Positions 1 to 64,000 of a stretch of DNA of 64,000 nt are shown here, piece after piece. The first letter of the stretch is position 1; each line of letters starts with the position of its first letter. Made by a program: the position numbers and the translations under genes. The notes beneath the pieces were generated by a model. The model had not been told where the DNA came from, made no database searches, and saw only the letters and a list, made by a program, of their open reading frames with translations. This DNA is from Kiloniellaceae bacterium (lineage in GTDB: Bacteria > Pseudomonadota > Alphaproteobacteria > Kiloniellales > J153): the NCBI GenBank assembly GCA_021776095.1, contig JAJFGO010000076.1, forward strand, positions 1-64,000. Reading direction: 5' to 3'.

Positions 1-33
1 GTGCTTGACTCCAAACACAGATGCTCACCCTGA

Positions 34-54
34 CCCTCTCCCGCCGGGAGAGGG
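34..54. repeat. Short GC-rich palindrome downstream of the ABC exporter gene
   Basis: CCCTCTCCC (34-42) is followed after three bases by its reverse complement GGGAGAGGG (46-54). It lies just past the stop codon of the leftward ABC exporter gene, so it could help end that transcript, but no T tract follows on either strand. Palindromes of this composition are common dispersed intergenic repeats in GC-rich proteobacteria. The function is inferred only from position. Confidence 0.5.
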
Positions 55-89
55 GACGCGGTTGCGACGGAGACCACGCCGACCAAGCG

Positions 90-1928
90 CTAATCGCTCC
101 CTACCGCCGCGACCCGTTCGGCCCTGGCGACGCCATCGTCGAATTGCAGGGCGGCGAGACGGGCGTAGAGGCCGCCCTTGGCGGTGAGTTCCGCGTGGGT
201 GCCGGTTTCGACGATGCGGCCGCGGTCTATGACCAGAATCCGATCGGCCTTGAGCACGGTCGCCAGGCGATGGGCGATCACCAGGGTTGTGCGGCCGGCC
301 ATCAGTTGGTCGAGCGCCTGTTGCACCGCGCGTTCGCTTTCGGCGTCGAGCGCGCTGGTCGCCTCGTCGAGCAGCAGCACCGGGGGATCGCGCAGGATCG
401 CGCGCGCGATGGCGAGGCGTTGACGCTGACCGCCCGAAAGGCGCACGCCCTTTTCGCCCAGGAAGGTGTTCAAGCCCTCGGGCAATTCCTCCAGGAACTC
501 CAGGGCGGCGGCGGCCCGGGCGGCGTCGCGGACCTCGTCGTCGCTCGCCTCCGGCCGGCCATAGCGGATGTTTTCCCAGGCGTCGGCGGAAAACATCACC
601 GGCTCCTGCGGCACCAAGGCGATGCGCGCCCGCGCCGCGCCGGGGTCGACCTCGCGCAAGTCGACGCCGTCGAGGAGGACGCGCCCGCTTTGCGGGTCGT
701 AGAAGCGCAACAGAAGCTGAAAAACGGTGGTCTTGCCAGCGCCCGAGGGGCCGACGATGGCGATCTTCTCGCCCGGCGCGGCGCTGAAACTAAGATCGTC
801 CAGCGCCGCGAATTCGGGCCGGGCCGGATACTGGAAGCCGACCTGGATAAAGCTGACCTCGCCCCGCGCCGGTTCCGGCAGAGCCTGGGGATGCGCCGGG
901 ACGGCGATGTCGCTCTCGGTCACGAGCAGTTCCATCAGGCGTTCCGTGGCCCCGGCGGCGCGCTGCAGATCGCCGATCACCTCGCTGATCGCCCCGGCCG
1001 CGCTGGCCACAACCACCGCGTAGAACACGAAGGCCGAAAGCTCGCCCGCGCTGATCCGCCCCAAAAGCACGTCGTGCCCCCCGATCCACAGGATCACGCT
1101 GACCGCGCCGAACACCATGACGATGACGATCGAGGTCAGCAGGGCGCGCGCGCGAATGCGCCGCACCGCCGTGGCGAAGGCCGATTCGACCCGCGCGCCA
1201 AAGCGCTCCCGGTCGATGCCCTCATGCCCGAACGCCTGGACCGTGCGGATCGCACCGAGCGATTCTTCGGCGTAAGCGCCGACGTCCGCGACCCGGTCCT
1301 GGCTGGCCCGGCTCAAGCCGCGTACCTTGCGCCCGAAGAACAGGATCGGGACCAGGACCAAGGGCACCACCAGGACCACTAGGCCGGTCAGCTTGGCGCT
1401 GGTCACCACCAGAAGCGCCAGGCCGCCGATCAGCAGCAGGGTGTTGCGCAGGGCGAAGGAGGCCGAGGTGCCGATGACCAGTTGCAGGATGCTGGTGTCG
1501 GTGGTCAGGCGTGACAGGATCTCGCCGGTGCGGGTGACCTCGAAATAGGCCGGCGACAGGGCGATGACCCGGGCATAGACCGCCCGGCGGATATCCGCCA
1601 CGACCCGCTCGCCCAGCCAGGAGACCAGATAGAAGCGGGCATAGCTGGCGGCGGCCAACAGCACGATCACCCCGAACAGGACTAGGACCGCTTGATCCAG
1701 CAAATCCGCGTTGCCGCTGGAAAAGCCTTCGTCGACCAGGCGGCGCAGGCCCATGCCCATGGCCAGGACCGTGGCGGCGGCGACCGTCAGGGCCACCCCT
1801 GCGGCCGCGACCCGGCCCCGATAGGGGCGCACGAAGCCCCAGATCCGGCGCAACTGGCCAATATCCCGGCTGCCCGGGCGTTCCGTTCCGCCGGCGGCCT
1901 GCGCGGCGCTGTCGCGGCCCCGCGCCAT
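90..1928 (-). CDS. ABC transporter, fused permease-ATPase (MsbA-like exporter)
   Basis: This is a 612-residue half-transporter of the type I ABC exporter fold. The N-terminal half holds about six membrane segments (residues ~35-320). The C-terminal half is a complete nucleotide-binding domain with Walker [10 protein letters not shown] near residue 400, the signature [14 protein letters not shown], Walker [12 protein letters not shown] and the H-loop VIAHRLAT. It should work as a homodimer in the inner membrane, exporting lipids, glycolipids or drugs. The family includes MsbA and the alphaproteobacterial ABC transporters annotated as lipid A or multidrug exporters, and the substrate cannot be told from sequence. 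It is transcribed alone, divergently from rpmE, and the shared intergenic region is about 130 bp. Confidence 0.93.
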
Positions 1929-2059
1929 CAGCGCCGCCGCCTATGAAGCGTCCCGATCATGGGCTATCCCTAGCCCAATCGCGGCAGGCTCACAACCAGC
2001 CCCCTTGCGCCCAATTGGGCCCTCGGCTATACAGCCGCCCTTCGAGGAGAATCAGGCCA

Positions 2060-2284
2060 ATGAAGAAAGATATCCATCCCGACTACCACGAAATCAACGT
2101 GGTCATGACCGACGGGACCGAGTTCCAGACCCGCTCCACCTATGGCGAGGCGGGCGCGACCATGCGCCTGGATATCGATCCCAAGACCCATCCGGCCTGG
2201 ACCGGCGAGCACCGCCTAGTCGATACCGGCGGTCAGGTCGCCAAGTTCAACAAGCGGTTCCAAGGCCTGGGCCTCAAGTCCTGA
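2060..2284 (+). CDS. rpmE: 50S ribosomal protein L31
   Basis: A 74-residue protein beginning [19 protein letters not shown], the hallmark N-terminus of bacterial L31, with the conserved THPAWTG segment in the middle. It binds the central protuberance of the large subunit and helps bridge the subunits. It lacks the four zinc-binding cysteines of the C+ form, so it is the zinc-independent type. The start at 2060 is chosen because GAGGAGA lies 10-16 bases upstream and the known N-terminus begins here; an upstream in-frame start at 1943 would add residues unlike any L31. It is a single gene divergent from the ABC exporter and convergent with rcdA. Confidence 0.95.
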
Positions 2285-2374
2285 GGCGCCGGCCGTGCCC
2301 CAATGGGGTATGGCGGTAGGGAAAACGGTTACCGGGGGCATCCGCGTGGCGGGCGCCCTTTTTGCCGTTCGCGC

Positions 2375-2803
2375 CTAGGCGACCGCGTCGAGCATGGCGT
2401 CCAAACGCTGGACCCGGGCATAGAGGTTGTGGCTGCGCTCCAAAAGCTCGGCCAGGCGTAGCGGGATCTTTTCGTCGGCCACCAGCCCCTCCTCCGCGCA
2501 GACCTTCTGACCGGCCAGGCGGTATTTCGGCTCGGCCGCCTGTTCGCGGCTCAACTCGCCGGCATGGACCGCCTTCTGAACCAATAGCCAGGCGATGATC
2601 TGGCCGACCCGGGCGGTCACGCGCATGGCCTCGCAAGACACCACCAAGCGCCCGGCGGCGTCCAATTTCTCGTCCTCCCCGGTATCTTGATAGACGATAT
2701 AATTTCGCGCCTCGCGGGCGAGGGCGACCGCCTCTTCGAAGGTATTGTCGAAATAGGTAACGGTGGGCTGGGAATCGGTCACAAGCGCCTTCGCTAAATC
2801 CAT
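2375..2803 (-). CDS. rcdA: DUF1465 protein, RcdA-like adaptor for CtrA degradation
   Basis: This 142-residue cytoplasmic protein matches DUF1465 over its whole length, recognisable by SCEAMRVTARVGQIIAWLLVQ in the middle and the AEEGLVADEKIPLRLAELLE segment. The founding member, RcdA of Caulobacter, is an adaptor that works with CpdR and PopA to deliver CtrA and other substrates to ClpXP at the stalked pole. The family is essentially restricted to alphaproteobacteria. Whether polar localisation applies in this organism is unknown. It is a single gene convergent with rpmE. The symbol rests on family membership, not on a test of function. Confidence 0.85.
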   Translation of the reverse strand: MDLAKALVTDSQPTVTYFDNTFEEAVALAREARNYIVYQDTGEDEKLDAAGRLVVSCEAMRVTARVGQIIAWLLVQKAVHAGELSREQAAEPKYRLAGQKVCAEEGLVADEKIPLRLAELLERSHNLYARVQRLDAMLDAVA

Positions 2804-2976
2804 AGCCGTCGCCGGGGCCAGTGGAGGGCCAAGCCAGCCCTTAACCTTAGCGCTGCGCGCTTAAGATTTGGTTGGTTCCCGCGCATCCATTTCGGTCCGC
2901 CGAGTCCGGCACCTTATCTCTTTGGATCAATAGCTTATGACGGCGCCCCCGGGGCCGGTCAAGGGCCCCCGCCCCC

Positions 2977-3004
2977 CTTGAATGGCGCCGCGGCCTGACT
3001 ATAT
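2977..3004 (+). promoter_or_regulatory. RpoH (sigma-32)-like heat-shock promoter
   Basis: CTTGAA at 2977-2982 and CTATAT at 2999-3004 are separated by 16 bp. Alphaproteobacterial RpoH promoters have a CTTG -35 box and a C-rich/TAT -10 box at about this spacing. Transcription would begin near 3010, exactly where the structured leader of hsp20 starts. The call comes from motif inspection only. Confidence 0.6.
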
Positions 3005-3009
3005 GCCAG

Positions 3010-3125
3010 GTGTCGCCGGGGATGCCTCGAAACTTGGGTCCCGACACGGCGGCAGGCATAGAAGGGTTCGACCAGCGAAGGTGGGCCCAGCCTTAAAACC
3101 ATGTTGCTCACTGGAGGATATGGCT
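3010..3125 (+). promoter_or_regulatory. ROSE-type RNA thermometer in the hsp20 leader
   Basis: The 3' end of the leader can fold into one long hairpin. CCATGTT (3099-3105), a bulged G at 3106 and CTC (3107-3109) pair with GAGG (3114-3117) and ATATGG (3118-3123), closed by loop ACTG (3110-3113). The U-U-G-C-U strand with a bulged G opposite the Shine-Dalgarno AGGA is the defining feature of ROSE elements, which melt on heating and free the ribosome-binding site. Further stems lie upstream: GTGTCG (3010-3015) with CGACAC (3042-3047), and TTCG/CGAA (3066-3069 and 3075-3078). Position before an Hsp20 gene fits the known role of ROSE elements in alphaproteobacteria. Confidence 0.85.
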
Positions 3126-3590
3126 ATGCGTAGCAACGACCTAACCCCCCTACTGCGTGCGACCGTCGGTTTCGACCGGATGATGAACATGCTCGATTCG
3201 GCGACCCGGATCGACGAGAGCGCACTCAGCTATCCCCCCTATAACATCGAAAAAATCGGCGAGGACGATTATCGCATCGTCATGGCCGTGGCCGGCTTCG
3301 GCGAGGACGACCTCGACATCACGGTCAAGGAAAACAGCCTGATCATCGCCGGCAAGAAGGACAAGGCCGTGGACGCCGCGACCTACCTGCATCGCGGCAT
3401 CGCGACGCGGGGCTTCGAGCGGCGCTTCGACCTGGCCGACCACATCAAGGTCACCGGCGCGAAGCTCGAGAACGGCCAGCTCTACGTCGACCTGGTGCGC
3501 GAAATCCCCGAGGCCATGAAGCCGCGCAGCATCAAGATCGATGCCGGCGCGCCGTCAAAGGCGAAGGTACTCGAGGGCAAGGCGGCCTAA
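3126..3590 (+). CDS. Small heat-shock protein, Hsp20/IbpA family
   Basis: A 154-residue alpha-crystallin-type chaperone that binds unfolding proteins and keeps them refoldable by DnaK/ClpB. The N-terminus MRSNDLTPLLRATVGFDRMM matches the IbpA pattern, the central region (about residues 30-125) is the alpha-crystallin domain with the conserved GFERRFDLADH strand, and a short tail follows. The start at 3126 is preferred over the ATG at 3120 because GGAGG at 3113-3117 is then eight bases away and the N-terminus fits IbpA. Expression should be doubly heat-controlled, by an RpoH-like promoter and by the ROSE thermometer that hides this ribosome-binding site. Confidence 0.94.
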   Translation: MRSNDLTPLLRATVGFDRMMNMLDSATRIDESALSYPPYNIEKIGEDDYRIVMAVAGFGEDDLDITVKENSLIIAGKKDKAVDAATYLHRGIATRGFERRFDLADHIKVTGAKLENGQLYVDLVREIPEAMKPRSIKIDAGAPSKAKVLEGKAA

Positions 3591-3616
3591 CCGCCGGGTC
3601 TTCGGACTGAGACGAG

Positions 3617-3649
3617 AACCGGCCGGGTAGGAAACTGCCCGGCCGGTTT
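3617..3649 (+). terminator. Intrinsic terminator of hsp20
   Basis: AACCGGCCGGG (3617-3627) pairs with CCCGGCCGGTT (3638-3648) around a 10-base loop, followed by a short run of T. It lies 27 bp after the hsp20 stop codon. Confidence 0.7.
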
Positions 3650-3776
3650 GCGTCGCAGCCGGGTAATCTGGCCGCGCGCCGCGGCGATAAATGGCTGGTG
3701 TCTGTGATCGGCTAGGCGCAACGTCTCCAACCATGAACGATCACGTTGTAACCGGCGCGAAATCGGGTAACCGAAA

Positions 3777-4247
3777 ATGGGAAACTGGACCCTACGCAAG
3801 GCTCAACATCGTGATGCGGATGCGCTTTCCGCCTGCATAGACGCTGCCTATGCACAGTACGTGGCACGCATCGCCGATCTGCCGCCGGTGTCGGCGGGCT
3901 GCGCCGGAGAGATCGCCAAGAACCAGGTGTGGGTGGCGGAAACCGGGACCGATATCGTCGGCGGCCTGGTGATGGAAGCCGGGGAGGACTTCATGTTGCT
4001 CACCAATGTTGCCGTGCATCCAAACCACAGGGGTACTGGGCTTGGCCGAGCCCTTGTCGCGCTCGCGGAGACTGCGGCAGTCGAGCAAGGCTATCGTGAG
4101 ATGCGCCTCACGACCCATGTGGACATGCCGGACAATGTTCGATTCTATGGGCGCCTCGGATGGCAACAGAACCATCGTCACGGCAACAAAATTATGATGA
4201 AGAAGATGATCGGGGACGCACGCGGCACGCCGTCCCCAATTGGCTGA
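3777..4247 (+). CDS. GNAT-family N-acetyltransferase
   Basis: A 156-residue single-domain GNAT protein that would transfer an acetyl group from acetyl-CoA to an amine. The acetyl-CoA pyrophosphate-binding motif is visible as NHRGTGLGRALVALAE (about residues 82-97), preceded by the beta strand LLTNVAVHP. The C-terminal part NVRFYGRLGW carries the usual Tyr that can act as general acid. The substrate is unknown. The gene stands alone between the hsp20 terminator and a conserved hypothetical gene. No strong ribosome-binding site is visible before the ATG. Confidence 0.85.
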   Translation: MGNWTLRKAQHRDADALSACIDAAYAQYVARIADLPPVSAGCAGEIAKNQVWVAETGTDIVGGLVMEAGEDFMLLTNVAVHPNHRGTGLGRALVALAETAAVEQGYREMRLTTHVDMPDNVRFYGRLGWQQNHRHGNKIMMKKMIGDARGTPSPIG

Positions 4248-4307
4248 AATCGAACGCGATTATCCCGAGGACGAAGTGGCGGATTCATCAAAAATTTGGC
4301 AGCTGAA

Positions 4308-4817
4308 ATGTATGGAATTGGCGATACGGTCATCGTGAACGACCGCATGCAACGCGACTATCGCTACAAGATCGACGCGCGCAGCGGTCATGACTTTGCG
4401 TCAGGTTTTGCGCCGCGGTTCTCACCCAAGGAAATGCTCGCCATGGGCGTCTTCGAAGGGAAGTACTGCACCGACTGCACAGACGAATTTCCCGCCGAAT
4501 GGTTTGCCGAAGCGCGCACTGGCGATCGGCCGGATCCGGAGCTCAATTACTTCGGCATCAAGAGCCGCCAGCCGCTATCGGTTTGGCGAGACAAAGGTTG
4601 GATTATCGGCCCCGATCCTCGCGGGTGGTTTCAATGGTATTGCCGCTATTACCTGGGGCGGCGATTACCCGAAATCGACACGAGACAAATCAAGCGGTGG
4701 CGAAGCTTCACACGTCACAGCGCGCAAGTGCGCGCCAACTGCGAACCGGGGGATATTTTTTGCCGGCGGAAGCAACGGCAAGCGCTTCTGCAGTGGTCCT
4801 ATGACCCCTTCGTTTGA
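4308..4817 (+). CDS. Conserved hypothetical protein, 169 residues
   Basis: The protein has no domain I can assign to a function. It is rich in aromatic and charged residues and has strongly patterned segments: GDTVIVNDRMQRDYRYKID near the start, GKYCTDCTDEFPAEWF, DPRGWFQWYCRYYLGRR, and a C-terminal half with several Cys and basic residues (CEPGDIFCRRKQRQALLQW). I recall proteins of this pattern in diverse bacteria and in some fungi and plants, always uncharacterised; this recollection cannot be checked here. The start at 4308 is the first ATG; a TTG at 4296 would add four residues. It has no signal peptide or membrane segment and is probably cytoplasmic. Confidence 0.8.
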   Translation: MYGIGDTVIVNDRMQRDYRYKIDARSGHDFASGFAPRFSPKEMLAMGVFEGKYCTDCTDEFPAEWFAEARTGDRPDPELNYFGIKSRQPLSVWRDKGWIIGPDPRGWFQWYCRYYLGRRLPEIDTRQIKRWRSFTRHSAQVRANCEPGDIFCRRKQRQALLQWSYDPFV

Positions 4818-4853
4818 AGGCTTTGAAAAGCGCGCGGCATATCGATGTCCAGT

Positions 4854-5297
4854 TTAGCCGGCCGGCTTCAATGGTTCCAGCGCCGCCCGAATTTCCTCAG
4901 GGATCGGCACCGCCTTCATGCTCGCGCGCTCGACGAAGACGTGGACGAAGTGGCCGTCGGCGGCGGCTTCGGGCGCGCCGGGCGCGAACAGGCCGATCTC
5001 GTAGCGCACGGCGCGCCGCCCCAGGTGACCGACCCGCAGGCCGGCCTCGACGTTTTGCGGAAAGGCGAAGGGCGCGCGGTAACGGCAGGCCGATTCGGCG
5101 CAGACCCCGATGATCGCCGCGGCATGGATATCCAGACCGCCGGCGTGGATCAGGTACGCGTTGATCACCGTATCGAAGTAGGAATAGTAGACCACGTTGT
5201 TGACGTGGCCATAGATGTCGTTGTCCATCCAGCGGGTCGGGATGGTCAGGAAATGCGGGTAATCGGCGCGGCCGATCTTTTCGGTGTCGGTGCTCAA
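4854..5297 (-). CDS. Acyl-CoA thioesterase, 4-hydroxybenzoyl-CoA thioesterase type
   Basis: A 147-residue hotdog-fold protein. The catalytic region is visible as RWMDNDIYGHVNNVVYYSYF (residues ~20-39), where the Asp and the GHVNN turn are typical of 4HBT/YbgC-type thioesterases that hydrolyse acyl-CoA thioesters. The start is a TTG whose last two bases overlap the stop codon of the upstream hydrolase (TTGA), indicating translational coupling. It is the last gene of the metY-hydrolase-thioesterase operon. The substrate cannot be deduced, and a link to methionine synthesis is only positional. Confidence 0.88.
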   Translation of the reverse strand: MSTDTEKIGRADYPHFLTIPTRWMDNDIYGHVNNVVYYSYFDTVINAYLIHAGGLDIHAAAIIGVCAESACRYRAPFAFPQNVEAGLRVGHLGRRAVRYEIGLFAPGAPEAAADGHFVHVFVERASMKAVPIPEEIRAALEPLKPAG

Positions 5298-6094
5298 AGC
5301 AGGGTCCTCAAAGCATCCAGGGTTTCGTCCGGCTTTTCCAGCATCATCATGTGGCCGCAGCCGGCGATCCGGACCAACTCGGCGCCGGCGATCGCCTGGG
5401 CCAGCTTGGCACCCGCCTTGGCCGGGGTCATCATATCGGCCTCCCCGGCGATCACGCGCGTTGGGCAGGTGACCTTGGCCGCCGCCTCGCCCGCGCCGCC
5501 AAAAGCGTTGCAGGCCGCGAGGTCGCCGAACAGCACGCCCGGCGCGCTGCGTTCCAGGACCCGCTCCGCGCCGCCCATGAGCCACAGGCCCGGCGCGCGG
5601 TTGCCGCCCAGGTGCCCGGCCCGGCCGTGGCCCCAGGAATTGACCAGATCGACCGCCAAGTGGGCGTTGGCCTCGGCGGCAGCGAGCAGATCGGGATGAA
5701 CCGGCATGCGCGGCGCGGCGCCCAACAGGGCGAGCGCGCGGACCCGATCGCTCAGTGATCCGGCGGCGGCCAGAGCGATCAGGGCGCCCATGGAGTGCCC
5801 CGCCAAGGCCGCTGTTTCCAAGCCCGCCGCGTCCATGAGGCGGCCCAGCCAAGCCGCCATATCCTCGATGGAGGTCAGGGGATCGCCGGCCGAGCGTCCA
5901 TGACCCGGCAGATCGACAGCCAGGACCGTGCGACCGTGATGGGCAAAATAGCGGGTCTGCAGGGCCCAGACCGTATGATCCATGCCGGCACCATGCACGA
6001 AGATGACCGCCGGCAAGGCGGCATCGAAGACCTGTCCCCCGGTCGCGGCGAAAACCTCGTGCCCATCGACGGTCAGCTTCATGGGCCGGTTCAC
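5294..6094 (-). CDS. Alpha/beta-fold hydrolase
   Basis: A 266-residue protein with the complete catalytic set of the alpha/beta-hydrolase fold: oxyanion motif FVHGAGMDH (~33-40), nucleophile elbow GHSMG with Ser101, an Asp in AGEADMM and a His in GCGHMMM near the C-terminus. It resembles esterases and lactonases of the 3-oxoadipate enol-lactonase/BioH type, and the substrate is unknown. It starts with GTG in a GTGA overlap with the end of metY and ends in a TTGA overlap with the thioesterase gene, so the three genes are translated as a coupled unit. Confidence 0.9.
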   Translation of the reverse strand: MNRPMKLTVDGHEVFAATGGQVFDAALPAVIFVHGAGMDHTVWALQTRYFAHHGRTVLAVDLPGHGRSAGDPLTSIEDMAAWLGRLMDAAGLETAALAGHSMGALIALAAAGSLSDRVRALALLGAAPRMPVHPDLLAAAEANAHLAVDLVNSWGHGRAGHLGGNRAPGLWLMGGAERVLERSAPGVLFGDLAACNAFGGAGEAAAKVTCPTRVIAGEADMMTPAKAGAKLAQAIAGAELVRIAGCGHMMMLEKPDETLDALRTLL

Positions 6095-7386
6095 GCTTTC
6101 TGCGAGGCGCGGATCGCCTGACGCAGGTCATCGACGATGTCGTCGGCGTCCTCGATCCCAACCGAAAGGCGGATCATGTCCTCGCCGACCCCGGCGGCGG
6201 CCAGTTGCTCGGCGGTCATCTGCTGGTGAGTCGTGCTGGCCGGGTGCAGAATCAGGGTCTTGGCGTCGCCCACGTTGGCCAGATGGGAGGCGAGCTTGCA
6301 GGCCTCGATAAAGCGCGCGCCGGCACCGCACCCGCCCTTGAGCCCAAAGCTGACGATGGAGCCGGCCCCCTTGGGCATGAGGCGCTGGGCCAAGGCATAG
6401 TCCGGGTGGCTGGGCCGCGAGGGATGCAGGACCCAGTCTACCGCCTCGTTCGACTCCAAAAAGTCCAAGACCTTGGCCGTGTTGCTTATGTGCCGATCCA
6501 TCCGCAGCGGCAGGGTCTCGACGCCCTGCAAAATGTAAAAGGCGTTCTGCGGGCTCATGCAGGCGCCGAAGTCGCGCAGGCCTTCGGTCCGGGCGCGCAT
6601 GGACAGGGCTTGGGGGCCGAACTCCTCGGCGAAGTCGATCCCGTGATAGCCGGCATAGGGCTCCGTCAGGGTCGGGAACTTGCCGCTCTTTTCCCAATCG
6701 AAGCGGCCGCCGTCGACCAGGACCCCGCCAAGGGCCAGGCCGTGACCGCCCAACCACTTGGTCGCCGAATGCAACACGATATCGGCGCCCCATTCGATCG
6801 GGCGGCACAGATAGGGGGTGGTGAAGGTGCTGTCGACCATGAGCGGCAGGCCGGCCGCGTGGGCGATCTCGGCCAGGGCCGGGATGTTCAGTACCTCCAG
6901 GCCGGGGTTGCCCAGGGTCTCGGCATAGACCAGGCGGGTCTCGGGCCGAATCGCGGCGCGGAAGCCGTCCAGGTCGCGCGGCTTGACGAAAGTGGTCTCG
7001 ATACCGAAGCGCGGAAGGGTCAGGCCGAAGAGGTTGATGCTGCCGCCGTAGAGCGAGGCGGAGGAGACAATGTGCCCGCCCTGCCCCATCAGGGTGACCA
7101 CGGCCAGATGCAGCGCCGCGTGGCCCGAGGCTGTGGCGATGGCGCCGACTCCGTGCTCCAGGGCCGCGACCCGCTCCTCCAGGACCGCGACGGTCGGATT
7201 GGAGATCCGGCTGTAGATGTGCCCTGCGCGCTCCAGATTGAACAGGGAGGCCGCGTGCTCGCTATCCCGGAAGACGTAGGAGGTGGTCTGGTAGATCGGC
7301 GTCGCGCGGGCGCCGGTCACCGGATCGGGCTGCTGCCCGGCATGCAGCGCCAGGGTGTCGAACTTCAGGAACTTGGGGTCGGCCAT
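6091..7386 (-). CDS. metY: O-acetylhomoserine aminocarboxypropyltransferase (sulfhydrylase)
   Basis: This 431-residue PLP enzyme belongs to the Cys/Met metabolism family. It makes homocysteine from O-acetyl- or O-succinylhomoserine and sulfide. The PLP-binding lysine is in HSATKW (Lys210), and YSRISNPTVAVLEERVAALE and the ETLGNPGLEV loop are family signatures. The length and the long C-terminal insertion favour MetY (O-acetylhomoserine) over MetZ or MetB. It is the first gene of a three-gene leftward operon. I looked for a SAM-II riboswitch in the ~250-bp leader and saw no match. Confidence 0.92.
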   Translation of the reverse strand: MADPKFLKFDTLALHAGQQPDPVTGARATPIYQTTSYVFRDSEHAASLFNLERAGHIYSRISNPTVAVLEERVAALEHGVGAIATASGHAALHLAVVTLMGQGGHIVSSASLYGGSINLFGLTLPRFGIETTFVKPRDLDGFRAAIRPETRLVYAETLGNPGLEVLNIPALAEIAHAAGLPLMVDSTFTTPYLCRPIEWGADIVLHSATKWLGGHGLALGGVLVDGGRFDWEKSGKFPTLTEPYAGYHGIDFAEEFGPQALSMRARTEGLRDFGACMSPQNAFYILQGVETLPLRMDRHISNTAKVLDFLESNEAVDWVLHPSRPSHPDYALAQRLMPKGAGSIVSFGLKGGCGAGARFIEACKLASHLANVGDAKTLILHPASTTHQQMTAEQLAAAGVGEDMIRLSVGIEDADDIVDDLRQAIRASQKA

Positions 7387-7576
7387 GGGCGGGGCGGGTC
7401 CAAATGGTTAACGGCGTACCCGGCCGAAATTTTCCTCCGCCGGCCGGCGCGAACCCCGCGAAACTACACGATTTTCGGCCGGCGCCTCAACGCCGATGGG
7501 AACCGTCTGTGGGTGCTCTGGGGGCCGGCCTGCCTTGCGCCGCGGCCTCGGACGAAGGCCGGGCCCAAAAAAAATG

Positions 7577-7611
7577 GGGGCCGCCGACCCTCTTTTTCGG
7601 GTCGCGGCCCC
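7577..7611. terminator. Bidirectional intrinsic terminator
   Basis: GGGGCCGCCGACCC (7577-7590) pairs with GGGTCGCGGCCCC (7599-7611) with one unpaired base. A run of seven T follows at 7617-7623 on the plus strand, and eight A precede at 7567-7574, giving a T tract on the minus strand. It lies about 190 bp upstream of metY and shields it from leftward read-through. Confidence 0.8.
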
Positions 7612-7832
7612 TCGAATTTTTTTAACGCCTCAGCCTGTCAACTTGCCGGATCGAGACATTAGGCGGGGTCGGTTCCACAGTCAACAACTGAAAAGTTAAC
7701 AAGGGCTTGGCCGTTAACCTTTGGATCGAGGACACGACCCCTGGTAGGTCCGCGGGGGACGAACACCATAAAATGCAGCGGCACGGGGCGGCCAGGGCGC
7801 GCCGCGGCGGCCGCCAGGACCAAAAGAAAAAT

Positions 7833-7852
7833 GCCGCCGGCGAACCGGCGGC
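7833..7852 (-). terminator. Leftward intrinsic terminator with no annotated gene in front of it
   Basis: GCCGCCGG (7833-7840) and CCGGCGGC (7845-7852) form a perfect 8-bp stem with a CGAA/TTCG tetraloop. The A-rich stretch at 7821-7832 provides a T-rich tail on the minus strand only. The nearest annotated leftward gene ends almost 300 bp upstream, so the terminator probably belongs to an unrecognised short transcript. Confidence 0.75.
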
Positions 7853-7869
7853 AAGTTAACAGGGAGGCA

Positions 7870-7953
7870 TTACAAGGAACGGAACCTAATCCGTCCAGCG
7901 ATCGGGGCACCCAGGGCGGGACCCGCAGATCGCCTATGGAACATTCTAGGCAT
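7870..7953 (-). CDS. Possible 27-residue basic leader or small protein
   Basis: A short ORF begins at an ATG at 7953 with AGGGGA three bases upstream and ends at TAA 18 bp before the terminator at 7833-7852. The predicted product is small and arginine-rich and I do not recognise it. The placement between a TTAACCAT-type AT-rich region and a strong terminator is what makes it worth listing. It may equally be a non-coding small RNA. Confidence 0.2.
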   Translation of the reverse strand: MPRMFHRRSAGPALGAPIAGRIRFRSL

Positions 7954-8125
7954 AGTCCCCTAATAAATGGTTAACAAAAAACGAAAGAATATTGCGTAAT
8001 ATGGTTAACGCGCCTGGGCGCCGGTTATCCGAATCGGGGGCGGTGGGGCGATTGACGGCCATATATGTCCGCCGCGCGCCGCTTGCGCGGCCTCATGGCG
8101 AAGATCCGGTTTTGGGCTAGGTGGG

Positions 8126-8962
8126 TCATAGCCGCAGCAGACCGCCGGCCCCGGCGACCACGATTGCGGCGGCAATCCGCCAGTGTCCGAAGCTCTCTTT
8201 CAGCAAGAATACGCCGATCAGAGCGGCGATAATGACGCTCGTCTCGCGCATTGCAGCGACCGGGCCCATGGGCGCGCGGGTCATGGCCCAGAGCACGAGC
8301 CAGTAAGCCGCCATGGACATGGCCGCGCCACAGAAACCGACGGCGGCATGACGACGCATGACACGTGCCATACCGGCACCGCGCACGACTAGCACCCCGA
8401 CGGCGAAGCTCGTACCGCTGCTAAGGGAGAACCAAGCGGTATAGCTGAGCGCGGTTTCGGTCAAGCGCACACCGGTGCCATCGACCACCGTGTAGCAGGC
8501 AATAAAGGTTGCCGTGCACAGCGCCCAGAAGACCGGCCGGCCCTTGGGCACAACGGCCGCGCGATGCAGAGCCAGACTGACAATGGCCAGGGATCCCAGG
8601 ACAACGGCGAAGGCGGCCAGCGGCGACACCGTCTCGCCGGTGAAGACGAAAGCAAAAACCAGCACCAGAATCGGCGCGGTGCCGCGCGCGATGGGATAGA
8701 CCTGGCTTAGATCGCCATCCCGATAGGCACATATCAAGCTGAGCCGATAGCCGTGATGCAGAATCACCGAGGCGATAATGTACGGCCACACCTCGAGCGC
8801 CGGCAGAGGCGCCCAAGGCAATGCCAGCAGAGCGATCCCCGCGCCGCAGGCGGCCATCATGCCCATGACCGCCAGGCGGTCGCCGTTGATTTTGATCAGG
8901 GTGTTCCAGCCCGCATGTAGCAGCGCGGCCAAGAGCACCAGATTGGCGGCAAGCGGGTCCAC
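8126..8962 (-). CDS. EamA/DMT-family membrane transporter
   Basis: A 278-residue integral membrane protein with about ten hydrophobic segments arranged as two EamA repeats, typical of drug/metabolite transporters that export amino acids or metabolites. The segments HAGWNTLIKINGDRL near the start and YPIARGTAPILVLVFA at the end of the first repeat are characteristic. The start is taken as the GTG at 8962, one base after the stop codon of the DUF1127 gene, because family members begin at this point; an ORF reading further upstream overlaps that gene in another frame. It is co-transcribed with the DUF1127 gene. Confidence 0.85.
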   Translation of the reverse strand: MDPLAANLVLLAALLHAGWNTLIKINGDRLAVMGMMAACGAGIALLALPWAPLPALEVWPYIIASVILHHGYRLSLICAYRDGDLSQVYPIARGTAPILVLVFAFVFTGETVSPLAAFAVVLGSLAIVSLALHRAAVVPKGRPVFWALCTATFIACYTVVDGTGVRLTETALSYTAWFSLSSGTSFAVGVLVVRGAGMARVMRRHAAVGFCGAAMSMAAYWLVLWAMTRAPMGPVAAMRETSVIIAALIGVFLLKESFGHWRIAAAIVVAGAGGLLRL

Positions 8963-8963
8963 G

Positions 8964-9152
8964 TCAGTCTTGCCAAAAGGGTTTTCCGCCCTCCGCCAAA
9001 GCTTGCTGTCGCGTGAGCCCCACGTCATCGAGCTGCCAGGGCTCCAAGGCCCGAAGATGCCGCCTCTGCCGCGCAAGCTCCCAGCGTTGAAGCAGTACTG
9101 CCGGAATATCTACAGAAAATATGGGGAATATGTCGACTGCGAGTCTTTGCAT
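8964..9152 (-). CDS. DUF1127 small protein
   Basis: A 62-residue protein whose C-terminal half carries the DUF1127 signature: RQRRHLRALEPWQLDDVGLT followed by a KPFW ending. DUF1127 proteins are short Arg-rich proteins of alphaproteobacteria; some have been linked to small-RNA turnover and to phosphate or carbon metabolism. It is the first gene of a two-gene operon with the EamA transporter and is divergent from the LysR gene, so the 80-bp gap between them probably holds both promoters and the LysR binding site. Confidence 0.8.
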   Translation of the reverse strand: MQRLAVDIFPIFSVDIPAVLLQRWELARQRRHLRALEPWQLDDVGLTRQQALAEGGKPFWQD

Positions 9153-9232
9153 GAGCGCAGAAAACCGTAATTGCCCCTTGATGACAAACCACTTCTTCTC
9201 CTAGATTATGTGAGAAAATTTCATATGACGAC

Positions 9233-10120
9233 ATGACACCCAGACGCCTGCCGCCGCTCAACGCGCTCAAGGCTTTCGAGGCCGCCGCCCGCCACCTCAG
9301 CTTCACCCTGGCGGCGGAAGAGCTTTTCGTCACCCACGGCGCGGTCAGCCGCCAGGTCAAGTCCCTGGAAGAAGCCCTGAGCGTGCAGCTATTCGAGCGG
9401 CACAATCGGCGCATTACCCTGACCGGCGCCGGTGGGCGTCTATTGCCCAGCGTGACCTCGGCGCTCGATCTTCTCGAAACCAGTGTCGCCCAGATCGCGC
9501 CGCGGCGCGGCGGCGGACATATCACCGTGTCGTGCTTCGGCACCTTCATGATGCGTTGGTTGATTCCGCGCCTGCGCCGGTTTCAAAGTGCATACCCCAA
9601 CATCGACGTGCGACTCTCAGCCTCGGACAACACCGTGGATATCGGACGCAACGGAATCGATGTCGCCATTCGAACCGGTACCGCGCCCTGGCCGGACGGC
9701 CTGACCGCGCGGACTTTGTTCCCGGAATGGATCGGGCCGGTGTGCAGCCCGGCTTACGCGCGGCGGATCAAGCTCAAGAAACCGACCGACATAAAACGCG
9801 CGACCCTATTGCATACCGAGACCCGGCTGTCGGCATGGCGCAGTTGGTGCGACGCCGTCGGGCTAAATGACTGCGACGTCGCGTCGGGCCCGCGCTTCGA
9901 GCATTTCTATTTCATGTTGCAGGGCGCGGCGGCCGGGCTTGGTCTTGCTATCGGTGGCGAAGCCGTCGTCAAGGACGACATAGATAATCAGCACCTCGTC
10001 GCGCCATTCGGTTTCATCGAAACCGGAAACAGCTACGTCGTCCTCACGTCAACGATCGCTCAACACGATCCGGATATCGCGGCGTTCTGCGACTGGGTGA
10101 TCGGCGAGGGGCAGGTTTAG
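9233..10120 (+). CDS. LysR-family transcriptional regulator, GcvA-like
   Basis: A 295-residue regulator with an N-terminal winged helix (residues 7-66; PPLNALKAFEAAARHLSFT, then HGAVSRQVKSLE as the recognition helix) and a C-terminal periplasmic-binding-like effector domain (~90-292). The N-terminal wording is that of the GcvA/AmpR branch. It is divergent from the DUF1127-EamA operon, the standard arrangement for a LysR regulator and its target, so it probably controls that transporter. The effector is unknown. Confidence 0.92.
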   Translation: MTPRRLPPLNALKAFEAAARHLSFTLAAEELFVTHGAVSRQVKSLEEALSVQLFERHNRRITLTGAGGRLLPSVTSALDLLETSVAQIAPRRGGGHITVSCFGTFMMRWLIPRLRRFQSAYPNIDVRLSASDNTVDIGRNGIDVAIRTGTAPWPDGLTARTLFPEWIGPVCSPAYARRIKLKKPTDIKRATLLHTETRLSAWRSWCDAVGLNDCDVASGPRFEHFYFMLQGAAAGLGLAIGGEAVVKDDIDNQHLVAPFGFIETGNSYVVLTSTIAQHDPDIAAFCDWVIGEGQV

Positions 10121-10138
10121 GGTCGCGAGGGTTACCCG

Positions 10139-10188
10139 CTAGAGCATATTCCGATCATATTGAACCATTTGATCGGAACATGCTCTAG
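10139..10188. repeat. Palindromic element of the CTAGAGCA...TGCTCTAG type
   Basis: CTAGAGCAT (10139-10147) and ATGCTCTAG (10180-10188) bracket an inner inverted repeat, TTCCGATCA (10149-10157) with TGATCGGAA (10169-10177). The whole 50-bp block folds into one long hairpin between two convergent genes and includes the stop codon of the DUF1127 gene. A related pair is found at 31353-31493. Such AGAGCA/TGCTCT palindromes are dispersed in several alphaproteobacterial genomes. Confidence 0.75.
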
Positions 10189-10424
10189 GTCTCCCAGAAC
10201 GGCTTACTGGCTTCGCGCCGGGCTTGGGCCGGCGTAAGGCCGATATCCTCCAGCTCGCCGGAGGTCAAAGCCGCGAGGGTGCGCCGTTGGCGCTGAAGCT
10301 CCATGCGCCCGACAATCCAGTCGAAGGCGAATCGCCACAAGGCGCGGAAGCGAATTCCGCCGCCAAAGCTCGGCCCCGCCATGGGCGCGGCTTCGTCATA
10401 AAAAGTCGTCTGCTTCGCCCGCAT
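10185..10424 (-). CDS. DUF1127 small protein, second copy
   Basis: A 79-residue protein with the DUF1127 motif in its C-terminal 45 residues (RQRRTLAALTSGELEDIGLT and a KPFWET ending). It shares the pattern of the 62-residue DUF1127 protein at 8964-9152, suggesting a small paralogous set. The N-terminal 30 residues are not conserved. Its stop codon lies inside the palindromic element at 10139-10188. It is a single gene, divergent from the MFS transporter. Confidence 0.8.
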   Translation of the reverse strand: MRAKQTTFYDEAAPMAGPSFGGGIRFRALWRFAFDWIVGRMELQRQRRTLAALTSGELEDIGLTPAQARREASKPFWET

Positions 10425-10630
10425 CGCCGGCTCCCCTCCCCTGGTCTAACCAAAAGGATTTTGAAGCTTGGCATCGACGAGGTCGAGCAAATACATTTCG
10501 CTAAAGGCCGAAGTGTCGAATCCTCCTGCCCTTCCGCGTGGCGCGCACGACCCGAGGATGGAGATATGGTATTGAGGTTCGGGCCCGGCGTGGGACCTTG
10601 CATCGGATCTCGGTGAACCGGAGGTCGGCC

Positions 10631-11785
10631 ATGGCCATTCGCTGGCGCATTCTTGCCCTGCTGTTCGCGGTACGGACCGCCATGGCCTTTCAGTTCCAAA
10701 GCGTCGCCGCGCTTGCCCCCTTACTCGGGCGCCATTTTGCTGTCGATCTGGCCGAGATCGGATTCTTGATCGGTCTCTACCTCGCGCCGGGAATCGTCTT
10801 GGCAGTTCCGGGTGGGGCCATTGGCCGTCGCTTCGGAGACAAGCGCGTGGTCGCGATCGGCCTCGCCCTCATGATCTGCGGCGGCCTCATGATGGCCCTC
10901 TCCTCGGCCTGGTCCCTGCAAGTTCTCGGACGCCTTTTGGCCGGGGTCGGCGGCGTTCTGCTGAACGTCTTAATGTCGAAGATGGTCACGGACTGGTTCG
11001 CCGGTAAAGAAATCGCCACTGCGATGGGCATCTTCGTCAACTCCTGGCCGTTCGGAATCGCGCTTGCCCTGGTGGTACTGCCATGGATCGCGGCGGAGGG
11101 TGGCGTATCGGGCGCGTTTCTTGCCGCGACCGCGCTGGTCGCGGTTGGGCTGATAGCCTTCGCATTATTATATCGTCCCCCGGACGCGATGGCCGCCGCA
11201 CCGGACGCACGCGCACCGCTGGGCGGGCCGGCACTGCTCGCCGTCGTGGTCGCGGGCCTGATTTGGGGTCTTTATAACGCCAGTCTAGGCATGATCTTCA
11301 GCTTCGGTCCGACCATGTTGGCGGAGCGCGGATGGACGGTCGCCGCGGCCAGTTCGGCGACAAGCATCGTTCTATGGCTGGTCGCCGTCTCGGTACCGAT
11401 CGGCGGTATTCTGGCCGACCGCACGGGCCGACATGGGGCGGTCCTTGTCGGCGGGTTTCTCGCCTTCGCGGCGATGCTGGTGATTGCACCGCGAATCGAG
11501 GCGGTTCTGGTCGCCTTTGTCGCGCTTGGCCTTGTCAGCGGACTCTCCGCGGGTCCGATCATGAGCCTGCCGGCCCAAGTGCTGACGCCGGACACCCGCG
11601 CCATAGGCATGGGCATATTCTATAGCCTGTTTTATGCCATGGTCGTTCTCGCGCCATGGATCGGCGGACAGGCCGCGAGCGCCGTCGGACACGCGCGCGT
11701 AACCTTCGACATAGGGGCGGGCATGCTCGTGGCTTGCTGCGCCGCCGCTTGGCTATTTCGGAAGCTCGCGGCGATAAAAGCCTAG
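10631..11785 (+). CDS. Major facilitator superfamily transporter
   Basis: A 384-residue protein with about twelve hydrophobic helices. The MFS loop between helices 2 and 3 is seen as GGAIGRRFGDKRVV (residues ~59-72), and its counterpart GGILADRTGRHGAVLVG is in the second half. It resembles the CynX/NimT-type and other drug or anion transporters; the substrate is unknown. The start at 10631 is chosen because GGAGG at 10620-10624 sits six bases upstream and the first helix starts soon after; starts further upstream would add a non-hydrophobic extension. Confidence 0.87.
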   Translation: MAIRWRILALLFAVRTAMAFQFQSVAALAPLLGRHFAVDLAEIGFLIGLYLAPGIVLAVPGGAIGRRFGDKRVVAIGLALMICGGLMMALSSAWSLQVLGRLLAGVGGVLLNVLMSKMVTDWFAGKEIATAMGIFVNSWPFGIALALVVLPWIAAEGGVSGAFLAATALVAVGLIAFALLYRPPDAMAAAPDARAPLGGPALLAVVVAGLIWGLYNASLGMIFSFGPTMLAERGWTVAAASSATSIVLWLVAVSVPIGGILADRTGRHGAVLVGGFLAFAAMLVIAPRIEAVLVAFVALGLVSGLSAGPIMSLPAQVLTPDTRAIGMGIFYSLFYAMVVLAPWIGGQAASAVGHARVTFDIGAGMLVACCAAAWLFRKLAAIKA

Positions 11786-11801
11786 GCGCCCGTGTCGTCC
11801 G

Positions 11802-12587
11802 CTATTGTGCGGTCCAGCCGCCGTCGATGGGGATCGACACACCGGTCATCTGGTCCGCCGCCTCGGAGCAGAGGAAACAGGCCAGCCCGGCGATCTGTTC
11901 CTCGGTGACGAAGTCCTTGGACGGCTGTTTTTCTTCCAGCAGGGCCGCCTTGGCGTCGGGCAGGCTCTGGCCGTCGCGCTCGGCACGGGCCGCGACCTGC
12001 TTCTGCACCAGGGGGGTCAGCACCCAGCCGGGGCAGATCGCGTTGCAGGTGATGCCGCTGCCGGCGGTATCCAGGGCGATAACCTTGGTCAGGCCGACGA
12101 TGCCGTGCTTGGCCGCCACATAGGCGGCCTTTTCCGACGAGGCGACCAGGCCGTGGACCGAGGCGGTGTTGACGATTCGGCCCCATCCCCGCGCGCGCAT
12201 CTTGGGTAAGGCGGCCTTGACGGTGTGAAAGGCCGACGACAGGTTGATGGCCAGGATCGCGTCCCACTTTTCGTCCGGGAATTCGTCGATGACCGCCGTG
12301 TGCTGAATGCCGGCGTTGTTGATCAGAATATCGATTGCCCCAAAGCGCGCCTCGGCCTCGGCGATCATGGCCGCGATCTGGTCCGGCTTCGACATATCGG
12401 CGCCGGAATAGGCAACTTCGACGCCGCAATCCTTGGCGATGCCGGCGCGCAGGGTCTCGATCTCGGCCGCGTCGCCGAATCCGTTGAGCACCAGATTGGC
12501 CCCCTCGCGCGCCAGGGCCCGGGCCATGCCCAAGCCGATGCCGCTGGTCGAGCCGGTCACCAGAGCCGTTTTGCCCTTTAAGCCCAT
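11802..12587 (-). CDS. bdhA: D-3-hydroxybutyrate dehydrogenase
   Basis: A 261-residue short-chain dehydrogenase that interconverts 3-hydroxybutyrate and acetoacetate with NAD, part of polyhydroxybutyrate or ketone-body use. The Rossmann motif is TGSTSGIGLGMA (residues 11-22), NNAG follows, and the active site has Ser in NTASVHG and the Tyr-x3-Lys in YVAAKHG. The segment CPGWVLTPLVQKQV and the lid region around KAALLEEKQPSKDFVT are typical of the 3-hydroxybutyrate dehydrogenase subfamily rather than of general SDRs. It is convergent with the MFS gene. Confidence 0.92.
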   Translation of the reverse strand: MGLKGKTALVTGSTSGIGLGMARALAREGANLVLNGFGDAAEIETLRAGIAKDCGVEVAYSGADMSKPDQIAAMIAEAEARFGAIDILINNAGIQHTAVIDEFPDEKWDAILAINLSSAFHTVKAALPKMRARGWGRIVNTASVHGLVASSEKAAYVAAKHGIVGLTKVIALDTAGSGITCNAICPGWVLTPLVQKQVAARAERDGQSLPDAKAALLEEKQPSKDFVTEEQIAGLACFLCSEAADQMTGVSIPIDGGWTAQ

Positions 12588-12700
12588 CGCCCTATCCTCT
12601 GGCCAAGTTCAATGTCTTTGGACGTGGTGATAGAGAATCCAGGCCCCTTACACCACCTCTTTCCGGCCAATGCTTGGCAGGTCAATGGAATGCGCATTAT

Positions 12701-12946
12701 ATGCGTTCCATGGCACAGATCGTTTTTTGGCTGGTCCTTTTGTTCGGCTTCGTGCTGCCGCTCGCCCACGTCGCGCTATCGCCCAAAAGCGGCTCCTGGA
12801 CTGTGCCGGCCGGATCGGGCTGCCCGATCGGCCCCCGGATCGGCTGGATCGTGATCGTCCTCTTCATCGGGCCCTTTGGCTGGCTCTTGTACATGCGGGC
12901 GCGCCGCCGGCACGCGCTGCAGGCAAGGCTCCAACCCGAGCCCTAG
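12701..12946 (+). CDS. Small two-helix membrane protein
   Basis: An 81-residue protein with two hydrophobic helices (about residues 6-24 and 45-65) separated by a short Gly/Pro/Ser-rich loop, and a basic C-terminal tail (RARRRHALQ). The layout resembles the PLDc_N-type small membrane domain, but the match is weak and the function unknown. The start could be 12701 or the second ATG at 12710; neither has a clear ribosome-binding site. Its end faces the DUF1192 gene only seven bases away. Confidence 0.6.
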   Translation: MRSMAQIVFWLVLLFGFVLPLAHVALSPKSGSWTVPAGSGCPIGPRIGWIVIVLFIGPFGWLLYMRARRRHALQARLQPEP

Positions 12947-12953
12947 AGACCGG

Positions 12954-13136
12954 CTATTCCTTGAAGAACGACTTGGCGCCGGCCAGATAGGTCTGCTTGC
13001 TCTCGATCTTGGCCTTGACCCGCGCGGCCTCGGTTTCCAGCGCGGCCAGATAGTCGTTCAGTTCCTCGACCCCCAGGGCATCGAGATCTTTGGGTTTGAC
13101 CGCCTGCTTGCGCGGTTCGAGATCTTCCAGATCCAT
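12954..13136 (-). CDS. DUF1192 small protein
   Basis: A 60-residue acidic and basic helical protein with the DUF1192 pattern LGVEELNDYLAALETEAARV in its centre. The family is found in alphaproteobacteria, often next to NAD(P)H quinone oxidoreductase genes, as here. The function is unknown. It is probably a short coiled coil. It is divergent from the quinone oxidoreductase gene, and the ~105-bp gap would hold both promoters. Confidence 0.8.
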   Translation of the reverse strand: MDLEDLEPRKQAVKPKDLDALGVEELNDYLAALETEAARVKAKIESKQTYLAGAKSFFKE

Positions 13137-13242
13137 GTTCGAGGCCTCCCCGCCCGTGCCTTGTCAGTGTCGAGGCGGCATATTAGACAAACGCGCGGCC
13201 CAACCCAAATTTATCGCCCGAGCCCAAACCAGGAGACAGCCC

Positions 13243-14250
13243 ATGACCGGCGCCCTGACGACCCGCATGACCGCCATTGAAATTCAAACCCCGGGCGGAC
13301 CCGAGGTGCTGGTTCCGGCCGAACGTCCGGTCCCCGCGCCCAGTGCAGGCGAGGTCTTGATCCAAGTTTCTGCCGCCGGGGTCAACCGGCCCGACGTGCT
13401 GCAACGCCTGGGCGGCTATCCGCCGCCGCCCGGCGCCTCGGACATCCCCGGACTGGAAATCGCCGGGCGGGTGATCGCCCTGGGCCCGGATGCGGCAGGC
13501 ATAAACCTCGGGGACCAGGTGACCGCCCTGGTCACCGGCGGGGGCTACGCCGAATATTGCACCGCCCCAGCAGCCCAGTGCCTGCCCTATCCCAAGGGCC
13601 TGAGCCCGGTCGAGGCGGCGGCGATTCCGGAGACTTTTTTCACGGTCTGGACCAACGTCTTCGACCGCGGACAGCTCATGGCGGGCGAAAGCTTTCTGGT
13701 ACACGGCGGTTCCTCGGGTATCGGCACCACGGCAATTCAGCTCGCCAAGGCCATGGGCGCGCGGGTTTTCGCGACCGCCGGCTCGGCCGACAAATGCCGG
13801 GCCTGCGAGGACCTGGGCGCGGAGCGCGCCATCAACTACCGCGAAGAGGACTTCGTCGCGGTCATCAAGGATGCCACGGGCGCCGGTGTCGACGTCATTC
13901 TCGACATGGTCGGCGGCGACTACATTCAGCGCAACATCAAGGCCTTGGCGCCGGATGGGCGGCTTTGCTACATCGCCTTCCTGGGCGGCTCCAAAGCCGA
14001 GGTGGATTTCCTGCCCCTGATGCTCAAGCGCCTGACCGTCACCGGCTCGACCCTGCGCGCCCGCGACGTCGCCTTCAAAGGCGCGATCGCCGAGAATCTC
14101 CGGGCGACGGTCTGGCCGCTCATCGAGGCGGGCCGGATCAAGCCAGTGGTCCATAAGACCTTTCCCCTGGCCCAAGCGGCCGAGGCCCACCGCTTGATGG
14201 AATCGAGCACCCATATCGGCAAAATCGTGCTGACGGTGGCCGACGGCTAA
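13243..14250 (+). CDS. NAD(P)H quinone oxidoreductase, PIG3 family
   Basis: A 335-residue zinc-independent medium-chain dehydrogenase/reductase. The N-terminal GroES-like part contains AAGVNRPDVLQRLGGYPPPP, the signature of the PIG3/QOR branch, and the nucleotide-binding part contains HGGSSGIGTTAIQLAKAMGA. It would reduce quinones with NADPH, giving redox or detoxification functions. The start at 13243 follows AGGAGA at 13231-13236; a second ATG at 13267 is possible. It is divergent from the DUF1192 gene, an association often seen in alphaproteobacteria. Confidence 0.9.
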   Translation: MTGALTTRMTAIEIQTPGGPEVLVPAERPVPAPSAGEVLIQVSAAGVNRPDVLQRLGGYPPPPGASDIPGLEIAGRVIALGPDAAGINLGDQVTALVTGGGYAEYCTAPAAQCLPYPKGLSPVEAAAIPETFFTVWTNVFDRGQLMAGESFLVHGGSSGIGTTAIQLAKAMGARVFATAGSADKCRACEDLGAERAINYREEDFVAVIKDATGAGVDVILDMVGGDYIQRNIKALAPDGRLCYIAFLGGSKAEVDFLPLMLKRLTVTGSTLRARDVAFKGAIAENLRATVWPLIEAGRIKPVVHKTFPLAQAAEAHRLMESSTHIGKIVLTVADG

Positions 14251-14398
14251 GCCCGCGCGGCGCGGCGGTTTCGGGCTTTTTTCGCCTTGGCCGCCGCCTA
14301 TATTCAGGGTATCCAACCCCATCCCTGATATCGCGTCCCAGGGCCGAAAGGCGGCGCGGCGCCGGCGCTTGACCGCCCGGCGCACGGAAGGAGGACAT

Positions 14399-15019
14399 AT
14401 GGTTCAACCCCTTATGCCAAAGGCGACGGCCGTTTGGCTGGTTGAAAACACGACGCTGAGCTTCGAACAGATCGCCGATTTCTGCGGCTTGCATCCGCTC
14501 GAGGTCCAGGGCATCGCCGACGAGGAAGTCGCGATCGGCATCCAGGGTATCGATCCGACCAGCAACCATCAGCTGACCCACGAGGAGATCGAGCGCTGCC
14601 AAGGCGACCCCAAGGCACGTCTCAAGCTGGCCAAGCGGGAATTGCCGCAACCCCAAAAGCGTACCAAGGGGCCGCGCTATACCCCCGTGGCCAAACGCCA
14701 AGACAAGCCCGACGGCGTCGCCTGGTTGCTGCGCCACCACCCGGAGTTGAAGGATTCGCAAGTCTCGAGGTTGATCGGCACGACCAAGAACACGATCCAG
14801 GCGGTGCGCGATCGCAGCCATTGGAATTCCCAGAACATCCGGCCGCGCGACCCGGTCTTGCTCGGCCTGTGCAACCAGGGCGATCTGAATGCCGCCGTGG
14901 TCAAGGCGCGCCGCGCCGCTGAACGGGCCGGCATCACACTTCCCGCACCGGTCGAGATCGAGCACACGCCCGAGCCGGAACCCGAGACGGAAAAAGACCC
15001 CTACAGCCTGTTCCGCTAA
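14399..15019 (+). CDS. trcR: DUF1013 protein, TrcR-like cell-cycle transcriptional regulator
   Basis: A 206-residue protein matching DUF1013 over its whole length, with the N-terminus MPKATAVWLVENTTLSFEQI and the central helix-turn-helix-like stretch SQVSRLIGTTKNTIQAVRDR. The family is restricted to alphaproteobacteria; the Caulobacter member TrcR associates with RNA polymerase and acts in the CtrA/GcrA cell-cycle network. The last ~25 residues are Glu/Pro-rich and probably disordered. The start at 14399 has AAGGAGGA directly upstream. It is a single gene. Confidence 0.85.
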   Translation: MVQPLMPKATAVWLVENTTLSFEQIADFCGLHPLEVQGIADEEVAIGIQGIDPTSNHQLTHEEIERCQGDPKARLKLAKRELPQPQKRTKGPRYTPVAKRQDKPDGVAWLLRHHPELKDSQVSRLIGTTKNTIQAVRDRSHWNSQNIRPRDPVLLGLCNQGDLNAAVVKARRAAERAGITLPAPVEIEHTPEPEPETEKDPYSLFR

Positions 15020-15466
15020 AGTGGGTACCTAAGGCGCGGAACAAGACCGCGGGCCGCTTGCCCGCGCCGTTCGCTTCGGGTGTGGAAAATCAACCGAGTC
15101 CAAGCCCCGTCCTCAAAGGACAAGACCCTAAGGGGCCGCCTTTCCGCTGAAGATTTTCTCGGCGGCCGATGCGTTGCCAAGGCTGTCCAAAAAGTCCGCT
15201 ATTCCCCGGAAAGCCGACCATTAACAGTGCGCTTCGCTACGGCCAAACGTGACCCTAAGCAGACAAACCGGCCAAGTTCGGTGTCATTGCCCAGCGGCCA
15301 GATTGTGCCACAACTCGCACCCCCGGAACCGCTTTAGACATGTTGCAGGGAAGCTACGGGGGTAAAACCCTTAAAATGGCGACAAGAACAGGGTATGATC
15401 GCCATGGAATTGAAGATTACTCAGGGAACATAGGCTCAAAGAATGATTGAGCCTAAGGAGGGCGCG
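15020..15466. other. Intergenic region after trcR
   Basis: This 447-bp stretch has no convincing gene. A GC-rich hairpin, CGCGGGC...GCCCGCG, lies at about 15049-15067 and could end the trcR transcript, although no T tract follows. The last 100 bp become AT-rich and hold the strong ribosome-binding site AAGGAGGG of the cytochrome c gene. Confidence 0.5.
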
Positions 15467-15868
15467 ATGAAATTTCGTTATTGTGCGACATTTCTATTCT
15501 CCCTACTCATTTTCAACCTGCCCGATGCATACGCAGATGAACTAAGCGAAGGTAGGGACCATTTCTTATATCAGTGTGTCGCTTGCCATGCGTTCACCTG
15601 TAACAAGGATGGCCCGACACTTGGCGGCTTGTTCGGTCGGAAAGCGGGCAAGGTCGAAGACTATGATGGCTATTCCGATGGTCTAAAAGAGTCTGAAATT
15701 GTGTGGACGGAAAAAATGATTGATGACTTTTTGAAGGATCCCGTCAAGATTTTTCCAAATAGTGTAATGGCAGATAATGGGAAAATAGAAGATGCCGCTC
15801 AACGTCGAAAATTAATTGCTTTTCTTAAAACCGAGGACCCAACGGTGAATCTTTGTCCTCAAGAATAG
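15467..15868 (+). CDS. Periplasmic class I cytochrome c
   Basis: A 133-residue protein with a Sec signal peptide (residues 1-23, ending DAYA) and one haem-binding motif CVACH at residues 37-41. The usual GPTLGGLFGRKAGKV loop follows, and a Met in PNSVMADNG can serve as the sixth haem ligand, as in cytochrome c2-type carriers. It also has two extra cysteines, one shortly after the haem motif and one near the C-terminus, which could pair. Codon use and base composition are much more AT-rich than the neighbours, suggesting recent acquisition. It is a single gene with an excellent ribosome-binding site. Confidence 0.88.
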   Translation: MKFRYCATFLFSLLIFNLPDAYADELSEGRDHFLYQCVACHAFTCNKDGPTLGGLFGRKAGKVEDYDGYSDGLKESEIVWTEKMIDDFLKDPVKIFPNSVMADNGKIEDAAQRRKLIAFLKTEDPTVNLCPQE

Positions 15869-16190
15869 AGCGTGACGACATTCGCCTTACACCCGGTCGA
15901 AAATTCGGCGATCTACGAGCAGTTGCAATCGATGTATGTCTGGTTCTCGGAGGTTCTTGAGTGCGCGCATTTTCAAACCGCCAAAGCGGTTCTTGATCAC
16001 TACATCTGATGACTGTTGTTGGCACATCTTCGCCGTGCCAACTAGGTCGCCGGGACGACCGGATTGCCGACGAAACCTGACGTTTGGTTCACCGCAACGT
16101 CTGGGTGTGGCCGGCGCCTCACGACGTCGAATATGGCGACGAGCGGCGCTTTCGAAGCGACGAGCCCCGGGCCATCGGCCCGGGGGATTT
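15869..16190. other. Intergenic region between cytochrome c and RND pump genes
   Basis: These 322 bp lie between the convergent cytochrome c and RND genes. A perfect palindrome CCCGGGCCATCGGCCCGGG at about 16168-16186 could fold into a stable hairpin just past the RND stop codon, but no T tract follows it on the minus strand. Open frames crossing the region have no recognisable content. Confidence 0.45.
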
Positions 16191-19100
16191 CTATGGCCCG
16201 GGTACGGTTCGCGCCAGGGGAGCGGCGCCCTCGCGCGCCAGGGTGGATAGCCCGAAATCGTGCAGGATGGCGTAGAGCGCCGGAACGACAATCAAAATCA
16301 GGATGGTCGAGGCCATGAGGCCAAAGGCCAGGGACGTGACCAGCGGAACCAGGATCTGCGCCTGTAGGCTTTGCTCGAACAGCAGCGGCATGAGGCCGGC
16401 GATCGTGGTGAGCGAGGTCAGAAGAACCGGGCGGAAGCGGTCGCGGCTGGCTTGGCGCGCCGCCTCGTGCACCTCCAGCCCTTCGCCCGCGCGCAGCTTC
16501 ACGAATGTCACCAACAGAATCGAATCGTTCACGACGATACCGGCCAGCGAGGCAAAGCCCAGCATGCTGGGCATGGAAATATCGAGTCCCATGAGCAAGT
16601 GGCCGCCGATGACGCCGATCAGGGCCAGGGGAATCGCCAACATGACGATGACCGGTTCTACATAATCGCGGAACTGGAAGCTGAGCAGGACGAAAACGCC
16701 CAGCAACCCCATCAGAAATCCGCGCACGATCGAGGCCTGAGTCTCGCCCTGCTCCGCCGTTTCCCCTTCCAGCGCCACGGTAACGCCCGGATGACGCGTT
16801 ATGAATTCGGGTAGGAAGCGCGCCCGGGTATCGGCCAGGATCTCGTTCAAGTTAGCGATCTTCGGGTCCACGTCGCCGCGCACGCTGACCGTTCGGCGGC
16901 CGTCGATCCGCGCGATCCGGGCAAAGCCGCGGCCCACCTTGACCCGCGCGACGGCATTGAGCGGCACCTGTGCCCCATCGGACAAGGTGACCGCGAAGTA
17001 TTCGAGATCGGCCAAACTATCCTGATCGCCGGGGGCCAATTGGACGTCGATCTCGAAGCTTTCGTCGTCGGCCTGGATCTCGGCCGCCGTGGTGCCGTGA
17101 TACGCGGCGCGCAGTTGCCCGGCAATCGCCGCGGCGTCCAGCCCCAGGGCCGTCGCCCCTTCGCGCAACTCCAGCCGCAACTCGGGCTTTCCAGGGCGCA
17201 GATCGTCGCTGAGATCGATCACCCCGGCATAGCGGCCCAGCCAAGCCGTAAGCTCGATCGCCGCCGCCTTCAGCCGCACCAGGTCGTCGCCTTGCAGGCG
17301 GATGTCGATGGGCACGCCGGCCGGACCGAACTGCGGCTCCTTGAAGGCCAGGGAGACGATGTCGGGAATAACTCCAACCTCACGGCGCCAGGCGCCCAAG
17401 ATCTCGTCGATGCTCAGGCCGCGCGCCTCGCCGCTCAAAAGATCGGCCGCCACGGTGGCGACATGCGGGCCGGATTCGAAGGCGTCGGCGTTGACGTTGT
17501 ATTGGACCAGGCTGCTTTGCACCAAGCGCGCGCCCGCGGGCAGGCGCGCCGATAGCGCCTCGTCGACCCGCTCCAACGCGCCGGTTATTTGGGCCACAGC
17601 CTCGCGCGTGCGCGACAGCGGCGTGCCCTGGGGCAACAAGATGCGCGCCTCGATGACATCGCCGTCGAGATCTGGGAAGGCGCGGAACTTGACCTGCCCA
17701 CCGACCACCAGGCCGAGGGCTATCAGGAACGCGAAGACGACCAGCCCGAGCGTGAGGAAACGCCATTTCACCGCCAGATCCACCATGCGGCCGAGGCCAG
17801 CCTCTTTGAAGCGCTCGAAGCCGGCGTCGAAGGCCTTGCGGAAACCGCCGCTGGGCGCCCTTGCGGCCGCACGCATCATGTGATGCGGCAGAATGAGGAA
17901 CGCCTCGATCAAGCTGACCGAGAGGGTCATGATCAGGACGATCGGTACAACACGTAGCACCTTGCCGATATCGCCCTCGATGAAAGCCAGCGGCAGGAAG
18001 ACGCAGACCGAGGTGACGAACGACGAAACCACGCCGGCAGCGACCTGACTCGTGCCCTCGACCGCCGCGTCATGCGGCCGCCGGCCCGCGCGCAGCCGGC
18101 TGGCGATGTTCTCCGCGATCACGATCGAATCATCCATGATCACGCCAATGGCGATCAAAAGCGCAACCATGGTCAGCATGTTGATGGACAGGCCGAACAC
18201 GGTCATCGCGAAGATCGACCCCATAAAGGAGACCGGCAGGCCCATCGCGACCCAGAAGGAATAGCGGATAGAAAAGAACAACCACATGGTCAGGAAGACC
18301 AGAAGCAGCCCCTGCCAAGCGTTCCTGCCCAACATGCGCAACCGGTCTTCGACCACGGAGGCGGAATCGCGGGTCAGCGCGAGGGTAACCCTGGGCGGCG
18401 CACGCCCGCGTTCCTCCGCCACAAAGGCTTCGATCGCTTGCTTGACCGTTAGGGTATCCTGCGGCTTGGTTTTGCTAACCTGCAGCAAGGCGGCCCGTTC
18501 GCCGTTGAGGTAGACGCGCTCCTCGTCCAGCTCGAAACGATCGGCGATGGTCGCGATCTGCCCAAGGCGCACTTCGGCGCCGGTCTCGCCGCCGCGGATC
18601 ACCAAGTCTTGGTAGGCCCGCGGACTGCGCCGCTCGTCGGCAAAGCGCACGGTCACGTCGCGCTCGCTGGTCTCGATCGTGCCCGAGGGCCGGTCGACGC
18701 TTTGCCGCTCGACCATCGCGGCCACATCGGTCACGCTCAATCCCAATTGCCGCAATGCGATGGCGTCCAGAGAAATGCGGATCTGGCGTTCCGAAAATCC
18801 CAGAATTTCGATGAGGGACACACCCGGAATCGCCTTTAGACGCGTCTTCAAGTCCTCGACATAGACCTTAAGGTCCGGTTCCGACATGGGGCCGCTAACC
18901 GCGATTGAGATGACCTTGTCGGTGCGGTTGAGTTCCCGCACCGTCGGCTCTTCGGCCAGGTCCGGGAAGTCGTCGATGGCGTCGATTTCGGTTTTGACTT
19001 CGGCGATGAATCGCTCCATGTCGCCACCGTCGCGCATCTCGATGGTCGCCGAGCCCAAACCCTCGCGCGACTCGCAGCGAATCTCGTCCAGATCGCTGAC

Positions 19101-19313
19101 GCCGTCGACCGCGTCCTCGATCCGCTGGCAGATCGCCTCCTCTACGTCCTCGGCGCTCGCGCCCGGGTAGACCACTTTGGCCTGCAGCTCGTTGGCCGCA
19201 AAGTCCGGCAAGGTCTCGCGCTTCAGTCCCGGCAGGGAAACCGCGCCCAAGGCCAGCAAAAGCAGCATGAGCAGATTGGCTGCGGTCGGATGCCCGGCGA
19301 AGAAGCGGATCAT
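16191..19313 (-). CDS. RND-superfamily efflux permease (AcrB-like)
   Basis: A 1040-residue proton-driven inner-membrane pump with the twelve-helix, two-large-loop layout of AcrB. The first helix and periplasmic entry are near residues 10-50; the proton-relay pair Asp394-Asp395 sits in AIGVIMDDSIVIAENI in helix 4, and GLDISMPSMLGFASLAGIVV is in the second half. It should form a trimer and, with the adaptor encoded just upstream, expel toxic compounds. Divergence from AcrB suggests a less-studied RND branch with unknown substrate. Its start overlaps the adaptor stop by four bases (ATGA), so the two are translationally coupled. An outer-membrane partner is not encoded here. Confidence 0.93.
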   Translation of the reverse strand: MIRFFAGHPTAANLLMLLLLALGAVSLPGLKRETLPDFAANELQAKVVYPGASAEDVEEAICQRIEDAVDGVSDLDEIRCESREGLGSATIEMRDGGDMERFIAEVKTEIDAIDDFPDLAEEPTVRELNRTDKVISIAVSGPMSEPDLKVYVEDLKTRLKAIPGVSLIEILGFSERQIRISLDAIALRQLGLSVTDVAAMVERQSVDRPSGTIETSERDVTVRFADERRSPRAYQDLVIRGGETGAEVRLGQIATIADRFELDEERVYLNGERAALLQVSKTKPQDTLTVKQAIEAFVAEERGRAPPRVTLALTRDSASVVEDRLRMLGRNAWQGLLLVFLTMWLFFSIRYSFWVAMGLPVSFMGSIFAMTVFGLSINMLTMVALLIAIGVIMDDSIVIAENIASRLRAGRRPHDAAVEGTSQVAAGVVSSFVTSVCVFLPLAFIEGDIGKVLRVVPIVLIMTLSVSLIEAFLILPHHMMRAAARAPSGGFRKAFDAGFERFKEAGLGRMVDLAVKWRFLTLGLVVFAFLIALGLVVGGQVKFRAFPDLDGDVIEARILLPQGTPLSRTREAVAQITGALERVDEALSARLPAGARLVQSSLVQYNVNADAFESGPHVATVAADLLSGEARGLSIDEILGAWRREVGVIPDIVSLAFKEPQFGPAGVPIDIRLQGDDLVRLKAAAIELTAWLGRYAGVIDLSDDLRPGKPELRLELREGATALGLDAAAIAGQLRAAYHGTTAAEIQADDESFEIDVQLAPGDQDSLADLEYFAVTLSDGAQVPLNAVARVKVGRGFARIARIDGRRTVSVRGDVDPKIANLNEILADTRARFLPEFITRHPGVTVALEGETAEQGETQASIVRGFLMGLLGVFVLLSFQFRDYVEPVIVMLAIPLALIGVIGGHLLMGLDISMPSMLGFASLAGIVVNDSILLVTFVKLRAGEGLEVHEAARQASRDRFRPVLLTSLTTIAGLMPLLFEQSLQAQILVPLVTSLAFGLMASTILILIVVPALYAILHDFGLSTLAREGAAPLARTVPGP

Positions 19314-20701
19314 CGCACCGCCGTCCGCGCCGCCGCCTGGTCCCGCAAACGCGCGGCCAGGGCGTCATCCGTGCGCGGGGCCAGCAACATGCCCTGGATT
19401 GCCGGTACCAGGTCGGAAACGACGAGCCGCTCGCCGGCGGCCAAGCCCGCGCGCAAGACCACGAAGTCGCTTTGCGCCGGGCCGGGCTCAACCGGGCGAA
19501 TTTCCAGGCGGTCGTCGGACGCCGCCAGATAAACGACCGATCCGCCGTCGGGGCCGGCATGCAGGGCGACGCGCGGCACTACGATGCGCCCGTGGCGGAC
19601 CGGCGCGCGCAACTCGACCTCCACGAACATATTCTTGATCAGGGGGGGCCGGGTCCCCGGGATCGCCGTGCGGTAAGGATCGTCGACCACCACGATGAAA
19701 CCGATCGTGCGGGTCTGGGGATCGACCGTATCGCTCACCCGGTCGAAGCGGGCGTCCCAAGTGGCGTTCAAGCCCTCGATGTGCAGCCGCACCTTTGCGG
19801 CCAAGCCCCAGCGCCGCGGCAATTCCGCCGAATCCGGCACACTCAGGGCGCCGAGTTCCTGTCCGGCCGGGACTAAAGGCCGGACGTGATCGAAGGCCAT
19901 CTGCGCCGAGATTTCCGCGACGTCCAGCGAATCGGCGACCGCCAGCATCTGATTGGCGGCGGCGAATTGAGTTTCCTCGGTCGCGACCTCGACAATGCGG
20001 GCATCGAAGGGCAATCGGATCTCCGTGCGCGCCAGATCGAGTTCGGCCTGCGCCAACTCGGCCTGGCTGAGCGCGCGCTCCGCCTCCAGGAGGCTCCGCT
20101 CTGCCGGCATAAGCTTGAGCTGGTTCTCCAGATCCTGGACCCGCTCGCGCTGGGTCAGCAGGGCGCTCTCGGCCTGATCGGTCGTCGCCTGACTGGCATT
20201 GCCCCGGGCCAGCAGGACTTTCTTGCGATCCAGATCCGCGGCCGCCAGGCTCAAGGCGCGCCGTTCTATGCCCAGAATGGCCTTGGTATTGGCCTCTCGA
20301 ATCGACAGTTCGTCGAGCTGGGCGGCGACCCTCTCAAGACCGGAGCGACCGCGCGAGACCGCTAACTCGTAGTCTGTCGGATCGATGCGCAGAATCGTCG
20401 TCCCGGCCGCCAGGACGCGGCCGCGGTCCAAATCCGGGTGCCGAAAGACGATCTTGCCGGCGACCTCGGCCACCGCCTCCCAAACGGCGCCGGGTTGCAC
20501 GTATCCGTAACCCAAGGCCCGCGGGACAAAATCCCCGGCCGCGACCTCGATGACCCGGACCGGGCGCGCGATCTCGCTCGGCGGCGACTGCTCCGGCGCG
20601 GAACGGCCGGATATCTGCCAAGCGATAAAAAACGCGCCGACCAAAATAGGCGGCACGATCAAAAGGCGCCGGAATAATGCTCCACCCTGCACCCGCGGCA
20701 C
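19310..20701 (-). CDS. RND efflux periplasmic adaptor (membrane fusion protein)
   Basis: A 463-residue HlyD/AcrA-type adaptor. A single N-terminal membrane helix (LLIVPPILVGAFFIAWQI, ~12-29) is followed by a lipoyl half-motif, a long alpha-helical hairpin (~120-220, rich in Ala, Gln and Leu), the second lipoyl half (ARTEIRLPFDARIVEVATEE) and beta-barrel domains. It links the inner-membrane pump to an outer-membrane channel. It is the first gene of the two-gene efflux operon and ends in a four-base overlap with the pump gene. No regulator is adjacent. Confidence 0.92.
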   Translation of the reverse strand: MPRVQGGALFRRLLIVPPILVGAFFIAWQISGRSAPEQSPPSEIARPVRVIEVAAGDFVPRALGYGYVQPGAVWEAVAEVAGKIVFRHPDLDRGRVLAAGTTILRIDPTDYELAVSRGRSGLERVAAQLDELSIREANTKAILGIERRALSLAAADLDRKKVLLARGNASQATTDQAESALLTQRERVQDLENQLKLMPAERSLLEAERALSQAELAQAELDLARTEIRLPFDARIVEVATEETQFAAANQMLAVADSLDVAEISAQMAFDHVRPLVPAGQELGALSVPDSAELPRRWGLAAKVRLHIEGLNATWDARFDRVSDTVDPQTRTIGFIVVVDDPYRTAIPGTRPPLIKNMFVEVELRAPVRHGRIVVPRVALHAGPDGGSVVYLAASDDRLEIRPVEPGPAQSDFVVLRAGLAAGERLVVSDLVPAIQGMLLAPRTDDALAARLRDQAAARTAVR

Positions 20702-20813
20702 TCCCCACTACTTGAGACGGCCTGAAGAATACGCGCCTTATGCCGGGTGCCAAGGGCCCGGGGTGCCGAAACCGAGCCAGCACATAAGGTTGTTTTTCGG
20801 GCCGGATCCGCTT

Positions 20814-20993
20814 TTAGGCGGCGGCGCTTGGAACCTGCGGCGTATTGTCCAATTGCTGCCGCGCCAAGGCCACGGCACGCCAGACGTCGAGCCGGGTCAG
20901 GCCGTCGCGACGTAGAACGGCCTCGACAATCGGATCGGACAAAAGATCCTCCAAGGTGGGTTCGCCCCATTCCCAAGTTTGCCTGCGGGTCAT
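20814..20993 (-). CDS. Small conserved hypothetical protein
   Basis: A 59-residue soluble protein starting MTRRQTWEWGEPTLEDLLSD, with the following stretch PIVEAVLRRDGLTRLDVWRA likely helical. I recall similar short proteins in alphaproteobacteria, all uncharacterised. The start at 20993 matches that recollection; an ATG at 21014 would add seven residues. It lies upstream of the RND operon in the same direction with ~110 bp between, so may have its own transcript. Confidence 0.6.
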   Translation of the reverse strand: MTRRQTWEWGEPTLEDLLSDPIVEAVLRRDGLTRLDVWRAVALARQQLDNTPQVPSAAA

Positions 20994-21370
20994 GATCCGA
21001 CCGATACCTCCCATTCTTCCTACCCTAATGCTGTACTTAGGTACGATCCGTGAAGTGACATAGTCTCGATTCGTGATTATTTTGTGGCACTTGACGATCC
21101 GTTGGGGGAGCGGTCGGGGCCGTGCACGCCCAGCGCCGCTGCCCACGGGGGGGCTTGCGTGTATGATTAATAATTCGTAAGGGGAGAGAGGGTTAGCTTG
21201 GCGGCTCTCGTCAGGATGTTGATTTTTTTGTTAAATAGTCATTCATTAGGTGGCGGCTGCCAACTCGGCCCGAAGGTAATCGGGTGGATGCGGCCAGAGC
21301 GGGGGGACGGCACGGTGCGGGCATCCTGGGCCCATGCCAGGAAAAGCCGGCCCGAATTGGGGGTGTTGAC
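20994..21370. other. Intergenic region upstream of the exosortase-associated barrel gene
   Basis: This 377-bp gap between divergent genes must hold promoters for the small protein at 20814-20993 and for the barrel protein. The stretch 21158-21245 is AT-rich and contains a run of seven T; no sigma-54 -24/-12 pair or TGT-N11-ACA site of the kind found at 60349-60546 was seen. Confidence 0.4.
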
Positions 21371-22864
21371 GTGAGGCTCCGGGTGAAAACCTTCTGCATC
21401 ATGGCCACATCGTCGGCGATCGGCGCCTTGCTGGTCAACGGCGCGCCGGTCCTGGCGGAGTTCCGCTTTGAGCCCACCCTGTCGGTCGAAGAGAGATTTT
21501 CCGACAACGTCGATCAAGATCCCGACGGCCAAAGAACCCACGCCTTCATCACCGACGTCACCCCGGCGGCGGACCTGCGCTGGACCGGATCGCGGGTGAC
21601 CACAACGCTGGACCTGTCGGTCACCGCACGGCATCAAACCGCAGGCGAAGACGAAGGCGAAGATGTCTTGCCGGATGTCGCTGGTTTGGCCAATGCCGAG
21701 CTGGTCAGGGAGCACTTGTTCCTGGACGCCTCCGCGGCGGCGAGCACCGAGTTGCTGAATACCCGCGAGCAGGACACAGAGTCCAATAAGTCCATCGTCC
21801 AGACCTACAGTGCGAGCCCGAGCCTGGTCGGCAGCTTCGGCGATTTCGCGGACGCGGAGACGTTTTACAGATTCACGCAGGTGATCGAGACCGGCGGCAG
21901 CAGTTCCGGGGGGGGCCAGGGCGGCGGCGAGGACCTGGATGACGAGCAGACTCACCAAGTTGGTGCTGCCCTGACCTCGGGTACGGATTTCTCCCAGATT
22001 CGCTGGACCCTGAGCGGCGAGGCCTCGGAAAGCGACCGCAAGGCCGAAAACGACGTCGGGACCGAGGGCGACGTGTCGCGCCGCGACGTGGCCCTCGACC
22101 TGGAATACATCATCGACCGCTCGTTTTCGCTCTTAGGCGGCGTCGGGTACCAACAGTTCGACGACGGCGACATAGAGAATGATATCGATGGCATGACTTG
22201 GAACACCGGGTTCCGCTGGCGCCCGGGGACCCGGACCGAACTCACCGCCACCTATGGCAAGCGAGACAACGCGAACAGCTTCGCCGGCGACCTCCGCCAT
22301 GAATTAGGACCGCGGACCAGCATTTTCGCATCCTACAGCGAGGTTCTGGAAACCGGCCAAGAGCGCCTGGCGGACGATCTTTCCGCGATCGGCACCGATC
22401 CGGACACCGGCGACCTTATCGATACCCGGACCGGTCAACCTTTTGAAACCTCGACCAGCACCACCACCATAAGCAACAGAACCCAGCGGACCCGGAGGTT
22501 TTCCACAGGCGTGAACGGGGTGCGCGGACGCAACACCTTCGGTGTTAACGGCTCGGTCGAATTCAGCGAGGAGGAGGGCACCGGGGCCACCGAAGAGGAG
22601 GAAGGTTACCAAGTGGGCGCCAACTGGGGCCGGCAGTTAAGCCCGCGCGCGCAGCTGGACGTCGATGCAAACTATGCCAGAAACGATTTCAAGCGGGAAA
22701 ACCGGACCGACAACGAATATTCCGGCGGGATTAGCTATACCTATAATATATTTAGGAATATCAATGTGTTCACTAGCTATCAGCTGATCGTCCAGACCTC
22801 CGACCTTGAGTCCGAAGAATTTTACGAGAATCTGGCGTCTCTGGGGCTCCGGATGTCGTTTTGA
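21371..22864 (+). CDS. Outer-membrane beta-barrel protein, PEP-CTERM/XrtA system-associated (TIGR03016 type)
   Basis: A 497-residue exported protein. The signal peptide (residues 1-29, ending PVLAEF) is followed by a long series of amphipathic beta strands with alternating aromatic residues and a final Phe (LGLRMSF), the usual ending of an outer-membrane barrel. The pattern matches the TIGR03016 family that accompanies exosortase A loci and is thought to take part in exopolysaccharide export. The start is the GTG at 21371; earlier in-frame starts would place a non-signal extension before the signal peptide. It is the first gene of the XrtA cluster, ~330 bp before the ATPase gene. Confidence 0.82.
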   Translation: MRLRVKTFCIMATSSAIGALLVNGAPVLAEFRFEPTLSVEERFSDNVDQDPDGQRTHAFITDVTPAADLRWTGSRVTTTLDLSVTARHQTAGEDEGEDVLPDVAGLANAELVREHLFLDASAAASTELLNTREQDTESNKSIVQTYSASPSLVGSFGDFADAETFYRFTQVIETGGSSSGGGQGGGEDLDDEQTHQVGAALTSGTDFSQIRWTLSGEASESDRKAENDVGTEGDVSRRDVALDLEYIIDRSFSLLGGVGYQQFDDGDIENDIDGMTWNTGFRWRPGTRTELTATYGKRDNANSFAGDLRHELGPRTSIFASYSEVLETGQERLADDLSAIGTDPDTGDLIDTRTGQPFETSTSTTTISNRTQRTRRFSTGVNGVRGRNTFGVNGSVEFSEEEGTGATEEEEGYQVGANWGRQLSPRAQLDVDANYARNDFKRENRTDNEYSGGISYTYNIFRNINVFTSYQLIVQTSDLESEEFYENLASLGLRMSF

Positions 22865-23195
22865 GGTGGCCTCAGACCCCGTGGGCCGACCGGCTCCGGA
22901 GGCCGATTCGGCGCCTCAAGTCATTGACATGTCTACAAGATTAATTGAATATTAAAAGAACATCGCGAATATGGTACTAGACTGACGTTAGACTTGTTGA
23001 CCGGATCGCAATCGGGTCGGCCGGATAGGTCGTTGGCTCGATTGTGCCAATGAGGGGAATACACGCCGATCCAAGGTCGTCAGAACCGCGCTTATAAGCG
23101 GCAGCACGCCGGGTCGGCTGGGTGGCATTGAAAATTGCGGGGAGCACGTGGCGCCATGGCCCTGAAACGGCGATACAGCGGTTGATCCGATCGAA
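22865..23195. other. Intergenic region before the XrtA-associated ATPase gene
   Basis: A 331-bp gap with an AT-rich block at 22920-22980, which may carry the promoter of the downstream operon. At 23122-23136 TGGCATTGAAAATTGC resembles a sigma-54 promoter, but the spacing between GG and GC is 11 rather than the strict 10 bases, so I do not call it. No gene is seen. Confidence 0.4.
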
Positions 23196-24029
23196 ATGTA
23201 TACTGATTTTTACAAGCTGACCGGTCGGCCATTTCAACTCAGCCCGGACCCCGCGTTTTTCTTTGAGGCGAAGCCGCACAAGAAGGCGCTCGCCTACCTG
23301 ACCTATGGCATTAGCCAAAGTGAAGGTTTCATCGTCATCACCGGCGAGATCGGCGCCGGCAAGACCATCCTGGTCGAATACATCCTGTCTACCTTCGTCG
23401 GCAAGAATGTCGTCGCCGCCAAGGTCATCACCACGCAATTGAACGCCGATGATCTTCTGCGCATGGTCGCGGCCGCCTTCGATATTCCCCAGGAAGGCGC
23501 CGACAAGGCCACGGTCCTGCGCCGTATGGAATCGTTCCTGATCGACTGCGGCCGGATGAACAAGTCGGTCCTGTTGTTCGTCGACGAATCTCAAAACCTG
23601 CCGCACAGCGCGCTGGAAGAGCTGCGCATGCTATCGAACATGCAGGTGAGCGGTCGCTCGATGTTGCAGATCTATCTTTTGGGCCAGCCCGAGTTCCGCC
23701 GCACCATTGCGCGCAAAAGCCTGGAGCAGCTGCGTCAGCGGGTGATCACCTCTTATCATCTGCAAGGGCTCGATGCCGACGAGACTCAGCTATACATCGA
23801 GCACCGCCTGCATCACGTAGGCTGGAAAAACGATCCGAGCATCTCGCCGGAATCCTTTCAGATGATCTTCGAGGCGACGGGCGGCGTGCCGCGCAAGGTG
23901 AATTTGCTTTGCGACCGCCTGCTGTTGCTGTGTTTTCTCGAGGAAAAGCACGAAATCGACGCCGCTATGGTGAAAGAGGTCGTGCTCGACATGCATACGG
24001 AGGGTTCGGCGCCCGCGCTGTCGGCTTAA
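23196..24029 (+). CDS. XrtA-associated AAA ATPase, ExeA/GspA-like (TIGR03015 type)
   Basis: A 277-residue cytoplasmic ATPase starting MYTDFYKLTGRPFQLSPDP, the recognised N-terminus of the PEP-CTERM-associated ATPase family. The Walker A motif is GEIGAGKT (residues 50-57), Walker B is VLLFVDESQNLP (~126-137), and an arginine-rich sensor region follows near RQRVITSYHLQ. The family is related to ExeA of type II secretion. In XrtA loci it is believed to energise or regulate export of the polysaccharide. It is followed 126 bp downstream by the deacetylase gene. Confidence 0.9.
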   Translation: MYTDFYKLTGRPFQLSPDPAFFFEAKPHKKALAYLTYGISQSEGFIVITGEIGAGKTILVEYILSTFVGKNVVAAKVITTQLNADDLLRMVAAAFDIPQEGADKATVLRRMESFLIDCGRMNKSVLLFVDESQNLPHSALEELRMLSNMQVSGRSMLQIYLLGQPEFRRTIARKSLEQLRQRVITSYHLQGLDADETQLYIEHRLHHVGWKNDPSISPESFQMIFEATGGVPRKVNLLCDRLLLLCFLEEKHEIDAAMVKEVVLDMHTEGSAPALSA

Positions 24030-24155
24030 GGGTGCCAGGTACCGGTCAAGTAACGCCTGACTGGGCCTCCGTATCGGATTTTTCGATCGATTGACCTGCC
24101 GACAACCTTGTGTTGTGAACACGACCGCGCGCGGCGCAATCATTGGAGACGCCCT

Positions 24156-25079
24156 TTGAATACCGAGGCGAAACTGGACAGGCCGCCGCAGGCTAATATT
24201 CCGGCTACCGGGCCCGAACGTCGAGGCAATGGCGGCCCGGTCAACGCCATGAGCGTCGACGTCGAGGACTATTTCCAAGTCTCGGCCTTCGATAGCACCA
24301 CATCGCGCGGCGATTGGGACAGCTATCCCTGCCGGGTCGAGCGAAATGTCGACGTCATCCTAGGACTTTTCGCCGAACAGGAAACCAAGGCGACCTTCTT
24401 CACCCTCGGCTGGGTCGCCGAACGATATCCGCAGTTGCTGCACCGTATCGTCGAGGGCGGTCACGAGGTCGCCAGCCACGGCTATAACCATATTCGGGTC
24501 GGCACGCAGACGCCGGAGGAGTTCCGCGACGACGTTCGGCGCACCAAAGCGTTGCTGGAGGATGTGTCGGGCACGCCGGTGCGCGGCTATCGGGCGGCCA
24601 GCTTTTCCATCGATAAGCGCACCCCCTGGGCCTTCGAGATCCTGGCCGAGGAAGGCCATGATTATAGCTCCAGCGTTTATCCCATCCGGCACGACCTCTA
24701 CGGCATGCCCGACGCGCCGCGTTTCGCGTTCCGGCCGGAAGGAGGCAAGGGCCTGCTAGAAATTCCGGTGACCACGGTGGCGGTCATGGGGCAGAACATT
24801 CCCTGCGGCGGCGGCGGATATTTTCGCCTGCTGCCCTATTCGGTATCGCGTTGGGCCATGAAGCAGGTGAATGCCAGCGACAAGCAGTCTTGCATCTTCT
24901 ATTTCCATCCCTGGGAGGTCGATCCCGACCAGCCCAGGCAGGACGGCCTGCCCTTCAAATCCCGGTTCAGGCACTACACGAACCTGACCCGGATGCAGGG
25001 CAAGCTGCGCCGCGTATTGTCGGAATTCGCTTGGGACCGGATGGACCGCGTGTTTCTGAACGCCGGAGCCGAAAACTGA
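24156..25079 (+). CDS. XrtA system polysaccharide deacetylase (TIGR03006 type)
   Basis: A NodB-type deacetylase of about 307 residues that would remove acetyl groups from the nascent exopolysaccharide. The catalytic Asp pair is in MSVDVEDYFQVSAF, the metal-binding histidines in EVASHGYNH, and the C-terminal part has FYFHPWEVDPDQPR, typical of the DUF3473-containing subfamily next to exosortase A. I prefer the TTG start at 24156 (GGAGA six bases before it), giving a disordered 31-residue extension; the ATG at 24249 is the alternative and matches where most family members begin. Only two bases separate its stop from the FemAB gene. Confidence 0.88.
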   Translation: MNTEAKLDRPPQANIPATGPERRGNGGPVNAMSVDVEDYFQVSAFDSTTSRGDWDSYPCRVERNVDVILGLFAEQETKATFFTLGWVAERYPQLLHRIVEGGHEVASHGYNHIRVGTQTPEEFRDDVRRTKALLEDVSGTPVRGYRAASFSIDKRTPWAFEILAEEGHDYSSSVYPIRHDLYGMPDAPRFAFRPEGGKGLLEIPVTTVAVMGQNIPCGGGGYFRLLPYSVSRWAMKQVNASDKQSCIFYFHPWEVDPDQPRQDGLPFKSRFRHYTNLTRMQGKLRRVLSEFAWDRMDRVFLNAGAEN

Positions 25080-25081
25080 AC

Positions 25082-26128
25082 ATGGACGGCACGACCCCGA
25101 TCTTGGAGGTTCGCTACCTCGACCAGTCCCGGCGGAGCGAATGGGACGCCTTTGTCGACTCGTGTCCGGCGGCAACGTTCTTCCATCGAAGCGGTTGGAA
25201 GGATGTGATCGAGCGCAGCTTCGGCCACAAGTGCTATTACCTCTTCACCGAGTCTCAGGGCATCATTCGCGGCGTCTTGCCGCTGGTCTACGTGAACAGC
25301 CGGCTTTTCGGCCGGGCCCTGGTATCCAATGGCTTCTGCGTCTACGGCGGTCCGGTCGCCTTAGACGATGGCGCGCGCAAGGTGCTCGACTCCGAGGCGC
25401 TGCGACTGGCCGAACAGTTGAATGTCGATCACCTGGAGTACCGCCTCAGCGCGCCCATGCACGAAGATTGGGCGCGCAATTCGGACCTCTACGCGATCTT
25501 TCGCAAAGACATGGATCCCGACCCTGAGAAGAACCTGCAGGCCATTCCACGCAAACAGCGCGCCATGGTCCGTAAGGGCATCAAGCTGGGCCTGCAGGGC
25601 GAGGTGGAGGAAACGGTCGATCGGTTCTACGCCCTTTATGCCGAGAGCGTCCGCAACCTGGGCACGCCGGTCTTTTCCCGGAAATTCTTCCGCAACCTGA
25701 AAGAGGTTTTCGGGTCCGACTGCGAGGTCCTGACCATTGCCCACGAGGGCCAGCCGATTGCCGGGGTCATGAGCTTCATGTTCCGCGACGAGGTCTTGCC
25801 GTACTACGGTGGCGGCGCGGCGGCGGCGCGGGGGCTGGCCGGCAACGATTTCATGTATTGGGAAGTGATGCGCCGGGCCTGCGAACAGGGCCTGCGGGTA
25901 TTCGATTTCGGCCGCAGCAAACGCGGCACCGGCGCCTTCGCTTTTAAGAAGCATTGGGGCTTCGAAGCGGAGCCCTTGCACTATGAATACAAGCTGGTGC
26001 GCGGCCGCGAAATTCCGCAGGTCAATCCGACCAATCCGAAATATCGCCAGATGGTATCCATGTGGCGGCGCCTGCCTTTGCCTTTGGCCAACATCCTCGG
26101 TCCTCTGATTTCGCGTGACCTGGCGTGA
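25082..26128 (+). CDS. FemAB-like protein, XrtA/PEP-CTERM system-associated (TIGR03019 type)
   Basis: A 348-residue protein of the FemAB/GNAT-like fold. FemAB proteins transfer amino acids from tRNA to peptidoglycan, while this subfamily occurs with exosortase A and presumably modifies polysaccharide or anchor. Recognisable stretches are DAFVDSCPAATFFHRSGWKD near the N-terminus and VFDFGRSKRGTGAFAFKKHW near the C-terminus, the latter a family signature. It starts two bases after the deacetylase stop and overlaps the exosortase gene by four bases (GTGA), placing it firmly in the operon. Confidence 0.88.
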   Translation: MDGTTPILEVRYLDQSRRSEWDAFVDSCPAATFFHRSGWKDVIERSFGHKCYYLFTESQGIIRGVLPLVYVNSRLFGRALVSNGFCVYGGPVALDDGARKVLDSEALRLAEQLNVDHLEYRLSAPMHEDWARNSDLYAIFRKDMDPDPEKNLQAIPRKQRAMVRKGIKLGLQGEVEETVDRFYALYAESVRNLGTPVFSRKFFRNLKEVFGSDCEVLTIAHEGQPIAGVMSFMFRDEVLPYYGGGAAAARGLAGNDFMYWEVMRRACEQGLRVFDFGRSKRGTGAFAFKKHWGFEAEPLHYEYKLVRGREIPQVNPTNPKYRQMVSMWRRLPLPLANILGPLISRDLA

Positions 26129-27720
26129 ATATGCAACTTCTGGACCGCGTGGCGGCACCGCCTGCCGAAAGCGGCGGAGGCGAAGACCGCCTTAGATCGT
26201 GGCGCTGGGCAAGCGGGGTGCTATCCTTTGGTGTCCTGGCGGTCCTGGCCGTGTTTTGGGAGACGGCCTGGTCCATAGCTGCTATTTGGTGGGACTCCCC
26301 GGCGTTCAGTCATGGCCTTCTGATCGTCCCGATTTCCGGTTATTTGATCTGGCAGCAACGCGCGCGGCTCGCCGCCCTGACACCCAAGCCGGCTATCCTC
26401 GGCCTCGGCACCCTGGCAGCACTTGGCGCCGCCCTGGTCTGGCTGACCGGCGACGTGGCCGCAGTGCAGTTGGTTCAACAGCTGGCCCTAGTGGCCATCT
26501 TGCAAGCCTTGTTCGTCGCGGTTCTCGGGCTGCGGGTGGCTGCGGTCATTTTGTTTCCGCTTTTCTATTTGTTTTTCGGTGTGCCGGTCGGTTCCTTTCT
26601 GATCGAGCCGTTGCAGGATGTAACCGCTGCCTTCGTGGTGCGCGCCCTGCAAGCTATCGGCATGCCGGTCTACCTGGACGGCATCTTCATTCATATCCCC
26701 AGCGGCAGTTTCGAGGTCGCCGAGGCCTGCGCCGGATTACGATTTCTCATAAGTTCGGTCGCCCTCGGCGTCGTTTTCGCCTATGTGTTTTATAGTCAGG
26801 CTTGGCGCCGCATCCTGTTCGTCGCCTTGTCAATGCTGGTGCCGGTCATCGCCAACGGATTCCGCGCTACCGGGCTCGTGCTCTTGGCGCACTACAGCGA
26901 CTACCAACTTGCGGTTGGGGTCGATCATATCACCTATGGGCTGGTCTTCCTAAGCCTGGTGCTGTTCTGCCTGCTCGGCATCGGGTACTCGTTCCGCGAG
27001 CCGCGGCGCGCCTCAGCCGACAAAGCGTCCGCGGACGACCTAAGCGCCAAAGGCCGCGACGACACGATGCCGGTGCGCGCTGGATCGCCGTACCGCCTTT
27101 GCGGCGCCGCGGCTGGCGTCGTCGCCATAGTTGCCGCGAGTGCCGCCTATGCAACGCAGATCGAAGGCCGCGGCGCGGACACGCGAGTCGCACCGACGCC
27201 GCCCACCATTGGCGATTGGCAAACCACCGCGCCGGCCCATGCCGATTGGCGCCCGATGTTCCCCAATACCAGCCAAGACCTGATGTGGGGTTATTCCGAC
27301 GGAACCCGGCAGGTGGACCTTTACGTCGCCTACTTCGCACGGCAGCGCCAAGATGCCGAAGTGGTGAACTGGATGAACAACCTGGCCGGTGAAGAGGTTT
27401 GGCAGCGCGCGGGCAGCGGCACGACAACGGTGACCTTGGAAGGGCAAGAGGTTTCCGCCGACTACGTCCGAATTGTGGCCGGCGATCGCGAGCGATTCGT
27501 TTGGTACTGGTACCGGGTCGACGGCCATACCACCGGCAATGCCTATCTAGCCAAGGTCTTAGAGGTCAAAGCGAAGTTGTTGGGCGGCGAACAGGCCGCC
27601 GCGGTCATCGCCTTGGCCGCCGATTCCGCCGGCGACCCCAAGGCCGCGCATAGCACCCTGACGCGCTTCGCAGAGCAGGCGTGGCCCTTCACGCAAATCT
27701 TTAACCGGCCCAAACCATGA
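26125..27720 (+). CDS. xrtA: Exosortase A fused to EpsI domain
   Basis: A 531-residue protein. The N-terminal ~300 residues form an eight-helix exosortase with catalytic Cys202 in EVAEACAGLRFLIS, Arg247 in IANGFRATG and His268 in VDHITYG, the conserved triad of the EpsH/XrtA family. It cleaves PEP-CTERM tails after their signal, as a sortase-like transpeptidase at the outer face of the inner membrane. After a short basic linker and another hydrophobic segment (~335-355), the C-terminal ~180 residues match EpsI (DUF3485), beginning APTPPTIGDWQTT. The fusion is common for exosortase A. The gene overlaps its neighbours by four bases on both sides. An ATG at 26131 is an alternative start. Confidence 0.93.
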   Translation: MNMQLLDRVAAPPAESGGGEDRLRSWRWASGVLSFGVLAVLAVFWETAWSIAAIWWDSPAFSHGLLIVPISGYLIWQQRARLAALTPKPAILGLGTLAALGAALVWLTGDVAAVQLVQQLALVAILQALFVAVLGLRVAAVILFPLFYLFFGVPVGSFLIEPLQDVTAAFVVRALQAIGMPVYLDGIFIHIPSGSFEVAEACAGLRFLISSVALGVVFAYVFYSQAWRRILFVALSMLVPVIANGFRATGLVLLAHYSDYQLAVGVDHITYGLVFLSLVLFCLLGIGYSFREPRRASADKASADDLSAKGRDDTMPVRAGSPYRLCGAAAGVVAIVAASAAYATQIEGRGADTRVAPTPPTIGDWQTTAPAHADWRPMFPNTSQDLMWGYSDGTRQVDLYVAYFARQRQDAEVVNWMNNLAGEEVWQRAGSGTTTVTLEGQEVSADYVRIVAGDRERFVWYWYRVDGHTTGNAYLAKVLEVKAKLLGGEQAAAVIALAADSAGDPKAAHSTLTRFAEQAWPFTQIFNRPKP

Positions 27721-28553
27721 GCGCCCCGGCACATGCCCGGCCCGCCGAGGGCCCCAAGCGACACCGCCAAGTTCACATCGCTTTGATCGCGGCTTGCCTC
27801 GGGATCGCCGCCACGCTTCACCTGCCCACCGCCAAAGTCCAGGCCGGCGAGCTGATCGGCACCATCAAGCAGATCAAGCGGAGCGTGGTCGCCGTCGGCA
27901 CCCATCAGAAACTGCGCCGGCCGCCGATGGTTCTCATGGGCACCGGATTTGTGGTCGCCGACGGGCGCCATGTGGTGACCAGCGCCCATGTGGTGTCTCG
28001 CAAGCTGCAAGAGACCCCGGCGGAGAGGCTGGCCATCATTATCCCTAAAGGCGGTCAGAACGCGGAAGTCCGTTTCGCCGAGATCGTGGGCACCGATGCC
28101 GCGCACGACGTTGCTGTGCTTCGCGTGGCCGGCAAGGCGCTGACACCGGTCGCGCTGGGCGACGACACTGGGGTCGAGGAAGGCCTGGAAATCGCCTTCA
28201 CGGGCTATCCCATAGGCACCGTCCTGGGCCTCCATGCCTCGACCAGCCGGGGCATCGTTTCGGCGATCACGCCAATCTCCCTGCCACAGGTTTCGCCCCG
28301 GCTCTTGGATGCGAAAATGATCCGCCAACTGCGCGAGGGCTCGGCCGTGTTTCAGCTCGACGCCACCGCCTTTCCGGGCAACAGCGGCAGCCCCATGTAC
28401 GACGTGCGCCTCGGCACCGTCTACGGCATCATCAATAGCGTCTTCGTCAAGGATACCAAAGAGCGGGTCCTCCAGGACCCCAGCGGGATCACCTATGCGA
28501 CCCCTATCCGCCACGCCAAGGCCTTGCTGAAAACCCTCGGCCTGGGTGGTTGA
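27717..28553 (+). CDS. Trypsin-like serine protease in the exosortase operon
   Basis: A 278-residue exported protease with a signal or anchor segment at residues 20-43 and the chymotrypsin-fold triad His91 (TSAHVV), Asp131 (AHDVAVLRV) and Ser223 (FPGNSGSPMY). It resembles the protease domain of DegP/HtrA but lacks any PDZ domain. It overlaps xrtA by four bases (ATGA), so it is made with the exosortase. A role in trimming the exosortase substrates or the envelope is inferred from position only. I do not recall this gene as a standard member of XrtA loci. Confidence 0.88.
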   Translation: MSAPAHARPAEGPKRHRQVHIALIAACLGIAATLHLPTAKVQAGELIGTIKQIKRSVVAVGTHQKLRRPPMVLMGTGFVVADGRHVVTSAHVVSRKLQETPAERLAIIIPKGGQNAEVRFAEIVGTDAAHDVAVLRVAGKALTPVALGDDTGVEEGLEIAFTGYPIGTVLGLHASTSRGIVSAITPISLPQVSPRLLDAKMIRQLREGSAVFQLDATAFPGNSGSPMYDVRLGTVYGIINSVFVKDTKERVLQDPSGITYATPIRHAKALLKTLGLGG

Positions 28554-28738
28554 GCGGTGGTTGTCTCTTTCCACCCTAAGAGAGCGACTTTATTAACTGA
28601 TCTTGACTATGTTAGCCGCCATCCACGGCACCGCCGGGCCGATCCGGGTGGGGGGCCGCCGGGGCTCTTTGCACCGTACAGACGGGATCGGCTGGCCAAT
28701 AACGTGGGCGGGACAGCACACCTCGCGAAATTGAGAAG

Positions 28739-30127
28739 ATGACCAAGATCTTCGAAATGCATTTCCCGAAACCCTTTGTGGTTTTGGTCCTGATCGAGGC
28801 CGCGATCCTGGTCTGCTCGATCTATGTCGGCGAGGCGACCAGTTGGGTTGGCTTCGAGCTCACCTGGCCATCGATCCAGGAAGCTCTGCCGAACGCCCTG
28901 GGGTACGCCGCCATCCTCCTGATCATTATGTTCTCGCTGGGTGTCTATAGCGAGATCGTGGCGACCGCCTTTTATCAGGTGGTGCTAAGGGTCGGCGTCA
29001 GCTTTTTCCTCGGCTTCATCGTCATTTCCGCGATCTTCTATACCTTCCCGGATTTGTTGATCTGGCGCGCCGTCATGGCGGGCGCCTTGGTTTTCGCGTT
29101 CCTGGGCATCCTGGCCACCCACTATATTTTCTTGCACGCCATCGACCTGACGCCCTTAAAGCGCCGGGTGGCGGTTCTGGGCGTTGGAGAACAGGCGTCG
29201 CGGATCGATCAACTGGAACGGCACGATCAGGCGCTTGGGTTCGTGTGCATGGGCTTCTTCAATCTGGCCGGCGAAAGCACGACCGTGCCGCCGGCCCGCA
29301 TCGCCGAGCCCGAGACCTCGCTGAAGGACTTCGTTAAGCGGCGCAACGTGAGCGAAATTGTCATTGCCATGGACGAACGGCGGAATGCCTTGCCCATGGA
29401 GGAACTGACCGAGTGCGCGTTCCAAGGTATCGACATCATCGACTATCCGACGTTCTGGGAGCGCGAGGCGAGCCGCATCGATATCGACGCGCTGCCCGGC
29501 AACTGGTTGCAATTCGTGATCAGCTACCCCGGCGGGCGCCTGCTCTCGTTCATCAAGCGTCTATTCGATTTGGTGGTCAGCTTGACCGCCATGATCCTCT
29601 TGGCTCCTCTGATGGCGTGCACGGCGCTGGCGATCAAGCTGGATAGCCCCGGCCCTATCTTCTATCGGCAAGAACGGGTCGGCCTGCGCGGTCAGGCCTT
29701 CGCCCTGCTGAAATTCCGCAGCATGCGTACCGACGCGGAGAAGGACGGGGTTCCGCGCTGGGCGGCCGGAAAAGACGATCGGGTCACCGCCATCGGTAAC
29801 TTCATCCGCAAGGTACGGATCGATGAGATCCCGCAGATCATCAACGTCCTAAAGGGCGAGATGAGCTTCGTCGGACCGCGCCCCGAACGGCCATTCTTCG
29901 TGGATCAACTGGCCCAGGAAATCCCCTATTACCGCGAGCGGTTTCGGGTCAAGCCGGGCATCACCGGCTGGGCCCAGTTGAATTACCCTTACGGCGCCTC
30001 GGTCGCCGACGCGCGGCACAAGCTCGAATACGACCTCTACTACATCCGTCACTGTGGCCTGATGCTGGACACGATTATCGTGCTGCAGACCCTGCGCGTG
30101 GTGCTGTGGCCACCCAAGCAGGCGTGA
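28739..30127 (+). CDS. Exopolysaccharide-initiating sugar transferase, PEP-CTERM-associated (TIGR03013 type)
   Basis: A 462-residue polyprenyl-phosphate glycosyl-1-phosphate transferase. The N-terminal half has about four membrane helices and a CoA/NAD-binding-like middle domain (RRVAVLGVGEQASRID). The C-terminal third is the conserved sugar-transferase domain, with KRLFDLVVSLTAMILLAPL as the membrane-entry helix, the LDSPGPIFYRQERVG segment and the DEIPQIINVLKGEMSFVGPR catalytic block. It loads the first sugar onto the lipid carrier at the inner membrane and so starts repeat-unit synthesis. It begins 185 bp after the protease gene, so a separate promoter is possible. Confidence 0.92.
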   Translation: MTKIFEMHFPKPFVVLVLIEAAILVCSIYVGEATSWVGFELTWPSIQEALPNALGYAAILLIIMFSLGVYSEIVATAFYQVVLRVGVSFFLGFIVISAIFYTFPDLLIWRAVMAGALVFAFLGILATHYIFLHAIDLTPLKRRVAVLGVGEQASRIDQLERHDQALGFVCMGFFNLAGESTTVPPARIAEPETSLKDFVKRRNVSEIVIAMDERRNALPMEELTECAFQGIDIIDYPTFWEREASRIDIDALPGNWLQFVISYPGGRLLSFIKRLFDLVVSLTAMILLAPLMACTALAIKLDSPGPIFYRQERVGLRGQAFALLKFRSMRTDAEKDGVPRWAAGKDDRVTAIGNFIRKVRIDEIPQIINVLKGEMSFVGPRPERPFFVDQLAQEIPYYRERFRVKPGITGWAQLNYPYGASVADARHKLEYDLYYIRHCGLMLDTIIVLQTLRVVLWPPKQA

Positions 30128-30167
30128 CCCAGCCCGGCAGCCAAACCCGGGGGCCAATGCGATCGCC

Positions 30168-31355
30168 ATGAATACGGTCACCCCAAACCCGGCCGCGCCG
30201 GCTCCTGCACGCAGCACGCAAGAAGCCTTTGAGGGCCGGCATTTTCTGCATGCGTTCGCCTCGTTTAACGCCGGCGGCGTGCCGATCCGCATCGCTAACG
30301 TGCTCAATCACCTGGGGCCCGCCGTGCGGCACACCATCGTCGCCATGGACGGCGGATTCGCCGCGCGATCCTATCTCAGCCCCGATCTGAACTGCGACTT
30401 CGTGCCGGTCACCGCCGAGCGCAACCTGCTGCGCACCCTCTCCCTTCTGCGGGCCAAGCTGCGCGATTCGAACCCCGATCTGTTGCTGACATACAACTGG
30501 GGCGCGATCGAATGGGCCTTGGCGAATGGCTTGGGCGACGGCTGTCCGCACATGCATTTCGAAAGCGGCTTCGGGCCGGAAGAGGCGGACGGTCAACTGA
30601 CGCGACGGGTATGGATGCGCCGCATGGCCCTGCGCCGCATCGTTAGCCTGATCGTGCCGTCGCATACCCTGGAGGACCTGGCGACCCGGGTGTGGCGCAT
30701 CGATCGCCGCAAGGTTCACCTGATCCCCAATGGGATCGATTGCGCACGTTTTGCCCGCCCACCCGTTGTCGGCGCAGTGCCGGGCTTCGCGAAGGCGGCA
30801 AACGAATTAGTAGTCGGCACTGTCGCCCCCTTGCGCCCCGAGAAGAACCTGGCTCGCCTGATCCAGGCCTTCGCGGCCGTAGCCGACGGCCACAGGGCCC
30901 GGTTGCTGATCGCAGGCGACGGAGGGGAGCGTGGCAAGCTGACTGCCCTGGCGGAAAGCCTGGGCTTGGCCAAGCGGGTCGTCTTCGCCGGCCATGTGGA
31001 ACGGGTCGAGGAGGTGCTGGGCTGGTTCGATGTCTTCGCCTTGTCGTCGGATACGGAACAGATGCCCAACAGCCTGATCCAGGCCATGGCAGCGGGGCTG
31101 CCGGTCGCGGCAACCGACGTCGGCGACGTGCGGCGAATCGTCGCCGAGGAGAACGCGCCCTTCATCGTGCCCAAGTACGACGAGGTGGGCCTCGCACGGT
31201 CCCTGGCCCACTTGCTCGAGGCCGCACCGCTTCGCGCCCAATTGGGGGCGGCCAACCGCGACCGCGCCCGCACGGCCTATGCCCAGGATCGGATGTTCAA
31301 GGCCTATACGGAGCTTTACGGGGCGGCCCTCGCCTTCCGCCCCTCAGCAGGCTAG
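30168..31355 (+). CDS. Glycosyltransferase, GT4 family
   Basis: A 395-residue two-domain GT-B enzyme that would add a sugar to the growing exopolysaccharide unit. The C-terminal nucleotide-sugar-binding domain has PLRPEKNLARLIQAFA and the acidic signature ALSSDTEQMPNSLIQAMAAG, typical of retaining GT4 enzymes. The N-terminal acceptor domain begins HFLHAFASFNAGGVPIRIAN. Sugar specificity is unknown. It lies 40 bp downstream of the sugar transferase gene and closes the left half of the locus; a palindromic element follows its stop codon. Confidence 0.88.
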   Translation: MNTVTPNPAAPAPARSTQEAFEGRHFLHAFASFNAGGVPIRIANVLNHLGPAVRHTIVAMDGGFAARSYLSPDLNCDFVPVTAERNLLRTLSLLRAKLRDSNPDLLLTYNWGAIEWALANGLGDGCPHMHFESGFGPEEADGQLTRRVWMRRMALRRIVSLIVPSHTLEDLATRVWRIDRRKVHLIPNGIDCARFARPPVVGAVPGFAKAANELVVGTVAPLRPEKNLARLIQAFAAVADGHRARLLIAGDGGERGKLTALAESLGLAKRVVFAGHVERVEEVLGWFDVFALSSDTEQMPNSLIQAMAAGLPVAATDVGDVRRIVAEENAPFIVPKYDEVGLARSLAHLLEAAPLRAQLGAANRDRARTAYAQDRMFKAYTELYGAALAFRPSAG

Positions 31356-31493
31356 AGCAGCATCCGATCCATTGGACTCGCTCTCAGCGATCCGATGGAC
31401 CGGATAAGTCTGCTCTACCTCATTGAAGAGTGGAGCAATTTCATCTGAACGAATCGAACCGTATCGGTTCTATTCGTTCAGATATTGCTCTAG
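31353..31493. repeat. Tandem pair of AGAGCA/TGCTCT palindromic elements
   Basis: Two long inverted repeats lie back to back after the glycosyltransferase gene. The first runs from AGAGCAG (31354-31360) to CTGCTCT (31410-31416). The second has AGCAAT (31434-31439), ATCTGAACGAAT (31443-31454) and GAACC (31456-31460) pairing with GGTTC (31466-31470), ATTCGTTCAGAT (31472-31483) and ATTGCT (31484-31489). Both share outer ends with the element at 10139-10188 while the inner arms differ. They may act as terminators or as mobile palindromic units. Confidence 0.75.
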
Positions 31494-31930
31494 ACCAAAT
31501 GATGACTGGAGCCCCGGGCAAGCCCCGAAACCGTCTTGCGGGGGGCTTGGCCGGGCGGCATTTTTCTTGATGGGACTAGAAAAACCAGACCGATTACTCG
31601 CCCGCCCCTCCGGCCGGCAAAATTCCGGTCCATTGGGACAATTACACTAACGAAAAGTACTATTAAGGATGTCGCGAGCGTTAGAATGGAGACACTGTCT
31701 GCGGTAATTGGGGATTATTGATGTCATCGTTAATGTGGTTTAATTAGAAAGTTCGCAACAAAGAACTAACAATTTTTCACTAGCCAAACACTGTCATGTG
31801 TGTTAGTGTATTTTTAATGATAACGACCGGTTTAGGAGGTCTTCTCGAGGATTAAACGTCGGCGGAGAATAGGCAATGATAGGTCGGGGCGCAGAACCCC
31901 GCCACCATTTAGCTCTGCGGGGAGATGCAC
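31494..31930. other. AT-rich intergenic region before a small membrane-protein gene
   Basis: About 440 bp without a gene. The part 31635-31840 is strongly AT-rich with several TTAA words, unlike the flanking XrtA genes, and must contain the promoter for the small membrane protein. No sigma-54 -24/-12 pair was seen. Confidence 0.4.
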
Positions 31931-32146
31931 ATGACGCAAAATTTTACCAATATAGCACCGGCCGGGGCCGATGCCCATGATGGCGGAATCACGCTTGCCC
32001 CAAGTTTCCATGGTCAGACTCGGCGCAAAGGGATGCGGGGCCTGTTCGCTCTGGGTTTCCTGATTTTTTCGGCCGCCGTCAGCTACGCTGCGGTCTTCAT
32101 CCTCATCGACATGTGGTATAAAGGCGGAAGCCTGGGGATCTTTTAA
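31931..32146 (+). CDS. Small single-span membrane protein
   Basis: A 71-residue protein with a polar N-terminal 38 residues, one hydrophobic helix (~40-62; LFALGFLIFSAAVSYAAVFI) and a short tail ending GGSLGIF. No known domain. The start at 31931 has GGGGAG six bases upstream; a second ATG at 31925 would add two residues. It sits between the XrtA genes and tRNA-Val; a role in the exopolysaccharide system is possible but not shown. Confidence 0.65.
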   Translation: MTQNFTNIAPAGADAHDGGITLAPSFHGQTRRKGMRGLFALGFLIFSAAVSYAAVFILIDMWYKGGSLGIF

Positions 32147-32312
32147 GGTCACCCGGCGGCGGCCCACGCGGCCCGAGAGCCAGAAAAATGGCTTCGGAGG
32201 GCCGTTCGGCTGTTCTTGGGTTCGATGCCTTCTGGTATTGTCAGATGCCCCTGAGGAAGGGTCCTGACAGGCCCTGCGGAACTCGTATCCTTGGTACCGC
32301 AGGCCACCTTCC

Positions 32313-32388
32313 AGGCGCGTAGCTCAGTGGCAGAGCACCGCCATTACATGGCGGAGGTCGGAGGTTCGATCCCTTCCCGCGCCTACCA
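32313..32388 (+). tRNA. tRNA-Val (anticodon UAC), integration site of the island
   Basis: A cloverleaf can be drawn: acceptor AGGCGCG/CGCGCCT, D arm GCTC...GAGC, anticodon arm CCGCC-ATTACAT-GGCGG with anticodon TAC (Val), T arm around GGAGG-TTCGATC, and encoded CCA at 32386-32388. The T arm/acceptor junction holds one base more than the standard (CCTTCC instead of five bases), so either the T loop has eight bases or there is a bulge. The same base is present in the second copy of the 3' part at 52253-52301, so it is not a local error. The 3' half forms the left attachment repeat, and the tRNA remains intact at this end. Confidence 0.75.
32340..32388 (+). repeat. attL: left 49-bp direct repeat of the island
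   Basis: The 49 bases from the anticodon stem of tRNA-Val to its CCA end are repeated exactly at 52253-52301. This is the usual outcome of site-specific integration into the 3' end of a tRNA gene, here restoring the complete tRNA at the left junction. Confidence 0.92.
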
Positions 32389-32433
32389 TGTTTTCAATGA
32401 CTTAGATAACTCCCACGTCCGGCAGTTCCTGGC

Positions 32434-32453
32434 CTAGCAACCAAATAGCAACC
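32434..32453 (+). promoter_or_regulatory. Left arm-type integrase binding repeat (inferred)
   Basis: CTAGCAACCAAATAGCAACC consists of two TAGCAACC units in tandem, 45 bp inside attL. The right end of the island has CTAGCAACCATTTAGCAACC in the same orientation at 52128-52147. Paired direct repeats near both ends of an integrative element are the usual arm sites of tyrosine integrases. Confidence 0.65.
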
Positions 32454-32606
32454 GGCGCGCCTCATTCGGGCCGCTTTTTTGTCTGAGCCTGGGTGACGTT
32501 GGGCTTTGTGACTCAGTCGCAGAAACTGACGGCCTTCGCCCTATCCAGGGTTGGAACTCCGGAAGCCAACACCGGACCGCCTCATTGTCTTGGGGCTGTT
32601 GAACGG

Positions 32607-33077
32607 CTACTCCCCCCTGGCCCGCTCCAGGTACATCAGCTTTGGGAAAAACTTCTTGGGGTGCTTCCCGGCCGATGCAATCTCGTGGCGCCGGAGGCGC
32701 GTACCCTGCACGTTCACGAGGTCGTGGCCCTCAGAGAGAAAGTGCCGCATCAGCGCACGCTCCAGTATACCCAGGCACTTCGCTTTCTGTTGCCCGGGCT
32801 TGGATACGAAGCAGCCTGTAAGCAACACCCGCCGACCGGCCTTCGCGTTCTCGACATGCAGGATGAGCTTCAGGTTCCTTAGCTGGGATTTTACGCGGTT
32901 GCGAATGTTGTTCGCCTTGCCCACGTAGAGTGCCTCGAAGCCGCTACCAAAGCGGCGGCCGAAAACGTAGACACCGGGCGCACCAGGTAGCCGTTCTAGA
33001 TCGACCGTGTATATCAGGTTTTCCGAACGGCCATCCCTTAGCGGGATCGGGCGGCTCCAGTCTATGTTCAACTTCAT
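32607..33077 (-). CDS. GIY-YIG domain nuclease
   Basis: A 156-residue protein with a GIY-YIG catalytic domain: the G-V-Y strand is in LPGAPGVYVFGRR (residues ~33-45) and the matching YVG motif with its arginine in FEALYVGKANNIRNRVKSQL (~50-69). Such single-domain proteins cut DNA as homing-type or repair-type endonucleases. The start at 33077 follows AGAGG; upstream in-frame codons would add 40 non-conserved residues. It is the first gene inside the left end of the island. The target is unknown. Confidence 0.8.
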   Translation of the reverse strand: MKLNIDWSRPIPLRDGRSENLIYTVDLERLPGAPGVYVFGRRFGSGFEALYVGKANNIRNRVKSQLRNLKLILHVENAKAGRRVLLTGCFVSKPGQQKAKCLGILERALMRHFLSEGHDLVNVQGTRLRRHEIASAGKHPKKFFPKLMYLERARGE

Positions 33078-33193
33078 GGTTCGCGCCCTCTTTTGTCTCC
33101 GAGGAGGCCCATCGTAGATGCCCCGCTCGCGGACATCCAGAGGCCACCTTGCGGTTCGGGTTTCCCCTCTAAGACGACTGTCCGGAGCCACGA

Positions 33194-33397
33194 TCACCCA
33201 GGTAGCGACTCGCGTTGTTCCCTCAGCGCACGCGCCAAGTCACGCAGGAGCCGCCACGTTCCGCCCTTGAATGCGTTGCGCGCGACTATGGCCTTACCTT
33301 CCGGTGTCCTTGGTCCGGTCGCCTTTTCCCAGGGTCGCCATTGCCGGATTAGCTTGGCCTGCCGCGTCCGCCGTTCCGAAGTCCAGCCGTTCGCCAC
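33194..33397 (-). CDS. Island-associated small basic protein
   Basis: A 67-residue protein rich in Arg and Lys, beginning at GTG 33397 with GGAGG seven bases upstream. The stretch WEKATGPRTPEGKAIVARNA is the recognisable core, and I recall similar proteins in prophages and islands of alphaproteobacteria; the function is unknown. Its first 104 bases overlap, in another frame, the 3' end of the 209-residue gene upstream, and both frames look conserved. A truncated copy of its 3' half occurs at 35208-35303. Confidence 0.65.
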   Translation of the reverse strand: MANGWTSERRTRQAKLIRQWRPWEKATGPRTPEGKAIVARNAFKGGTWRLLRDLARALREQRESLPG

Positions 33398-33920
33398 TAT
33401 TTTCCTCCAGTAGTTTGTTTTGCAGATCCGGGTTTTCCCGCGCGGGAGCATTGTTCACCTGCTGGGGGCCGCCGGCGATGTTGGCCTGTCTGACATAGCC
33501 CATCATTGGCGGGTTTTTCATGGTCGCCAGGGTCTCCCAGGTCGCCCGGCATTGGGACTGCGCCCGCAGAGCCAGCTTTAGGTAACTGTCGAGGTTGTTC
33601 ATATACTCCGCGTTGATCGCCCGCCGGGCCAGGTTATTAAAGACCGCGTCGAGGGTATGGGCCTGCGTCGTCAGCATCGCCTCGCCCCGTGCCAGGTCGC
33701 CGTCGGTGGCTAACTTGGTCTGCACCGTCAGGGCATCGATCAACCCTCCCAGGTCGAGGTCTCCGAAGTTTTTGCCGTATTCCTTGAGCGTCAGCGCCGC
33801 CAGGACGGTAGGGCGAATAGCCGTCCGGGCAATGGTGACGGCTTTGTCCTCATTGGGCGGCCCAGGAGCGATGATCCGGTTCGGATCGCGCTTCTTGGCA
33901 GGTTTTCGCTTACTGGCCAT
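33294..33920 (-). CDS. Island/prophage-associated hypothetical protein
   Basis: A 208-residue cytoplasmic protein, probably mostly helical. The centre, MLTTQAHTLDAVFNNLARRA followed by LALRAQSQCRATWETLATMK, and the stretch RQANIAGGPQQVNNA are recognisable from uncharacterised proteins in alphaproteobacterial prophages and islands. The start at 33920 has a GAAGAG upstream; 33938 and 33953 are alternatives. The last 104 bases also code for the N-terminus of the small protein at 33194-33397. It is divergent from the DpnI-like gene. Confidence 0.7.
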   Translation of the reverse strand: MASKRKPAKKRDPNRIIAPGPPNEDKAVTIARTAIRPTVLAALTLKEYGKNFGDLDLGGLIDALTVQTKLATDGDLARGEAMLTTQAHTLDAVFNNLARRAINAEYMNNLDSYLKLALRAQSQCRATWETLATMKNPPMMGYVRQANIAGGPQQVNNAPARENPDLQNKLLEENSGERLDFGTADAAGQANPAMATLGKGDRTKDTGR

Positions 33921-34088
33921 GCGGATGCTCTTCCCCATTTGGCATTGGTTCACTATCGCGTATGTTTCACATCCACTTGTCAGTCCATACTAGTGTCCAG
34001 CTAGGGGCTTGTAGAGTGCCAACGCCCATTTTCACCCCGATATACGCATTCACATTGATGGCTCATAGCAACGCGGGATGCCCATACG

Positions 34089-34538
34089 ATGGCAACGTCT
34101 AGGCAGATAACGGGTGAGTTTGGCGAGAAGTTGGTTGTTCGGACCTGTTCCTGCCCAAAGTGCAAGAGGGGCAGGACGTTGAAGCGGCTGCCAAATAATT
34201 TCAAGTGTGCTGATGTCATCTGTGATTTCTGTGGCTACCTGGCGCAGGTCAAAACCGCTAGATCGGCGGATACCAAGCGAGTGCCAAATGTGATTTTGGG
34301 TGCGGCATGGCGACCACAGAAAGAAAGGATGGATGCTGGAATTTATTTTCCTCTGTTCATAGTTTTGGCTGCCCCGAATGGGAAGGCCGCGAGCGTCTTC
34401 TACCTATCTGCGGACTTGCAGAATCCAGAAATGTTTCAGCCAAGAAAGCCATTGTCGCAAAATGCGAAACGGGCGGGATGGCAGGGTTTCTATTGCGATA
34501 TGGACCTCGCAAAAGATTCATTGGTCCAGATTTGCTGA
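34089..34538 (+). CDS. Zinc-ribbon protein resembling DpnI-type nucleases
   Basis: A 149-residue protein. The N-terminal third holds paired cysteines (TCSCPKCKRG and VICDFCGYLAQVKT) that would form a zinc ribbon. Between and after them lies D...QVK (ADVICDFCGYLAQVKT), which resembles a PD-(D/E)xK-type nuclease core with Gln in place of Glu, as in the DpnI/Dam-replacing family layout. The C-terminal half alternates beta strands (YFPLFIVLAAPNG, ASVFYLSADLQ). If a nuclease, it would be a candidate modification-dependent or orphan restriction enzyme. No methyltransferase is adjacent. The assignment is structural guesswork from motifs. Confidence 0.5.
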   Translation: MATSRQITGEFGEKLVVRTCSCPKCKRGRTLKRLPNNFKCADVICDFCGYLAQVKTARSADTKRVPNVILGAAWRPQKERMDAGIYFPLFIVLAAPNGKAASVFYLSADLQNPEMFQPRKPLSQNAKRAGWQGFYCDMDLAKDSLVQIC

Positions 34539-34882
34539 GACATGCCCTCCAACCTCGACATTTATCGCTTAGCTGCCGCCTTGGAGCGAAATGCCGAATT
34601 TTGAGCCGGCTTTGTCCTTTGAGCGCATCAAACCTCCAGCAGAGGCGCCACTTGGTTGCGGGGTAGCCCGCCTTCCCCGAAGTCAGGCCCTACAGCCCCG
34701 CTCAGGACTCGCCACAGTCACGGCGCCGTGTCCCCACCCCCCTGGTGAGCCCGCCGGGGAGAAAGGGCTCTGTAGGGGCGGGAAATTGACTCCTGGGGCC
34801 TACTAGGCGCGGCGGCGGCAGGTGCTATGCTGGCCCTGGTGCGAAGCCTGTTGTTGCGGCGGGAGCGGGAAAGGGGGGCCAC
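34539..34882. other. Gene-poor stretch with a possible gene fragment
   Basis: These 344 bp have no intact gene. A 20-codon frame at 34542-34604 (MPSNLDIYRLAAALERNAEF) resembles the first residues of the small island protein family represented at 35943-36146 but stops early, so it may be a decayed copy. The rest is unrecognisable; AAGGGGGG at its end is the ribosome-binding site of the lipoprotein gene. Confidence 0.4.
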
Positions 34883-35146
34883 ATGAAAATTAGGCTGATC
34901 GGCTGGGTAGCCCTTTTGGTTGCCTTGTCCGCTTGTGTGGCAGTTGATTCTTTCAAAGGCCCAAACGGCAGAGATGCATACTCGATGCAATGCGGGAATG
35001 ACAGCGGGGCCTGCTACCGTAGGGCTGGAGAAGTTTGCCCTTCAGGATACGACATATTGAACCAGCAAACGGGCACCGCTGCCGTTCCCGTGCAGGGAGG
35101 GATATTCGCCGTGCCACAGTACTCATTACAAATTGAGTGCAAATGA
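34883..35146 (+). CDS. Small lipoprotein
   Basis: An 87-residue protein with a lipoprotein signal peptide: basic start MKIR, hydrophobic core and lipobox LSAC with the lipidated Cys at residue 18. The mature part has four further cysteines (QCGNDSGACYRRAGEVCPSG and a final ECK), likely paired in the periplasm. No known domain; cysteine-rich small lipoproteins of this kind occur widely. A strong ribosome-binding site AAGGGGGG precedes it. It is inside the island with no clear partner. Confidence 0.75.
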   Translation: MKIRLIGWVALLVALSACVAVDSFKGPNGRDAYSMQCGNDSGACYRRAGEVCPSGYDILNQQTGTAAVPVQGGIFAVPQYSLQIECK

Positions 35147-35207
35147 CGGCTCGCCCTTAATCCGTAAAAGTGCCGTCGAACAACAGTGACAGTGGCGTGA
35201 ATCTTCC

Positions 35208-35303
35208 TCATGGTGGCAGCAACTTTCGTTGCTCTTTGAGCGCGCGCGCCAGGTCGCGTAGCAGCCGCCACGATCCGCCCCTGTATGCGTTGCGCGCGCC
35301 CCT
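35208..35303 (-). pseudogene. Truncated duplicate of the small basic island protein
   Basis: Translated leftward, this stretch gives ARNAYRGGSWRLLRDLARAL followed by KEQRKLLPP, almost the same as the C-terminus of the protein at 33194-33397 (ARNAFKGGTWRLLRDLARAL). The nucleotide match covers roughly 90 bp with the N-terminal part missing; the frame continues upstream into unrelated sequence. It looks like a leftover of gene duplication or recombination inside the island. Confidence 0.7.
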
Positions 35304-35559
35304 AATCCCGAATGATCGAGTCCTTGTCGTAGTGGGCTTGGCACCGGTCGTAAATCTTATCTGCTCTGTGCTTCTCGCAGCCGGCCCGCTCGGTGATATC
35401 GGCCAAAAGATCGGGCAATTTCCTACCCGCACCGAAATCCGCAATCAGCTTAGCCGTGAGCAGCCGACCCTTGCGTTGGCATTTATCGCAGACGATCCCG
35501 AGGTGCTTGGTCCGGACATCGGCTAGCGTATAGGAGCCGGACCATGTTAATCTGGTCAT
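35302..35559 (-). CDS. Small zinc-binding-like hypothetical protein
   Basis: An 85-residue protein starting MTRLTWSGSYTLADVRTKHL. It has four potential metal ligands in two pairs, CDKCQRKGR and GCEKH...DRC, and a predicted helical centre (LLADITE). I recall near-identical hypothetical proteins in phage and island regions of alphaproteobacteria. It overlaps the truncated duplicate at 35208-35303 by two bases. It is divergent from the gene starting at 35632. Confidence 0.65.
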   Translation of the reverse strand: MTRLTWSGSYTLADVRTKHLGIVCDKCQRKGRLLTAKLIADFGAGRKLPDLLADITERAGCEKHRADKIYDRCQAHYDKDSIIRD

Positions 35560-35631
35560 GTGCCGAAATTGTCCCTAGCCATATTACCGCGCTTCTTTCT
35601 TCCTCTATCTTGGCGAAAGAGAGACGCCGGA

Positions 35632-35946
35632 TTGCACATTTTCACCCTCGAATTCCTGGGCCGGCCCACGGTGGCCCTCGCTGCTCAGGACTATCCTGCC
35701 GCGCTCGCCTTCGTGAGCGGTAGCTTCTTCCGCCGCGAACTAGCTAGCCTTCGGACTCCGGATGGCAAGCCGCTCCGCCCTATTGGAGCGGATATTATGA
35801 TCCGGCGGGCCAATTCCGCCGAGAGTGCGTTCTGGGAGTATTGCTTGGAAGAGGATATTGACCAAGGCGTTCACGAGGACCTGGAAGACGCGATAGAGAG
35901 CAATGGCTTCGCCTTCCTAGTCGAGTACCGGGACCCGGGCGAGTGA
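35632..35946 (+). CDS. Island-associated hypothetical protein
   Basis: A 104-residue acidic protein beginning, by my reading, at TTG 35632 (MHIFTLEFLGRPTVALAAQD). Notable is the region ADIMIRRANSAESAFWEYCL. It has no known domain. An upstream GTG at 35560 would add 24 residues not obviously conserved. It overlaps the next gene by four bases (GTGA), so the two form a translationally coupled pair. Confidence 0.6.
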   Translation: MHIFTLEFLGRPTVALAAQDYPAALAFVSGSFFRRELASLRTPDGKPLRPIGADIMIRRANSAESAFWEYCLEEDIDQGVHEDLEDAIESNGFAFLVEYRDPGE

Positions 35947-36146
35947 TTGGCGGCATCGACATCTGGCGCAGCGCAAACGTGCTGGTGAAGCGCTACGGCG
36001 AAGACGCAGTTCTGGAAGCGGCGAAACGTGCGGACGAACTTCTAGAAGCTGGGGACATGGACGGGTACACGGCCTGGAAAAGGATTGTCGCGGCCATCGA
36101 GGATTTGCAGCGGTCGCAGCCTAGGCCAACTGAAGGTGTACACTGA
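35943..36146 (+). CDS. Small helical island protein (DUF6961-like)
   Basis: A 67-residue protein with the pattern IDIWRSANVLVKRYGEDAVL followed by AAKRADELLEAGDMDGYTAW, recognisable from short proteins frequent in alphaproteobacterial islands and prophages. It should be a helical bundle; function unknown. Its GTG start overlaps the stop of the previous gene (GTGA). A possible truncated relative lies at 34542-34604. Confidence 0.65.
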   Translation: MIGGIDIWRSANVLVKRYGEDAVLEAAKRADELLEAGDMDGYTAWKRIVAAIEDLQRSQPRPTEGVH

Positions 36147-36148
36147 GA

Positions 36149-36250
36149 ATGGCTACGGGCAAGGCGTGTTTTGTCGGTGACACTACGTCTAATACGGGGC
36201 CTGGCCTGTTCAATTCGCTCGAAGAAGCGCGCTTTGGTCAGTTTGTTTGA
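36149..36250 (+). CDS. Possible 33-residue ORF coupled to the LAGLIDADG gene
   Basis: A short frame starts at ATG 36149, two bases after the previous stop codon, and ends at TGA 36248-36250, which overlaps the ATG of the LAGLIDADG gene (TGATG). The product is not recognised. It may merely carry ribosomes to the downstream start. Confidence 0.25.
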   Translation: MATGKACFVGDTTSNTGPGLFNSLEEARFGQFV

Positions 36251-37431
36251 TGAAAGTGGAAATCGAATATATCGACAAAACCGGCAACCGCCGGACAAGA
36301 TGGTTCCAGGACAACGCCGAGGCGTTTCGGTTCGTTGTCAATCCGCCCAAGGGTGTTGCTGAAATCGTAAATGCACCCGAGGAGTTTCAGCTGAAAGCCC
36401 AGCGGCGTGGGAAAACTAAGGCAACCATTGCTGGACTTCGACACCGCGATCCTGGTTGGGTCTCTGGACCCAATAAATCTCAGCCCGTAATTTCTAGCAA
36501 CTCGATTCAGTTTTCATGGGCGAGGAAAGGTTGTCGTTTATTCGAGTGTTTTAGCAGTGTGGATGAGGCGGCAGCAGCTCTAGTCGAAAGGTATAGCCAA
36601 GGCTGGGCAATCAACACCCTTGCCCGGGAATTTCACCTTCATCGTGACACCATCACGAACTTGCTAGTAGAAAACAATACCCCGATTGATCGGAGGCGAT
36701 TCCGAAAACTGCAAGAGGCAAGAGCCGGTTGGGAAGAGGCGTTTTCAAAGCCTACGGCTTCTGCACTCTACTGGGCCGGCTTTCTGATGGCTGATGGCTC
36801 TATCGTTCGGAGTAAGGGGGAACCTTGTGTCCAATGTCGTATAGGCCTGCGCGATATTGACCACATTCGGGCCTTGTGTGATTTCGTGGGGCGCGGGAAG
36901 CCACAGATGGCGAAGGCTAAAGGTCAAGTACCCCTAGTCGGCTGGCGGGTGATTTCACAGCTGATGGCAAATGATCTAGCTCGGTGGGGGATTTTTCCGG
37001 GCAAGGGCAGATTGAATGACGCTGCACCAAAGGGCCAAGCTCGTATTAGTGTGGATTTCTGGCGAGGGATGATCGATGGTGATGGATCCATTCGGATGTC
37101 CGGCAGGTCGCCGCAAGTTCAATTGACCGGTCGCCGAGGAATTTCTGAGGCATTCATCGAATTTGTAGAAGCCAACCTTAAGTTGCATCTGTTGCGCCGA
37201 TATGATTCCACAACCAAGCGCTATTTACGGAAGCTCCGCATCTACGAGTACCCGGAGGGTGGCGGAACTAAGGTGATTCTGAACGGGCAGAATGCCGTCG
37301 CCCTATGCGAGCTGTTATATTCGGAGGCTTCGGACGGATTGTATCTGCGGCGAAAGCGTGAAGCGGCGATACAGATCACAGGCCAATACCTTGAAAGGCA
37401 AGCGCAGGCGAAGCGAGGAGCATCAGGGTGA
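36250..37431 (+). CDS. LAGLIDADG homing endonuclease
   Basis: A 393-residue protein. The C-terminal ~250 residues hold two LAGLIDADG motifs, LYWAGFLMADGSIV and FWRGMIDGDGSIRM, each with its catalytic Asp, so it is a monomeric two-motif enzyme cutting an asymmetric site of about 20 bp. In front lies a helix-turn-helix-like segment (YSQGWAINTLAREFHLHRDT) and an N-terminal part of unknown role. It is free-standing: no intron or intein splicing blocks flank it. Lower GC content than its neighbours suggests separate acquisition. It starts in a TGATG overlap with a short upstream frame. Confidence 0.88.
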   Translation: MKVEIEYIDKTGNRRTRWFQDNAEAFRFVVNPPKGVAEIVNAPEEFQLKAQRRGKTKATIAGLRHRDPGWVSGPNKSQPVISSNSIQFSWARKGCRLFECFSSVDEAAAALVERYSQGWAINTLAREFHLHRDTITNLLVENNTPIDRRRFRKLQEARAGWEEAFSKPTASALYWAGFLMADGSIVRSKGEPCVQCRIGLRDIDHIRALCDFVGRGKPQMAKAKGQVPLVGWRVISQLMANDLARWGIFPGKGRLNDAAPKGQARISVDFWRGMIDGDGSIRMSGRSPQVQLTGRRGISEAFIEFVEANLKLHLLRRYDSTTKRYLRKLRIYEYPEGGGTKVILNGQNAVALCELLYSEASDGLYLRRKREAAIQITGQYLERQAQAKRGASG

Positions 37432-37474
37432 GTGTTGCCACGCGCATAAAGAAATTTTCTCCTGGCACCAGGAA

Positions 37475-38134
37475 TCAATCATAACCCTCCACAGCGTCAA
37501 AATCTGCGGCAGCTTCGTCAGGCGGGAACACCCGGCGTGCTATGAAAATGCCTATTATCGGTACATCAGGGAAGCGTCCCGAAATGACGTTGTGCATTGC
37601 TCGATAGTGGGCACCTGCTGTCAGAACATCATCAACGATTCCTATAGCTCTTGGCGCGGGCTCCGAAACTGTTTCATTGATCTCGTAAATCTCAACCAAT
37701 TCTTCGACGGTCGGTCGATAGCCACTTTCATGTGCAGCATCATATGAATCTGTCTGGATAACCAAATCCCGCACGTCGATCTGAAAATCTACCGGGATGC
37801 TCTCGCAGATGGTTCGCATTCGAACATCATGCTCGGGATCAGCTTGTTCTTTTGAAGGGGGGATAGGAACGAGTGTTGCTTCCCTAAGCCATTCTGGATT
37901 TAAAACCGCCCCGAGGGCTCGTGAACAATCGCGCATAACGCGTATCTTGTGAGGCCATTGGGCGGTGCCTCTAGTGCTCGGCTTCTTTTTAAGGTTCGAA
38001 ATTAGGCTGTTGGCGCTGCTGTAGTCATAGCGCTTTCCAGATGTGTACTCGACTAAGAAATAGCACTCATCGTCAATTCTAAGATAGAAGTGATCTGATA
38101 TGAGCAACTCGTCAATTCTCTGAAAACGGGGCAC
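37475..38134 (-). CDS. Phosphoribosyltransferase-like protein, coupled to DprA-like gene
   Basis: A 219-residue protein with a type I phosphoribosyltransferase fold in its C-terminal half. The PRPP-binding loop is IGIVDDVLTAGAHYRAM (~170-186), with the two acidic residues and the TAG turn. The middle has TLVPIPPSKEQADPEH, as in ComF-like proteins, where this loop helps bind pyrophosphate. The N-terminal ~60 residues (CYFLVEYTSGKRYDYSSANS) are not the zinc finger of ComF. It begins with GTG one base after the DprA-like gene stops, so the two are made together. Base composition is low in GC compared with the core. The substrate is unknown. Confidence 0.85.
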   Translation of the reverse strand: MPRFQRIDELLISDHFYLRIDDECYFLVEYTSGKRYDYSSANSLISNLKKKPSTRGTAQWPHKIRVMRDCSRALGAVLNPEWLREATLVPIPPSKEQADPEHDVRMRTICESIPVDFQIDVRDLVIQTDSYDAAHESGYRPTVEELVEIYEINETVSEPAPRAIGIVDDVLTAGAHYRAMHNVISGRFPDVPIIGIFIARRVFPPDEAAADFDAVEGYD

Positions 38135-38135
38135 G

Positions 38136-39041
38136 TCAATTTAAGCCATTCCAAATATCTTCGGGCTTACGGACTCGGACGGCACCTTTCTCAACGAACC
38201 GAGCGGGCCAGGTAATATCGCCGCGCTCAAAACAAGAATTAAGAATGAAAAGTTTACGATTTTGATAGAAGGCGGCGCGCGCCTGAATCAGAGAGCCAGA
38301 AGTATCGCTCGCTTCAACTATTATCGTTGCCTGAGTTATTGCACTCATCGTGGCGTTGCGTTCGGGAAAGAAGAGTCGATTTTGCATCGGATTTTGTCGC
38401 GAATAGCGAAGTACCGGCACCTGTGAAATTAGCAGATATTTGTTGGCGATATCCTCTTGTAGCTCCGCATTTTCCTTCGGGTAAATAAACCCTAGAGGTG
38501 TGCCCACTACAGCAATCGTACGTCCCCCGGCTTCTATAGCGGCCTTATGCGCAGCAGTATCAATACCTGACGCCAATCCTGAAACGACAGTGAAACCCTT
38601 CTCTACAAGAGTTCTTGCCAAACGCTGAGTACGAGCAATACCGTCATCGCTTGGCTTACGACTGCCGACGACCGCAATACTAGGCGACTCCGCCAATTCC
38701 CAAGCACCACGATAGTAAAGAAATTCTACGGGATACCTAGCATCTCTAAGTTTCTTAGGATAATCGCCAGCGTGGTGGATGCGAATCCCGAACTGGTGGA
38801 CCCCGGATTTCTTGAGAATCGAAAGGACTTCTTCAGCGCATCGGTTGGCTTGGGCAATCTCCACAAAATCTGACGGCATAGCGGTCGGATCAACCGCAAA
38901 TCTCTCCGCTATGCGCTTAAAAGTCGCTCCTTTTTCAAGCCACAGCGCCTCATACGCGCCCATCTCCAGACGCGGTGAAATGGGGTTGATAAACGGACCG
39001 TTGCCTCCTTGCGAAAGCAACGCTGTTGCTGCAAACGTCAT
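38136..39041 (-). CDS. DprA/Smf-like SLOG-fold protein
   Basis: A 301-residue protein whose central and C-terminal ~200 residues are a DprA-type Rossmann domain: SIAVVGSRKPSDDGIARTQR, then VVSGLASGIDTAAHKAA, which is the DprA signature, and IIVEASDTSGSLIQAR. DprA loads RecA on single-stranded DNA in transformation, and related SLOG domains sense or make nucleotide signals. The N-terminal ~100 residues lack the SAM domain and no C-terminal winged helix follows, unlike housekeeping DprA. The start at 39041 has GGAGGGG directly upstream; 39092 is the alternative. It is the first gene of a two-gene unit with the phosphoribosyltransferase. Confidence 0.88.
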   Translation of the reverse strand: MTFAATALLSQGGNGPFINPISPRLEMGAYEALWLEKGATFKRIAERFAVDPTAMPSDFVEIAQANRCAEEVLSILKKSGVHQFGIRIHHAGDYPKKLRDARYPVEFLYYRGAWELAESPSIAVVGSRKPSDDGIARTQRLARTLVEKGFTVVSGLASGIDTAAHKAAIEAGGRTIAVVGTPLGFIYPKENAELQEDIANKYLLISQVPVLRYSRQNPMQNRLFFPERNATMSAITQATIIVEASDTSGSLIQARAAFYQNRKLFILNSCFERGDITWPARFVEKGAVRVRKPEDIWNGLN

Positions 39042-39252
39042 TTCCCCTCCCGTTGCACAAGCTAACATAAAGTGCCCTGTACGGGTGTCCATATAATATG
39101 CGATGTTCCGTTAATGTTCTATACTGAAATGCCGTAGTGACATTTGCCATGTTGGTCAAGGTCTTGGCCTGCCCCCACGGTCTGGTGCGACCGGATAGCA
39201 TTGAATTCCTTCACCTAGGGCATCCTCAGCACTCCCCTTGGTATTTATAGGT

Positions 39253-39378
39253 GGTCCGCCTCGGTACCGAAGGAGTACCCGAAAACCGCTCTGACGGGTA
39301 CTCCAGCGGACCATAATTCAGGTTCTCGGTACTCAGGTGGACCCGTCAGCCGACGAATATGGTCCGTCTCGGTACCGA
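39253..39378. repeat. Iteron-like GGTCCG-CTCGGTACCGA repeats
   Basis: GGTCCGCCTCGGTACCGA (39253-39270) and GGTCCGTCTCGGTACCGA (39361-39378) are 18-bp direct repeats with one mismatch, 108 bp apart. An inverted GCGGACC is at 39306-39312, and GGTACTC words occur between. The right copy is inside the 3' end of the helix-turn-helix gene at 39333-39842. The arrangement recalls iterons bound by a replication or regulatory protein, or a decayed repetitive protein tail. Confidence 0.55.
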
Positions 39379-39842
39379 GACTCTGTTTTTGCCCACGCTC
39401 GGACCTTCTTGGCAGGAGACTTCCAGTGTTTCCAAGCATGGGCGGCAAGGTGCCCTTGATAGGACTTGTCCGTCACGGCCCAGGTGGTCGCGCGTCGGCC
39501 GTACCATTGGCCGCGCTTGGTCATCTTGATAAAGCCTTTGGCCTCAAGCTCGGCAAACGCGCGCCCGACGGTGCCCTTGCCCAAACCGAGCAACCGGGCG
39601 GCTTCGTCCCAGCTCAGGGATAGCTGACCATTGTTCCGGCCATTGAAACGGCAACGGAGTTCCACCCAGACCTTGAGGGCTGCACCGCTCAGGCTACGCC
39701 ATGCCGGGCTTTGGGCCATGGCGTAGCTAACCGAAAAATACTGCACGGTCTCGTTTCGGCCCGTTGCATTGGGCCGCTTGCCCTTGCGCCCGCTACTCAT
39801 GCGCCGGCCCTTTTCGGCCCAAGAGAAAGAGGCCCGGGTCAC
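39333..39842 (-). CDS. Winged helix-turn-helix protein, Rep/regulator-like
   Basis: A 169-residue DNA-binding protein. The winged helix spans ~50-125 with LSLSWDEAARLLGLGKGTVG as the HTH, then ELEAKGFIKMTKRGQWYG as the wing. The C-terminus is a basic tail with KTESRYRDGPYSSADGST. I recall related island proteins in rhizobia and their kin that end in similar RY-rich tails; the role could be replication initiation or regulation. The GTG start at 39842 has GGGGAGG close upstream; ATG at 39800 is the alternative. It is the last gene of a leftward operon. Confidence 0.7.
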   Translation of the reverse strand: MTRASFSWAEKGRRMSSGRKGKRPNATGRNETVQYFSVSYAMAQSPAWRSLSGAALKVWVELRCRFNGRNNGQLSLSWDEAARLLGLGKGTVGRAFAELEAKGFIKMTKRGQWYGRRATTWAVTDKSYQGHLAAHAWKHWKSPAKKVRAWAKTESRYRDGPYSSADGST

Positions 39843-39863
39843 GGGCCTCCCCTCTTGCCGTGC

Positions 39864-40181
39864 TCATGCCGTGTCCTGATCCCCGCGGACTTCGATGATC
39901 CGCGCCGGGGTCTTGAGGATGTAGCGGCCGTGACTGCCCGGACCGGCCGGGCTGTCGTGCGGCTCGCGCAGCGTCTCGATAGCCAGGTCGTGGCGACGGC
40001 GCAGGATAAAGACGTAATGCGAGGTACGCAGCGCCCAGCTTGAAATCTCCAACGACGTGATGCCGCGCGGTCCGGCTTCGACCAGCGCCCGCAGGGTTCG
40101 AGCGACCTGTCCGCTACAAGCGATATTCCGCACGCTGCTGGGTTCTTGCACGGCTGCCGTGATTTCGAGGCGCTTAGTCAT
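39864..40181 (-). CDS. Winged-helix domain protein of the island
   Basis: A 105-residue protein beginning MTKRLEITAAVQEPSSVRNI. The centre VARTLRALVEAGPRGITSLE followed by LRTSHYVFILRRRHDL is predicted to form a winged helix with a basic wing, a layout seen in small island-encoded DNA-binding proteins. Its start overlaps the preceding small gene by eight bases, and the next gene follows after 21 bp, so it is in the middle of the operon. Function is unknown beyond probable DNA binding. Confidence 0.65.
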   Translation of the reverse strand: MTKRLEITAAVQEPSSVRNIACSGQVARTLRALVEAGPRGITSLEISSWALRTSHYVFILRRRHDLAIETLREPHDSPAGPGSHGRYILKTPARIIEVRGDQDTA

Positions 40182-40356
40182 GGCGCGCCTCCACCGGCAG
40201 GTCCAATAAGCCCGCACAGAGCCGCGCCTGCGACTCGGGAAGGCGGTACCGGCGCGAGAGGTGCCGAACCTGCCAGGAAGCGGGAAGGCCCCTTAGGGGG
40301 CAACTGTGGGAATCAGGGAAGGTGAAATCGAATTGGAATTGGTCTATTATCCTCAT
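40174..40356 (-). CDS. Small hypothetical protein in the island operon
   Basis: A 60-residue protein with the region RHLSRRYRLPESQARLCAGL, which looks like a short helical motif, and a C-terminal VEARHD. I believe similar short proteins precede winged-helix genes in other islands. It overlaps the start of the winged-helix gene by eight bases, suggesting coupling. Function unknown. Confidence 0.55.
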   Translation of the reverse strand: MRIIDQFQFDFTFPDSHSCPLRGLPASWQVRHLSRRYRLPESQARLCAGLLDLPVEARHD

Positions 40357-40432
40357 AGGTTCTCTCCGTCACAGGGGATTATCTGTGAGGGCCGCCGGGT
40401 GTCCGCCAAGACAATGCCCGCGCGGCCCTTTC

Positions 40433-40678
40433 TCATGCTGCATCGAAGGCAGACGTGGATTCGAAGGCGCGTCCTTCCGCCCAGGCGGACAGGTCGGACA
40501 ACCGATAAGCCACCCGCTTTCGCCCCAGCTTGTAGAAACGCGGTCCGCCGCCGGCCGGCGGCTCGGTACGCCAGCGTTGCAGTGTGCGGACGGAAACCTT
40601 CAGGAACTTCGCGGCCTCTTGTTCAATGACAAAGGGCTCGCGCGGTACGGGTGCGATAGGCGGTGCTTGCGTGTTCAT
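40433..40678 (-). CDS. AlpA/excisionase-like helix-turn-helix protein
   Basis: An 81-residue MerR-like DNA-binding protein with the excisionase pattern: FVIEQEAAKFLKVSVRTLQR followed by WRTEPPAGGGPRFYKLGRKR and YRLSDLSAWA. Such proteins act as AlpA-type activators or directionality factors controlling integration or excision of P4-like elements. The ATG at 40678 is preceded by GGAGG five bases upstream. It lies between the 654-residue unknown and the small genes of the leftward operon, 10 kb from the integrase. Confidence 0.85.
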   Translation of the reverse strand: MNTQAPPIAPVPREPFVIEQEAAKFLKVSVRTLQRWRTEPPAGGGPRFYKLGRKRVAYRLSDLSAWAEGRAFESTSAFDAA

Positions 40679-40789
40679 TCAACCTCCAGCGTTGGGCCGC
40701 GAGTGTGCGGCGACTGGAGGCACGTTATGTGGTCAGGATTGAAGCGGTCCACGCCATAATATTCGAATCGCTCAGATCATTTTGTGCGG

Positions 40790-42754
40790 TCATTTTATGT
40801 TGTTGGGGCCGCTTCCCCTTTTCAATTTCCAGTATCGGTCCCGCAGTGCATTCTCTAGTGCCCTTTGTCCGATGGGCGGTGCGTCCGGATGCTCAGATTG
40901 TAGCCAATCCCGTATTACCCTTGCTTGGGCAGCAAGGCTCGTTTCCAACGTGCCGAGACTTGCCCGTCGTTCCAATTCCTTTATCGCGAAATGTGATGCC
41001 TTCGGGCGACCCGGCAGTCCGGTGTGGTAAGGGTCGATTGCCTCAACCGGCTCCTTGCAGGCTTCTAGTTCGTCAAGATTTTGGCGAAATACTCCTAGAT
41101 CGATTTTTCGTGCCCATGCGATAAAGTTCTGCCGTTCGATCCAATGGACGCCATCAACATATTTTGCTCTCAGCTTACCGCCATGGATCGAACCGAGGGC
41201 CAATATCTTGAAACGGTCGAAATCCTCGTGCCCATCGCCCCGATTCGTAACTAGCTTTCTGTGCTTTTTCATGAGGTAACATATGCAATCCTCCAACGTA
41301 TGCGTGGGAGCCTGGAACCAGTCCCTAACCTCCGGTTCTTCTTCTAGGAGCACCGCCATCGGCGTTATGTCGTTGTCTGCCGCGACGCCCTCATGCGTTT
41401 CTTCTTCAGCCGTCATCTTTGCGCGAACGGCGTCCGCGACGGGCAAGCCCTTTTCCAGAGCCCAGCCGAACCACCGGGCGGGCGACTCGATAAATTGCCG
41501 CTCTCCAGCCACCAATATCTCCCGACAAAAAGTCCCACTCAAAATGCTGTTGACCGCCAAATTGTAGGCGTCTGGGAAATGCGACATAAGCTCATCGCTA
41601 GTCTCAAAACCGGGAGGCTTGTAACCGTGCAGTATGAAAAGTGCCTCCGTCAGCGTCCAAGAATCCAACTTCAGCTTGTAATCCAGGGCCGCATCCTCCA
41701 ACGGAAGAAGCGGCAGGGGAGTTCGGATACTCGGAAGGTTTTCTAATGGGTCTGGCCAAATTCCGAGCACCTCGGATCGCTTGAACCGTAGCCGTGTCCA
41801 GAGGGTCTCGGACCCCCAAGTCGTTCTTAGCGGCCCCGCATAGACTTCCCAAGGACCATATTTATCGCCCTCGTGAAGTTCGAGATCGCACCAGTGAACG
41901 GGGTCGATATCGCTGCGCTCTCCGCGCGCGTTCTTGAGGCCGGTTGCCCGCAACCGACCGCTCCGCAGAGTGGCAAGAATAGCGTCTACTAGATCGCCAT
42001 AATCCAAATCACCGAGTGGCCCCCCTTTGGTCGCTGGCCACTCTTTCCATAGACTAAGCGCCACCGTGGTCATTGGTCGCGGTGGAGTCTCTTTTGTCGG
42101 TTCTGGCCAGTACGCCCCGTTATCGCTAGCCCGGCGTACAATGGCCTTGTCGTACGTCCACGCCCAAGCAAGGACTTGCATTGTGTTCCAGTAGGGATCG
42201 ACGAAGGGATCGCCGGCAAGGTTTCTCTTGAGCGGCCCGCGCCAAAATCCTGGGGGCTTCTGTTGCCGTGAATGGCACCAGTGAGAGAAAACTTCGAACG
42301 AGACCCGCAACGCCTCAATGTAGGCACGCACGAAGTCGGAGTCATACCGCTCGATCGGAACCTCCGCAATTGCCGGCCACGGCACCCGCTCTTTCGCCTC
42401 GGACCAAGGTAGTTCGAGAACTGCCGTGCTAAATTCGACACCGCCCTTGAGAGTAACGACTCCTTCGATCTTGACTGCGATGTCACCATCCTGGGTTTTG
42501 TACCTGTAGGGCGCACCAAGGGCTTCGAGGATCTCCCGACGACCAAAGAATTGCCACGCCTCGCGCGACGGATCATCGTCGCCTGGCAGCGATAATCCGA
42601 CTAGGCTCGTCCCGTCATCGCGCTCGAAATCGCCCCGGACCATCGAGGTCCATAATTCCTGCAATATTTCTGAGCGCGAAAATTCGGCTGCATCCGCCGT
42701 CCAGCGGGTGGCGACCTCGCCGAATGTAAGGTGGTCCCAGAACCCTATACCCAT
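40790..42754 (-). CDS. Large uncharacterised island protein, 654 residues
   Basis: I do not recognise a domain in this protein. It is soluble, rich in Trp (about 20) and acidic residues, with no signal peptide or membrane helix. The start at 42754 (MGIGFWDHLTFGEVATRW) has GGGGAG five bases upstream. Two segments resemble each other in style: an N-terminal part with RREILEALGAPYRYKTQDGD and a middle part beginning YKLKLDSWTLTEALFILHGY. The last ~80 residues (GRPKASHFAIKELERRASLG) with LRDRYWKLKRG look like a C-terminal DNA-binding helix cluster known from island and phage proteins. It heads the operon containing AlpA and two winged-helix genes, so a regulatory or replication role is possible. 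Confidence 0.75.
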   Translation of the reverse strand: MGIGFWDHLTFGEVATRWTADAAEFSRSEILQELWTSMVRGDFERDDGTSLVGLSLPGDDDPSREAWQFFGRREILEALGAPYRYKTQDGDIAVKIEGVVTLKGGVEFSTAVLELPWSEAKERVPWPAIAEVPIERYDSDFVRAYIEALRVSFEVFSHWCHSRQQKPPGFWRGPLKRNLAGDPFVDPYWNTMQVLAWAWTYDKAIVRRASDNGAYWPEPTKETPPRPMTTVALSLWKEWPATKGGPLGDLDYGDLVDAILATLRSGRLRATGLKNARGERSDIDPVHWCDLELHEGDKYGPWEVYAGPLRTTWGSETLWTRLRFKRSEVLGIWPDPLENLPSIRTPLPLLPLEDAALDYKLKLDSWTLTEALFILHGYKPPGFETSDELMSHFPDAYNLAVNSILSGTFCREILVAGERQFIESPARWFGWALEKGLPVADAVRAKMTAEEETHEGVAADNDITPMAVLLEEEPEVRDWFQAPTHTLEDCICYLMKKHRKLVTNRGDGHEDFDRFKILALGSIHGGKLRAKYVDGVHWIERQNFIAWARKIDLGVFRQNLDELEACKEPVEAIDPYHTGLPGRPKASHFAIKELERRASLGTLETSLAAQARVIRDWLQSEHPDAPPIGQRALENALRDRYWKLKRGSGPNNIK

Positions 42755-42976
42755 GTTGGCTCCCCTGTGTCGGTGATGCATGTGCAAGAAGCACGTCAGC
42801 CCAGGTGCGGCCTCCTGACCTCACGACGGAATCTTTGAGACCTGGGCAACGACTCCGGGCGCATCAGTGCATTATACGCGCCTAAGTGGCCCTATCTGCG
42901 TCTCAATCGCCTGTCATACGCGCGCACTTGACCCAGTACCGCCGGGCGGGGATGCTGCGCGCGGAGGTAGAATACC

Positions 42977-45127
42977 ATGGCCGGGACGGAAGCCTTTTCT
43001 AGGGTCAAGATCGACGCACAGCTTCGGGACGCGGGATGGGACGTGTCCGATGGCAGGAGCGTCCGTTTTGAGGTGACGCTTGAGGGCGGTAGCCGAGCCG
43101 ACTATGTGCTCGCGAACCGGCACGGGCATTCCATGGCGGTAGTGGAGGCCAAGCGAGCCTCGGTGAACCCCGTCGAGGCCGAAGGCCAAGCCCTGAGGTA
43201 CGCCCAGGCCCTGGGCGTGCCCTTCATCTTCCTCGCGAACGGAGAGGAAGTCTGGTTCTGGGAGCACGATAAGGAGGCCCATCCCCACAAGGTCGCCACT
43301 TTCTTCGCCCAGGAGGACCTGGAGCGGCGGATCGCGTCCTATACAATTCGAGCCGATCCCCTGACCATCCCAATCGACAAGAGAATCGTGGAGCGCCGCT
43401 ACCAGCTCGATTGCATCAACAAGCTCTGCGAGGAGCTGAACCACGGGCGGCGCAAGATGCTGGTCGAAATGGCCACCGGCACCGGCAAGACCCGCACCGC
43501 CGCCGCCCTGATCAAGCGCCTGTTCGAGGCCAACCGGATCACCCGGGTCCTATTCCTGGTGGACCGGATCACCCTGGCCAAACAGACCGAAGACGCCTTC
43601 GCGGAGCATTTGAAGGATTATCCGGCCTATGTGCTCAGGGCCGGTCGCCGCTTTCAGGACGAGAAACGAATCACGATCACGACCCTTCAGAGCATGATCA
43701 ACACATATCGCGGCTACTCCGCCGGCTACTTCGACCTCGTGATCAGCGACGAGTGCCATCGGAGCATCTATGGCAAGTGGTCGGGCGTCCTGAAGCATTT
43801 CGACGGGGCTCAGATCGGCCTGACGGCCACGCCCTGTGTGATCCCGCCCGACGTGATCGATAATCTGCCGGACGATGACGATAAAGGGTTCATCCGGGAT
43901 ACCCTGCGCTTCTTCGAAGTCGATAAGCCGACCTACCGTTACACCCTGAAAGAGGCTATTGGCGAGGGCTACCTAGTCCCCTATCAAATTTACCGAGCCC
44001 TCACCGTTAAGACGGCCGCTACGGGCGGTTTTCCGGTCAAGCGGGACGAGCTGGACTGGTCGGCCATGGACGAGAAGACGAGGGCGGAATTCGAGGAGCT
44101 GTTCGGGGATAAGGACGAGATCACGGTGGACCCGGCGGCCCTAGAGCGTCTTTTCACGATCCCCGAGCGGAACCGCGCGATTGTCCGTGAATACCGGGAG
44201 GTCATCGAGAAAGGCTATGCCGGAAGGGATGACGTAAAGCGATATCCGCAGGACGGCAAAGCCATTGTGTTCGCGGTCAATAAGCGTCATGCCGAAACCT
44301 TGGCCCATATGTTCGACCAGGAATTTGCCCACAAGAAGCCATTGCCCGAAGTGCGCTATGCCGACTTCGTGGTCTCGGGTCTTGGCCAGGAGGATACCCT
44401 CGACGGAGCAACCAAAATTAGCCGGTTCAAGAAGGAGGCGTTTCCGCAAATCATAGTATCCGTGAACATGCTGGATACCGGCTTCGACTGCCCCGAGGTG
44501 GTCAACCTCGTCATGGCCCGCTTCACCAAGTCGGCAATCATGTACCAGCAGATGAGGGGCCGGGGCACCCGCAAGGCGGACCACATCAAGAAGACTGGCT
44601 TCACGATGTTCGACTTTGTTGGGGTCGCCGATTTTCACCAGGACGATGAGGCAGGTGAAGGTGGGTTTGTCATTCCGCCCAAACCACCAGAGGAACCCAA
44701 AAAGCCAAGGTCTCTCCTTGTTCTAGATGTTCACGACCGTATCGACCCAACCACGCGAGGCTGGGTGACCATCGATGCGGACGGCAATGAGATACGCACC
44801 GAGGTTGGCGAAGCGCGGGCCTTAGAACTGGGGATGCGATTCGAGGCCTGGCTCCTGGACCAGGAGAGGTTATCCGCAGATCAGGAACGCTTGCTCAATA
44901 TGATCGGGGAGCAGATCAAAGCCAACGCCACCTCCTGGGAGAGCTTTGAGCTGCATCATCTCGTCAATCCGCCCTTTAGCTTCAGGGGCGGGCTGGACCG
45001 GGCGATCAGGGTCTTCGGTGGGCGAGAGAGGCTTGAGGATGTTTTGGGTAGTCTGAACGCTGTGGTCTTCGCCCAGACCGAAGCGCGAGGGGAATCAACT
45101 ATTGTCCCCAATCCAGCGGCAAATTAA
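42977..45127 (+). CDS. hsdR: Type I restriction endonuclease, R subunit
   Basis: A 716-residue motor-nuclease that translocates DNA and cuts it at a distance when its target is unmethylated. The N-terminal nuclease domain has Asp42 (SRADYVLA) and VVEAKR (Glu57, Lys59). The helicase part has Walker A EMATGTGKTRTAAA (~164-177), DECHRS as the DEAD box and QMRGRGTRKADH as motif VI. It is shorter than EcoKI HsdR and belongs to the EcoEI/HsdR_C-type branch. GGAGG precedes the ATG. It is the first gene of the operon hsdR-nuclease-hsdM-hsdS. Confidence 0.94.
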   Translation: MAGTEAFSRVKIDAQLRDAGWDVSDGRSVRFEVTLEGGSRADYVLANRHGHSMAVVEAKRASVNPVEAEGQALRYAQALGVPFIFLANGEEVWFWEHDKEAHPHKVATFFAQEDLERRIASYTIRADPLTIPIDKRIVERRYQLDCINKLCEELNHGRRKMLVEMATGTGKTRTAAALIKRLFEANRITRVLFLVDRITLAKQTEDAFAEHLKDYPAYVLRAGRRFQDEKRITITTLQSMINTYRGYSAGYFDLVISDECHRSIYGKWSGVLKHFDGAQIGLTATPCVIPPDVIDNLPDDDDKGFIRDTLRFFEVDKPTYRYTLKEAIGEGYLVPYQIYRALTVKTAATGGFPVKRDELDWSAMDEKTRAEFEELFGDKDEITVDPAALERLFTIPERNRAIVREYREVIEKGYAGRDDVKRYPQDGKAIVFAVNKRHAETLAHMFDQEFAHKKPLPEVRYADFVVSGLGQEDTLDGATKISRFKKEAFPQIIVSVNMLDTGFDCPEVVNLVMARFTKSAIMYQQMRGRGTRKADHIKKTGFTMFDFVGVADFHQDDEAGEGGFVIPPKPPEEPKKPRSLLVLDVHDRIDPTTRGWVTIDADGNEIRTEVGEARALELGMRFEAWLLDQERLSADQERLLNMIGEQIKANATSWESFELHHLVNPPFSFRGGLDRAIRVFGGRERLEDVLGSLNAVVFAQTEARGESTIVPNPAAN

Positions 45128-45139
45128 GGGGGATTTGCC

Positions 45140-46201
45140 ATGACACGTCTATGGAGGATCGAGGAGGACCGTCTAGCCGAAATCGCCATTCACTCGCCAA
45201 AGAATGAAGCGACAATCGAGGATTGGGTGGCCAAGGACCCGTCGATCCTGGGGCTGAACCTCCTTATCATCGCGCGCCAGCATCCGACCGATTTCGGAGG
45301 CAGGATCGACTTGCTTGGGATCGACCAGGATGGCGATCTAACCCTCATTGAGGCGAAGCGGGACCGCACTCCTCGGGATGTAATCGCGCAAGTTCTAGAT
45401 TACGGGAGCTGGGTACGCGGGCTTTCAACGCCGAAGGTTCATTCAATAGCTCACGCCTATCTAGACAAACCGCTTTCCGAGGCCTTCCACGGACGCTTTG
45501 GGCAGACCATTCCGGAGACACTCAATGCAGCTCACAATCTGCTCATTGTCGCGGGGAGTTTCGATCCTTCTTCCAAACGCATCGTCGAATATCTCGCCGA
45601 AGCGCATGGCCTGAGCATAAACACTGCGTTTTTTACATACTTCAGAGAGGGAGAAAGGGAATACCTTGCCGCTGATTTTTTGCTGGACCAGCAACAGGTT
45701 GTTGAGCGCTCCGAGGCCAAGACAAAGGCGCCCTGGACAGGATTCTACTATGTGAACGCTGGGCATGATCCCGGGGTCCGCGACTGGGAAGATATGCGGC
45801 AATACGGCTTCGTTGCTGCTGGTTATGGGCGTTTCTATTCCATGCGTCTGAACCAGCTCTCCCCCGGCAACCCCATCTTTGTCTATCAGAAGGGCGCTGG
45901 CTATATCGGGCATGGCATCGTCACAGGCGAGGCTGTATTGGCCAAAGAATTCGTAACTGCGGATGGCCATCCTCTTACTGAGGTCGAGCTTCGATCACCA
46001 GGAATATTGCATGATCCAGATGACTCAGAGTTAGCCGATTACGTTGTCGGTGTGGAGTGGAAGAAGACGTTCCCAGTAGTGGACGGTAAATGGTTTGAAG
46101 GCGGCTTTGCTAATCAGAATGTCGTCTGTAAGTTGCGGCACCCAGCCACGCTTGATTTCCTGACCAAGGTCTTCGAGGTCGATATACCCCTCGGCTCTTA
46201 A
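45140..46201 (+). CDS. NucS/DUF91-like nuclease with C-terminal PUA-like domain
   Basis: A 353-residue protein made of two parts. Residues ~1-120 match the RecB-like nuclease core of NucS/DUF91 proteins: the Asp in GGRIDLLGIDQDG and GDLTLIEAKRDRTPRDVIAQ (Glu-x-Lys), followed by a conserved Gln/Tyr helix. Residues ~195-340 look like an EVE/PUA-like domain (GFYYVNAGHDPGVRDWEDMR and NPIFVYQKGAGYIGHGIV), the fold that reads modified bases. A nuclease coupled to a base-reader suggests modification-dependent cutting or guarding of the host. It lies between hsdR and hsdM with 12- and 20-bp spacers, so it belongs to the operon. The function is inferred. Confidence 0.8.
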   Translation: MTRLWRIEEDRLAEIAIHSPKNEATIEDWVAKDPSILGLNLLIIARQHPTDFGGRIDLLGIDQDGDLTLIEAKRDRTPRDVIAQVLDYGSWVRGLSTPKVHSIAHAYLDKPLSEAFHGRFGQTIPETLNAAHNLLIVAGSFDPSSKRIVEYLAEAHGLSINTAFFTYFREGEREYLAADFLLDQQQVVERSEAKTKAPWTGFYYVNAGHDPGVRDWEDMRQYGFVAAGYGRFYSMRLNQLSPGNPIFVYQKGAGYIGHGIVTGEAVLAKEFVTADGHPLTEVELRSPGILHDPDDSELADYVVGVEWKKTFPVVDGKWFEGGFANQNVVCKLRHPATLDFLTKVFEVDIPLGS

Positions 46202-46221
46202 CGCAAGAAGGTAACTCTCGA

Positions 46222-47847
46222 ATGCCCATGACCTCAGAAATGCGCCGAGGTGTCGAGCAAATACGCGACTACCTCTATGGCGGCGGATACCCCGACCCGG
46301 TGAGCAATGCCGAGCAGCTTTCGTTCCTGTTCTTCTTCTATCTGATTGAGGGGATCGACCGGGACAACGCCCTGCGGGCGCACGCCACCAAACGGGAGTT
46401 CAGGAGCATCTTCGCGGGCGAGTGGAGGCTCAAGAACCCGTTGAATGCCCCCACAGAGGGTGTCAAGGCGATCCCCGGCGACCGGCTGCGCTGGAGCCAG
46501 TGGGCCAACGCCATGTCTGGTGAGAACCTAGTCCGCTTCGTTCGCGACGAAGTCTTCGCGTTCTACGAGGAGGTGGCGCGGAAGTCCGCCGTCAACTTCA
46601 TGGACGGGTCGCGCCTCGGCATCGACGATCCCACGGTCCTGACCCAGGTGGTCACCCTCATCGACGGCCTTCGCCTAGAACAGGCCGACTCGGACAGCAA
46701 GGGGGACCTCTTCGAGCATGTGCTGAAGCAGATCAAACAGGCGGGCGAGTTGGGCCAGTTCCGGACCCCCCGGCACGTTATCCGGGCTATCGTCGAGATG
46801 CTGGACCCCAAGATTGGCGAGACCATCTACGACCCCGCTGCGGGCACCGCGGGCTTCCTGGTAGCCGCATACAACCACATCCGCCTCGCCAACTCCTCCC
46901 CGCACGGAATCGAGGAGGTCGAGGCCGATGGAAAGGTGATTACCAGGGGGCACGGTGACCGGCTGTCGGCGGCGCAATTCGAGACGCTGGCGAACGGCAC
47001 CTTTTACGGCAACGACGTGGACCCCAAGATGGTTCACCTCGCCACCATGAATCTGTTCCTGCGGGGACTGGCCAACGTCCGCATCCGGAAACGCAACGCG
47101 CTCACCACCGCACTTGATCGTCAGCAAAAGGGCGATCTGGGGCTGCCTCTGGACGGCTTCGACGTGATCCTCGCCAATCCGCCCTTCAGCGGCAAGCTCG
47201 ACAAGGATCGCATCGTCGATGACGTGAAGGTCGGCACCACGACCGCGACCGAGCTTCTGTTCCTCAAATACATGATGGAAAACCTGAGGCCGGGCGGACG
47301 CTGCGGCGTGATCGTGCCTGAGGGCGTGCTCTTCGGCTCCACCGGCGCGCATAAGGAACTACGCCGCCAGCTCATCGAAAACCACTCCGTAGAAGCCGTC
47401 CTGTCCCTGCCTGGGGGCGTGTTCCAGCCCTACTCAGGGGTCAAGACCTCGGTCCTCCTATTCCGAAAGGGTGGCGCGACAGAGCGGGTCATGTTCCTCC
47501 ACGCAGACAACGACGGCTACAAGCTAGACGCCAACCACGACACGCCCATCGAGGCGGACGACCTACCGGGCCTGGTAGCCGCTTACGGCAGCCAAGAGGA
47601 CCGCTGGGAGTACTGGACAGACCGCGACGAAACCGCCGAGTGGACCGAAAAGTGGTGGTTCGCTGAGGCTGGGCAGCTTCGGGCCGACGACTTCAACCTG
47701 TCGGCGGGGCGCTACCGGCCCATGAGCCAAACCCAGGTGGACCACCAGAACCCCATGGAGTTGCTGGACGAACTAAAGGCCATCGAGACCGAGATCAAGG
47801 AAGAGCTTGACGCCCTGACGGATTGCTTGAGGGAGGTGCGGGCTTGA
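46222..47847 (+). CDS. hsdM: Type I restriction-modification system, methyltransferase subunit
   Basis: A 541-residue N6-adenine methyltransferase. The N-terminal HsdM_N domain (~1-150) is followed by AdoMet motif I, YDPAAGTAGFLVAAYNHI, and the catalytic NPPF in DVILANPPFSG. With HsdS it methylates the target and, together with HsdR, forms the restriction complex. The ATG at 46222 is used; a second ATG is at 46228. The stop codon TGA overlaps the TTG start of hsdS. Confidence 0.95.
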   Translation: MPMTSEMRRGVEQIRDYLYGGGYPDPVSNAEQLSFLFFFYLIEGIDRDNALRAHATKREFRSIFAGEWRLKNPLNAPTEGVKAIPGDRLRWSQWANAMSGENLVRFVRDEVFAFYEEVARKSAVNFMDGSRLGIDDPTVLTQVVTLIDGLRLEQADSDSKGDLFEHVLKQIKQAGELGQFRTPRHVIRAIVEMLDPKIGETIYDPAAGTAGFLVAAYNHIRLANSSPHGIEEVEADGKVITRGHGDRLSAAQFETLANGTFYGNDVDPKMVHLATMNLFLRGLANVRIRKRNALTTALDRQQKGDLGLPLDGFDVILANPPFSGKLDKDRIVDDVKVGTTTATELLFLKYMMENLRPGGRCGVIVPEGVLFGSTGAHKELRRQLIENHSVEAVLSLPGGVFQPYSGVKTSVLLFRKGGATERVMFLHADNDGYKLDANHDTPIEADDLPGLVAAYGSQEDRWEYWTDRDETAEWTEKWWFAEAGQLRADDFNLSAGRYRPMSQTQVDHQNPMELLDELKAIETEIKEELDALTDCLREVRA

Positions 47848-48983
47848 ACCAAACCGTGCGTCTCGGAGAGGTTGCCCAGATTGTTTCCGGTCAATCTCCA
47901 CCCGGCACGACGTACAACGAGCGGGGTGTAGGGCTTCCTTTCTTTCAGGGCAAAGCGGAGTTCGGCCAGGTCAATCCGGTTGCTAAGAAGTGGTGCACGG
48001 CGCCGGTTAAGACCGCTGACGTTGGTGACATCCTTATCTCTGTACGGGCGCCCGTAGGTCCAACGAACGTAGCCGACCAGAGGTGTTGTATTGGTCGGGG
48101 GCTTGCGGCGATACGGCCTGATCACTCCAAGGCCGATAGAGACTACATTCATTGGGCAATCAGGTGGGCAGAGCCAAGACTCGTACAAAAGGGCCAGGGA
48201 AGTACATTTTCCGCAATTAACCGAAAGGACCTCCAATCACTTGAATTGCCTCTCCCGCCCCTCTCCGAGCAGCGCCGCATCGTTGATATCCTAAACCGTG
48301 CAAACGGCATCCGCCGGTTACGTCGGGAGGCCCAGAAGAAGGCTCGACAGATCATCCCGGCGTTGTTCGTGGAGATGTTCGGGGACCCGCAAAGGAACCC
48401 CAAGGGGTGGCCGGTTGGTCGCTTGGTTGAGCTTGTGTCTTTCGTAAGTGGTGCTACTCCGTCGAAACAGGAACCACGGTTCTGGGGAGGGGATGTTGCC
48501 TGGGTATCAGCCAAGGATATGAAGGCACCCCTGATTTCATCCTCTACCGACCGGATTACTGCTGAGGCTTTGGCCGACACGAACATTAAGCTGATCCCCG
48601 TAGACAGCATCTTAGTGGTGGTCCGGGGTCTAATCCTGGCTCATACTGTGCCCATTGCCGTAAGCAAGGCACCGCTCACCATCAACCAAGATTTGAAGGC
48701 GCTACTGCCAACGTCATCTTTGCAGACAGAGTACCTTCGCTGGGCAATGCAGATGATGCACGGCTACCTGCTTTCACAGGTTTCAACGGCAGCTCACGGA
48801 ACGAAAAAGCTGGACTTGGATCGGCTCAAGTCCTTGGCAATACCCCTGCCATCCATCTCCCTCCAGCAAGCCTTCGCCTTCCGCGTTGCCGACATCCAGG
48901 CCATGATCGCCCAGCAGGATCGCATGGCCACTACGAGCGAGCGACTGGTGAACTCTTTGATGGCGGAGGTGTTTGAGAGTTGA
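47844..48983 (+). CDS. hsdS: Type I restriction-modification system, specificity subunit
   Basis: A 379-residue protein with two target-recognition domains (about residues 1-135 and 180-330), each followed by a conserved helical spacer: LPLPPLSEQRRIVDILNRAN in the middle and IPLPSISLQQAFAFRVADIQ at the end. The two domains read the two halves of a bipartite site. The TTG start at 47844 overlaps the hsdM stop codon (TTGA), with GGAGG seven bases upstream; an earlier TTG at 47823 is possible. The gene is intact. Confidence 0.93.
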   Translation: MNQTVRLGEVAQIVSGQSPPGTTYNERGVGLPFFQGKAEFGQVNPVAKKWCTAPVKTADVGDILISVRAPVGPTNVADQRCCIGRGLAAIRPDHSKADRDYIHWAIRWAEPRLVQKGQGSTFSAINRKDLQSLELPLPPLSEQRRIVDILNRANGIRRLRREAQKKARQIIPALFVEMFGDPQRNPKGWPVGRLVELVSFVSGATPSKQEPRFWGGDVAWVSAKDMKAPLISSSTDRITAEALADTNIKLIPVDSILVVVRGLILAHTVPIAVSKAPLTINQDLKALLPTSSLQTEYLRWAMQMMHGYLLSQVSTAAHGTKKLDLDRLKSLAIPLPSISLQQAFAFRVADIQAMIAQQDRMATTSERLVNSLMAEVFES

Positions 48984-49099
48984 GGTTTGTTTGCGGTGAC
49001 TTGTGCGTTCGTCAATTCCCTCGCTCTTAGGCGAAAGAATGGACGGTGCAGAGGCGGTAGCGTCCACTGAGCGACGGACGCGACGACGGAGAACACTCG

Positions 49100-50008
49100 A
49101 TGACCTATGCAGTCTGGTGCCCATTCAAAGTTGCGCCCACCAGAGAAATCAAGGAGGCGGCCTCTACCATCGAAGTTTGTGGGTATCCCGCCTCGATGGA
49201 AAGGAATATGGGATATCATGTGTTGGTCATCAGAGGTATCCCATCCGACAGCGACGCCTTCGAACTCATCAATAAGCTACCTTGGAGTTTGCGCTGGGCG
49301 TCGCTCCAAACTGATATCGGAGTAGATGTTATTGAGACGGTGGATAAACTCACTCGGTTTGACGAACCTGAAAAGGCCGGCAAGCGGATGGGCTTCGATC
49401 ATGCGGTGGACGGAGTATTTCAGGGCAACATGATCTGTGCCTTTCCTGAGGACCAGAGCATAAAGAAGGTAACAGCTGGTGGAGTCGGCATTATGATGAG
49501 TGCACCGGCCGAACCATTTGTGGCCGCTGTTGGCGAGGGCGTCGAAGTCATAGAACCTAGCGCCGTCGATAGCAGACTAAAACTGGCAACTGAACTGTTC
49601 TGCATGTCTGAATTCGAATGGTCGCCACAAGCGAAGTTCTTGTCCTTGTGTATCGCATTGGAAGTAGCTTCCACGAGAGCGAAGGTTGCCAACAATGTGG
49701 TGGAACAGCTCGATGAGTGGATAGCCATCGCGAAATCCAGCCTTGATTCGGACATTCGGGACCTTGCGGGACGGTTAAACCATCTAAAGCGCATGTCCCA
49801 TCGTCAATCCGTCAGAGCTTTCGTAAAAAGAGCACTTGTCGCCGATAGCAACACGCAGGCCGAAGAGGTTTCAGCAGAAGCTCTCCACCTGTATGACAAG
49901 CGCGGCAGCCTAGTTCATGGTGGACAACTTGAGGTGGGGCAAGAGGCCCCCAGGCTCAAGGAGATTGTGCGCATGACCCTCCTATCCGCCATCCGGAATG
50001 GCCTCTGA
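49100..50008 (+). CDS. HEPN-domain (Apea-like) hypothetical protein
   Basis: A 302-residue protein. The C-terminal ~120 residues are helical and end with YDKRGSLVHGGQLE, where Arg268 and His273 form the R-x4-H motif of HEPN RNases, in a setting like the Apea-like HEPN families. The N-terminal ~170 residues are a mixed alpha/beta domain without a clear match. HEPN proteins often act as RNA-cutting effectors in abortive infection. It follows hsdS by about 115 bp in the same direction, and could be part of the restriction operon or its own unit. GGAGA is present before the ATG. Confidence 0.75.
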   Translation: MTYAVWCPFKVAPTREIKEAASTIEVCGYPASMERNMGYHVLVIRGIPSDSDAFELINKLPWSLRWASLQTDIGVDVIETVDKLTRFDEPEKAGKRMGFDHAVDGVFQGNMICAFPEDQSIKKVTAGGVGIMMSAPAEPFVAAVGEGVEVIEPSAVDSRLKLATELFCMSEFEWSPQAKFLSLCIALEVASTRAKVANNVVEQLDEWIAIAKSSLDSDIRDLAGRLNHLKRMSHRQSVRAFVKRALVADSNTQAEEVSAEALHLYDKRGSLVHGGQLEVGQEAPRLKEIVRMTLLSAIRNGL

Positions 50009-50478
50009 GGCAACCGCCCATAAGTGCGGTGGCAAGGCTTCTGATAACACCTTTAGTCGATGTGCTGAATAGGCGCTGGCTACGGATCAATCCGAGGGTG
50101 CAGACTTTGCCAACTGTGCTTTTGCATGAAGCGTCAGCGAATTCGCTCTAGGGTCAATAACATCTGCATCGCTGCCACTCTAGGCCGTCGCTCCGGCAAT
50201 TTTTCCGCTGATTCGGTCCGCCACCGCGAAGAGCGGACCATTCGACAGGTACGCGGGACGTTGGGTTGTGGCCTGATCCCGGTGCTCGTAGGGAAAGAAC
50301 GACGCGGCAACCAGCTTGCGGTGCCCCAGCTTTCGACACGCTGGCCTAGCCGCACCGCAACTAGCTTAGGGGGCTGTTCGAGTCGGCCCAAGTGGCTCTA
50401 TTGCAGTTTGTGGATTCGCGACTGGCTATGAAGGCCATTCCCGACTTCTAGCACAGGCCCAAAGGGAGAATTGGCAAC
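50009..50478. other. Gene-free region containing an integrase relic
   Basis: This 470-bp stretch between the HEPN gene and the coupled small ORF has no intact gene. Its central part (50185-50300) is a decayed copy of an integrase 3' end, annotated separately. The remaining parts are unrecognised. Confidence 0.5.
50185..50300 (-). pseudogene. Remnant of a second tyrosine integrase (C-terminal end)
   Basis: Read leftward, the region gives HRDQATTQRPAYLSN followed by ADRISGKIAG, aligning with HRNQATTQRYAHFSN and ADRISGQIAA at the C-terminus of the intact integrase at 50838-52094. The catalytic Tyr of the relic is replaced by Pro-Ala, and no longer frame exists upstream. Nucleotide identity over ~100 bp is clear by eye but far from complete, so this is not a recent duplication. 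It marks an older integration or a tandem element that decayed. Confidence 0.75.
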
Positions 50479-50838
50479 TCAATCCGAGCGACGGAATTTC
50501 TCTGGCGAAATCACCTGATCTGACCAAGCCTTCGTGTCTGCCCCGAAATAGGCTCGCAAAACGCCGGGTTCTGGGTAACTGGTCACACACCGGAACGTCC
50601 TGGCGGGTGGCGACCGGCCTCTCTCGTTCAAACTGCTACTGACTATCGCTTCAGCGCTGGCTCCCAAGAAGTGGAGGACAAGCGTGCGCAACAGGTTGAT
50701 ACGCGCACTGTTGCTCAGTCTATGTTTTGGAACATGCTCGTGAAATTTCCGGATGTATATGCCTTCCTTGTATTGCTCGACCACTAGGCAAATTTCGGAA
50801 CGCGTGAGGCTATCGCATAGCTTATGATTTTCGTACAT
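50479..50838 (-). CDS. Small hypothetical protein translationally coupled to the integrase
   Basis: A 119-residue protein starting MYENHKLCDSLTRSEICLVV; mixed charge, no signal peptide, and no domain I recognise. Its ATG overlaps the stop codon of the integrase gene as TGATG (50836-50840), a typical re-initiation arrangement, so it should be produced in fixed ratio to the integrase. A role in recombination or its control is possible but rests only on this coupling. Confidence 0.6.
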   Translation of the reverse strand: MYENHKLCDSLTRSEICLVVEQYKEGIYIRKFHEHVPKHRLSNSARINLLRTLVLHFLGASAEAIVSSSLNERGRSPPARTFRCVTSYPEPGVLRAYFGADTKAWSDQVISPEKFRRSD

Positions 50839-52094
50839 CAATGTGATTTCTTCATCTCAACAATCTCAGCGCCACCATTTCCGGCCTCCATAGCCGCCGC
50901 AATCTGTCCGCTGATGCGGTCCGCCGCCGCGCGGAGCGGGTCATTTGAGAAGTGTGCGTAACGTTGCGTCGTGGCTTGGTTCCGGTGCCCCAGGAGCGCG
51001 CCGATCAGGATCAGGCTATCCCCGGCCCCAGCCGCCACACTGGCGAAGCTGTGGCGCAGGTCATGGAGCCGAACGCCCTCCAGGCCAGCGCGCGCCTTAA
51101 TCCGCCCCCAGGCCTTTGGCAGACCCACGAGGTGCGCGCCCTTCTTTGCGCCCGGCAGAACGAATGGGTTTCCCTCCAGGCGCGGCAGGGACGCTAGCAA
51201 CTCAAGCGCGGGCGCGCCCAGCGGAATGACCTTAGCCCCGGTCTTGCTGTCCGGCAGGCGCAGGCAGACGCGCTCGAAATCGACGTGCTCCCATTTCAGG
51301 GTCAGAATTTCCGACTTGCGCGCCCCGGTCAGGGTCAGGAGCCGGACCGCCGCGGTCGCGCTCGGGTTCTCGCCCTCAGGTTCCATCGCGGTCAGGGTTT
51401 CGCCCAAACGGGTCAGTTCGGCAAAGGACAGGAATCGCTCGCATTTGCGTTCCTTGAACCGCTTCACGCCGCGCACCGGATTGTCCGCCCGTAGGCGCCG
51501 GTCCATTGCGAACGAGAAGATGCCGCCCAAGAGGCTCACGGTGCGCGCGGCTGTGCCCTTGCCGCCCTTCACGATGGCCCGGCCACGTTTCTTGGTCTTT
51601 ATGTCCGTTGCCGTCTTGCCGTCCGCTACGTCTTGCATGAAGCGTTGCACATCGGTTCGTGTCACCGCCCGAACGTGCTTGCGCCCCAGGAGCGGCTTGA
51701 TGTGCCGTTCGATCCGCCCCCGGTCTGTGGCAATGGTGGACGGCTTTTTGGTGGCGCATCCCTCGGCAAGGTAAAGCTCGCAGAGTCCCGCAACGCTCGG
51801 ATCGCGCTTGGCTTCGTCCCTGGCCTCGGCAGGGTCACGCCCGGCCGCCCTCTCTCCCAGGAGTCGGATTGCCTCGGTCCGGGCCCTCTCAGGCGTCCAG
51901 GGGGAGCCGTGGCGGCCGATGCTGATCCAGCGTTGCCGGCCGCCGATGCGGGTTTTCAGCACATAGGTCTTGGCAGCCCGTTGGCAGCGCACGCCAAAGC
52001 CCTTAACCTCGGAATCCCAGACCAACGTACCCGGCTTCAGGCTATCGACGGTCCGTTTCGTAATCCGCTGGGTTGCCCTGCCGTTCGCGCTCAT
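50838..52094 (-). CDS. Tyrosine recombinase, P4-type island integrase
   Basis: A 418-residue integrase. The N-terminal DUF4102-type arm-binding domain (~10-95) includes LVWDSEVKGFGVRCQRAAKT; the core-binding domain follows (~105-200); the catalytic domain has Arg in TGARKSEILTL, HDLRHSF (His-x2-Arg), the GHRNQATTQRYAH block and its nucleophile Tyr. It would recombine attP with the 3' end of tRNA-Val. The gene lies ~160 bp from attR and points inward, with arm-type repeats between the gene and the end. It is complete, so the island may still be mobile. Confidence 0.94.
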   Translation of the reverse strand: MSANGRATQRITKRTVDSLKPGTLVWDSEVKGFGVRCQRAAKTYVLKTRIGGRQRWISIGRHGSPWTPERARTEAIRLLGERAAGRDPAEARDEAKRDPSVAGLCELYLAEGCATKKPSTIATDRGRIERHIKPLLGRKHVRAVTRTDVQRFMQDVADGKTATDIKTKKRGRAIVKGGKGTAARTVSLLGGIFSFAMDRRLRADNPVRGVKRFKERKCERFLSFAELTRLGETLTAMEPEGENPSATAAVRLLTLTGARKSEILTLKWEHVDFERVCLRLPDSKTGAKVIPLGAPALELLASLPRLEGNPFVLPGAKKGAHLVGLPKAWGRIKARAGLEGVRLHDLRHSFASVAAGAGDSLILIGALLGHRNQATTQRYAHFSNDPLRAAADRISGQIAAAMEAGNGGAEIVEMKKSH

Positions 52095-52112
52095 GGTCGC
52101 CCCCTGTCGGGT

Positions 52113-52147
52113 GGTTGCTAGAAAGGTCTAGCAACCATTTAGCAACC
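52113..52147. promoter_or_regulatory. Right arm-type repeats between integrase and attR (inferred)
   Basis: CTAGCAACCATTTAGCAACC at 52128-52147 repeats the left-end sequence at 32434-32453 with only the AAA/TTT spacer changed, in the same orientation. An inverted GGTTGCTAG precedes it at 52113-52121. The position just upstream of the integrase start suggests integrase binding and possibly autoregulation. Confidence 0.65.
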
Positions 52148-52252
52148 ACATTAGCGCGTTTCAATGGCAGTAGGTGTCGGAATGTGTCACCTAACCCATT
52201 TATTCTGCGGACTTCTGGCAACCCCTGTCGGTTAGTGAAATCAGATACACTT

Positions 52253-52301
52253 GCCATTACATGGCGGAGGTCGGAGGTTCGATCCCTTCCCGCGCCTACC
52301 A
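52253..52301 (+). repeat. attR: right 49-bp direct repeat of the island
   Basis: An exact copy of tRNA-Val from the anticodon stem to CCA (compare 32340-32388). Only the 3' part of the tRNA is present, with unrelated sequence in front, so it is not a functional tRNA gene. Confidence 0.92.
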
Positions 52302-52389
52302 ATCGCCTAGACTGGCCCCCTGAAATACCGGTCTCGATCCGCTTGAAAGGCTTAAGAGCTCAGTGCTCGACGGCGCCCCGGGCGCAAGG

Positions 52390-52566
52390 TCAGGAGACCC
52401 AGATCGCCGATGCCGCGATGGCGGCCCAGACGACGCCGCTGGCGCCAATCCAAAAGAGCAAGGCACCTCTGGAGGTCCAGCCGCGCCGAACGGCCTTGGC
52501 GCGCGCCTGTCTCCCGGAGGAGCCGTCATCCTTACGCTCGACGGATGTGCTGGTCAATTCAGCCAT
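52390..52566 (-). CDS. Small single-span membrane protein
   Basis: A 58-residue protein: polar and charged for the first ~33 residues (with RQARAKAVRRGW), then one hydrophobic helix to near the C-terminus (GALLFWIGASGVVWAAIAAS). The start at 52566 has GGAGAG four bases upstream. No family recognised. A perfect CtrA-like site TTAA-N7-TTAA lies ~50 bp upstream of its start, suggesting cell-cycle-linked expression. It is the first core gene to the right of the island. Confidence 0.6.
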   Translation of the reverse strand: MAELTSTSVERKDDGSSGRQARAKAVRRGWTSRGALLFWIGASGVVWAAIAASAIWVS

Positions 52567-52612
52567 GTCACTCTCCAAACCTTAGCGGTCCTAAGAGTGT
52601 CTGGGCATTTTA

Positions 52613-52627
52613 TTAACCCTTCGTTAA
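52613..52627 (-). promoter_or_regulatory. CtrA-type binding site, TTAA-N7-TTAA
   Basis: TTAACCCTTCGTTAA at 52613-52627 matches the full CtrA consensus with the right spacing. It lies upstream of the small membrane-protein gene (52390-52566) and downstream of prsR. The rcdA and trcR genes in this window support a CtrA network in the organism. Confidence 0.5.
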
Positions 52628-52719
52628 CGCTAACGGCCCGCGTCGCCCGACCCGGCCGCAGGGTCGATGCCTCCAATCCAATAGCGCCGGTCTAACCGCG
52701 CCCTTTAGCCTCGGTTTGC

Positions 52720-54087
52720 TCAGGTTTCGATCTCGAAGCGGCGCAGTAGATTGTAAAGCTTCGGCCGGCTGATCTGCAAAATCTTCGCAGCGTTGGAGAT
52801 GTTGCCGCCCGATACGGCCATGGCATTTTCGATCGTGGCGCGCTCGGCCCGATCCCGCGCCTCTTGGAGCGTCTCTCGCTTCGGTTCCGGGCTCGGCGTC
52901 TCGAAGCCGAGATCGGCGGCCGTGACTTTACGGCCTTTCGCGGTCACGACCGCGCGCTTCAGGCAGTTTTGCAGTTCTCGGACATTGCCCGGCCAATCGT
53001 AGGCCGCCAGAGCCGATAGGGCGTCGGCGCCAAATCCGCGCACCGGCCGGCGCAGGTCGCGCGCCAATTTTCCGAGCAAGTCATTGGCAATGACAACCGC
53101 GTCGTCTCCGCGCTCGCGCAGCGGCGGCAACTCAATTGAAAACTCGCTCAAGCGGTAATACAGATCCTCGCGAAACAATCCGGCCTCGATGGCTTGGTTC
53201 AGAACTTGATTGGTCGCCGAAAGGACGCGCACATCAACGTCTATGGTGGTGCGGCCGCCAACGCGCTCGATCACCCGCTCTTGAAGAAAGCGCAATAGCT
53301 TCGCCTGCAGCGGCAGGCTGAGGTCGGCAATCTCGTCGAGAAAAAGCGTGCCCCCGCTGGCCTGCTCGATCTTCCCGATTGTCGTCTTGATGGCACCGGT
53401 GAAGGCCCCTTTTTCGTGGCCGAAGAGTTCGCTCTCCAAAAGATGGTCCGGGATCGCCGCGCAGTTGATCGCGACGAAGGGTTTATTGGCACGCCGGCTG
53501 TGCTGATGCACGCCACGCGCGATCAGTTCCTTGCCGGTACCGCTTTCGCCCGTGATCAGCACGCCGATATCGCTGTCCGCCACGTCCCGGACCCGCTTCA
53601 GGGTCTGCTGCAGTTTGGGAAAGGTGGTCAGGAAGCCGGGAAATTCATAGCCCGCACTGTAGCGCGCGATTTTCCGGTGTTCCTCCTCCAGCGTCCAAAG
53701 CTCATAGGCACGGGTAACGATCAAGCCCAGAATGTCGGCGTCCACCGGCTTATGATAGAAGTCGTAAGCACCGCCGGCCACGGCTTCGACCGCGTAGGCG
53801 CGATGGGCCTGTCCGGTCATCATGATGACCTTGCATTCGGGCTCTAGTTCTAAAATGCCGGTCAATGTCGCCAGACCCTCGCTCGGCCCGTCGGCATCGG
53901 GCGGCAATCCGAGATCGAGCACGACGACCGGCGGTTGTTCCCGCGCCACAATTTCTAAAGCGCTCTGACGGTTTTCGGCGGTTAAGACCTGATAGGATTC
54001 GAAGGCCCAGCGAAGTTGCCGCCGAAGGCCCGGGTCGTCCTCGACAATTAAAATCTTGCGTTCCGCCTTGCTTGGCTTACCCGACAT
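52720..54087 (-). CDS. prsR: PEP-CTERM system response regulator, sigma-54 activator
   Basis: A 455-residue NtrC-type regulator. The receiver domain (1-125) has phospho-acceptor Asp58 in VVVLDLGLPP and the acidic pair in VEDD; the AAA+ domain has Walker A GESGTGKE (180-187), the sigma-54-contact loop GAFTGA (227-232) and Walker B GGTLFLDE; the C-terminal Fis-type helix-turn-helix is AAKILQISRPKLYNLLRRFE. It matches the TIGR02915 regulator of exosortase A systems. Phosphorylated by PrsK, it would drive sigma-54 promoters of PEP-CTERM genes such as that at 60349-60364. It is encoded 16 bp after prsK in the same operon. Confidence 0.94.
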   Translation of the reverse strand: MSGKPSKAERKILIVEDDPGLRRQLRWAFESYQVLTAENRQSALEIVAREQPPVVVLDLGLPPDADGPSEGLATLTGILELEPECKVIMMTGQAHRAYAVEAVAGGAYDFYHKPVDADILGLIVTRAYELWTLEEEHRKIARYSAGYEFPGFLTTFPKLQQTLKRVRDVADSDIGVLITGESGTGKELIARGVHQHSRRANKPFVAINCAAIPDHLLESELFGHEKGAFTGAIKTTIGKIEQASGGTLFLDEIADLSLPLQAKLLRFLQERVIERVGGRTTIDVDVRVLSATNQVLNQAIEAGLFREDLYYRLSEFSIELPPLRERGDDAVVIANDLLGKLARDLRRPVRGFGADALSALAAYDWPGNVRELQNCLKRAVVTAKGRKVTAADLGFETPSPEPKRETLQEARDRAERATIENAMAVSGGNISNAAKILQISRPKLYNLLRRFEIET

Positions 54088-54103
54088 AAAAATCGACTTC
54101 CTT

Positions 54104-56236
54104 CTAACTAGCGCCGCCGGCGACCGGCAGCGTCACGCGCATTGTGGTCCCCTCGCCGGGCTCGCTGATTGCTACCAGGTCTCCGCCAAATTCCCTGGCA
54201 TATTCCCGGCACTGATATACACCGATTCCCATGCCGCCTTTCTTGGTCGATTGAAAGGGTTTGAAGAGCTCTCGCCGGACGAAATCCGGCTCCATACCCG
54301 GTCCATCGTCGATCACATCGACGACCGCGAAGCTGCCCTCGCCATGCAGATTTATCCTAACGGTACCGTGACTGCCCGCAGCGTCCGCAGCATTCTGAAT
54401 GAGATGCGAGAAGATCGCCTCCAGGCGATCGGAGTTCCCCACCGCGTACAAGTTCGCCGTGCCGCTTTCGACGACCAACTCCGGATCGCGTTCTGGCTGC
54501 GCGGCGACGACTTTTTGAATGATCGGCCGTAGTGCCAGCTCGGCCTTGACCGGCTCCTTGGGTTGGAAGGCGCTGATGCGCGCCATCAGGCGGTTCATCA
54601 TAGCTGCCGCGTCCTTGAGAGACGAGACCGCGTCGTCGCGGAATTCCTGCCGGTGGCCGTGCTTTTCGAAATTCGAGCCCAAGACGGATAGCTGACTGAC
54701 CAGGTTTTTCACATCGTGCACGACGAAGGCGAAGCGCCGGTTGAAGATCTCAAACTCGCGCGCCGCCTCCAAGGCTTCCTGAGCCTTGTGTTCGGCCAAA
54801 TAGCTCGCCGCTTGCCGGCCGACGACGCCGAGCAGGTCGTAATCTTCCCAGCCCAAGATCCGCGCCGCGCGCGGCTGCTCCAGGATGACCATGCCGACCA
54901 GACCTCGATGCCACAGCGGGACCACCAGCCAAGTCCGGCGCAGATTCAGCAGCTCTTCTGGCACCGCCTCCGCGCCCTGCACCTCGCCGCCGTTACGCAA
55001 TTGCTGCAGGTTGATCACGGTCTGCGATTCCTTCAAGGTCTTGCCGAACTCGAACGCGCGTTCGGGGGTCAGCTCGGGAATCGTGAAATTCCAGGCTGCG
55101 GCGTGATGCGCGCGCGCCTCTTCAATTAGAATCATGGCCCCGCCCGGGCTTTCGACAATGTCCGCGATGGCCTTGACGCAGCGTTCTTCAAGCGGCGCAT
55201 CGTGAACACTGGCCAGCGTAGCCATGAATCGCAGCCATTCTTCACGCCAATCGTATTTGTGCTCGAAGAAATGCCGGCTGACCCAAACGCGCACATGTGC
55301 CCAGTACGCCCCCGAGAACAAAATAACCGCCAGGACAGCGATCGCGCCGACCAGAAACACGATCTGGATCACGCTGCCAGGTTCGGCGCCGATCTCGCGA
55401 ATCCAGAATCCCACCGCGGCGGCCAACGCGAGATAGATCCCGGTCGCGATCAGCGTCGTTGATCCCATCATCACTTTGCGTGACAGGGAGATCCCGGTTT
55501 TCCAGATTTCGGCCCGCGCCGCGGCGACTGCGAAGAGCGGCGCGCACAACGCCTGCACCGCACCCCGGGCTTCTTGCAGGACCGGGTCGACAGCGCCAAA
55601 TAGGGCCGCATCGGCATAAAGGAACAGGTCGTAGGCGAAGAAGATTCCGGTCGAAAGACAAAGCAGCTTGATCGTCCATCGCTGGCTGGGCGGGGTGTTT
55701 CGGAACAGCATCTCGGTCGCCATAAGGCCGGCGACCGCCGCGATCAGACCCACCAGAGGATTCAGATTGACCCCGCCGGACAGGAAAATCAGGCCGCTCC
55801 AGGATGCCAAGGCGGCCAATCCAATGCTGGAAACGCCGACGGCAATTACGCCAACCGTCGATGCCGGTAGAGCGCGCTGGCCAATTGGCGTGCCGCGCAG
55901 CAGCAGATACAAAAGAAACGAGAACCAGGTCAGGAAACGAACGATTTCGAGAGACGGGATCAGGGCGCGCCGAATCGGCAAGTCGGCATAGTAGGCGGCC
56001 GAGCAAGCGGTCCAGACCGCAGTCGCGCACAAGGCCATCAGGACGAAACCGGCCTCTGGGTGGCGCGCCCTGGCCACCACCACCCCAAACAAAATGGCAA
56101 AGGCGGCCGCCCCGATCGCAAAACTGATATTGCCGAGCGACGGCGCCGACACGGGCCCCTCCGCCAACCCGACGGATGGCCCTATTAACGCTCCCGCAGC
56201 GATGGCCCAACTGTTAGAATCGTGTATCACTTGCAA
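54104..56236 (-). CDS. prsK: PEP-CTERM system histidine kinase
   Basis: A 710-residue membrane sensor kinase. The N-terminal ~320 residues contain about nine hydrophobic helices, followed by a GAF-like domain (~345-490) and a kinase core with the phospho-accepting His507 in FVVHDVKNLVSQL, N-box FSHLIQNAADAA and G-boxes DDGPGME and KKGGMGIGV. It matches the TIGR02916 kinase of exosortase A loci. The signal may be sensed in the membrane or by the GAF domain. It is the first gene of prsKR and is divergent from prsT, with 390 bp between them. Confidence 0.93.
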   Translation of the reverse strand: MQVIHDSNSWAIAAGALIGPSVGLAEGPVSAPSLGNISFAIGAAAFAILFGVVVARARHPEAGFVLMALCATAVWTACSAAYYADLPIRRALIPSLEIVRFLTWFSFLLYLLLRGTPIGQRALPASTVGVIAVGVSSIGLAALASWSGLIFLSGGVNLNPLVGLIAAVAGLMATEMLFRNTPPSQRWTIKLLCLSTGIFFAYDLFLYADAALFGAVDPVLQEARGAVQALCAPLFAVAAARAEIWKTGISLSRKVMMGSTTLIATGIYLALAAAVGFWIREIGAEPGSVIQIVFLVGAIAVLAVILFSGAYWAHVRVWVSRHFFEHKYDWREEWLRFMATLASVHDAPLEERCVKAIADIVESPGGAMILIEEARAHHAAAWNFTIPELTPERAFEFGKTLKESQTVINLQQLRNGGEVQGAEAVPEELLNLRRTWLVVPLWHRGLVGMVILEQPRAARILGWEDYDLLGVVGRQAASYLAEHKAQEALEAAREFEIFNRRFAFVVHDVKNLVSQLSVLGSNFEKHGHRQEFRDDAVSSLKDAAAMMNRLMARISAFQPKEPVKAELALRPIIQKVVAAQPERDPELVVESGTANLYAVGNSDRLEAIFSHLIQNAADAAGSHGTVRINLHGEGSFAVVDVIDDGPGMEPDFVRRELFKPFQSTKKGGMGIGVYQCREYAREFGGDLVAISEPGEGTTMRVTLPVAGGAS

Positions 56237-56626
56237 CCTATGGCCGGAACCTTAGCGTTCTCTTCAGTGCCAACGCCATAACCTATTCAGGAAAACATGC
56301 CCAAGGCCGTCTGCAAACTTCACGCATCAAGCTTCGGCAAACTTTAAACCATCAAGCGCTTGCTTGAGACAAGATACGGTGAATATATGTGCATTCAAAC
56401 CAAGAAACAATATTTGACGACAATCTATTACACCCTTTAAATCCCCATTCAATTTATTAAATTTAAATAAATATATTGTGCAGTGGTGCATATTTGATTG
56501 AGGAGTTAGAGATCTTATAATATCGCCGACCGAGCCTTGGGCAATCTTCGCGCCAGGTTCGGAATGTAGGAATCTCCGAGGCGCGGGCGGTCACGTGCAC
56601 GGATTTTGGTGAGGATAAACGACGAG
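56237..56626. other. AT-rich divergent promoter region between prsK and prsT
   Basis: About 390 bp with no gene. The block 56360-56520 is very AT-rich compared with the surroundings. It contains an ATTACAC word (56432-56438), which also occurs in reverse in the two repeats upstream of the PEP-CTERM gene, but no full TGT-N11-ACA site. No sigma-54 -24/-12 pair passes inspection, so these genes probably use another promoter type. Confidence 0.4.
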
Positions 56627-59422
56627 ATGTTGTACCGAAGGACGCGACCTCTATGGCTCGCCCTGTTTGCCGCTGCGGCTATTCTAGCGGGCTGTGAAGA
56701 GTCCGGCAGCGTTAGCTCAGAGGAATACCTAAATCGCGCCCGTGGCCATCTGGAAGCCGGAGAGGTCCGCGCCAGCGTCATCGAATTAAAGAACGCCCTG
56801 CAGCAAGACAGCGCGAACGCGGAAGCGCGTCTCCTGCTCGGTCGGGTCTATGCCGAATCCGGCAACGGCGTCAGCGCCCTGAAGGAACTGACCCGCGCCG
56901 AGGAGCTAGGCATCGACCCGGGCCGAACCGCCATGGCCATGGGCCGCGCGCTGTTGCAGACCGGGGCGCCGGCCAAAGCGTTGACCATGTTCGATCTGGC
57001 CGAATCCGGACCCGAGGCCGAGCCGACGGTCCTACAAATTCTTCGCGCCGGGGCGCATGCCGCGCTCGGCGACCTGACGGCGGCCGAAGCCGCGTTCCGG
57101 ACCGCGCTCGAAACCGAACAAGAAAGCGTCGCCGCCCTGGCCGGGCTGAGCCGGATCTTGGTCGCGCGACAACGTCTGGACGAAGCCGAGCCCTTTGCCG
57201 CGAAGGCCTTGTCGATCAATGCCAACGACCTCGCCGCGCAAGAAGCCAATGGCGAGTTGCGTCTGGCCCAAGGCCGCTTCGGCGAAGCGGAGGGCCATTT
57301 TCAGAAGATTGCGGACGCGCATCCCAATCTCTTGGCCCCGCTGGTGCGCCTGGCCTATGCCCAGATTGCGGCCGGCAACGTCACCCCGGCGATCGACAAT
57401 CTGGACCGCGCCCTCGAATTGGACCCGGGAAGTATCGAGGCGAACTACTTTCGGGGTCTGGCAGCTTACCAGGCCCAGGACTATCTAACCGCCAAAACCC
57501 GCGGTAACGCCGTGTTGTCGCAACAGGCGGCCAACCGCCCGGCAATGCTGCTGACCGGGGCCGCCGCCTTTGCTCTGAACCAAAATGAACAGGCGCGTGC
57601 CCTGCTGGTCCCCTACCTGACTCAAGTACCGGCCGATGACCGGGCACGCCGCCTTCTTGGCGCGACCCTAATGCGCCTGGACGAATCGAAGCAGGCCTTG
57701 GAAGTCCTGCAACCCTTGGCGGACAAGTCGGTAGACGACGCGGAACTCTTGGCCATGGTCGGCACGGCGGCGGTGCGCAGCGGCGACGCCGTGGTAGCGC
57801 GCAAATACCTGGAGCGCGTCGCGGCACTGCGCCCCGATAGTGGCCAGGCCATGGCGCAGCTTGGCGCCATTTCCCTGCAGGCCGGCGACCCGCAGCAGGC
57901 GATCAAAGAACTCGAGCGGGCCCTGTCGCAGGATCCCAATTTGGACCGCGCCCTGGCGGGGGTTGCCCTGGCCCATCTGCAGGCGCGCGACTTCGATCAA
58001 GCGCTGGAAGCGGCCGTAAAATTCCGGGAAGCGGATCCGGAACGCGCCGCGGGTGCGACTCTGGTCGGTGTGGTTCAGGTTGCCAAAGGTGACGTGGATG
58101 CCGCGCGAATCGCCTTCACGGACGCCATGAAGCTCGATCCGGGTGCGGCCGACGCCGGGGTAAATCTGGCCATACTGGAGGCCCGTGCCGGCGACCTGGA
58201 TCGCGCTCGCGAAATAGCCCATGAGGTTCTGACCAAACACCCCGCGAACTCTAACATGCTCGGGCTGCTGACCAATGTTGAGGAGCGCACAGGCCGCCTG
58301 GACGAGGCCTTGCCCTGGCTGGAAAAGGCCATAGACGCGGATCCCAATGCCCTGGATGCCCGTATTCTCTTGGGCCGGCTTCATTTGGTCCGCGAGCGCG
58401 CCGACGAGGCATTAGCGGTAGCCCGCGATTACCTCGCGTCGAATCCGGGCAATCCGCAACTCCGCGAGTTGGTTGGGCGTGCACAACTCGCCTCCGGGCT
58501 GAACGCCGATGCGGTGCTCACCTTGCGGCCGCTGGCCGAGGCAATGCCGGACTCGGCGCCGGTGCGCATGCTCCTGGCCAGCGCGTTTCGAGCGACCGGC
58601 GACACGACCCGGTATCAGAGCGAACTTGAGCGGGTCTTGAAGATCGACCCCGCGCACTTTGGCGCCAAGATCGGCGTGGCCAGCGTGCTGGCCCAGAACC
58701 GTCGGTTCGACCAGGCGCAAGAGATCCTCACCCAGCTCAAGGCCACCACCCCCGAAGCGCCGGAGATCTCCGATCTCGAAGGCGGGATCGCCATGGCGCG
58801 CGGCCGCCCGGCGGAGGCGGTCCAGGCCTACGGCAAAGCCCTCGCGGCCCGCCCAACCAGCGCCATCGTTATGCGCTTGGCCATGGCCCAACAGCAGGCC
58901 GGGGACTCCAAGGGAGGCCTGCAAAGCCTGACCAAATGGCTTGAGAGCAACCCGGACGACGATCGGGTCCGTGGGCTGCTGGGGATTCAGTATGTCGTCC
59001 TCAACCGGTTGGAAGATGCCCGCACCGCCTTCGCGGCCTTGGTCGCGGCCGATCCCAACGACGCGGTGGCGCTGAACAACCTAGCCACGGTCGAGTCCCG
59101 CCTGGGCAATCTGGACCAAGCTCTGGAGCGCGCCGAGCGGGCCCACGAGTTGACCCCCGATGATCCGGCGGTCAAGGACACCCTAGGTACGATTCTGCTG
59201 GAAACGGGCGACGCGCGACGGGCTCTGGCCCTGCTCCGGGCCGCCGCCACTCAAATCGCAAACAACGCGGAAATCGGCTTTCACTATGCTCAGGCCCTGG
59301 CCGCCAATGGCGAAAAGGCGCAGGCCCGGGAGGTGCTGGGCAAGGCCCTCGAGTCGGGCCAGGCCTTTCACGGGTTGGACCGAGCCAGGGACCTCATGCA
59401 GGAATTGGATCGCGGGCAATAA
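56627..59422 (+). CDS. prsT: PEP-CTERM system TPR-repeat lipoprotein
   Basis: A 931-residue lipoprotein. The signal peptide (LWLALFAAAAILAGC) ends in lipobox ILAGC, so the protein is anchored at a membrane facing the periplasm. The rest is a superhelix of more than twenty tetratricopeptide repeats, seen as recurring A..LD..NP/DP-type spacing (for example EKAIDADPNALDARILLGRL). It matches the TIGR02917 family PrsT, the marker of exosortase A systems, which probably scaffolds export or sorting of PEP-CTERM proteins and polysaccharide. The ATG at 56627 is preferred over GTG 56609 or TTG 56606 because it directly opens the signal peptide. Confidence 0.92.
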   Translation: MLYRRTRPLWLALFAAAAILAGCEESGSVSSEEYLNRARGHLEAGEVRASVIELKNALQQDSANAEARLLLGRVYAESGNGVSALKELTRAEELGIDPGRTAMAMGRALLQTGAPAKALTMFDLAESGPEAEPTVLQILRAGAHAALGDLTAAEAAFRTALETEQESVAALAGLSRILVARQRLDEAEPFAAKALSINANDLAAQEANGELRLAQGRFGEAEGHFQKIADAHPNLLAPLVRLAYAQIAAGNVTPAIDNLDRALELDPGSIEANYFRGLAAYQAQDYLTAKTRGNAVLSQQAANRPAMLLTGAAAFALNQNEQARALLVPYLTQVPADDRARRLLGATLMRLDESKQALEVLQPLADKSVDDAELLAMVGTAAVRSGDAVVARKYLERVAALRPDSGQAMAQLGAISLQAGDPQQAIKELERALSQDPNLDRALAGVALAHLQARDFDQALEAAVKFREADPERAAGATLVGVVQVAKGDVDAARIAFTDAMKLDPGAADAGVNLAILEARAGDLDRAREIAHEVLTKHPANSNMLGLLTNVEERTGRLDEALPWLEKAIDADPNALDARILLGRLHLVRERADEALAVARDYLASNPGNPQLRELVGRAQLASGLNADAVLTLRPLAEAMPDSAPVRMLLASAFRATGDTTRYQSELERVLKIDPAHFGAKIGVASVLAQNRRFDQAQEILTQLKATTPEAPEISDLEGGIAMARGRPAEAVQAYGKALAARPTSAIVMRLAMAQQQAGDSKGGLQSLTKWLESNPDDDRVRGLLGIQYVVLNRLEDARTAFAALVAADPNDAVALNNLATVESRLGNLDQALERAERAHELTPDDPAVKDTLGTILLETGDARRALALLRAAATQIANNAEIGFHYAQALAANGEKAQAREVLGKALESGQAFHGLDRARDLMQELDRGQ

Positions 59423-59485
59423 GCTGCGGTCTTAAGCGGCAGGTCTCGAAGGACCGCCCTGCTCGCAATACCGGACAAATAAAAA

Positions 59486-59505
59486 GGGGGCCCGCACGGG
59501 CCCCC
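59486..59505. terminator. Intrinsic terminator between prsT and the PEP-CTERM gene
   Basis: GGGGGCCCG (59486-59494) pairs with CGGGCCCCC (59497-59505). The minus strand continues with TTTTTATTT, so it ends the leftward PEP-CTERM transcript; for prsT, on the plus strand, it has a CT-rich tail and may work less well. Confidence 0.8.
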
Positions 59506-59537
59506 TCCTCAATTCTAGAAACGTCGTTTGGTCGTGC

Positions 59538-60254
59538 TCAGGTGCTCTCCTGCATCGCCGACCGGCGACGAGACAAGAAACCGAGTCCGAGCAAGCCGAC
59601 ACCGAACAAGGCCAGCGTACCTGGCTCGGGGATCTGGAATTCAGCATTGCCGGTTGTCGGCGATCCAGCCAGTGTGTGTGTGATGGTCCACCGCAGGGTC
59701 ACCGAATAAGACGGATCTGTCGGCGCAAGGCCAGAGACACCGAAAAAAGCACCCGGTGACGAAACCGGCCCCAAATCCGCGACTTTAGTCCCGCCCCCAA
59801 ACAGGTTGTCCGCCAAATCGACGAAAATTTCCAGACTGGAGGTCCCGCCGGCGCCGACCACGGGGCCCCAATGGGTATTGAAATTCTGCACGCCGCTGTT
59901 GGAAAAGCCGGTCTGACTCAACTCAACGACGAGCGTCCCCGCCCCGGTACTGGTGGCCGTGACGCTGAGATCCATATGGGGATAAGGTGCGGCGAGGACC
60001 GGATTCGATAATCCGGTGTCGATATTTATATTGAATATCCCGACCGGCCCGAAGTGGAGGATGGCGCCAGGAGTCGCCGCAGCAAAGTCGCCTAGACCAC
60101 CATCAGCCACCGTGACGATGGTCGCGCCTTGGGTCAACCGCATGGCAAAGGCCGCCTCGGCGTCGTTGGCCGAGCCAACGGACAGCATGCCTACTGTGGC
60201 AATAACCGCCGCCGAAAGCACTTTGTTTGTCTTGAGAAACCGCATCACTTTCAT
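59538..60254 (-). CDS. PEP-CTERM domain protein, probable exosortase A substrate
   Basis: A 238-residue secreted protein. A signal peptide (residues 1-34, ending ANDAEAAF) is followed by a beta-rich, Gly/Thr/Ser-rich body without cysteine. The C-terminus is a textbook PEP-CTERM tail: IPEPGTLALFGVGLLGLGFL followed by SRRR (about residues 210-230). XrtA should cleave after PEP and attach the protein to an unknown carrier. It is the only such substrate in the window. GGGGAGA precedes the ATG. A sigma-54 promoter lies ~95 bp upstream. Confidence 0.93.
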   Translation of the reverse strand: MKVMRFLKTNKVLSAAVIATVGMLSVGSANDAEAAFAMRLTQGATIVTVADGGLGDFAAATPGAILHFGPVGIFNINIDTGLSNPVLAAPYPHMDLSVTATSTGAGTLVVELSQTGFSNSGVQNFNTHWGPVVGAGGTSSLEIFVDLADNLFGGGTKVADLGPVSSPGAFFGVSGLAPTDPSYSVTLRWTITHTLAGSPTTGNAEFQIPEPGTLALFGVGLLGLGFLSRRRSAMQEST

Positions 60255-60348
60255 TCTCCCCGCAATCTACCTGATGAAACTCTGTGTAACACTAGCTGGT
60301 AACACTACCTATGGTCGGCCATCTCATACGGCCTTACGCACATTAATA

Positions 60349-60364
60349 TGCAACCCTCGTGCCA
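60349..60364 (-). promoter_or_regulatory. Sigma-54 promoter of the PEP-CTERM gene
   Basis: Read leftward, TGGCACGAGGGTTGCA contains the -24 GG and -12 GC with the strict spacing and all consensus bases (TGGCACG-N4-TTGCA). Transcription would start near 60338 and give a leader of ~85 bases. PrsR is a sigma-54 activator encoded 6 kb away, which fits the known PrsK-PrsR-RpoN control of PEP-CTERM genes. Confidence 0.9.
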
Positions 60365-60423
60365 TCTGAATAACTCATTATTTATCAATACCTTGACATA
60401 TGTCCATGGTTAACTTGCGGTGG

Positions 60424-60546
60424 TAGTGTAATGAAAATGGACAGCACTTCTTAGAGTCTGATCAAAAGATATTTTTAATATCAACATCTTATATAAAAAT
60501 CACGGCATGACAGGCCGTTCCGAAGTGTAATGAAACCTGACAGCAT
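60424..60546 (-). promoter_or_regulatory. Two upstream activator sites, TGT-N11-ACA (probable PrsR sites)
   Basis: AGTGTAATGAAAATGGACAG starts at 60425 and AGTGTAATGAAACCTGACAG starts at 60524; both share TGT-N11-ACA and lie ~65-80 and ~165-180 bp upstream of the -24 box. A GACATATGTC palindrome is at about 60393-60402. Paired enhancer-like sites at this distance are what a sigma-54 activator needs. The assignment to PrsR is inferred. Confidence 0.65.
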
Positions 60547-60585
60547 TTTCGGGCCGCCGAACCGGTATCTATAGATTTCATGGAC

Positions 60586-61650
60586 TTACGAGGCCTGCGC
60601 CCCGTGCCGCCCCGCTTGGCCGCTGTAACGATTGCTAACACCGCTCTTCGCGGTGTCATGAAGCGCCTCAAAGATACCCAAAGGGGTATCCATCTGGCCG
60701 CCGATCCGGTTGCGGAAATAATCGAGATAGCGCGCCATAGTTGCCAGAAAACCAGCCAAATCGGCCCGATCGCGCACATAGGGGGTGCAGCCGGGCCGCA
60801 GTGTTGGGCTGTGGTAGGTCAGAACGAATATCCGGCGCCCTTGGGCCAGCAGGCTATCCGTCAAGCGGCACAGGGCGGCCGCGTCCACACCCTCCGGGGT
60901 CAGGCGAATGCGCTCCAACAAGCCCAGGCGGGCGGCGAAACCAGGCCCGTGCAGGGCCATGCCCAGGGGCGAGGCCAGACCGGGATAGACCGCCGGGCCG
61001 GCCCCGCGCAGCAATCCGGCGAAACCGGCGCTCTGGGGAATCTCCAACAGCCGCCGCTCGGTGCCGAACCAATAGGGCCGGGCCCCGAAGCCATGGTAGC
61101 AAGGCCCGCCATCGGCGCTGAAATCGGTGTGCGGCACGACACTGGTATCGACCTCGTAGCCCAGATCTTCCAGGATCCGCCCGGTCGCCGGGCCGGCGCC
61201 CCAGCGCCCGGCGCGGAACACCCGCGGGCGGACCCCCAGATTGGCCTCGATGGTCTCGGTCAGGCGCGTCAGCTTGGTCCGCTCCAACGCTTCGGGCAAA
61301 TTCCCGGCGTAGGAGTTGTAAGGCGTGACCTCCTCGTCGTGGGGCGGGGAGACCCAGGGGTGCAGATGGGCGCCAATTTCGCACACCCCGTCGCGCAAAA
61401 AGCCGCTCAAAATCTCGATCCCCGCGTCGCTGGTCGCGATGGGATAATCAACAACGTAACAGGGCACCAGACCGTGCTTGGCGAAGACGTCCTGCGCCGC
61501 CCCTTGGGCTCGGATCGCCTGGATCGAGGTGTTCTCCCGGGCCAGGGGTTGACCCCAGTCGAATTCCTCCTCGGTGTCGACCACGACCATCAGCCGAGGG
61601 GCCATATCCGGGGACACCTGGGCGAATTCAATTCGGTTTCGATCCAGCAT
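60586..61650 (-). CDS. Polysaccharide deacetylase-like protein, WalW type
   Basis: A 354-residue protein of the NodB/glycoside hydrolase-deacetylase fold. The first Asp region is LMVVVDTEEEFDWGQPL, the metal-binding histidines are in CEIGAHLHPWVSPP, and the Arg of motif 3 is in RVFRAGRWGAG. A late FVLTYHSPTLRPG carries the last conserved His. It differs from the XrtA deacetylase at 24156-25079 and resembles the WalW group seen in exopolysaccharide loci. It has no signal peptide and probably acts in the cytoplasm. It is upstream of the PEP-CTERM gene in the same direction, separated by the sigma-54 control region. The first ATG is used; ATG at MAPRL is an alternative. Confidence 0.82.
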   Translation of the reverse strand: MLDRNRIEFAQVSPDMAPRLMVVVDTEEEFDWGQPLARENTSIQAIRAQGAAQDVFAKHGLVPCYVVDYPIATSDAGIEILSGFLRDGVCEIGAHLHPWVSPPHDEEVTPYNSYAGNLPEALERTKLTRLTETIEANLGVRPRVFRAGRWGAGPATGRILEDLGYEVDTSVVPHTDFSADGGPCYHGFGARPYWFGTERRLLEIPQSAGFAGLLRGAGPAVYPGLASPLGMALHGPGFAARLGLLERIRLTPEGVDAAALCRLTDSLLAQGRRIFVLTYHSPTLRPGCTPYVRDRADLAGFLATMARYLDYFRNRIGGQMDTPLGIFEALHDTAKSGVSNRYSGQAGRHGAQAS

Positions 61651-61855
61651 GGTACCTTGAAGACTTGAGCAACCGCCCCCGCGGGCGGCGCGGGGGCGCG
61701 TTATGGGACAGCTGCCATCCTATTTCCTGGCGACCGGCCGCGCCACGGCGCGTTTCAGGTTTTTCTCCTAGCGATGGATGGTTAAGGTTTCGGGAAGGTC
61801 GCATCCGATAGTCTTTGGCGGACCCTTTTGTTTCCATGGTTTGGATATTGAGCTG

Positions 61856-62731
61856 GTGACGAACCTCGATCCTCGTCTGAACGCCTTTCGCCCCGATCTC
61901 GCCGCCAGCGCCCTGCGTGGCAAGGTCGAGGCCGCCCGCTTTGTTGAGGGCCACCCGGCCCTAGTCGCCCGGGGCGTCGCGGATTTGCGTCGGCGGCCGG
62001 AGGCGACCGCCCCACTGGATACCCAACTTTTGTTCGGCGAATCGGTGACGGTTTTCGAGACGGCGGACGGCTGGGCCTGGGTTCAGAACGCCGCCGACGA
62101 TTATGTCGGCTATGTCGAGGCCGCAGCCCTGGAAGAAACCGAAGCTGCGGGCCCGAGCCACTATTTGAAGGTCCTGCGCAGCTTCGTGTACCCGGAACCG
62201 GATCTCAAAACGCCGCCGCTGGATGTCTTGAGTTTCATGTCGCCGCTGCGCGTTCTGGGCACGCGCGAGCGCTATAGCGAGATCGCCCGGCCGGGGGCGG
62301 CAAGCGGCTGGATCTATAGCGCGCATTTGGCCGAGACCTGCGAAACCGCACCCGATTTCGTCGCCACCGCCCATATGTTCCTGGGTGTGCCGTACCTATG
62401 GGGCGGACGTTCGAGCCTGGGTTTAGATTGTTCGGCCCTGATCCAGCTTTGCCTGGCCCGCGCCGGGCTGCCGTGCGCGCGCGACAGCGGCGTGCAAGCG
62501 GACAGCGTTGGGCTGCCGCTGGACTGGCAAGCCGGTAAGACACGCCTGCGCCGCGGCGATTTGGTCTACTTCCCCGGTCATTGCGCGATTGCCCTGAATG
62601 AAAGCGATGTTCTGCATACCAACGCGGGCGCCATGTTGACGGCGATCGAGCCCTTGGCCGACGTGGTCAAGCGCGTCGAAGCGGAAAGCGGCGGCCGGGG
62701 CGTCACCGGCGTGCGCCAGGTCGGCCTTTAG
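61856..62731 (+). CDS. NlpC/P60-family cell-wall endopeptidase with SH3 domains
   Basis: A 291-residue protein with two bacterial SH3-like domains (~40-110 and ~115-175) and a C-terminal NlpC/P60 domain (~180-291). The catalytic Cys is in SSLGLDCSALIQLCLARA and the His in YFPGHCAIAL. It would cleave gamma-D-Glu-diaminopimelate bonds in peptidoglycan stems. No signal peptide is present, so it may be released otherwise or act on imported murein peptides. The GTG at 61856 (VTNLDPRLNAFRPDL) is chosen because related proteins begin with this DPRL pattern; an ATG at 61778 would add 26 residues. Confidence 0.85.
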   Translation: MTNLDPRLNAFRPDLAASALRGKVEAARFVEGHPALVARGVADLRRRPEATAPLDTQLLFGESVTVFETADGWAWVQNAADDYVGYVEAAALEETEAAGPSHYLKVLRSFVYPEPDLKTPPLDVLSFMSPLRVLGTRERYSEIARPGAASGWIYSAHLAETCETAPDFVATAHMFLGVPYLWGGRSSLGLDCSALIQLCLARAGLPCARDSGVQADSVGLPLDWQAGKTRLRRGDLVYFPGHCAIALNESDVLHTNAGAMLTAIEPLADVVKRVEAESGGRGVTGVRQVGL

Positions 62732-62763
62732 CGCCGCCTGGCGCCCGGGCCCAACCATCGATC

Positions 62764-63405
62764 ATGCGCGGTTTTCTTTTCGACTTGGACGGGACGCTCA
62801 CCGATTCCCAAGCTGGGATCGCTCAGTGTTACCGGGCGGCGCTGGAGGCCCTGGGCGTCATGGGCCTCAGCGACGACGCCCTGCGGCGACAAATTGGCGC
62901 GCCCATTCCCGAAGTATTGCGGGCCTTCAAGGCGGACTTCAGCGACGCGGAAATCGCGCACGGCATTGCCACCTACCGTGCGAACTACGAGCGTGAAGGC
63001 ATCTTCGTCAACATGCTGTTTCCCGGCGTGCGCGAGATGCTGACTCTGGTGCGGCGCTCGGGCCGGCCCGCCTGGATCGTGACCACCAAGCCCCAGGGTT
63101 TCGCCGAACAAGTCGTCGATATCCTGGATATCCGCGGTCTTTTGGCCGGGATTGTCGGACCGGGTCTGGAAGAATTCGGCGCCAAGGCGCCCTTGATCCG
63201 GCGGGCGCTCGATGGCGCCGGATTGGATCCCGATCACGCCGTCATGCTGGGCGACCGTCATTATGACGTGCAGGGCGCCTTGGAGACCGGCGTGACCCCG
63301 GTCGGCGCGCTGTGGGGCTATGGCGGCCACGACGAACTGCACGCCGCCGGCTGCCGCGCCTTCGCCGTATCCGCCGCGGACTTCACCGAACGATTCGTGA
63401 CCTAG
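62764..63405 (+). CDS. HAD-superfamily hydrolase, phosphoglycolate phosphatase-like
   Basis: A 213-residue phosphatase of HAD subfamily IA. The nucleophile Asp is in FLFDLDGTLTDS (motif I), motif II is the Thr in WIVTTKPQ, motif III Lys in EFGAKAPLIRRAL, and motif IV in VMLGDRHYDVQGAL. It resembles Gph-type enzymes, which dephosphorylate phosphoglycolate, or 5'-nucleotidases of the same branch; the substrate is uncertain. It starts 32 bp after the NlpC/P60 gene in the same direction, so the two may share a transcript. Confidence 0.88.
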   Translation: MRGFLFDLDGTLTDSQAGIAQCYRAALEALGVMGLSDDALRRQIGAPIPEVLRAFKADFSDAEIAHGIATYRANYEREGIFVNMLFPGVREMLTLVRRSGRPAWIVTTKPQGFAEQVVDILDIRGLLAGIVGPGLEEFGAKAPLIRRALDGAGLDPDHAVMLGDRHYDVQGALETGVTPVGALWGYGGHDELHAAGCRAFAVSAADFTERFVT

Positions 63406-63530
63406 CAACGAACCGCGCGACACCTAAGTCATGATTGAGCTGCGTCAATTCGACTCCGGCGTCGCGTACCGGAACTCATTGTGCATATTTCGCTAGGTCC
63501 GCTTATAGGAAGTTTCCGGCCATCCGTGGC

Positions 63531-64000
63531 TCAAGCCGATACCGTCTCCGCTTTCGACATCAGCCAATCCAAGAACATCTTGACCGCGGGTCGCCTGTGT
63601 TCCTGTGGCGTTTGAATGTAATAGACACCGAAGAGAGGCTCCGAAAAAAGCTCAACGACTTTTCCGGCTTCGAGATCGTCCCTGAAGAATGCACGAGCCG
63701 TATAAGTGATACCGTCACCCCGGCGAACGGCATCCATGATTAGGTTCCCCGGCATGTGGTTCACGGTCAAGGGCCGGTCGGGGACCACACCGTGATAGGT
63801 GAACCATTCCGCGGCTTCGTTGGTGCCGAGTTCCTGCAGCCAAGGGAGGTCGACCAGCGATGCCGGATCGCACAAGTCCCGGCCGCCGACGAGCGACGGC
63901 GTCCCAATGACGATCATGTCCGAAATCAAGACCGCCCCCACATCTTGATGTGGCCGCCGCCGGTCTCGATATCGGATCGCCACGTCGATGCCGCGGGGTT
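63531..64000 (-). CDS. LysR-family regulator, 3' part (partial at window edge)
   Basis: About 156 codons of the effector-binding domain of a LysR regulator are visible; the N-terminal DNA-binding domain lies beyond position 64000. The readable start GIDVAIRYRDRR and the later ITYTARAFFRDDLEAGKVVE are typical of the GcvA-like branch, similar to the regulator at 9233-10120. The frame is open to the window edge, so the gene is only cut off by the window and not broken. The effector is unknown. Confidence 0.85.
   Translation of the reverse strand, partial: PRGIDVAIRYRDRRRPHQDVGAVLISDMIVIGTPSLVGGRDLCDPASLVDLPWLQELGTNEAAEWFTYHGVVPDRPLTVNHMPGNLIMDAVRRGDGITYTARAFFRDDLEAGKVVELFSEPLFGVYYIQTPQEHRRPAVKMFLDWLMSKAETVSA

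What the first reader, a model, noticed from the sequence alone, without database searches (positions are those of the whole stretch)
37475..39041. Coupled DprA-like and phosphoribosyltransferase genes inside a defence island
The two genes are one base apart (TGA, C, GTG) and differ from housekeeping DprA and ComF: the DprA-like protein lacks the SAM domain and the C-terminal winged helix, and the PRTase lacks the ComF zinc finger. They sit on an island with restriction, HEPN and nuclease genes, and are AT-richer than the core. DprA belongs to the SLOG fold, used for nucleotide binding or processing, and PRTases handle PRPP and nucleotides; a pair could form a nucleotide-based immune or conflict module. 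This function is inference.
Basis: partly seen in the sequence, partly recalled or inferred. Interest (0 to 1): 0.75.

Follow-up and report, generated by a model that had tools for sequence, protein, structure and literature searches.

The report
ShosTA-type phage-defence gene pair
The two coupled genes are a compact form of ShosTA, an already described bacterial toxin-antitoxin defence against phages, carried on a mobile island inserted in a tRNA gene; it is a new occurrence of a known kind rather than a new system.

Summary
A DprA-like gene (38136-39041, minus strand) and a phosphoribosyltransferase-like gene (37475-38134, minus strand) are one base apart. The DprA-like protein lacks the two accessory domains that the genome's own, separate DprA has. 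The pair lies on a 19.9-kb island flanked by a perfect 49-bp repeat of a tRNA-Val 3' end, with a tyrosine integrase and a type I restriction operon.

The pair is not new. PADLOC models identify it as ShosA (8.5e-99) and ShosT (4.4e-42). The predicted ShosT fold matches solved ShosT with PRPP-Mg (8zvc) and ComF. ShosTA is a published phage-defence toxin-antitoxin system in which ShosT perturbs purine nucleotides and ShosA binds DNA.

The window pair is a compact subtype: its ShosT (219 aa) lacks the N-terminal HAD domain of the E. coli ShosT of known structure (432 aa), and its ShosA forms a separate clade. Whether the compact form works the same way is untested as far as I could read; that is the main open point. 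Enrichment next to other defence genes was inconclusive.

The parts
38136..39041 (-). shosA: DprA-like antitoxin / sensor gene, 301 aa (start at 39041; an upstream ATG at 39092 is possible)
   Evidence: PADLOC ShosA PDLC03961 8.5e-99; PF02481 9.4e-58, no DprA_N, no DprA_WH; model Z 26.3 to solved ShosA 8zva
37475..38134 (-). shosT: phosphoribosyltransferase-fold toxin / effector gene, 219 aa, GTG start, compact form without HAD domain
   Evidence: PADLOC ShosT PDLC03962 4.4e-42 and no match to PDLC03012; PRPP loop IVDDVLTAGAH with D168, D169, T172, G174 invariant; model Z 12.0 to ShosT-PRPP-Mg 8zvc over chain residues 165-364
39042..39051 (-). purine-rich ribosome-binding-site-like GGGAGGGGAA before the shosA start
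   Evidence: sequence
32313..32388 (+). tRNA-Val(tac), integration target; its last 49 bases (32340-32388) are the left repeat of the island
   Evidence: ARAGORN, Rfam, direct repeat
52253..52301 (+). right 49-bp perfect copy of the tRNA-Val 3' end (att site) closing the island
   Evidence: direct repeat D2, 100%
50838..52094 (-). tyrosine integrase of the island
   Evidence: PF00589 6.1e-19, PF13356 1.6e-11

Best explanation
The pair is a compact ShosTA toxin-antitoxin defence operon carried as cargo of an integrative island. ShosA, a stripped-down DprA (SLOG/Rossmann core that binds DNA), counteracts ShosT. When phage replication or takeover of the host changes what ShosA senses, ShosT acts: it uses PRPP to disturb the purine nucleotide pool, causing DNA damage and stopping the infected cell before phages are released. 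Shown here: identity, gene order, intact PRPP loop, island anatomy, conservation of the pair. Taken from published work on E. coli ShosTA: purine disturbance, DNA damage, antitoxin role, phage defence. Inferred: that the compact form in this genome does the same.
For: PADLOC ShosA and ShosT models. Structure models match ShosA 8zva (Z 26.3, 258 residues) and ShosT 8zvc/8zvd (Z 12.0/11.7, rmsd 3.5), and ComF (Z 12.9). PRPP-loop residues invariant among relatives. Pair adjacency in 22 of 23 relatives, including P2-like Burkholderia phage Mana. Separate housekeeping dprA and a comF-like match in the same genome. Published: a DprA-PRTase pair protects against T7 and lambda (PMC9122126); ShosT disturbs purine metabolism, ShosA binds DNA and counteracts it, T7 Gp0.7 is a trigger (PMC12593503 citing Pu et al. 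2025).
Against: The ShosT proteins of known structure are the classic subtype, with a HAD domain that this ShosT lacks; the reported pyrophosphatase activity might sit there (inference). Compact ShosA forms its own clade, and whether it is closer to classic ShosA or to housekeeping DprA is not resolved. One relative (L025) has ShosT without a ShosA beside it. No expression, toxicity or phage data exist for this pair.
Confidence: 0.85

Rival explanations
1. The compact pair is a separate DprA-PRTase system, filed under the ShosTA name but working differently: a single-domain PRTase transfers phosphoribose to some other target (DNA, a base or a protein), and the DprA-like partner was recruited from DprA independently of classic ShosA.
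For: Compact and classic ShosA are separate, well-supported groups (100/97 and 100/100); compact ShosT does not match the classic ShosT model PDLC03012 and aligns only to residues 165-364 of solved ShosT; both types sit close together and convergent on four rhizobial plasmids, suggesting they are not redundant.
Against: PADLOC model PDLC03962 matches both types, the gene order is the same, and the PRTase domains share fold and PRPP loop.
Confidence: 0.1
2. The genes are relocated housekeeping competence genes (dprA and comF) without an immune role.
For: DprA and ComF folds are shared.
Against: The genome has its own full-length dprA and a comF-like match elsewhere; ShosA lies in a group apart from housekeeping DprA; distribution is patchy and on mobile elements.
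Confidence: 0.02
3. A stabilisation (addiction) module that keeps the island or plasmid, with phage defence as a side effect or absent.
For: Toxin-antitoxin logic of ShosTA, location on plasmids, phages and an integrative island.
Against: Published protection against phages for a DprA-PRTase pair; the two roles are not exclusive.
Confidence: 0.1

Closest known systems
ShosTA toxin-antitoxin (E. coli APEC O1; PDB 8zva, 8zvb, 8zvc, 8zvd, also 9vzo, 9w2p, 9w2q)
   Same: DprA-like gene directly followed by a PRTase gene on one strand; same PRTase fold with PRPP loop; accessory, mobile distribution
   Different: Window ShosT is 219 aa and lacks the N-terminal HAD part (solved ShosT 432 aa, aligned only from residue 165); window ShosA is in another group of the tree
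DprA-PRTase anti-phage system of P2-like phages (Rousset et al. 2022, PMC9122126)
   Same: Two-gene DprA plus PRTase defence system; relatives of the window pair also occur in a P2-like phage (Burkholderia phage Mana)
   Different: I could not read which subtype was tested; an E. coli record with P2-like portal and terminase genes carries the classic type at that place (L086)
PsyrTA and RqlHI
   Same: DprA-like antitoxin with a PRTase-domain toxin
   Different: The toxin RqlH is a RecQ-like helicase with a PRTase domain (PMC4670107); PsyrT is likewise helicase-linked (own knowledge); no helicase is fused to or beside the window PRTase; PsyrA model much weaker (4.9e-26)
Housekeeping DprA and ComF
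   Same: Core folds
   Different: No DprA_N, no DprA_WH, below the TIGR00732 cut-off; no ComF zinc finger; accessory location

Membership tests
ShosTA | ShosA-type DprA-like protein | tested here: met
   PDLC03961 8.5e-99, 328.6 bits
ShosTA | ShosT-type phosphoribosyltransferase | tested here: met
   PDLC03962 4.4e-42; fold matches 8zvc/8zvd
ShosTA | Adjacent genes, antitoxin first, same strand | tested here: met
   One base apart; 22 of 23 relatives alike
ShosTA | Intact PRPP-binding loop | tested here: met
   IVDDVLTAGAH; D168, D169, T172, G174 invariant
ShosTA | Toxicity of ShosT neutralised by ShosA; phage protection | not testable with these tools
   Needs bench work
Classic ShosTA subtype | ShosT with N-terminal HAD domain (about 410-432 aa) | tested here: not met
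   219 aa, no PDLC03012 match, no HAD match; aligned to 8zvc from residue 165 only
Housekeeping DprA | N-terminal HHH/SAM domain and C-terminal winged helix | tested here: not met
   Absent in window ShosA, present in own-genome DprA; TIGR00732 166.3 bits, cut-off 191.15
ComF | N-terminal four-cysteine zinc finger | tested here: not met
   Three isolated cysteines, no CxxC (sequence)
PsyrTA / RqlHI | Partner toxin with RecQ-like helicase | tested here: not met
   ShosT is a single PRTase domain; ORFs on either side are a LAGLIDADG-like gene and an HTH gene

The most novel reading that the evidence does not exclude
Compact ShosTA is a mechanistically distinct DprA-PRTase immune system, without the HAD domain, whose PRTase acts on another target than classic ShosT, and which complements classic ShosTA where both are encoded close together.
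Probability: 0.1. Interest if true: 0.5.

Novelty: new member of a known kind. Interest (0 to 1): 0.22.

Why it matters
It adds a clean example of ShosTA on a tRNA-integrated island, and it separates a compact subtype (no HAD domain) from the classic one whose structure is known. A side-by-side test of the two would show which part of ShosT is the toxin. Otherwise it confirms what defence-system catalogues already list.

Tried and rejected
Empty-site test in the genus: the joined flanks matched only tRNA-like stretches in three relatives, and the two flanking genes searched have no orthologue there at the cut-offs used, so it was uninformative.

Defence-neighbour enrichment: 149 neighbour ORFs of ShosTA loci gave Zorya I, a type II restriction pair, a TOTE/PrimPol primase, PifA, AbiU, DRT and MzaA matches, but 78 control ORFs from six stretches of the same genomes also gave an Azaca operon and others, so with this sample I cannot claim enrichment.

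Sequence searches of the PDB with ShosT, alone or as a profile, gave no significant match; only the fold comparison did. The primary paper of Pu et al. 2025 is not held, so its content is cited through a review. The tree shows three groups (compact, classic, housekeeping) but, being unrooted, does not say which two are sisters; the tool also warned of long branches and unsettled bootstrap.

Full report
The observation. ORFs 38136-39041 and 37475-38134, both on the minus strand, are intact and one base apart (TGA, C, GTG). Local GC is about 0.505, against mostly 0.60-0.65 outside the island.

Identity. In PADLOC-DB the first protein is ShosA (PDLC03961, 8.5e-99) and the second is ShosT (PDLC03962, 4.4e-42). 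Pfam gives the DprA core (PF02481) without the N-terminal HHH or winged-helix domains, and nothing for ShosT. The genome carries its own DprA, split over two contigs that overlap by 141 identical bases; read together it has all three DprA domains. A comF-like match lies on another contig. So the pair is additional to the housekeeping genes.

Structure. The ShosT model (7 sequences, mean pLDDT 83) finds ShosT with PRPP-Mg (8zvc) as its first Foldseek match, E 1.6e-4. In the second look ComF 7p0h scores Z 12.9 and ShosT 8zvc Z 12.0 over 173 residues, rmsd 3.5, aligned to residues 165-364 of the solved chain; these two are tied. Below them come ordinary PRTases at Z about 8. The ShosA model (6 sequences, pLDDT 84.5) matches DprA 3uqz (Z 26.6), 3maj (26.5) and ShosA 8zva (26.3), which are tied. 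The PRPP loop IVDDVLTAGAH keeps D168, D169, T172 and G174 in all relatives aligned.

Two subtypes. A relative in another genome (L032) has a 415-aa ShosT with an N-terminal HAD domain (HAD_2 1.3e-5); it matches PDLC03012 (2.9e-86) and the solved ShosT chains over nearly their whole length. The window ShosT has no PDLC03012 match. I call the window type compact and the other classic. In a tree of 53 DprA proteins, compact ShosA (20 rows, 100/97), classic ShosA (10 rows, 100/100) and housekeeping DprA (22 rows, weak support 78/36) form separate groups. Four rhizobial plasmids carry a compact and a classic pair close together and convergent.

Distribution and pairing. ShosT at E 1e-20 or better is found in 7 of 385 genomes of the class, 3 of 398 drawn from the phylum and 1 of 61 of the order, the window genome included each time. 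Among 23 relatives with a compact ShosT, 22 have ShosA directly upstream on the same strand (20, two more); L025 has none. They include plasmids, Burkholderia phage Mana and Pseudomonas phage Riah, and contigs of Bacteroidota and Bdellovibrionota.

The island. A 49-bp perfect repeat of the tRNA-Val 3' end at 32340-32388 and 52253-52301, with a tyrosine integrase at 50838-52094, delimits 19.9 kb. Cargo includes a type I restriction operon with a PDC-S11 gene and a DpnI-like ORF. Enrichment of defence genes around relatives elsewhere was inconclusive.

Mechanism. Published work says that a DprA-PRTase pair protects against T7 and lambda (PMC9122126), and that ShosT is a phosphoribosyl transferase and pyrophosphatase which disturbs purine metabolism, with DNA duplications, filamentation and death, while ShosA binds DNA and counteracts it, T7 Gp0.7 being a trigger (PMC12593503). 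PMC10732053 lists ShosTA among systems activated by a phage single-stranded DNA-binding protein. I infer the same scheme here; the missing HAD domain is the main reason for caution.

Verdict. The remaining question is whether the compact subtype acts as the classic one does.

Noticed in passing
window 39252-39385: Four copies of a GGTCCGC..GGTACCGA-like motif in alternating orientation between shosA and the HTH gene 39333-39842; looks like an iteron or operator array, perhaps an origin of the island.
   Followed up: partly
window 36247-37431 (+): LAGLIDADG-like ORF (PF14528 6.4e-05) ending 43 bases from the shosT stop, convergent with it.
   Followed up: no
window 34089-34538 (+): DpnI-like catalytic part (PF06044 2.2e-17), 149 aa, without the C-terminal part of the profile.
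   Followed up: no
window 45140-46201 (+): NucS-like / PDC-S11 gene (1.6e-120) placed inside the type I restriction operon, between HsdR and HsdM.
   Followed up: no
window 33201-33284 and 35215-35298: 84-bp repeat, 81% identical, inside the island.
   Followed up: no
L023, L089, L090, and plasmid CP021375.1 (L020): Compact and classic ShosTA pairs close together and convergent on four rhizobial plasmids; in L090 next to a nucleotidyltransferase-patatin operon that looks like CBASS.
   Followed up: partly
L018 2413-4779, L062 7535-9901: TOTE-conflict primase gene convergent with compact ShosTA in E. coli.
   Followed up: no
L088 1769-2996: Classic ShosT annotated as two ORFs (HAD part and PRTase part) on a Bermanella plasmid: split gene or frameshift.
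   Followed up: no

Follow-up and report, generated by a model that had tools for sequence, protein, structure and literature searches.

How is the PEP-CTERM gene that lies beside prsR, prsK and prsT in this stretch of Kiloniellaceae DNA (the window, 64,000 nucleotides) controlled, and which proteins would act at the repeats upstream of it? The original prediction placed a consensus sigma-54 promoter and paired TGT-N11-ACA repeats before the gene and offered the repeats as candidate PrsR recognition sites. The core of this idea, a PrsR box and a sigma-54 promoter before a PEP-CTERM gene, is already published, and the boxes are not a new candidate site (Haft 2006, PMC1569441). That work described, before proteobacterial PEP-CTERM genes, a motif 1 of 17 nt that ends in TTTACA and occurs in repeated copies at some genes (as before R. 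rubrum Rru_A3095). A spacer of 62.8 ± 10.6 nt separates it from a sigma-54 motif 2, and from there 71 ± 38.5 nt remain to the start codon; PrsR was predicted as the activator at motif 1 by phylogenetic profiling (PMC1569441). Our analysis favors, with a probability of about 0.82, a PrsR-controlled, sigma-54-dependent promoter with IHF-assisted looping, where PrsR and IHF are the proteins predicted to bind.

The -24/-12 element is as perfect as originally described (Table 1). Compared with the general -24/-12 consensus it has 0 mismatches, and no other site in the 64 kb comes within one mismatch of TGGCACGNNNNTTGCW. It has the -24(GG)/-12(GC) form of motif 2 of Haft 2006 and is followed by a leader of 94 nt to the start codon. 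The non-coding region upstream of the gene is long, with 331 nt separating it from the next ORF. This upstream ORF (354 aa, 60586-61650, minus strand) has no Pfam or NCBIfam match and has a conserved counterpart in L020, a syntenic locus. In the window, but not in L020, box 3 overlaps the 3′ end of this ORF.

Both predicted repeats are real, and TGT-N11-ACA describes them correctly, but a third copy, box 3, had been overlooked. All three are 17-nt boxes of the motif 1 type ending TTACA, with the form TGTC-N8-TTACA and with A, A and G rather than T at position 12. They stand 99 bp (boxes 1 and 2) and 98 bp (boxes 2 and 3) apart. TGT-N9-TTACA occurs three times in the window against 0.29 expected, each time at this promoter. 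The recognition sequence first proposed, GTGTAATGAAA-N4-GACAGCA, was over-specified, and we rejected this long consensus: only TGTC...TTACA (reverse complement TGTAA...GACA) is conserved across PrsR genomes, while the inner and outer bases are not. TTTACA is preferred at the box end in these genomes.

Table 1 Features of the promoter region and the prs locus in the window.
Feature	Position	Strand	Evidence or remark
prsR, PEP-CTERM-box response regulator	52720..54087	-	TIGR02915, 623 bits, over cut-off 502.6; Pfam domains
prsK, cognate histidine kinase	54104..56236	-	TIGR02916, 586 bits, over cut-off 300
prsT, TPR protein of the PrsK/PrsR system	56606..59422	+	TIGR02917, 668 bits, over cut-off 312
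Regulated gene, 238-aa PEP-CTERM protein	59538..60254	-	PF07589, E=1.8e-7; TIGR02595 over cut-off
Sigma-54 (-24/-12) promoter, TGGCACGAGGGTTGCA	60349..60364	-	Only TGGCACGNNNNTTGCW match in the window; GAGGGTTGCATATTAA stretch identical in syntenic L020
IHF-consensus core, TATCAATACCTTG	60383..60395	+	9/9 to WATCAANNNNTTR; in the loop between box 1 and promoter, 18 bp from promoter
Box 1, motif-1 (predicted PrsR) site, TGTCCATTTTCATTACA	60427..60443	-	62 bp upstream of promoter
Second perfect IHF-consensus core, TATCAACATCTTA	60479..60491	+	Between boxes 1 and 2
Box 2, motif-1 site, TGTCAGGTTTCATTACA	60526..60542	-	Begins 161 bp upstream of TGGC
Box 3, motif-1 site, TGTTAGCAATCGTTACA	60624..60640	-	Weaker; within 3′ end of upstream ORF; L020 counterpart TGTCACGAATCGTTACA

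The arrangement shares with the site of Haft 2006 the 17-nt box ending TTACA, a sigma-54 promoter about 62 bp downstream, a PEP-CTERM gene and the presence of PrsK, PrsR and PrsT in the genome, here in the same locus and all above curated NCBIfam cut-offs. The distances agree as well (spacer of 62 vs 62.8 ± 10.6 nt; leader of 94 vs 71 ± 38.5 nt). Unlike that site, the window has three boxes at steps of 98-99 bp, with A or G, not T, at position 12. RpoN dependence has been measured for pepA, a PEP-CTERM gene of Aquincola tertiaricarbonis RN12 (PMC9850573). The accessible part of that source resembles the window in placing the gene beside prsT, maps a -24/-12 promoter and mentions an upstream enhancer sequence; unlike the window, it does not describe multiple boxes or an IHF site, and the measured RpoN dependence belongs to Aquincola.

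PrsR carries a receiver domain, a sigma-54 AAA+ domain with GAFTGA and a Fis HTH, and, as claimed, no other clear sigma-54 activator is encoded in the window. This is weak evidence on its own, because the host genome holds seven clear sigma-54 activator genes; given these seven, rpoN is presumably present too. The HTH of PrsR from the window and from L020 has AAKILQISRPKLYNLL, and other compared PrsR proteins have mostly AAKLLG(I/V)SRPTLYDLL. Position 12 is A or G in several boxes of the window lineage vs T or C elsewhere, and a co-variation of the PrsR HTH with this position is possible.

A firmer link to PrsR comes from the genome scans, which rest on pattern searches. Among the nine PEP-CTERM genes of the host genome, the box-spacer-promoter pattern was found only at the gene studied here and at one on contig C50; the reversed control pattern gave 0 matches. 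The C50 promoter likewise carries three boxes, set 86 and 98 bp apart. The pattern is missing from 7/9 of these genes, and PrsR is thus not a general regulator of them. Across 398 genomes from the phylum, a loose form of the pattern was present in 21/45 PrsR-positive and 15/353 PrsR-negative genomes (Fisher p=1.8e-13); several matches in the latter 15 apparently reflect chance or incomplete assembly. The PrsR-negative genomes were scanned with the loose pattern only. With two host PEP-CTERM genes and this co-occurrence, the original reading of the region as a sigma-54 promoter with PrsR boxes is supported.

The stricter pattern (TGTC-N8-TTACA) was found in 52/73 PrsR-positive genomes, with 157 matches at spacers of 35-96 bp compared with 5 for the reversed pattern. 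Removal of duplicates left 153 promoters, of which 93 have a PEP-CTERM-like ORF directly downstream as judged by a simple regular expression that misses some. The genomes are related by descent and thus non-independent; counts made per genome agree.

Several other matches in the host genome were set aside. Those with two mismatches on contigs C17, C20 and C120 were judged to be chance, being isolated sites that lack both a sigma-54 element and a PEP-CTERM gene, and a composite match on C54 (TGGCCAGGACCTTGC, spacer 42) is probably chance, with no motif-1 score of at least 12 bits. The two-mismatch search also turned up a third PrsR-box array of the host (G000), on contig C5 at 70340-70545 of the minus strand (L243, L003). 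Its boxes, TGTCAGGTTTCGTTACA and TGTCAGGATTCTTAACA, lie 111 bp apart with an IHF-like TAACCAATTGAAA between them, and an imperfect, promoter-like sigma-54 element, TGGTCCGAAAATTGC, follows at a 63-bp spacer. No convincing ORF and no PEP-CTERM gene was found behind this element, and the array may be an orphan promoter, belong to a small RNA or mark a lost gene. Elsewhere, in eight genomes of one related family, f6 (L180-L184, L186, L190, L191), a PrsR box with an unusually short spacer of 43-44 bp directly precedes a conserved membrane protein of ~75-90 aa that is not a PEP-CTERM protein (RLFVIKTRFEA..IIYALALGA...YPG.GG..LF...AVFLAGAKI). The two examples searched had no Pfam or NCBIfam family match.

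The distance between box and promoter is far from arbitrary. Spacers of the 153 promoters cluster at ~43, 52, 62, 74 and 84 bp (ranges 40-44, 49-55, 59-66 with a mode of 62, 72-75 and 81-87), almost none fall at 45-48, 56-58, 67-71 or 76-80 bp, and the best-fitting period is ~10.5-11 bp. The clusters are whole DNA turns apart. The 63 spacers outside the modal cluster keep the phase (vector length 0.64 vs a null mean of 0.16), and 0 of 20000 jittered sets were as strong. Taking one promoter per genome leaves the outcome unchanged. This phasing across the family, like the elements, their spacing and their co-occurrence with PrsR, is a direct observation on the sequences. The standard deviation of 10.6 reported in Haft 2006 is itself about one DNA turn. 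Tolerance of whole-turn length changes has been predicted and shown for Vibrio qrr sigma-54 enhancers (PMC4740811) and is thus already known in principle; for PrsR promoters, we found no report of spacer phasing in the openly searchable full-text literature.

A candidate site for a DNA-bending protein lies in the spacer. The picture first drawn of this region was right about the promoter and the boxes and overlooked an IHF-like site between enhancer and promoter, which, by the general IHF consensus, has a perfect core. When promoters with 60-66-bp spacers are aligned on the promoter, their column composition reveals a conserved block, ~18-31 bp upstream of TGGC, which corresponds to the IHF core in reverse complement; YAA-N4-TTGAW emerges exactly from the position-wise composition, with no assumption about IHF. 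Perfect 9/9 cores are present in 30/153 spacers vs 2 downstream and 5 upstream flanks of equal length. The flanks are less AT-rich than the spacers, so Markov-resampled spacers are the fairer control, and against these 9/9 cores are still ~25 times commoner. It counts against the IHF reading that IHF consensus sites are short and AT-rich. A core of at least 8/9 lies 16-20 bp from the promoter, with the position and orientation seen in the window, in 58/153 promoters (null mean 1.2; 32 genomes), and one lies anywhere in the spacer in only ~58%. In a minority of the promoters the core points the other way, and it then lies mostly 3-8 bp away. The host genome encodes both IHF subunits (TIGR00987 and TIGR00988 over cut-off).

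The order of activator site, IHF site in the loop and -24/-12 promoter is shared with the IHF-assisted sigma-54 enhancer promoters (PMC4740811, PMC7962754), as is the ability to accommodate length changes of whole turns, which has been shown for Vibrio qrr enhancers. Unlike in that class, the activator here is predicted to be PrsR, and the box-plus-IHF unit is repeated two or three times in some lineages. Neither the IHF-like cores nor the helical phasing of our analysis appears in the text of Haft 2006 (PMC1569441), and no paper linking PEP-CTERM promoters with IHF was found in the openly searchable literature. Our search of the full-text literature outside subscription journals found neither direct binding by PrsR nor a need for IHF reported.

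Tandem boxes at such distances are rare, being found in only 5/73 PrsR genomes: the window's own, a second from the same family, one more from the order and a further two from the class. The steps are 86-89, 98-101 and 111 bp, and we rejected the idea that the step is always 98 bp, since other arrays stand at 86-89, 101 and 111 bp. As with box 1, an IHF-like core follows most upstream boxes of the arrays, and it starts 41-43 or 48-52 bp past the box start; some boxes, box 3 of the window included, have no following core at 8/9 or better. In one genome (G406), four separate PrsR-box pairs occur (contigs C5, C9, C42 and C96), and in every one of them the centre-to-centre distance is exactly 111 bp.

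Gene order and promoter at the syntenic locus L020 match those of the window, and prsR, prsK, prsT and the PEP-CTERM gene are contiguous in both. In L020, box 1 stands at a 63-bp spacer, box 2 is degraded (TGGTCGG...) and box 3 is shifted by 21 bp, or two turns. Promoter and boxes are kept while the PEP-CTERM protein is only 35% identical to that of the window, and the control region is thus better preserved than the protein. L020 (JAJDAH010000134.1) was the one useful syntenic relative found by a scan of genome contigs with PrsT, and its PrsT is 68% identical to the window's. The record is titled as a Polyangiaceae bacterium MAG; a mislabelled organism or transfer of the locus may explain this.

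These observations also bear on who acts at the promoter. Six activators besides PrsR could in principle use it, and about half of the PrsR-positive genomes lack the loose pattern, so one may ask whether another of the seven binds the boxes and the proximity of PrsR is coincidental. We regard this as very improbable in view of the strong co-occurrence of pattern and PrsR, the contiguity of prsR, prsK, prsT and the gene in both the window and L020, and the same assignment to PrsR by phylogenetic profiling (Haft 2006, PMC1569441). The identity of the bending element leaves more room for doubt. An AT-rich curved tract or an UP-like polymerase contact, with phasing from intrinsic bending, would fit spacers that are 64% AT and of which ~42% lack a core of at least 8/9, and one class of sigma-54 enhancers has an AT-rich sequence and no IHF site (PMC4740811). 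The exact YAA-N4-TTGAW pattern, obtained without assuming IHF, the excess of 9/9 cores over resampled spacers and the genes for both IHF subunits make this alternative unlikely.

Whether boxes 2 and 3 do anything is a separate matter. They could be functionless relics of tandem duplication, with box 1 acting alone: PrsR promoters mostly carry just one box, box 3 is the weaker copy, and L020 has a degraded box 2. Recent duplication as the origin of the boxes was rejected, as the modules have no similarity outside boxes and IHF cores (21-32%). In addition, both motif-bearing host PEP-CTERM promoters have three boxes at similar steps, and L020 retains box 3 despite the two-turn length difference. 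On balance, we find the relic explanation doubtful.

We thus return to the PrsR-controlled, IHF-assisted promoter, for which we infer from sequence that PrsR and IHF bind, that PrsR is phosphorylated, that the DNA loops and what the extra boxes do. Sigma-54 polymerase would sit on the -24/-12 element as a closed complex. PrsK would phosphorylate PrsR, which would bind the TGTC-N8-TTACA boxes, chiefly the one centred ~97 bp upstream of the start, and the boxes at about -196 and -294 probably raise the local PrsR concentration or aid hexamer assembly. IHF would bend the DNA between box and promoter such that PrsR meets the polymerase on the correct helix face and, by hydrolysing ATP, opens the complex. 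The encoded PEP-CTERM protein would be a surface protein sorted with exopolysaccharide.

The analysis yields a trimmed consensus, TGTC-N8-TTACA, and a reference spacing, with which the PrsR regulon can be called in genomes, non-PEP-CTERM genes included. It predicts that 5-bp insertions would abolish and 10-11-bp insertions would keep activity, and that IHF would be required. The ~150 natural spacing variants offer material for the study of enhancer looping at sigma-54 promoters. PrsR promoters likely form an extensive natural class of sigma-54 enhancers that are organised by IHF and strictly phased to the helix; in the window's lineage and a few others of its class, two or three box-plus-IHF units would follow one another as an enhancer array.
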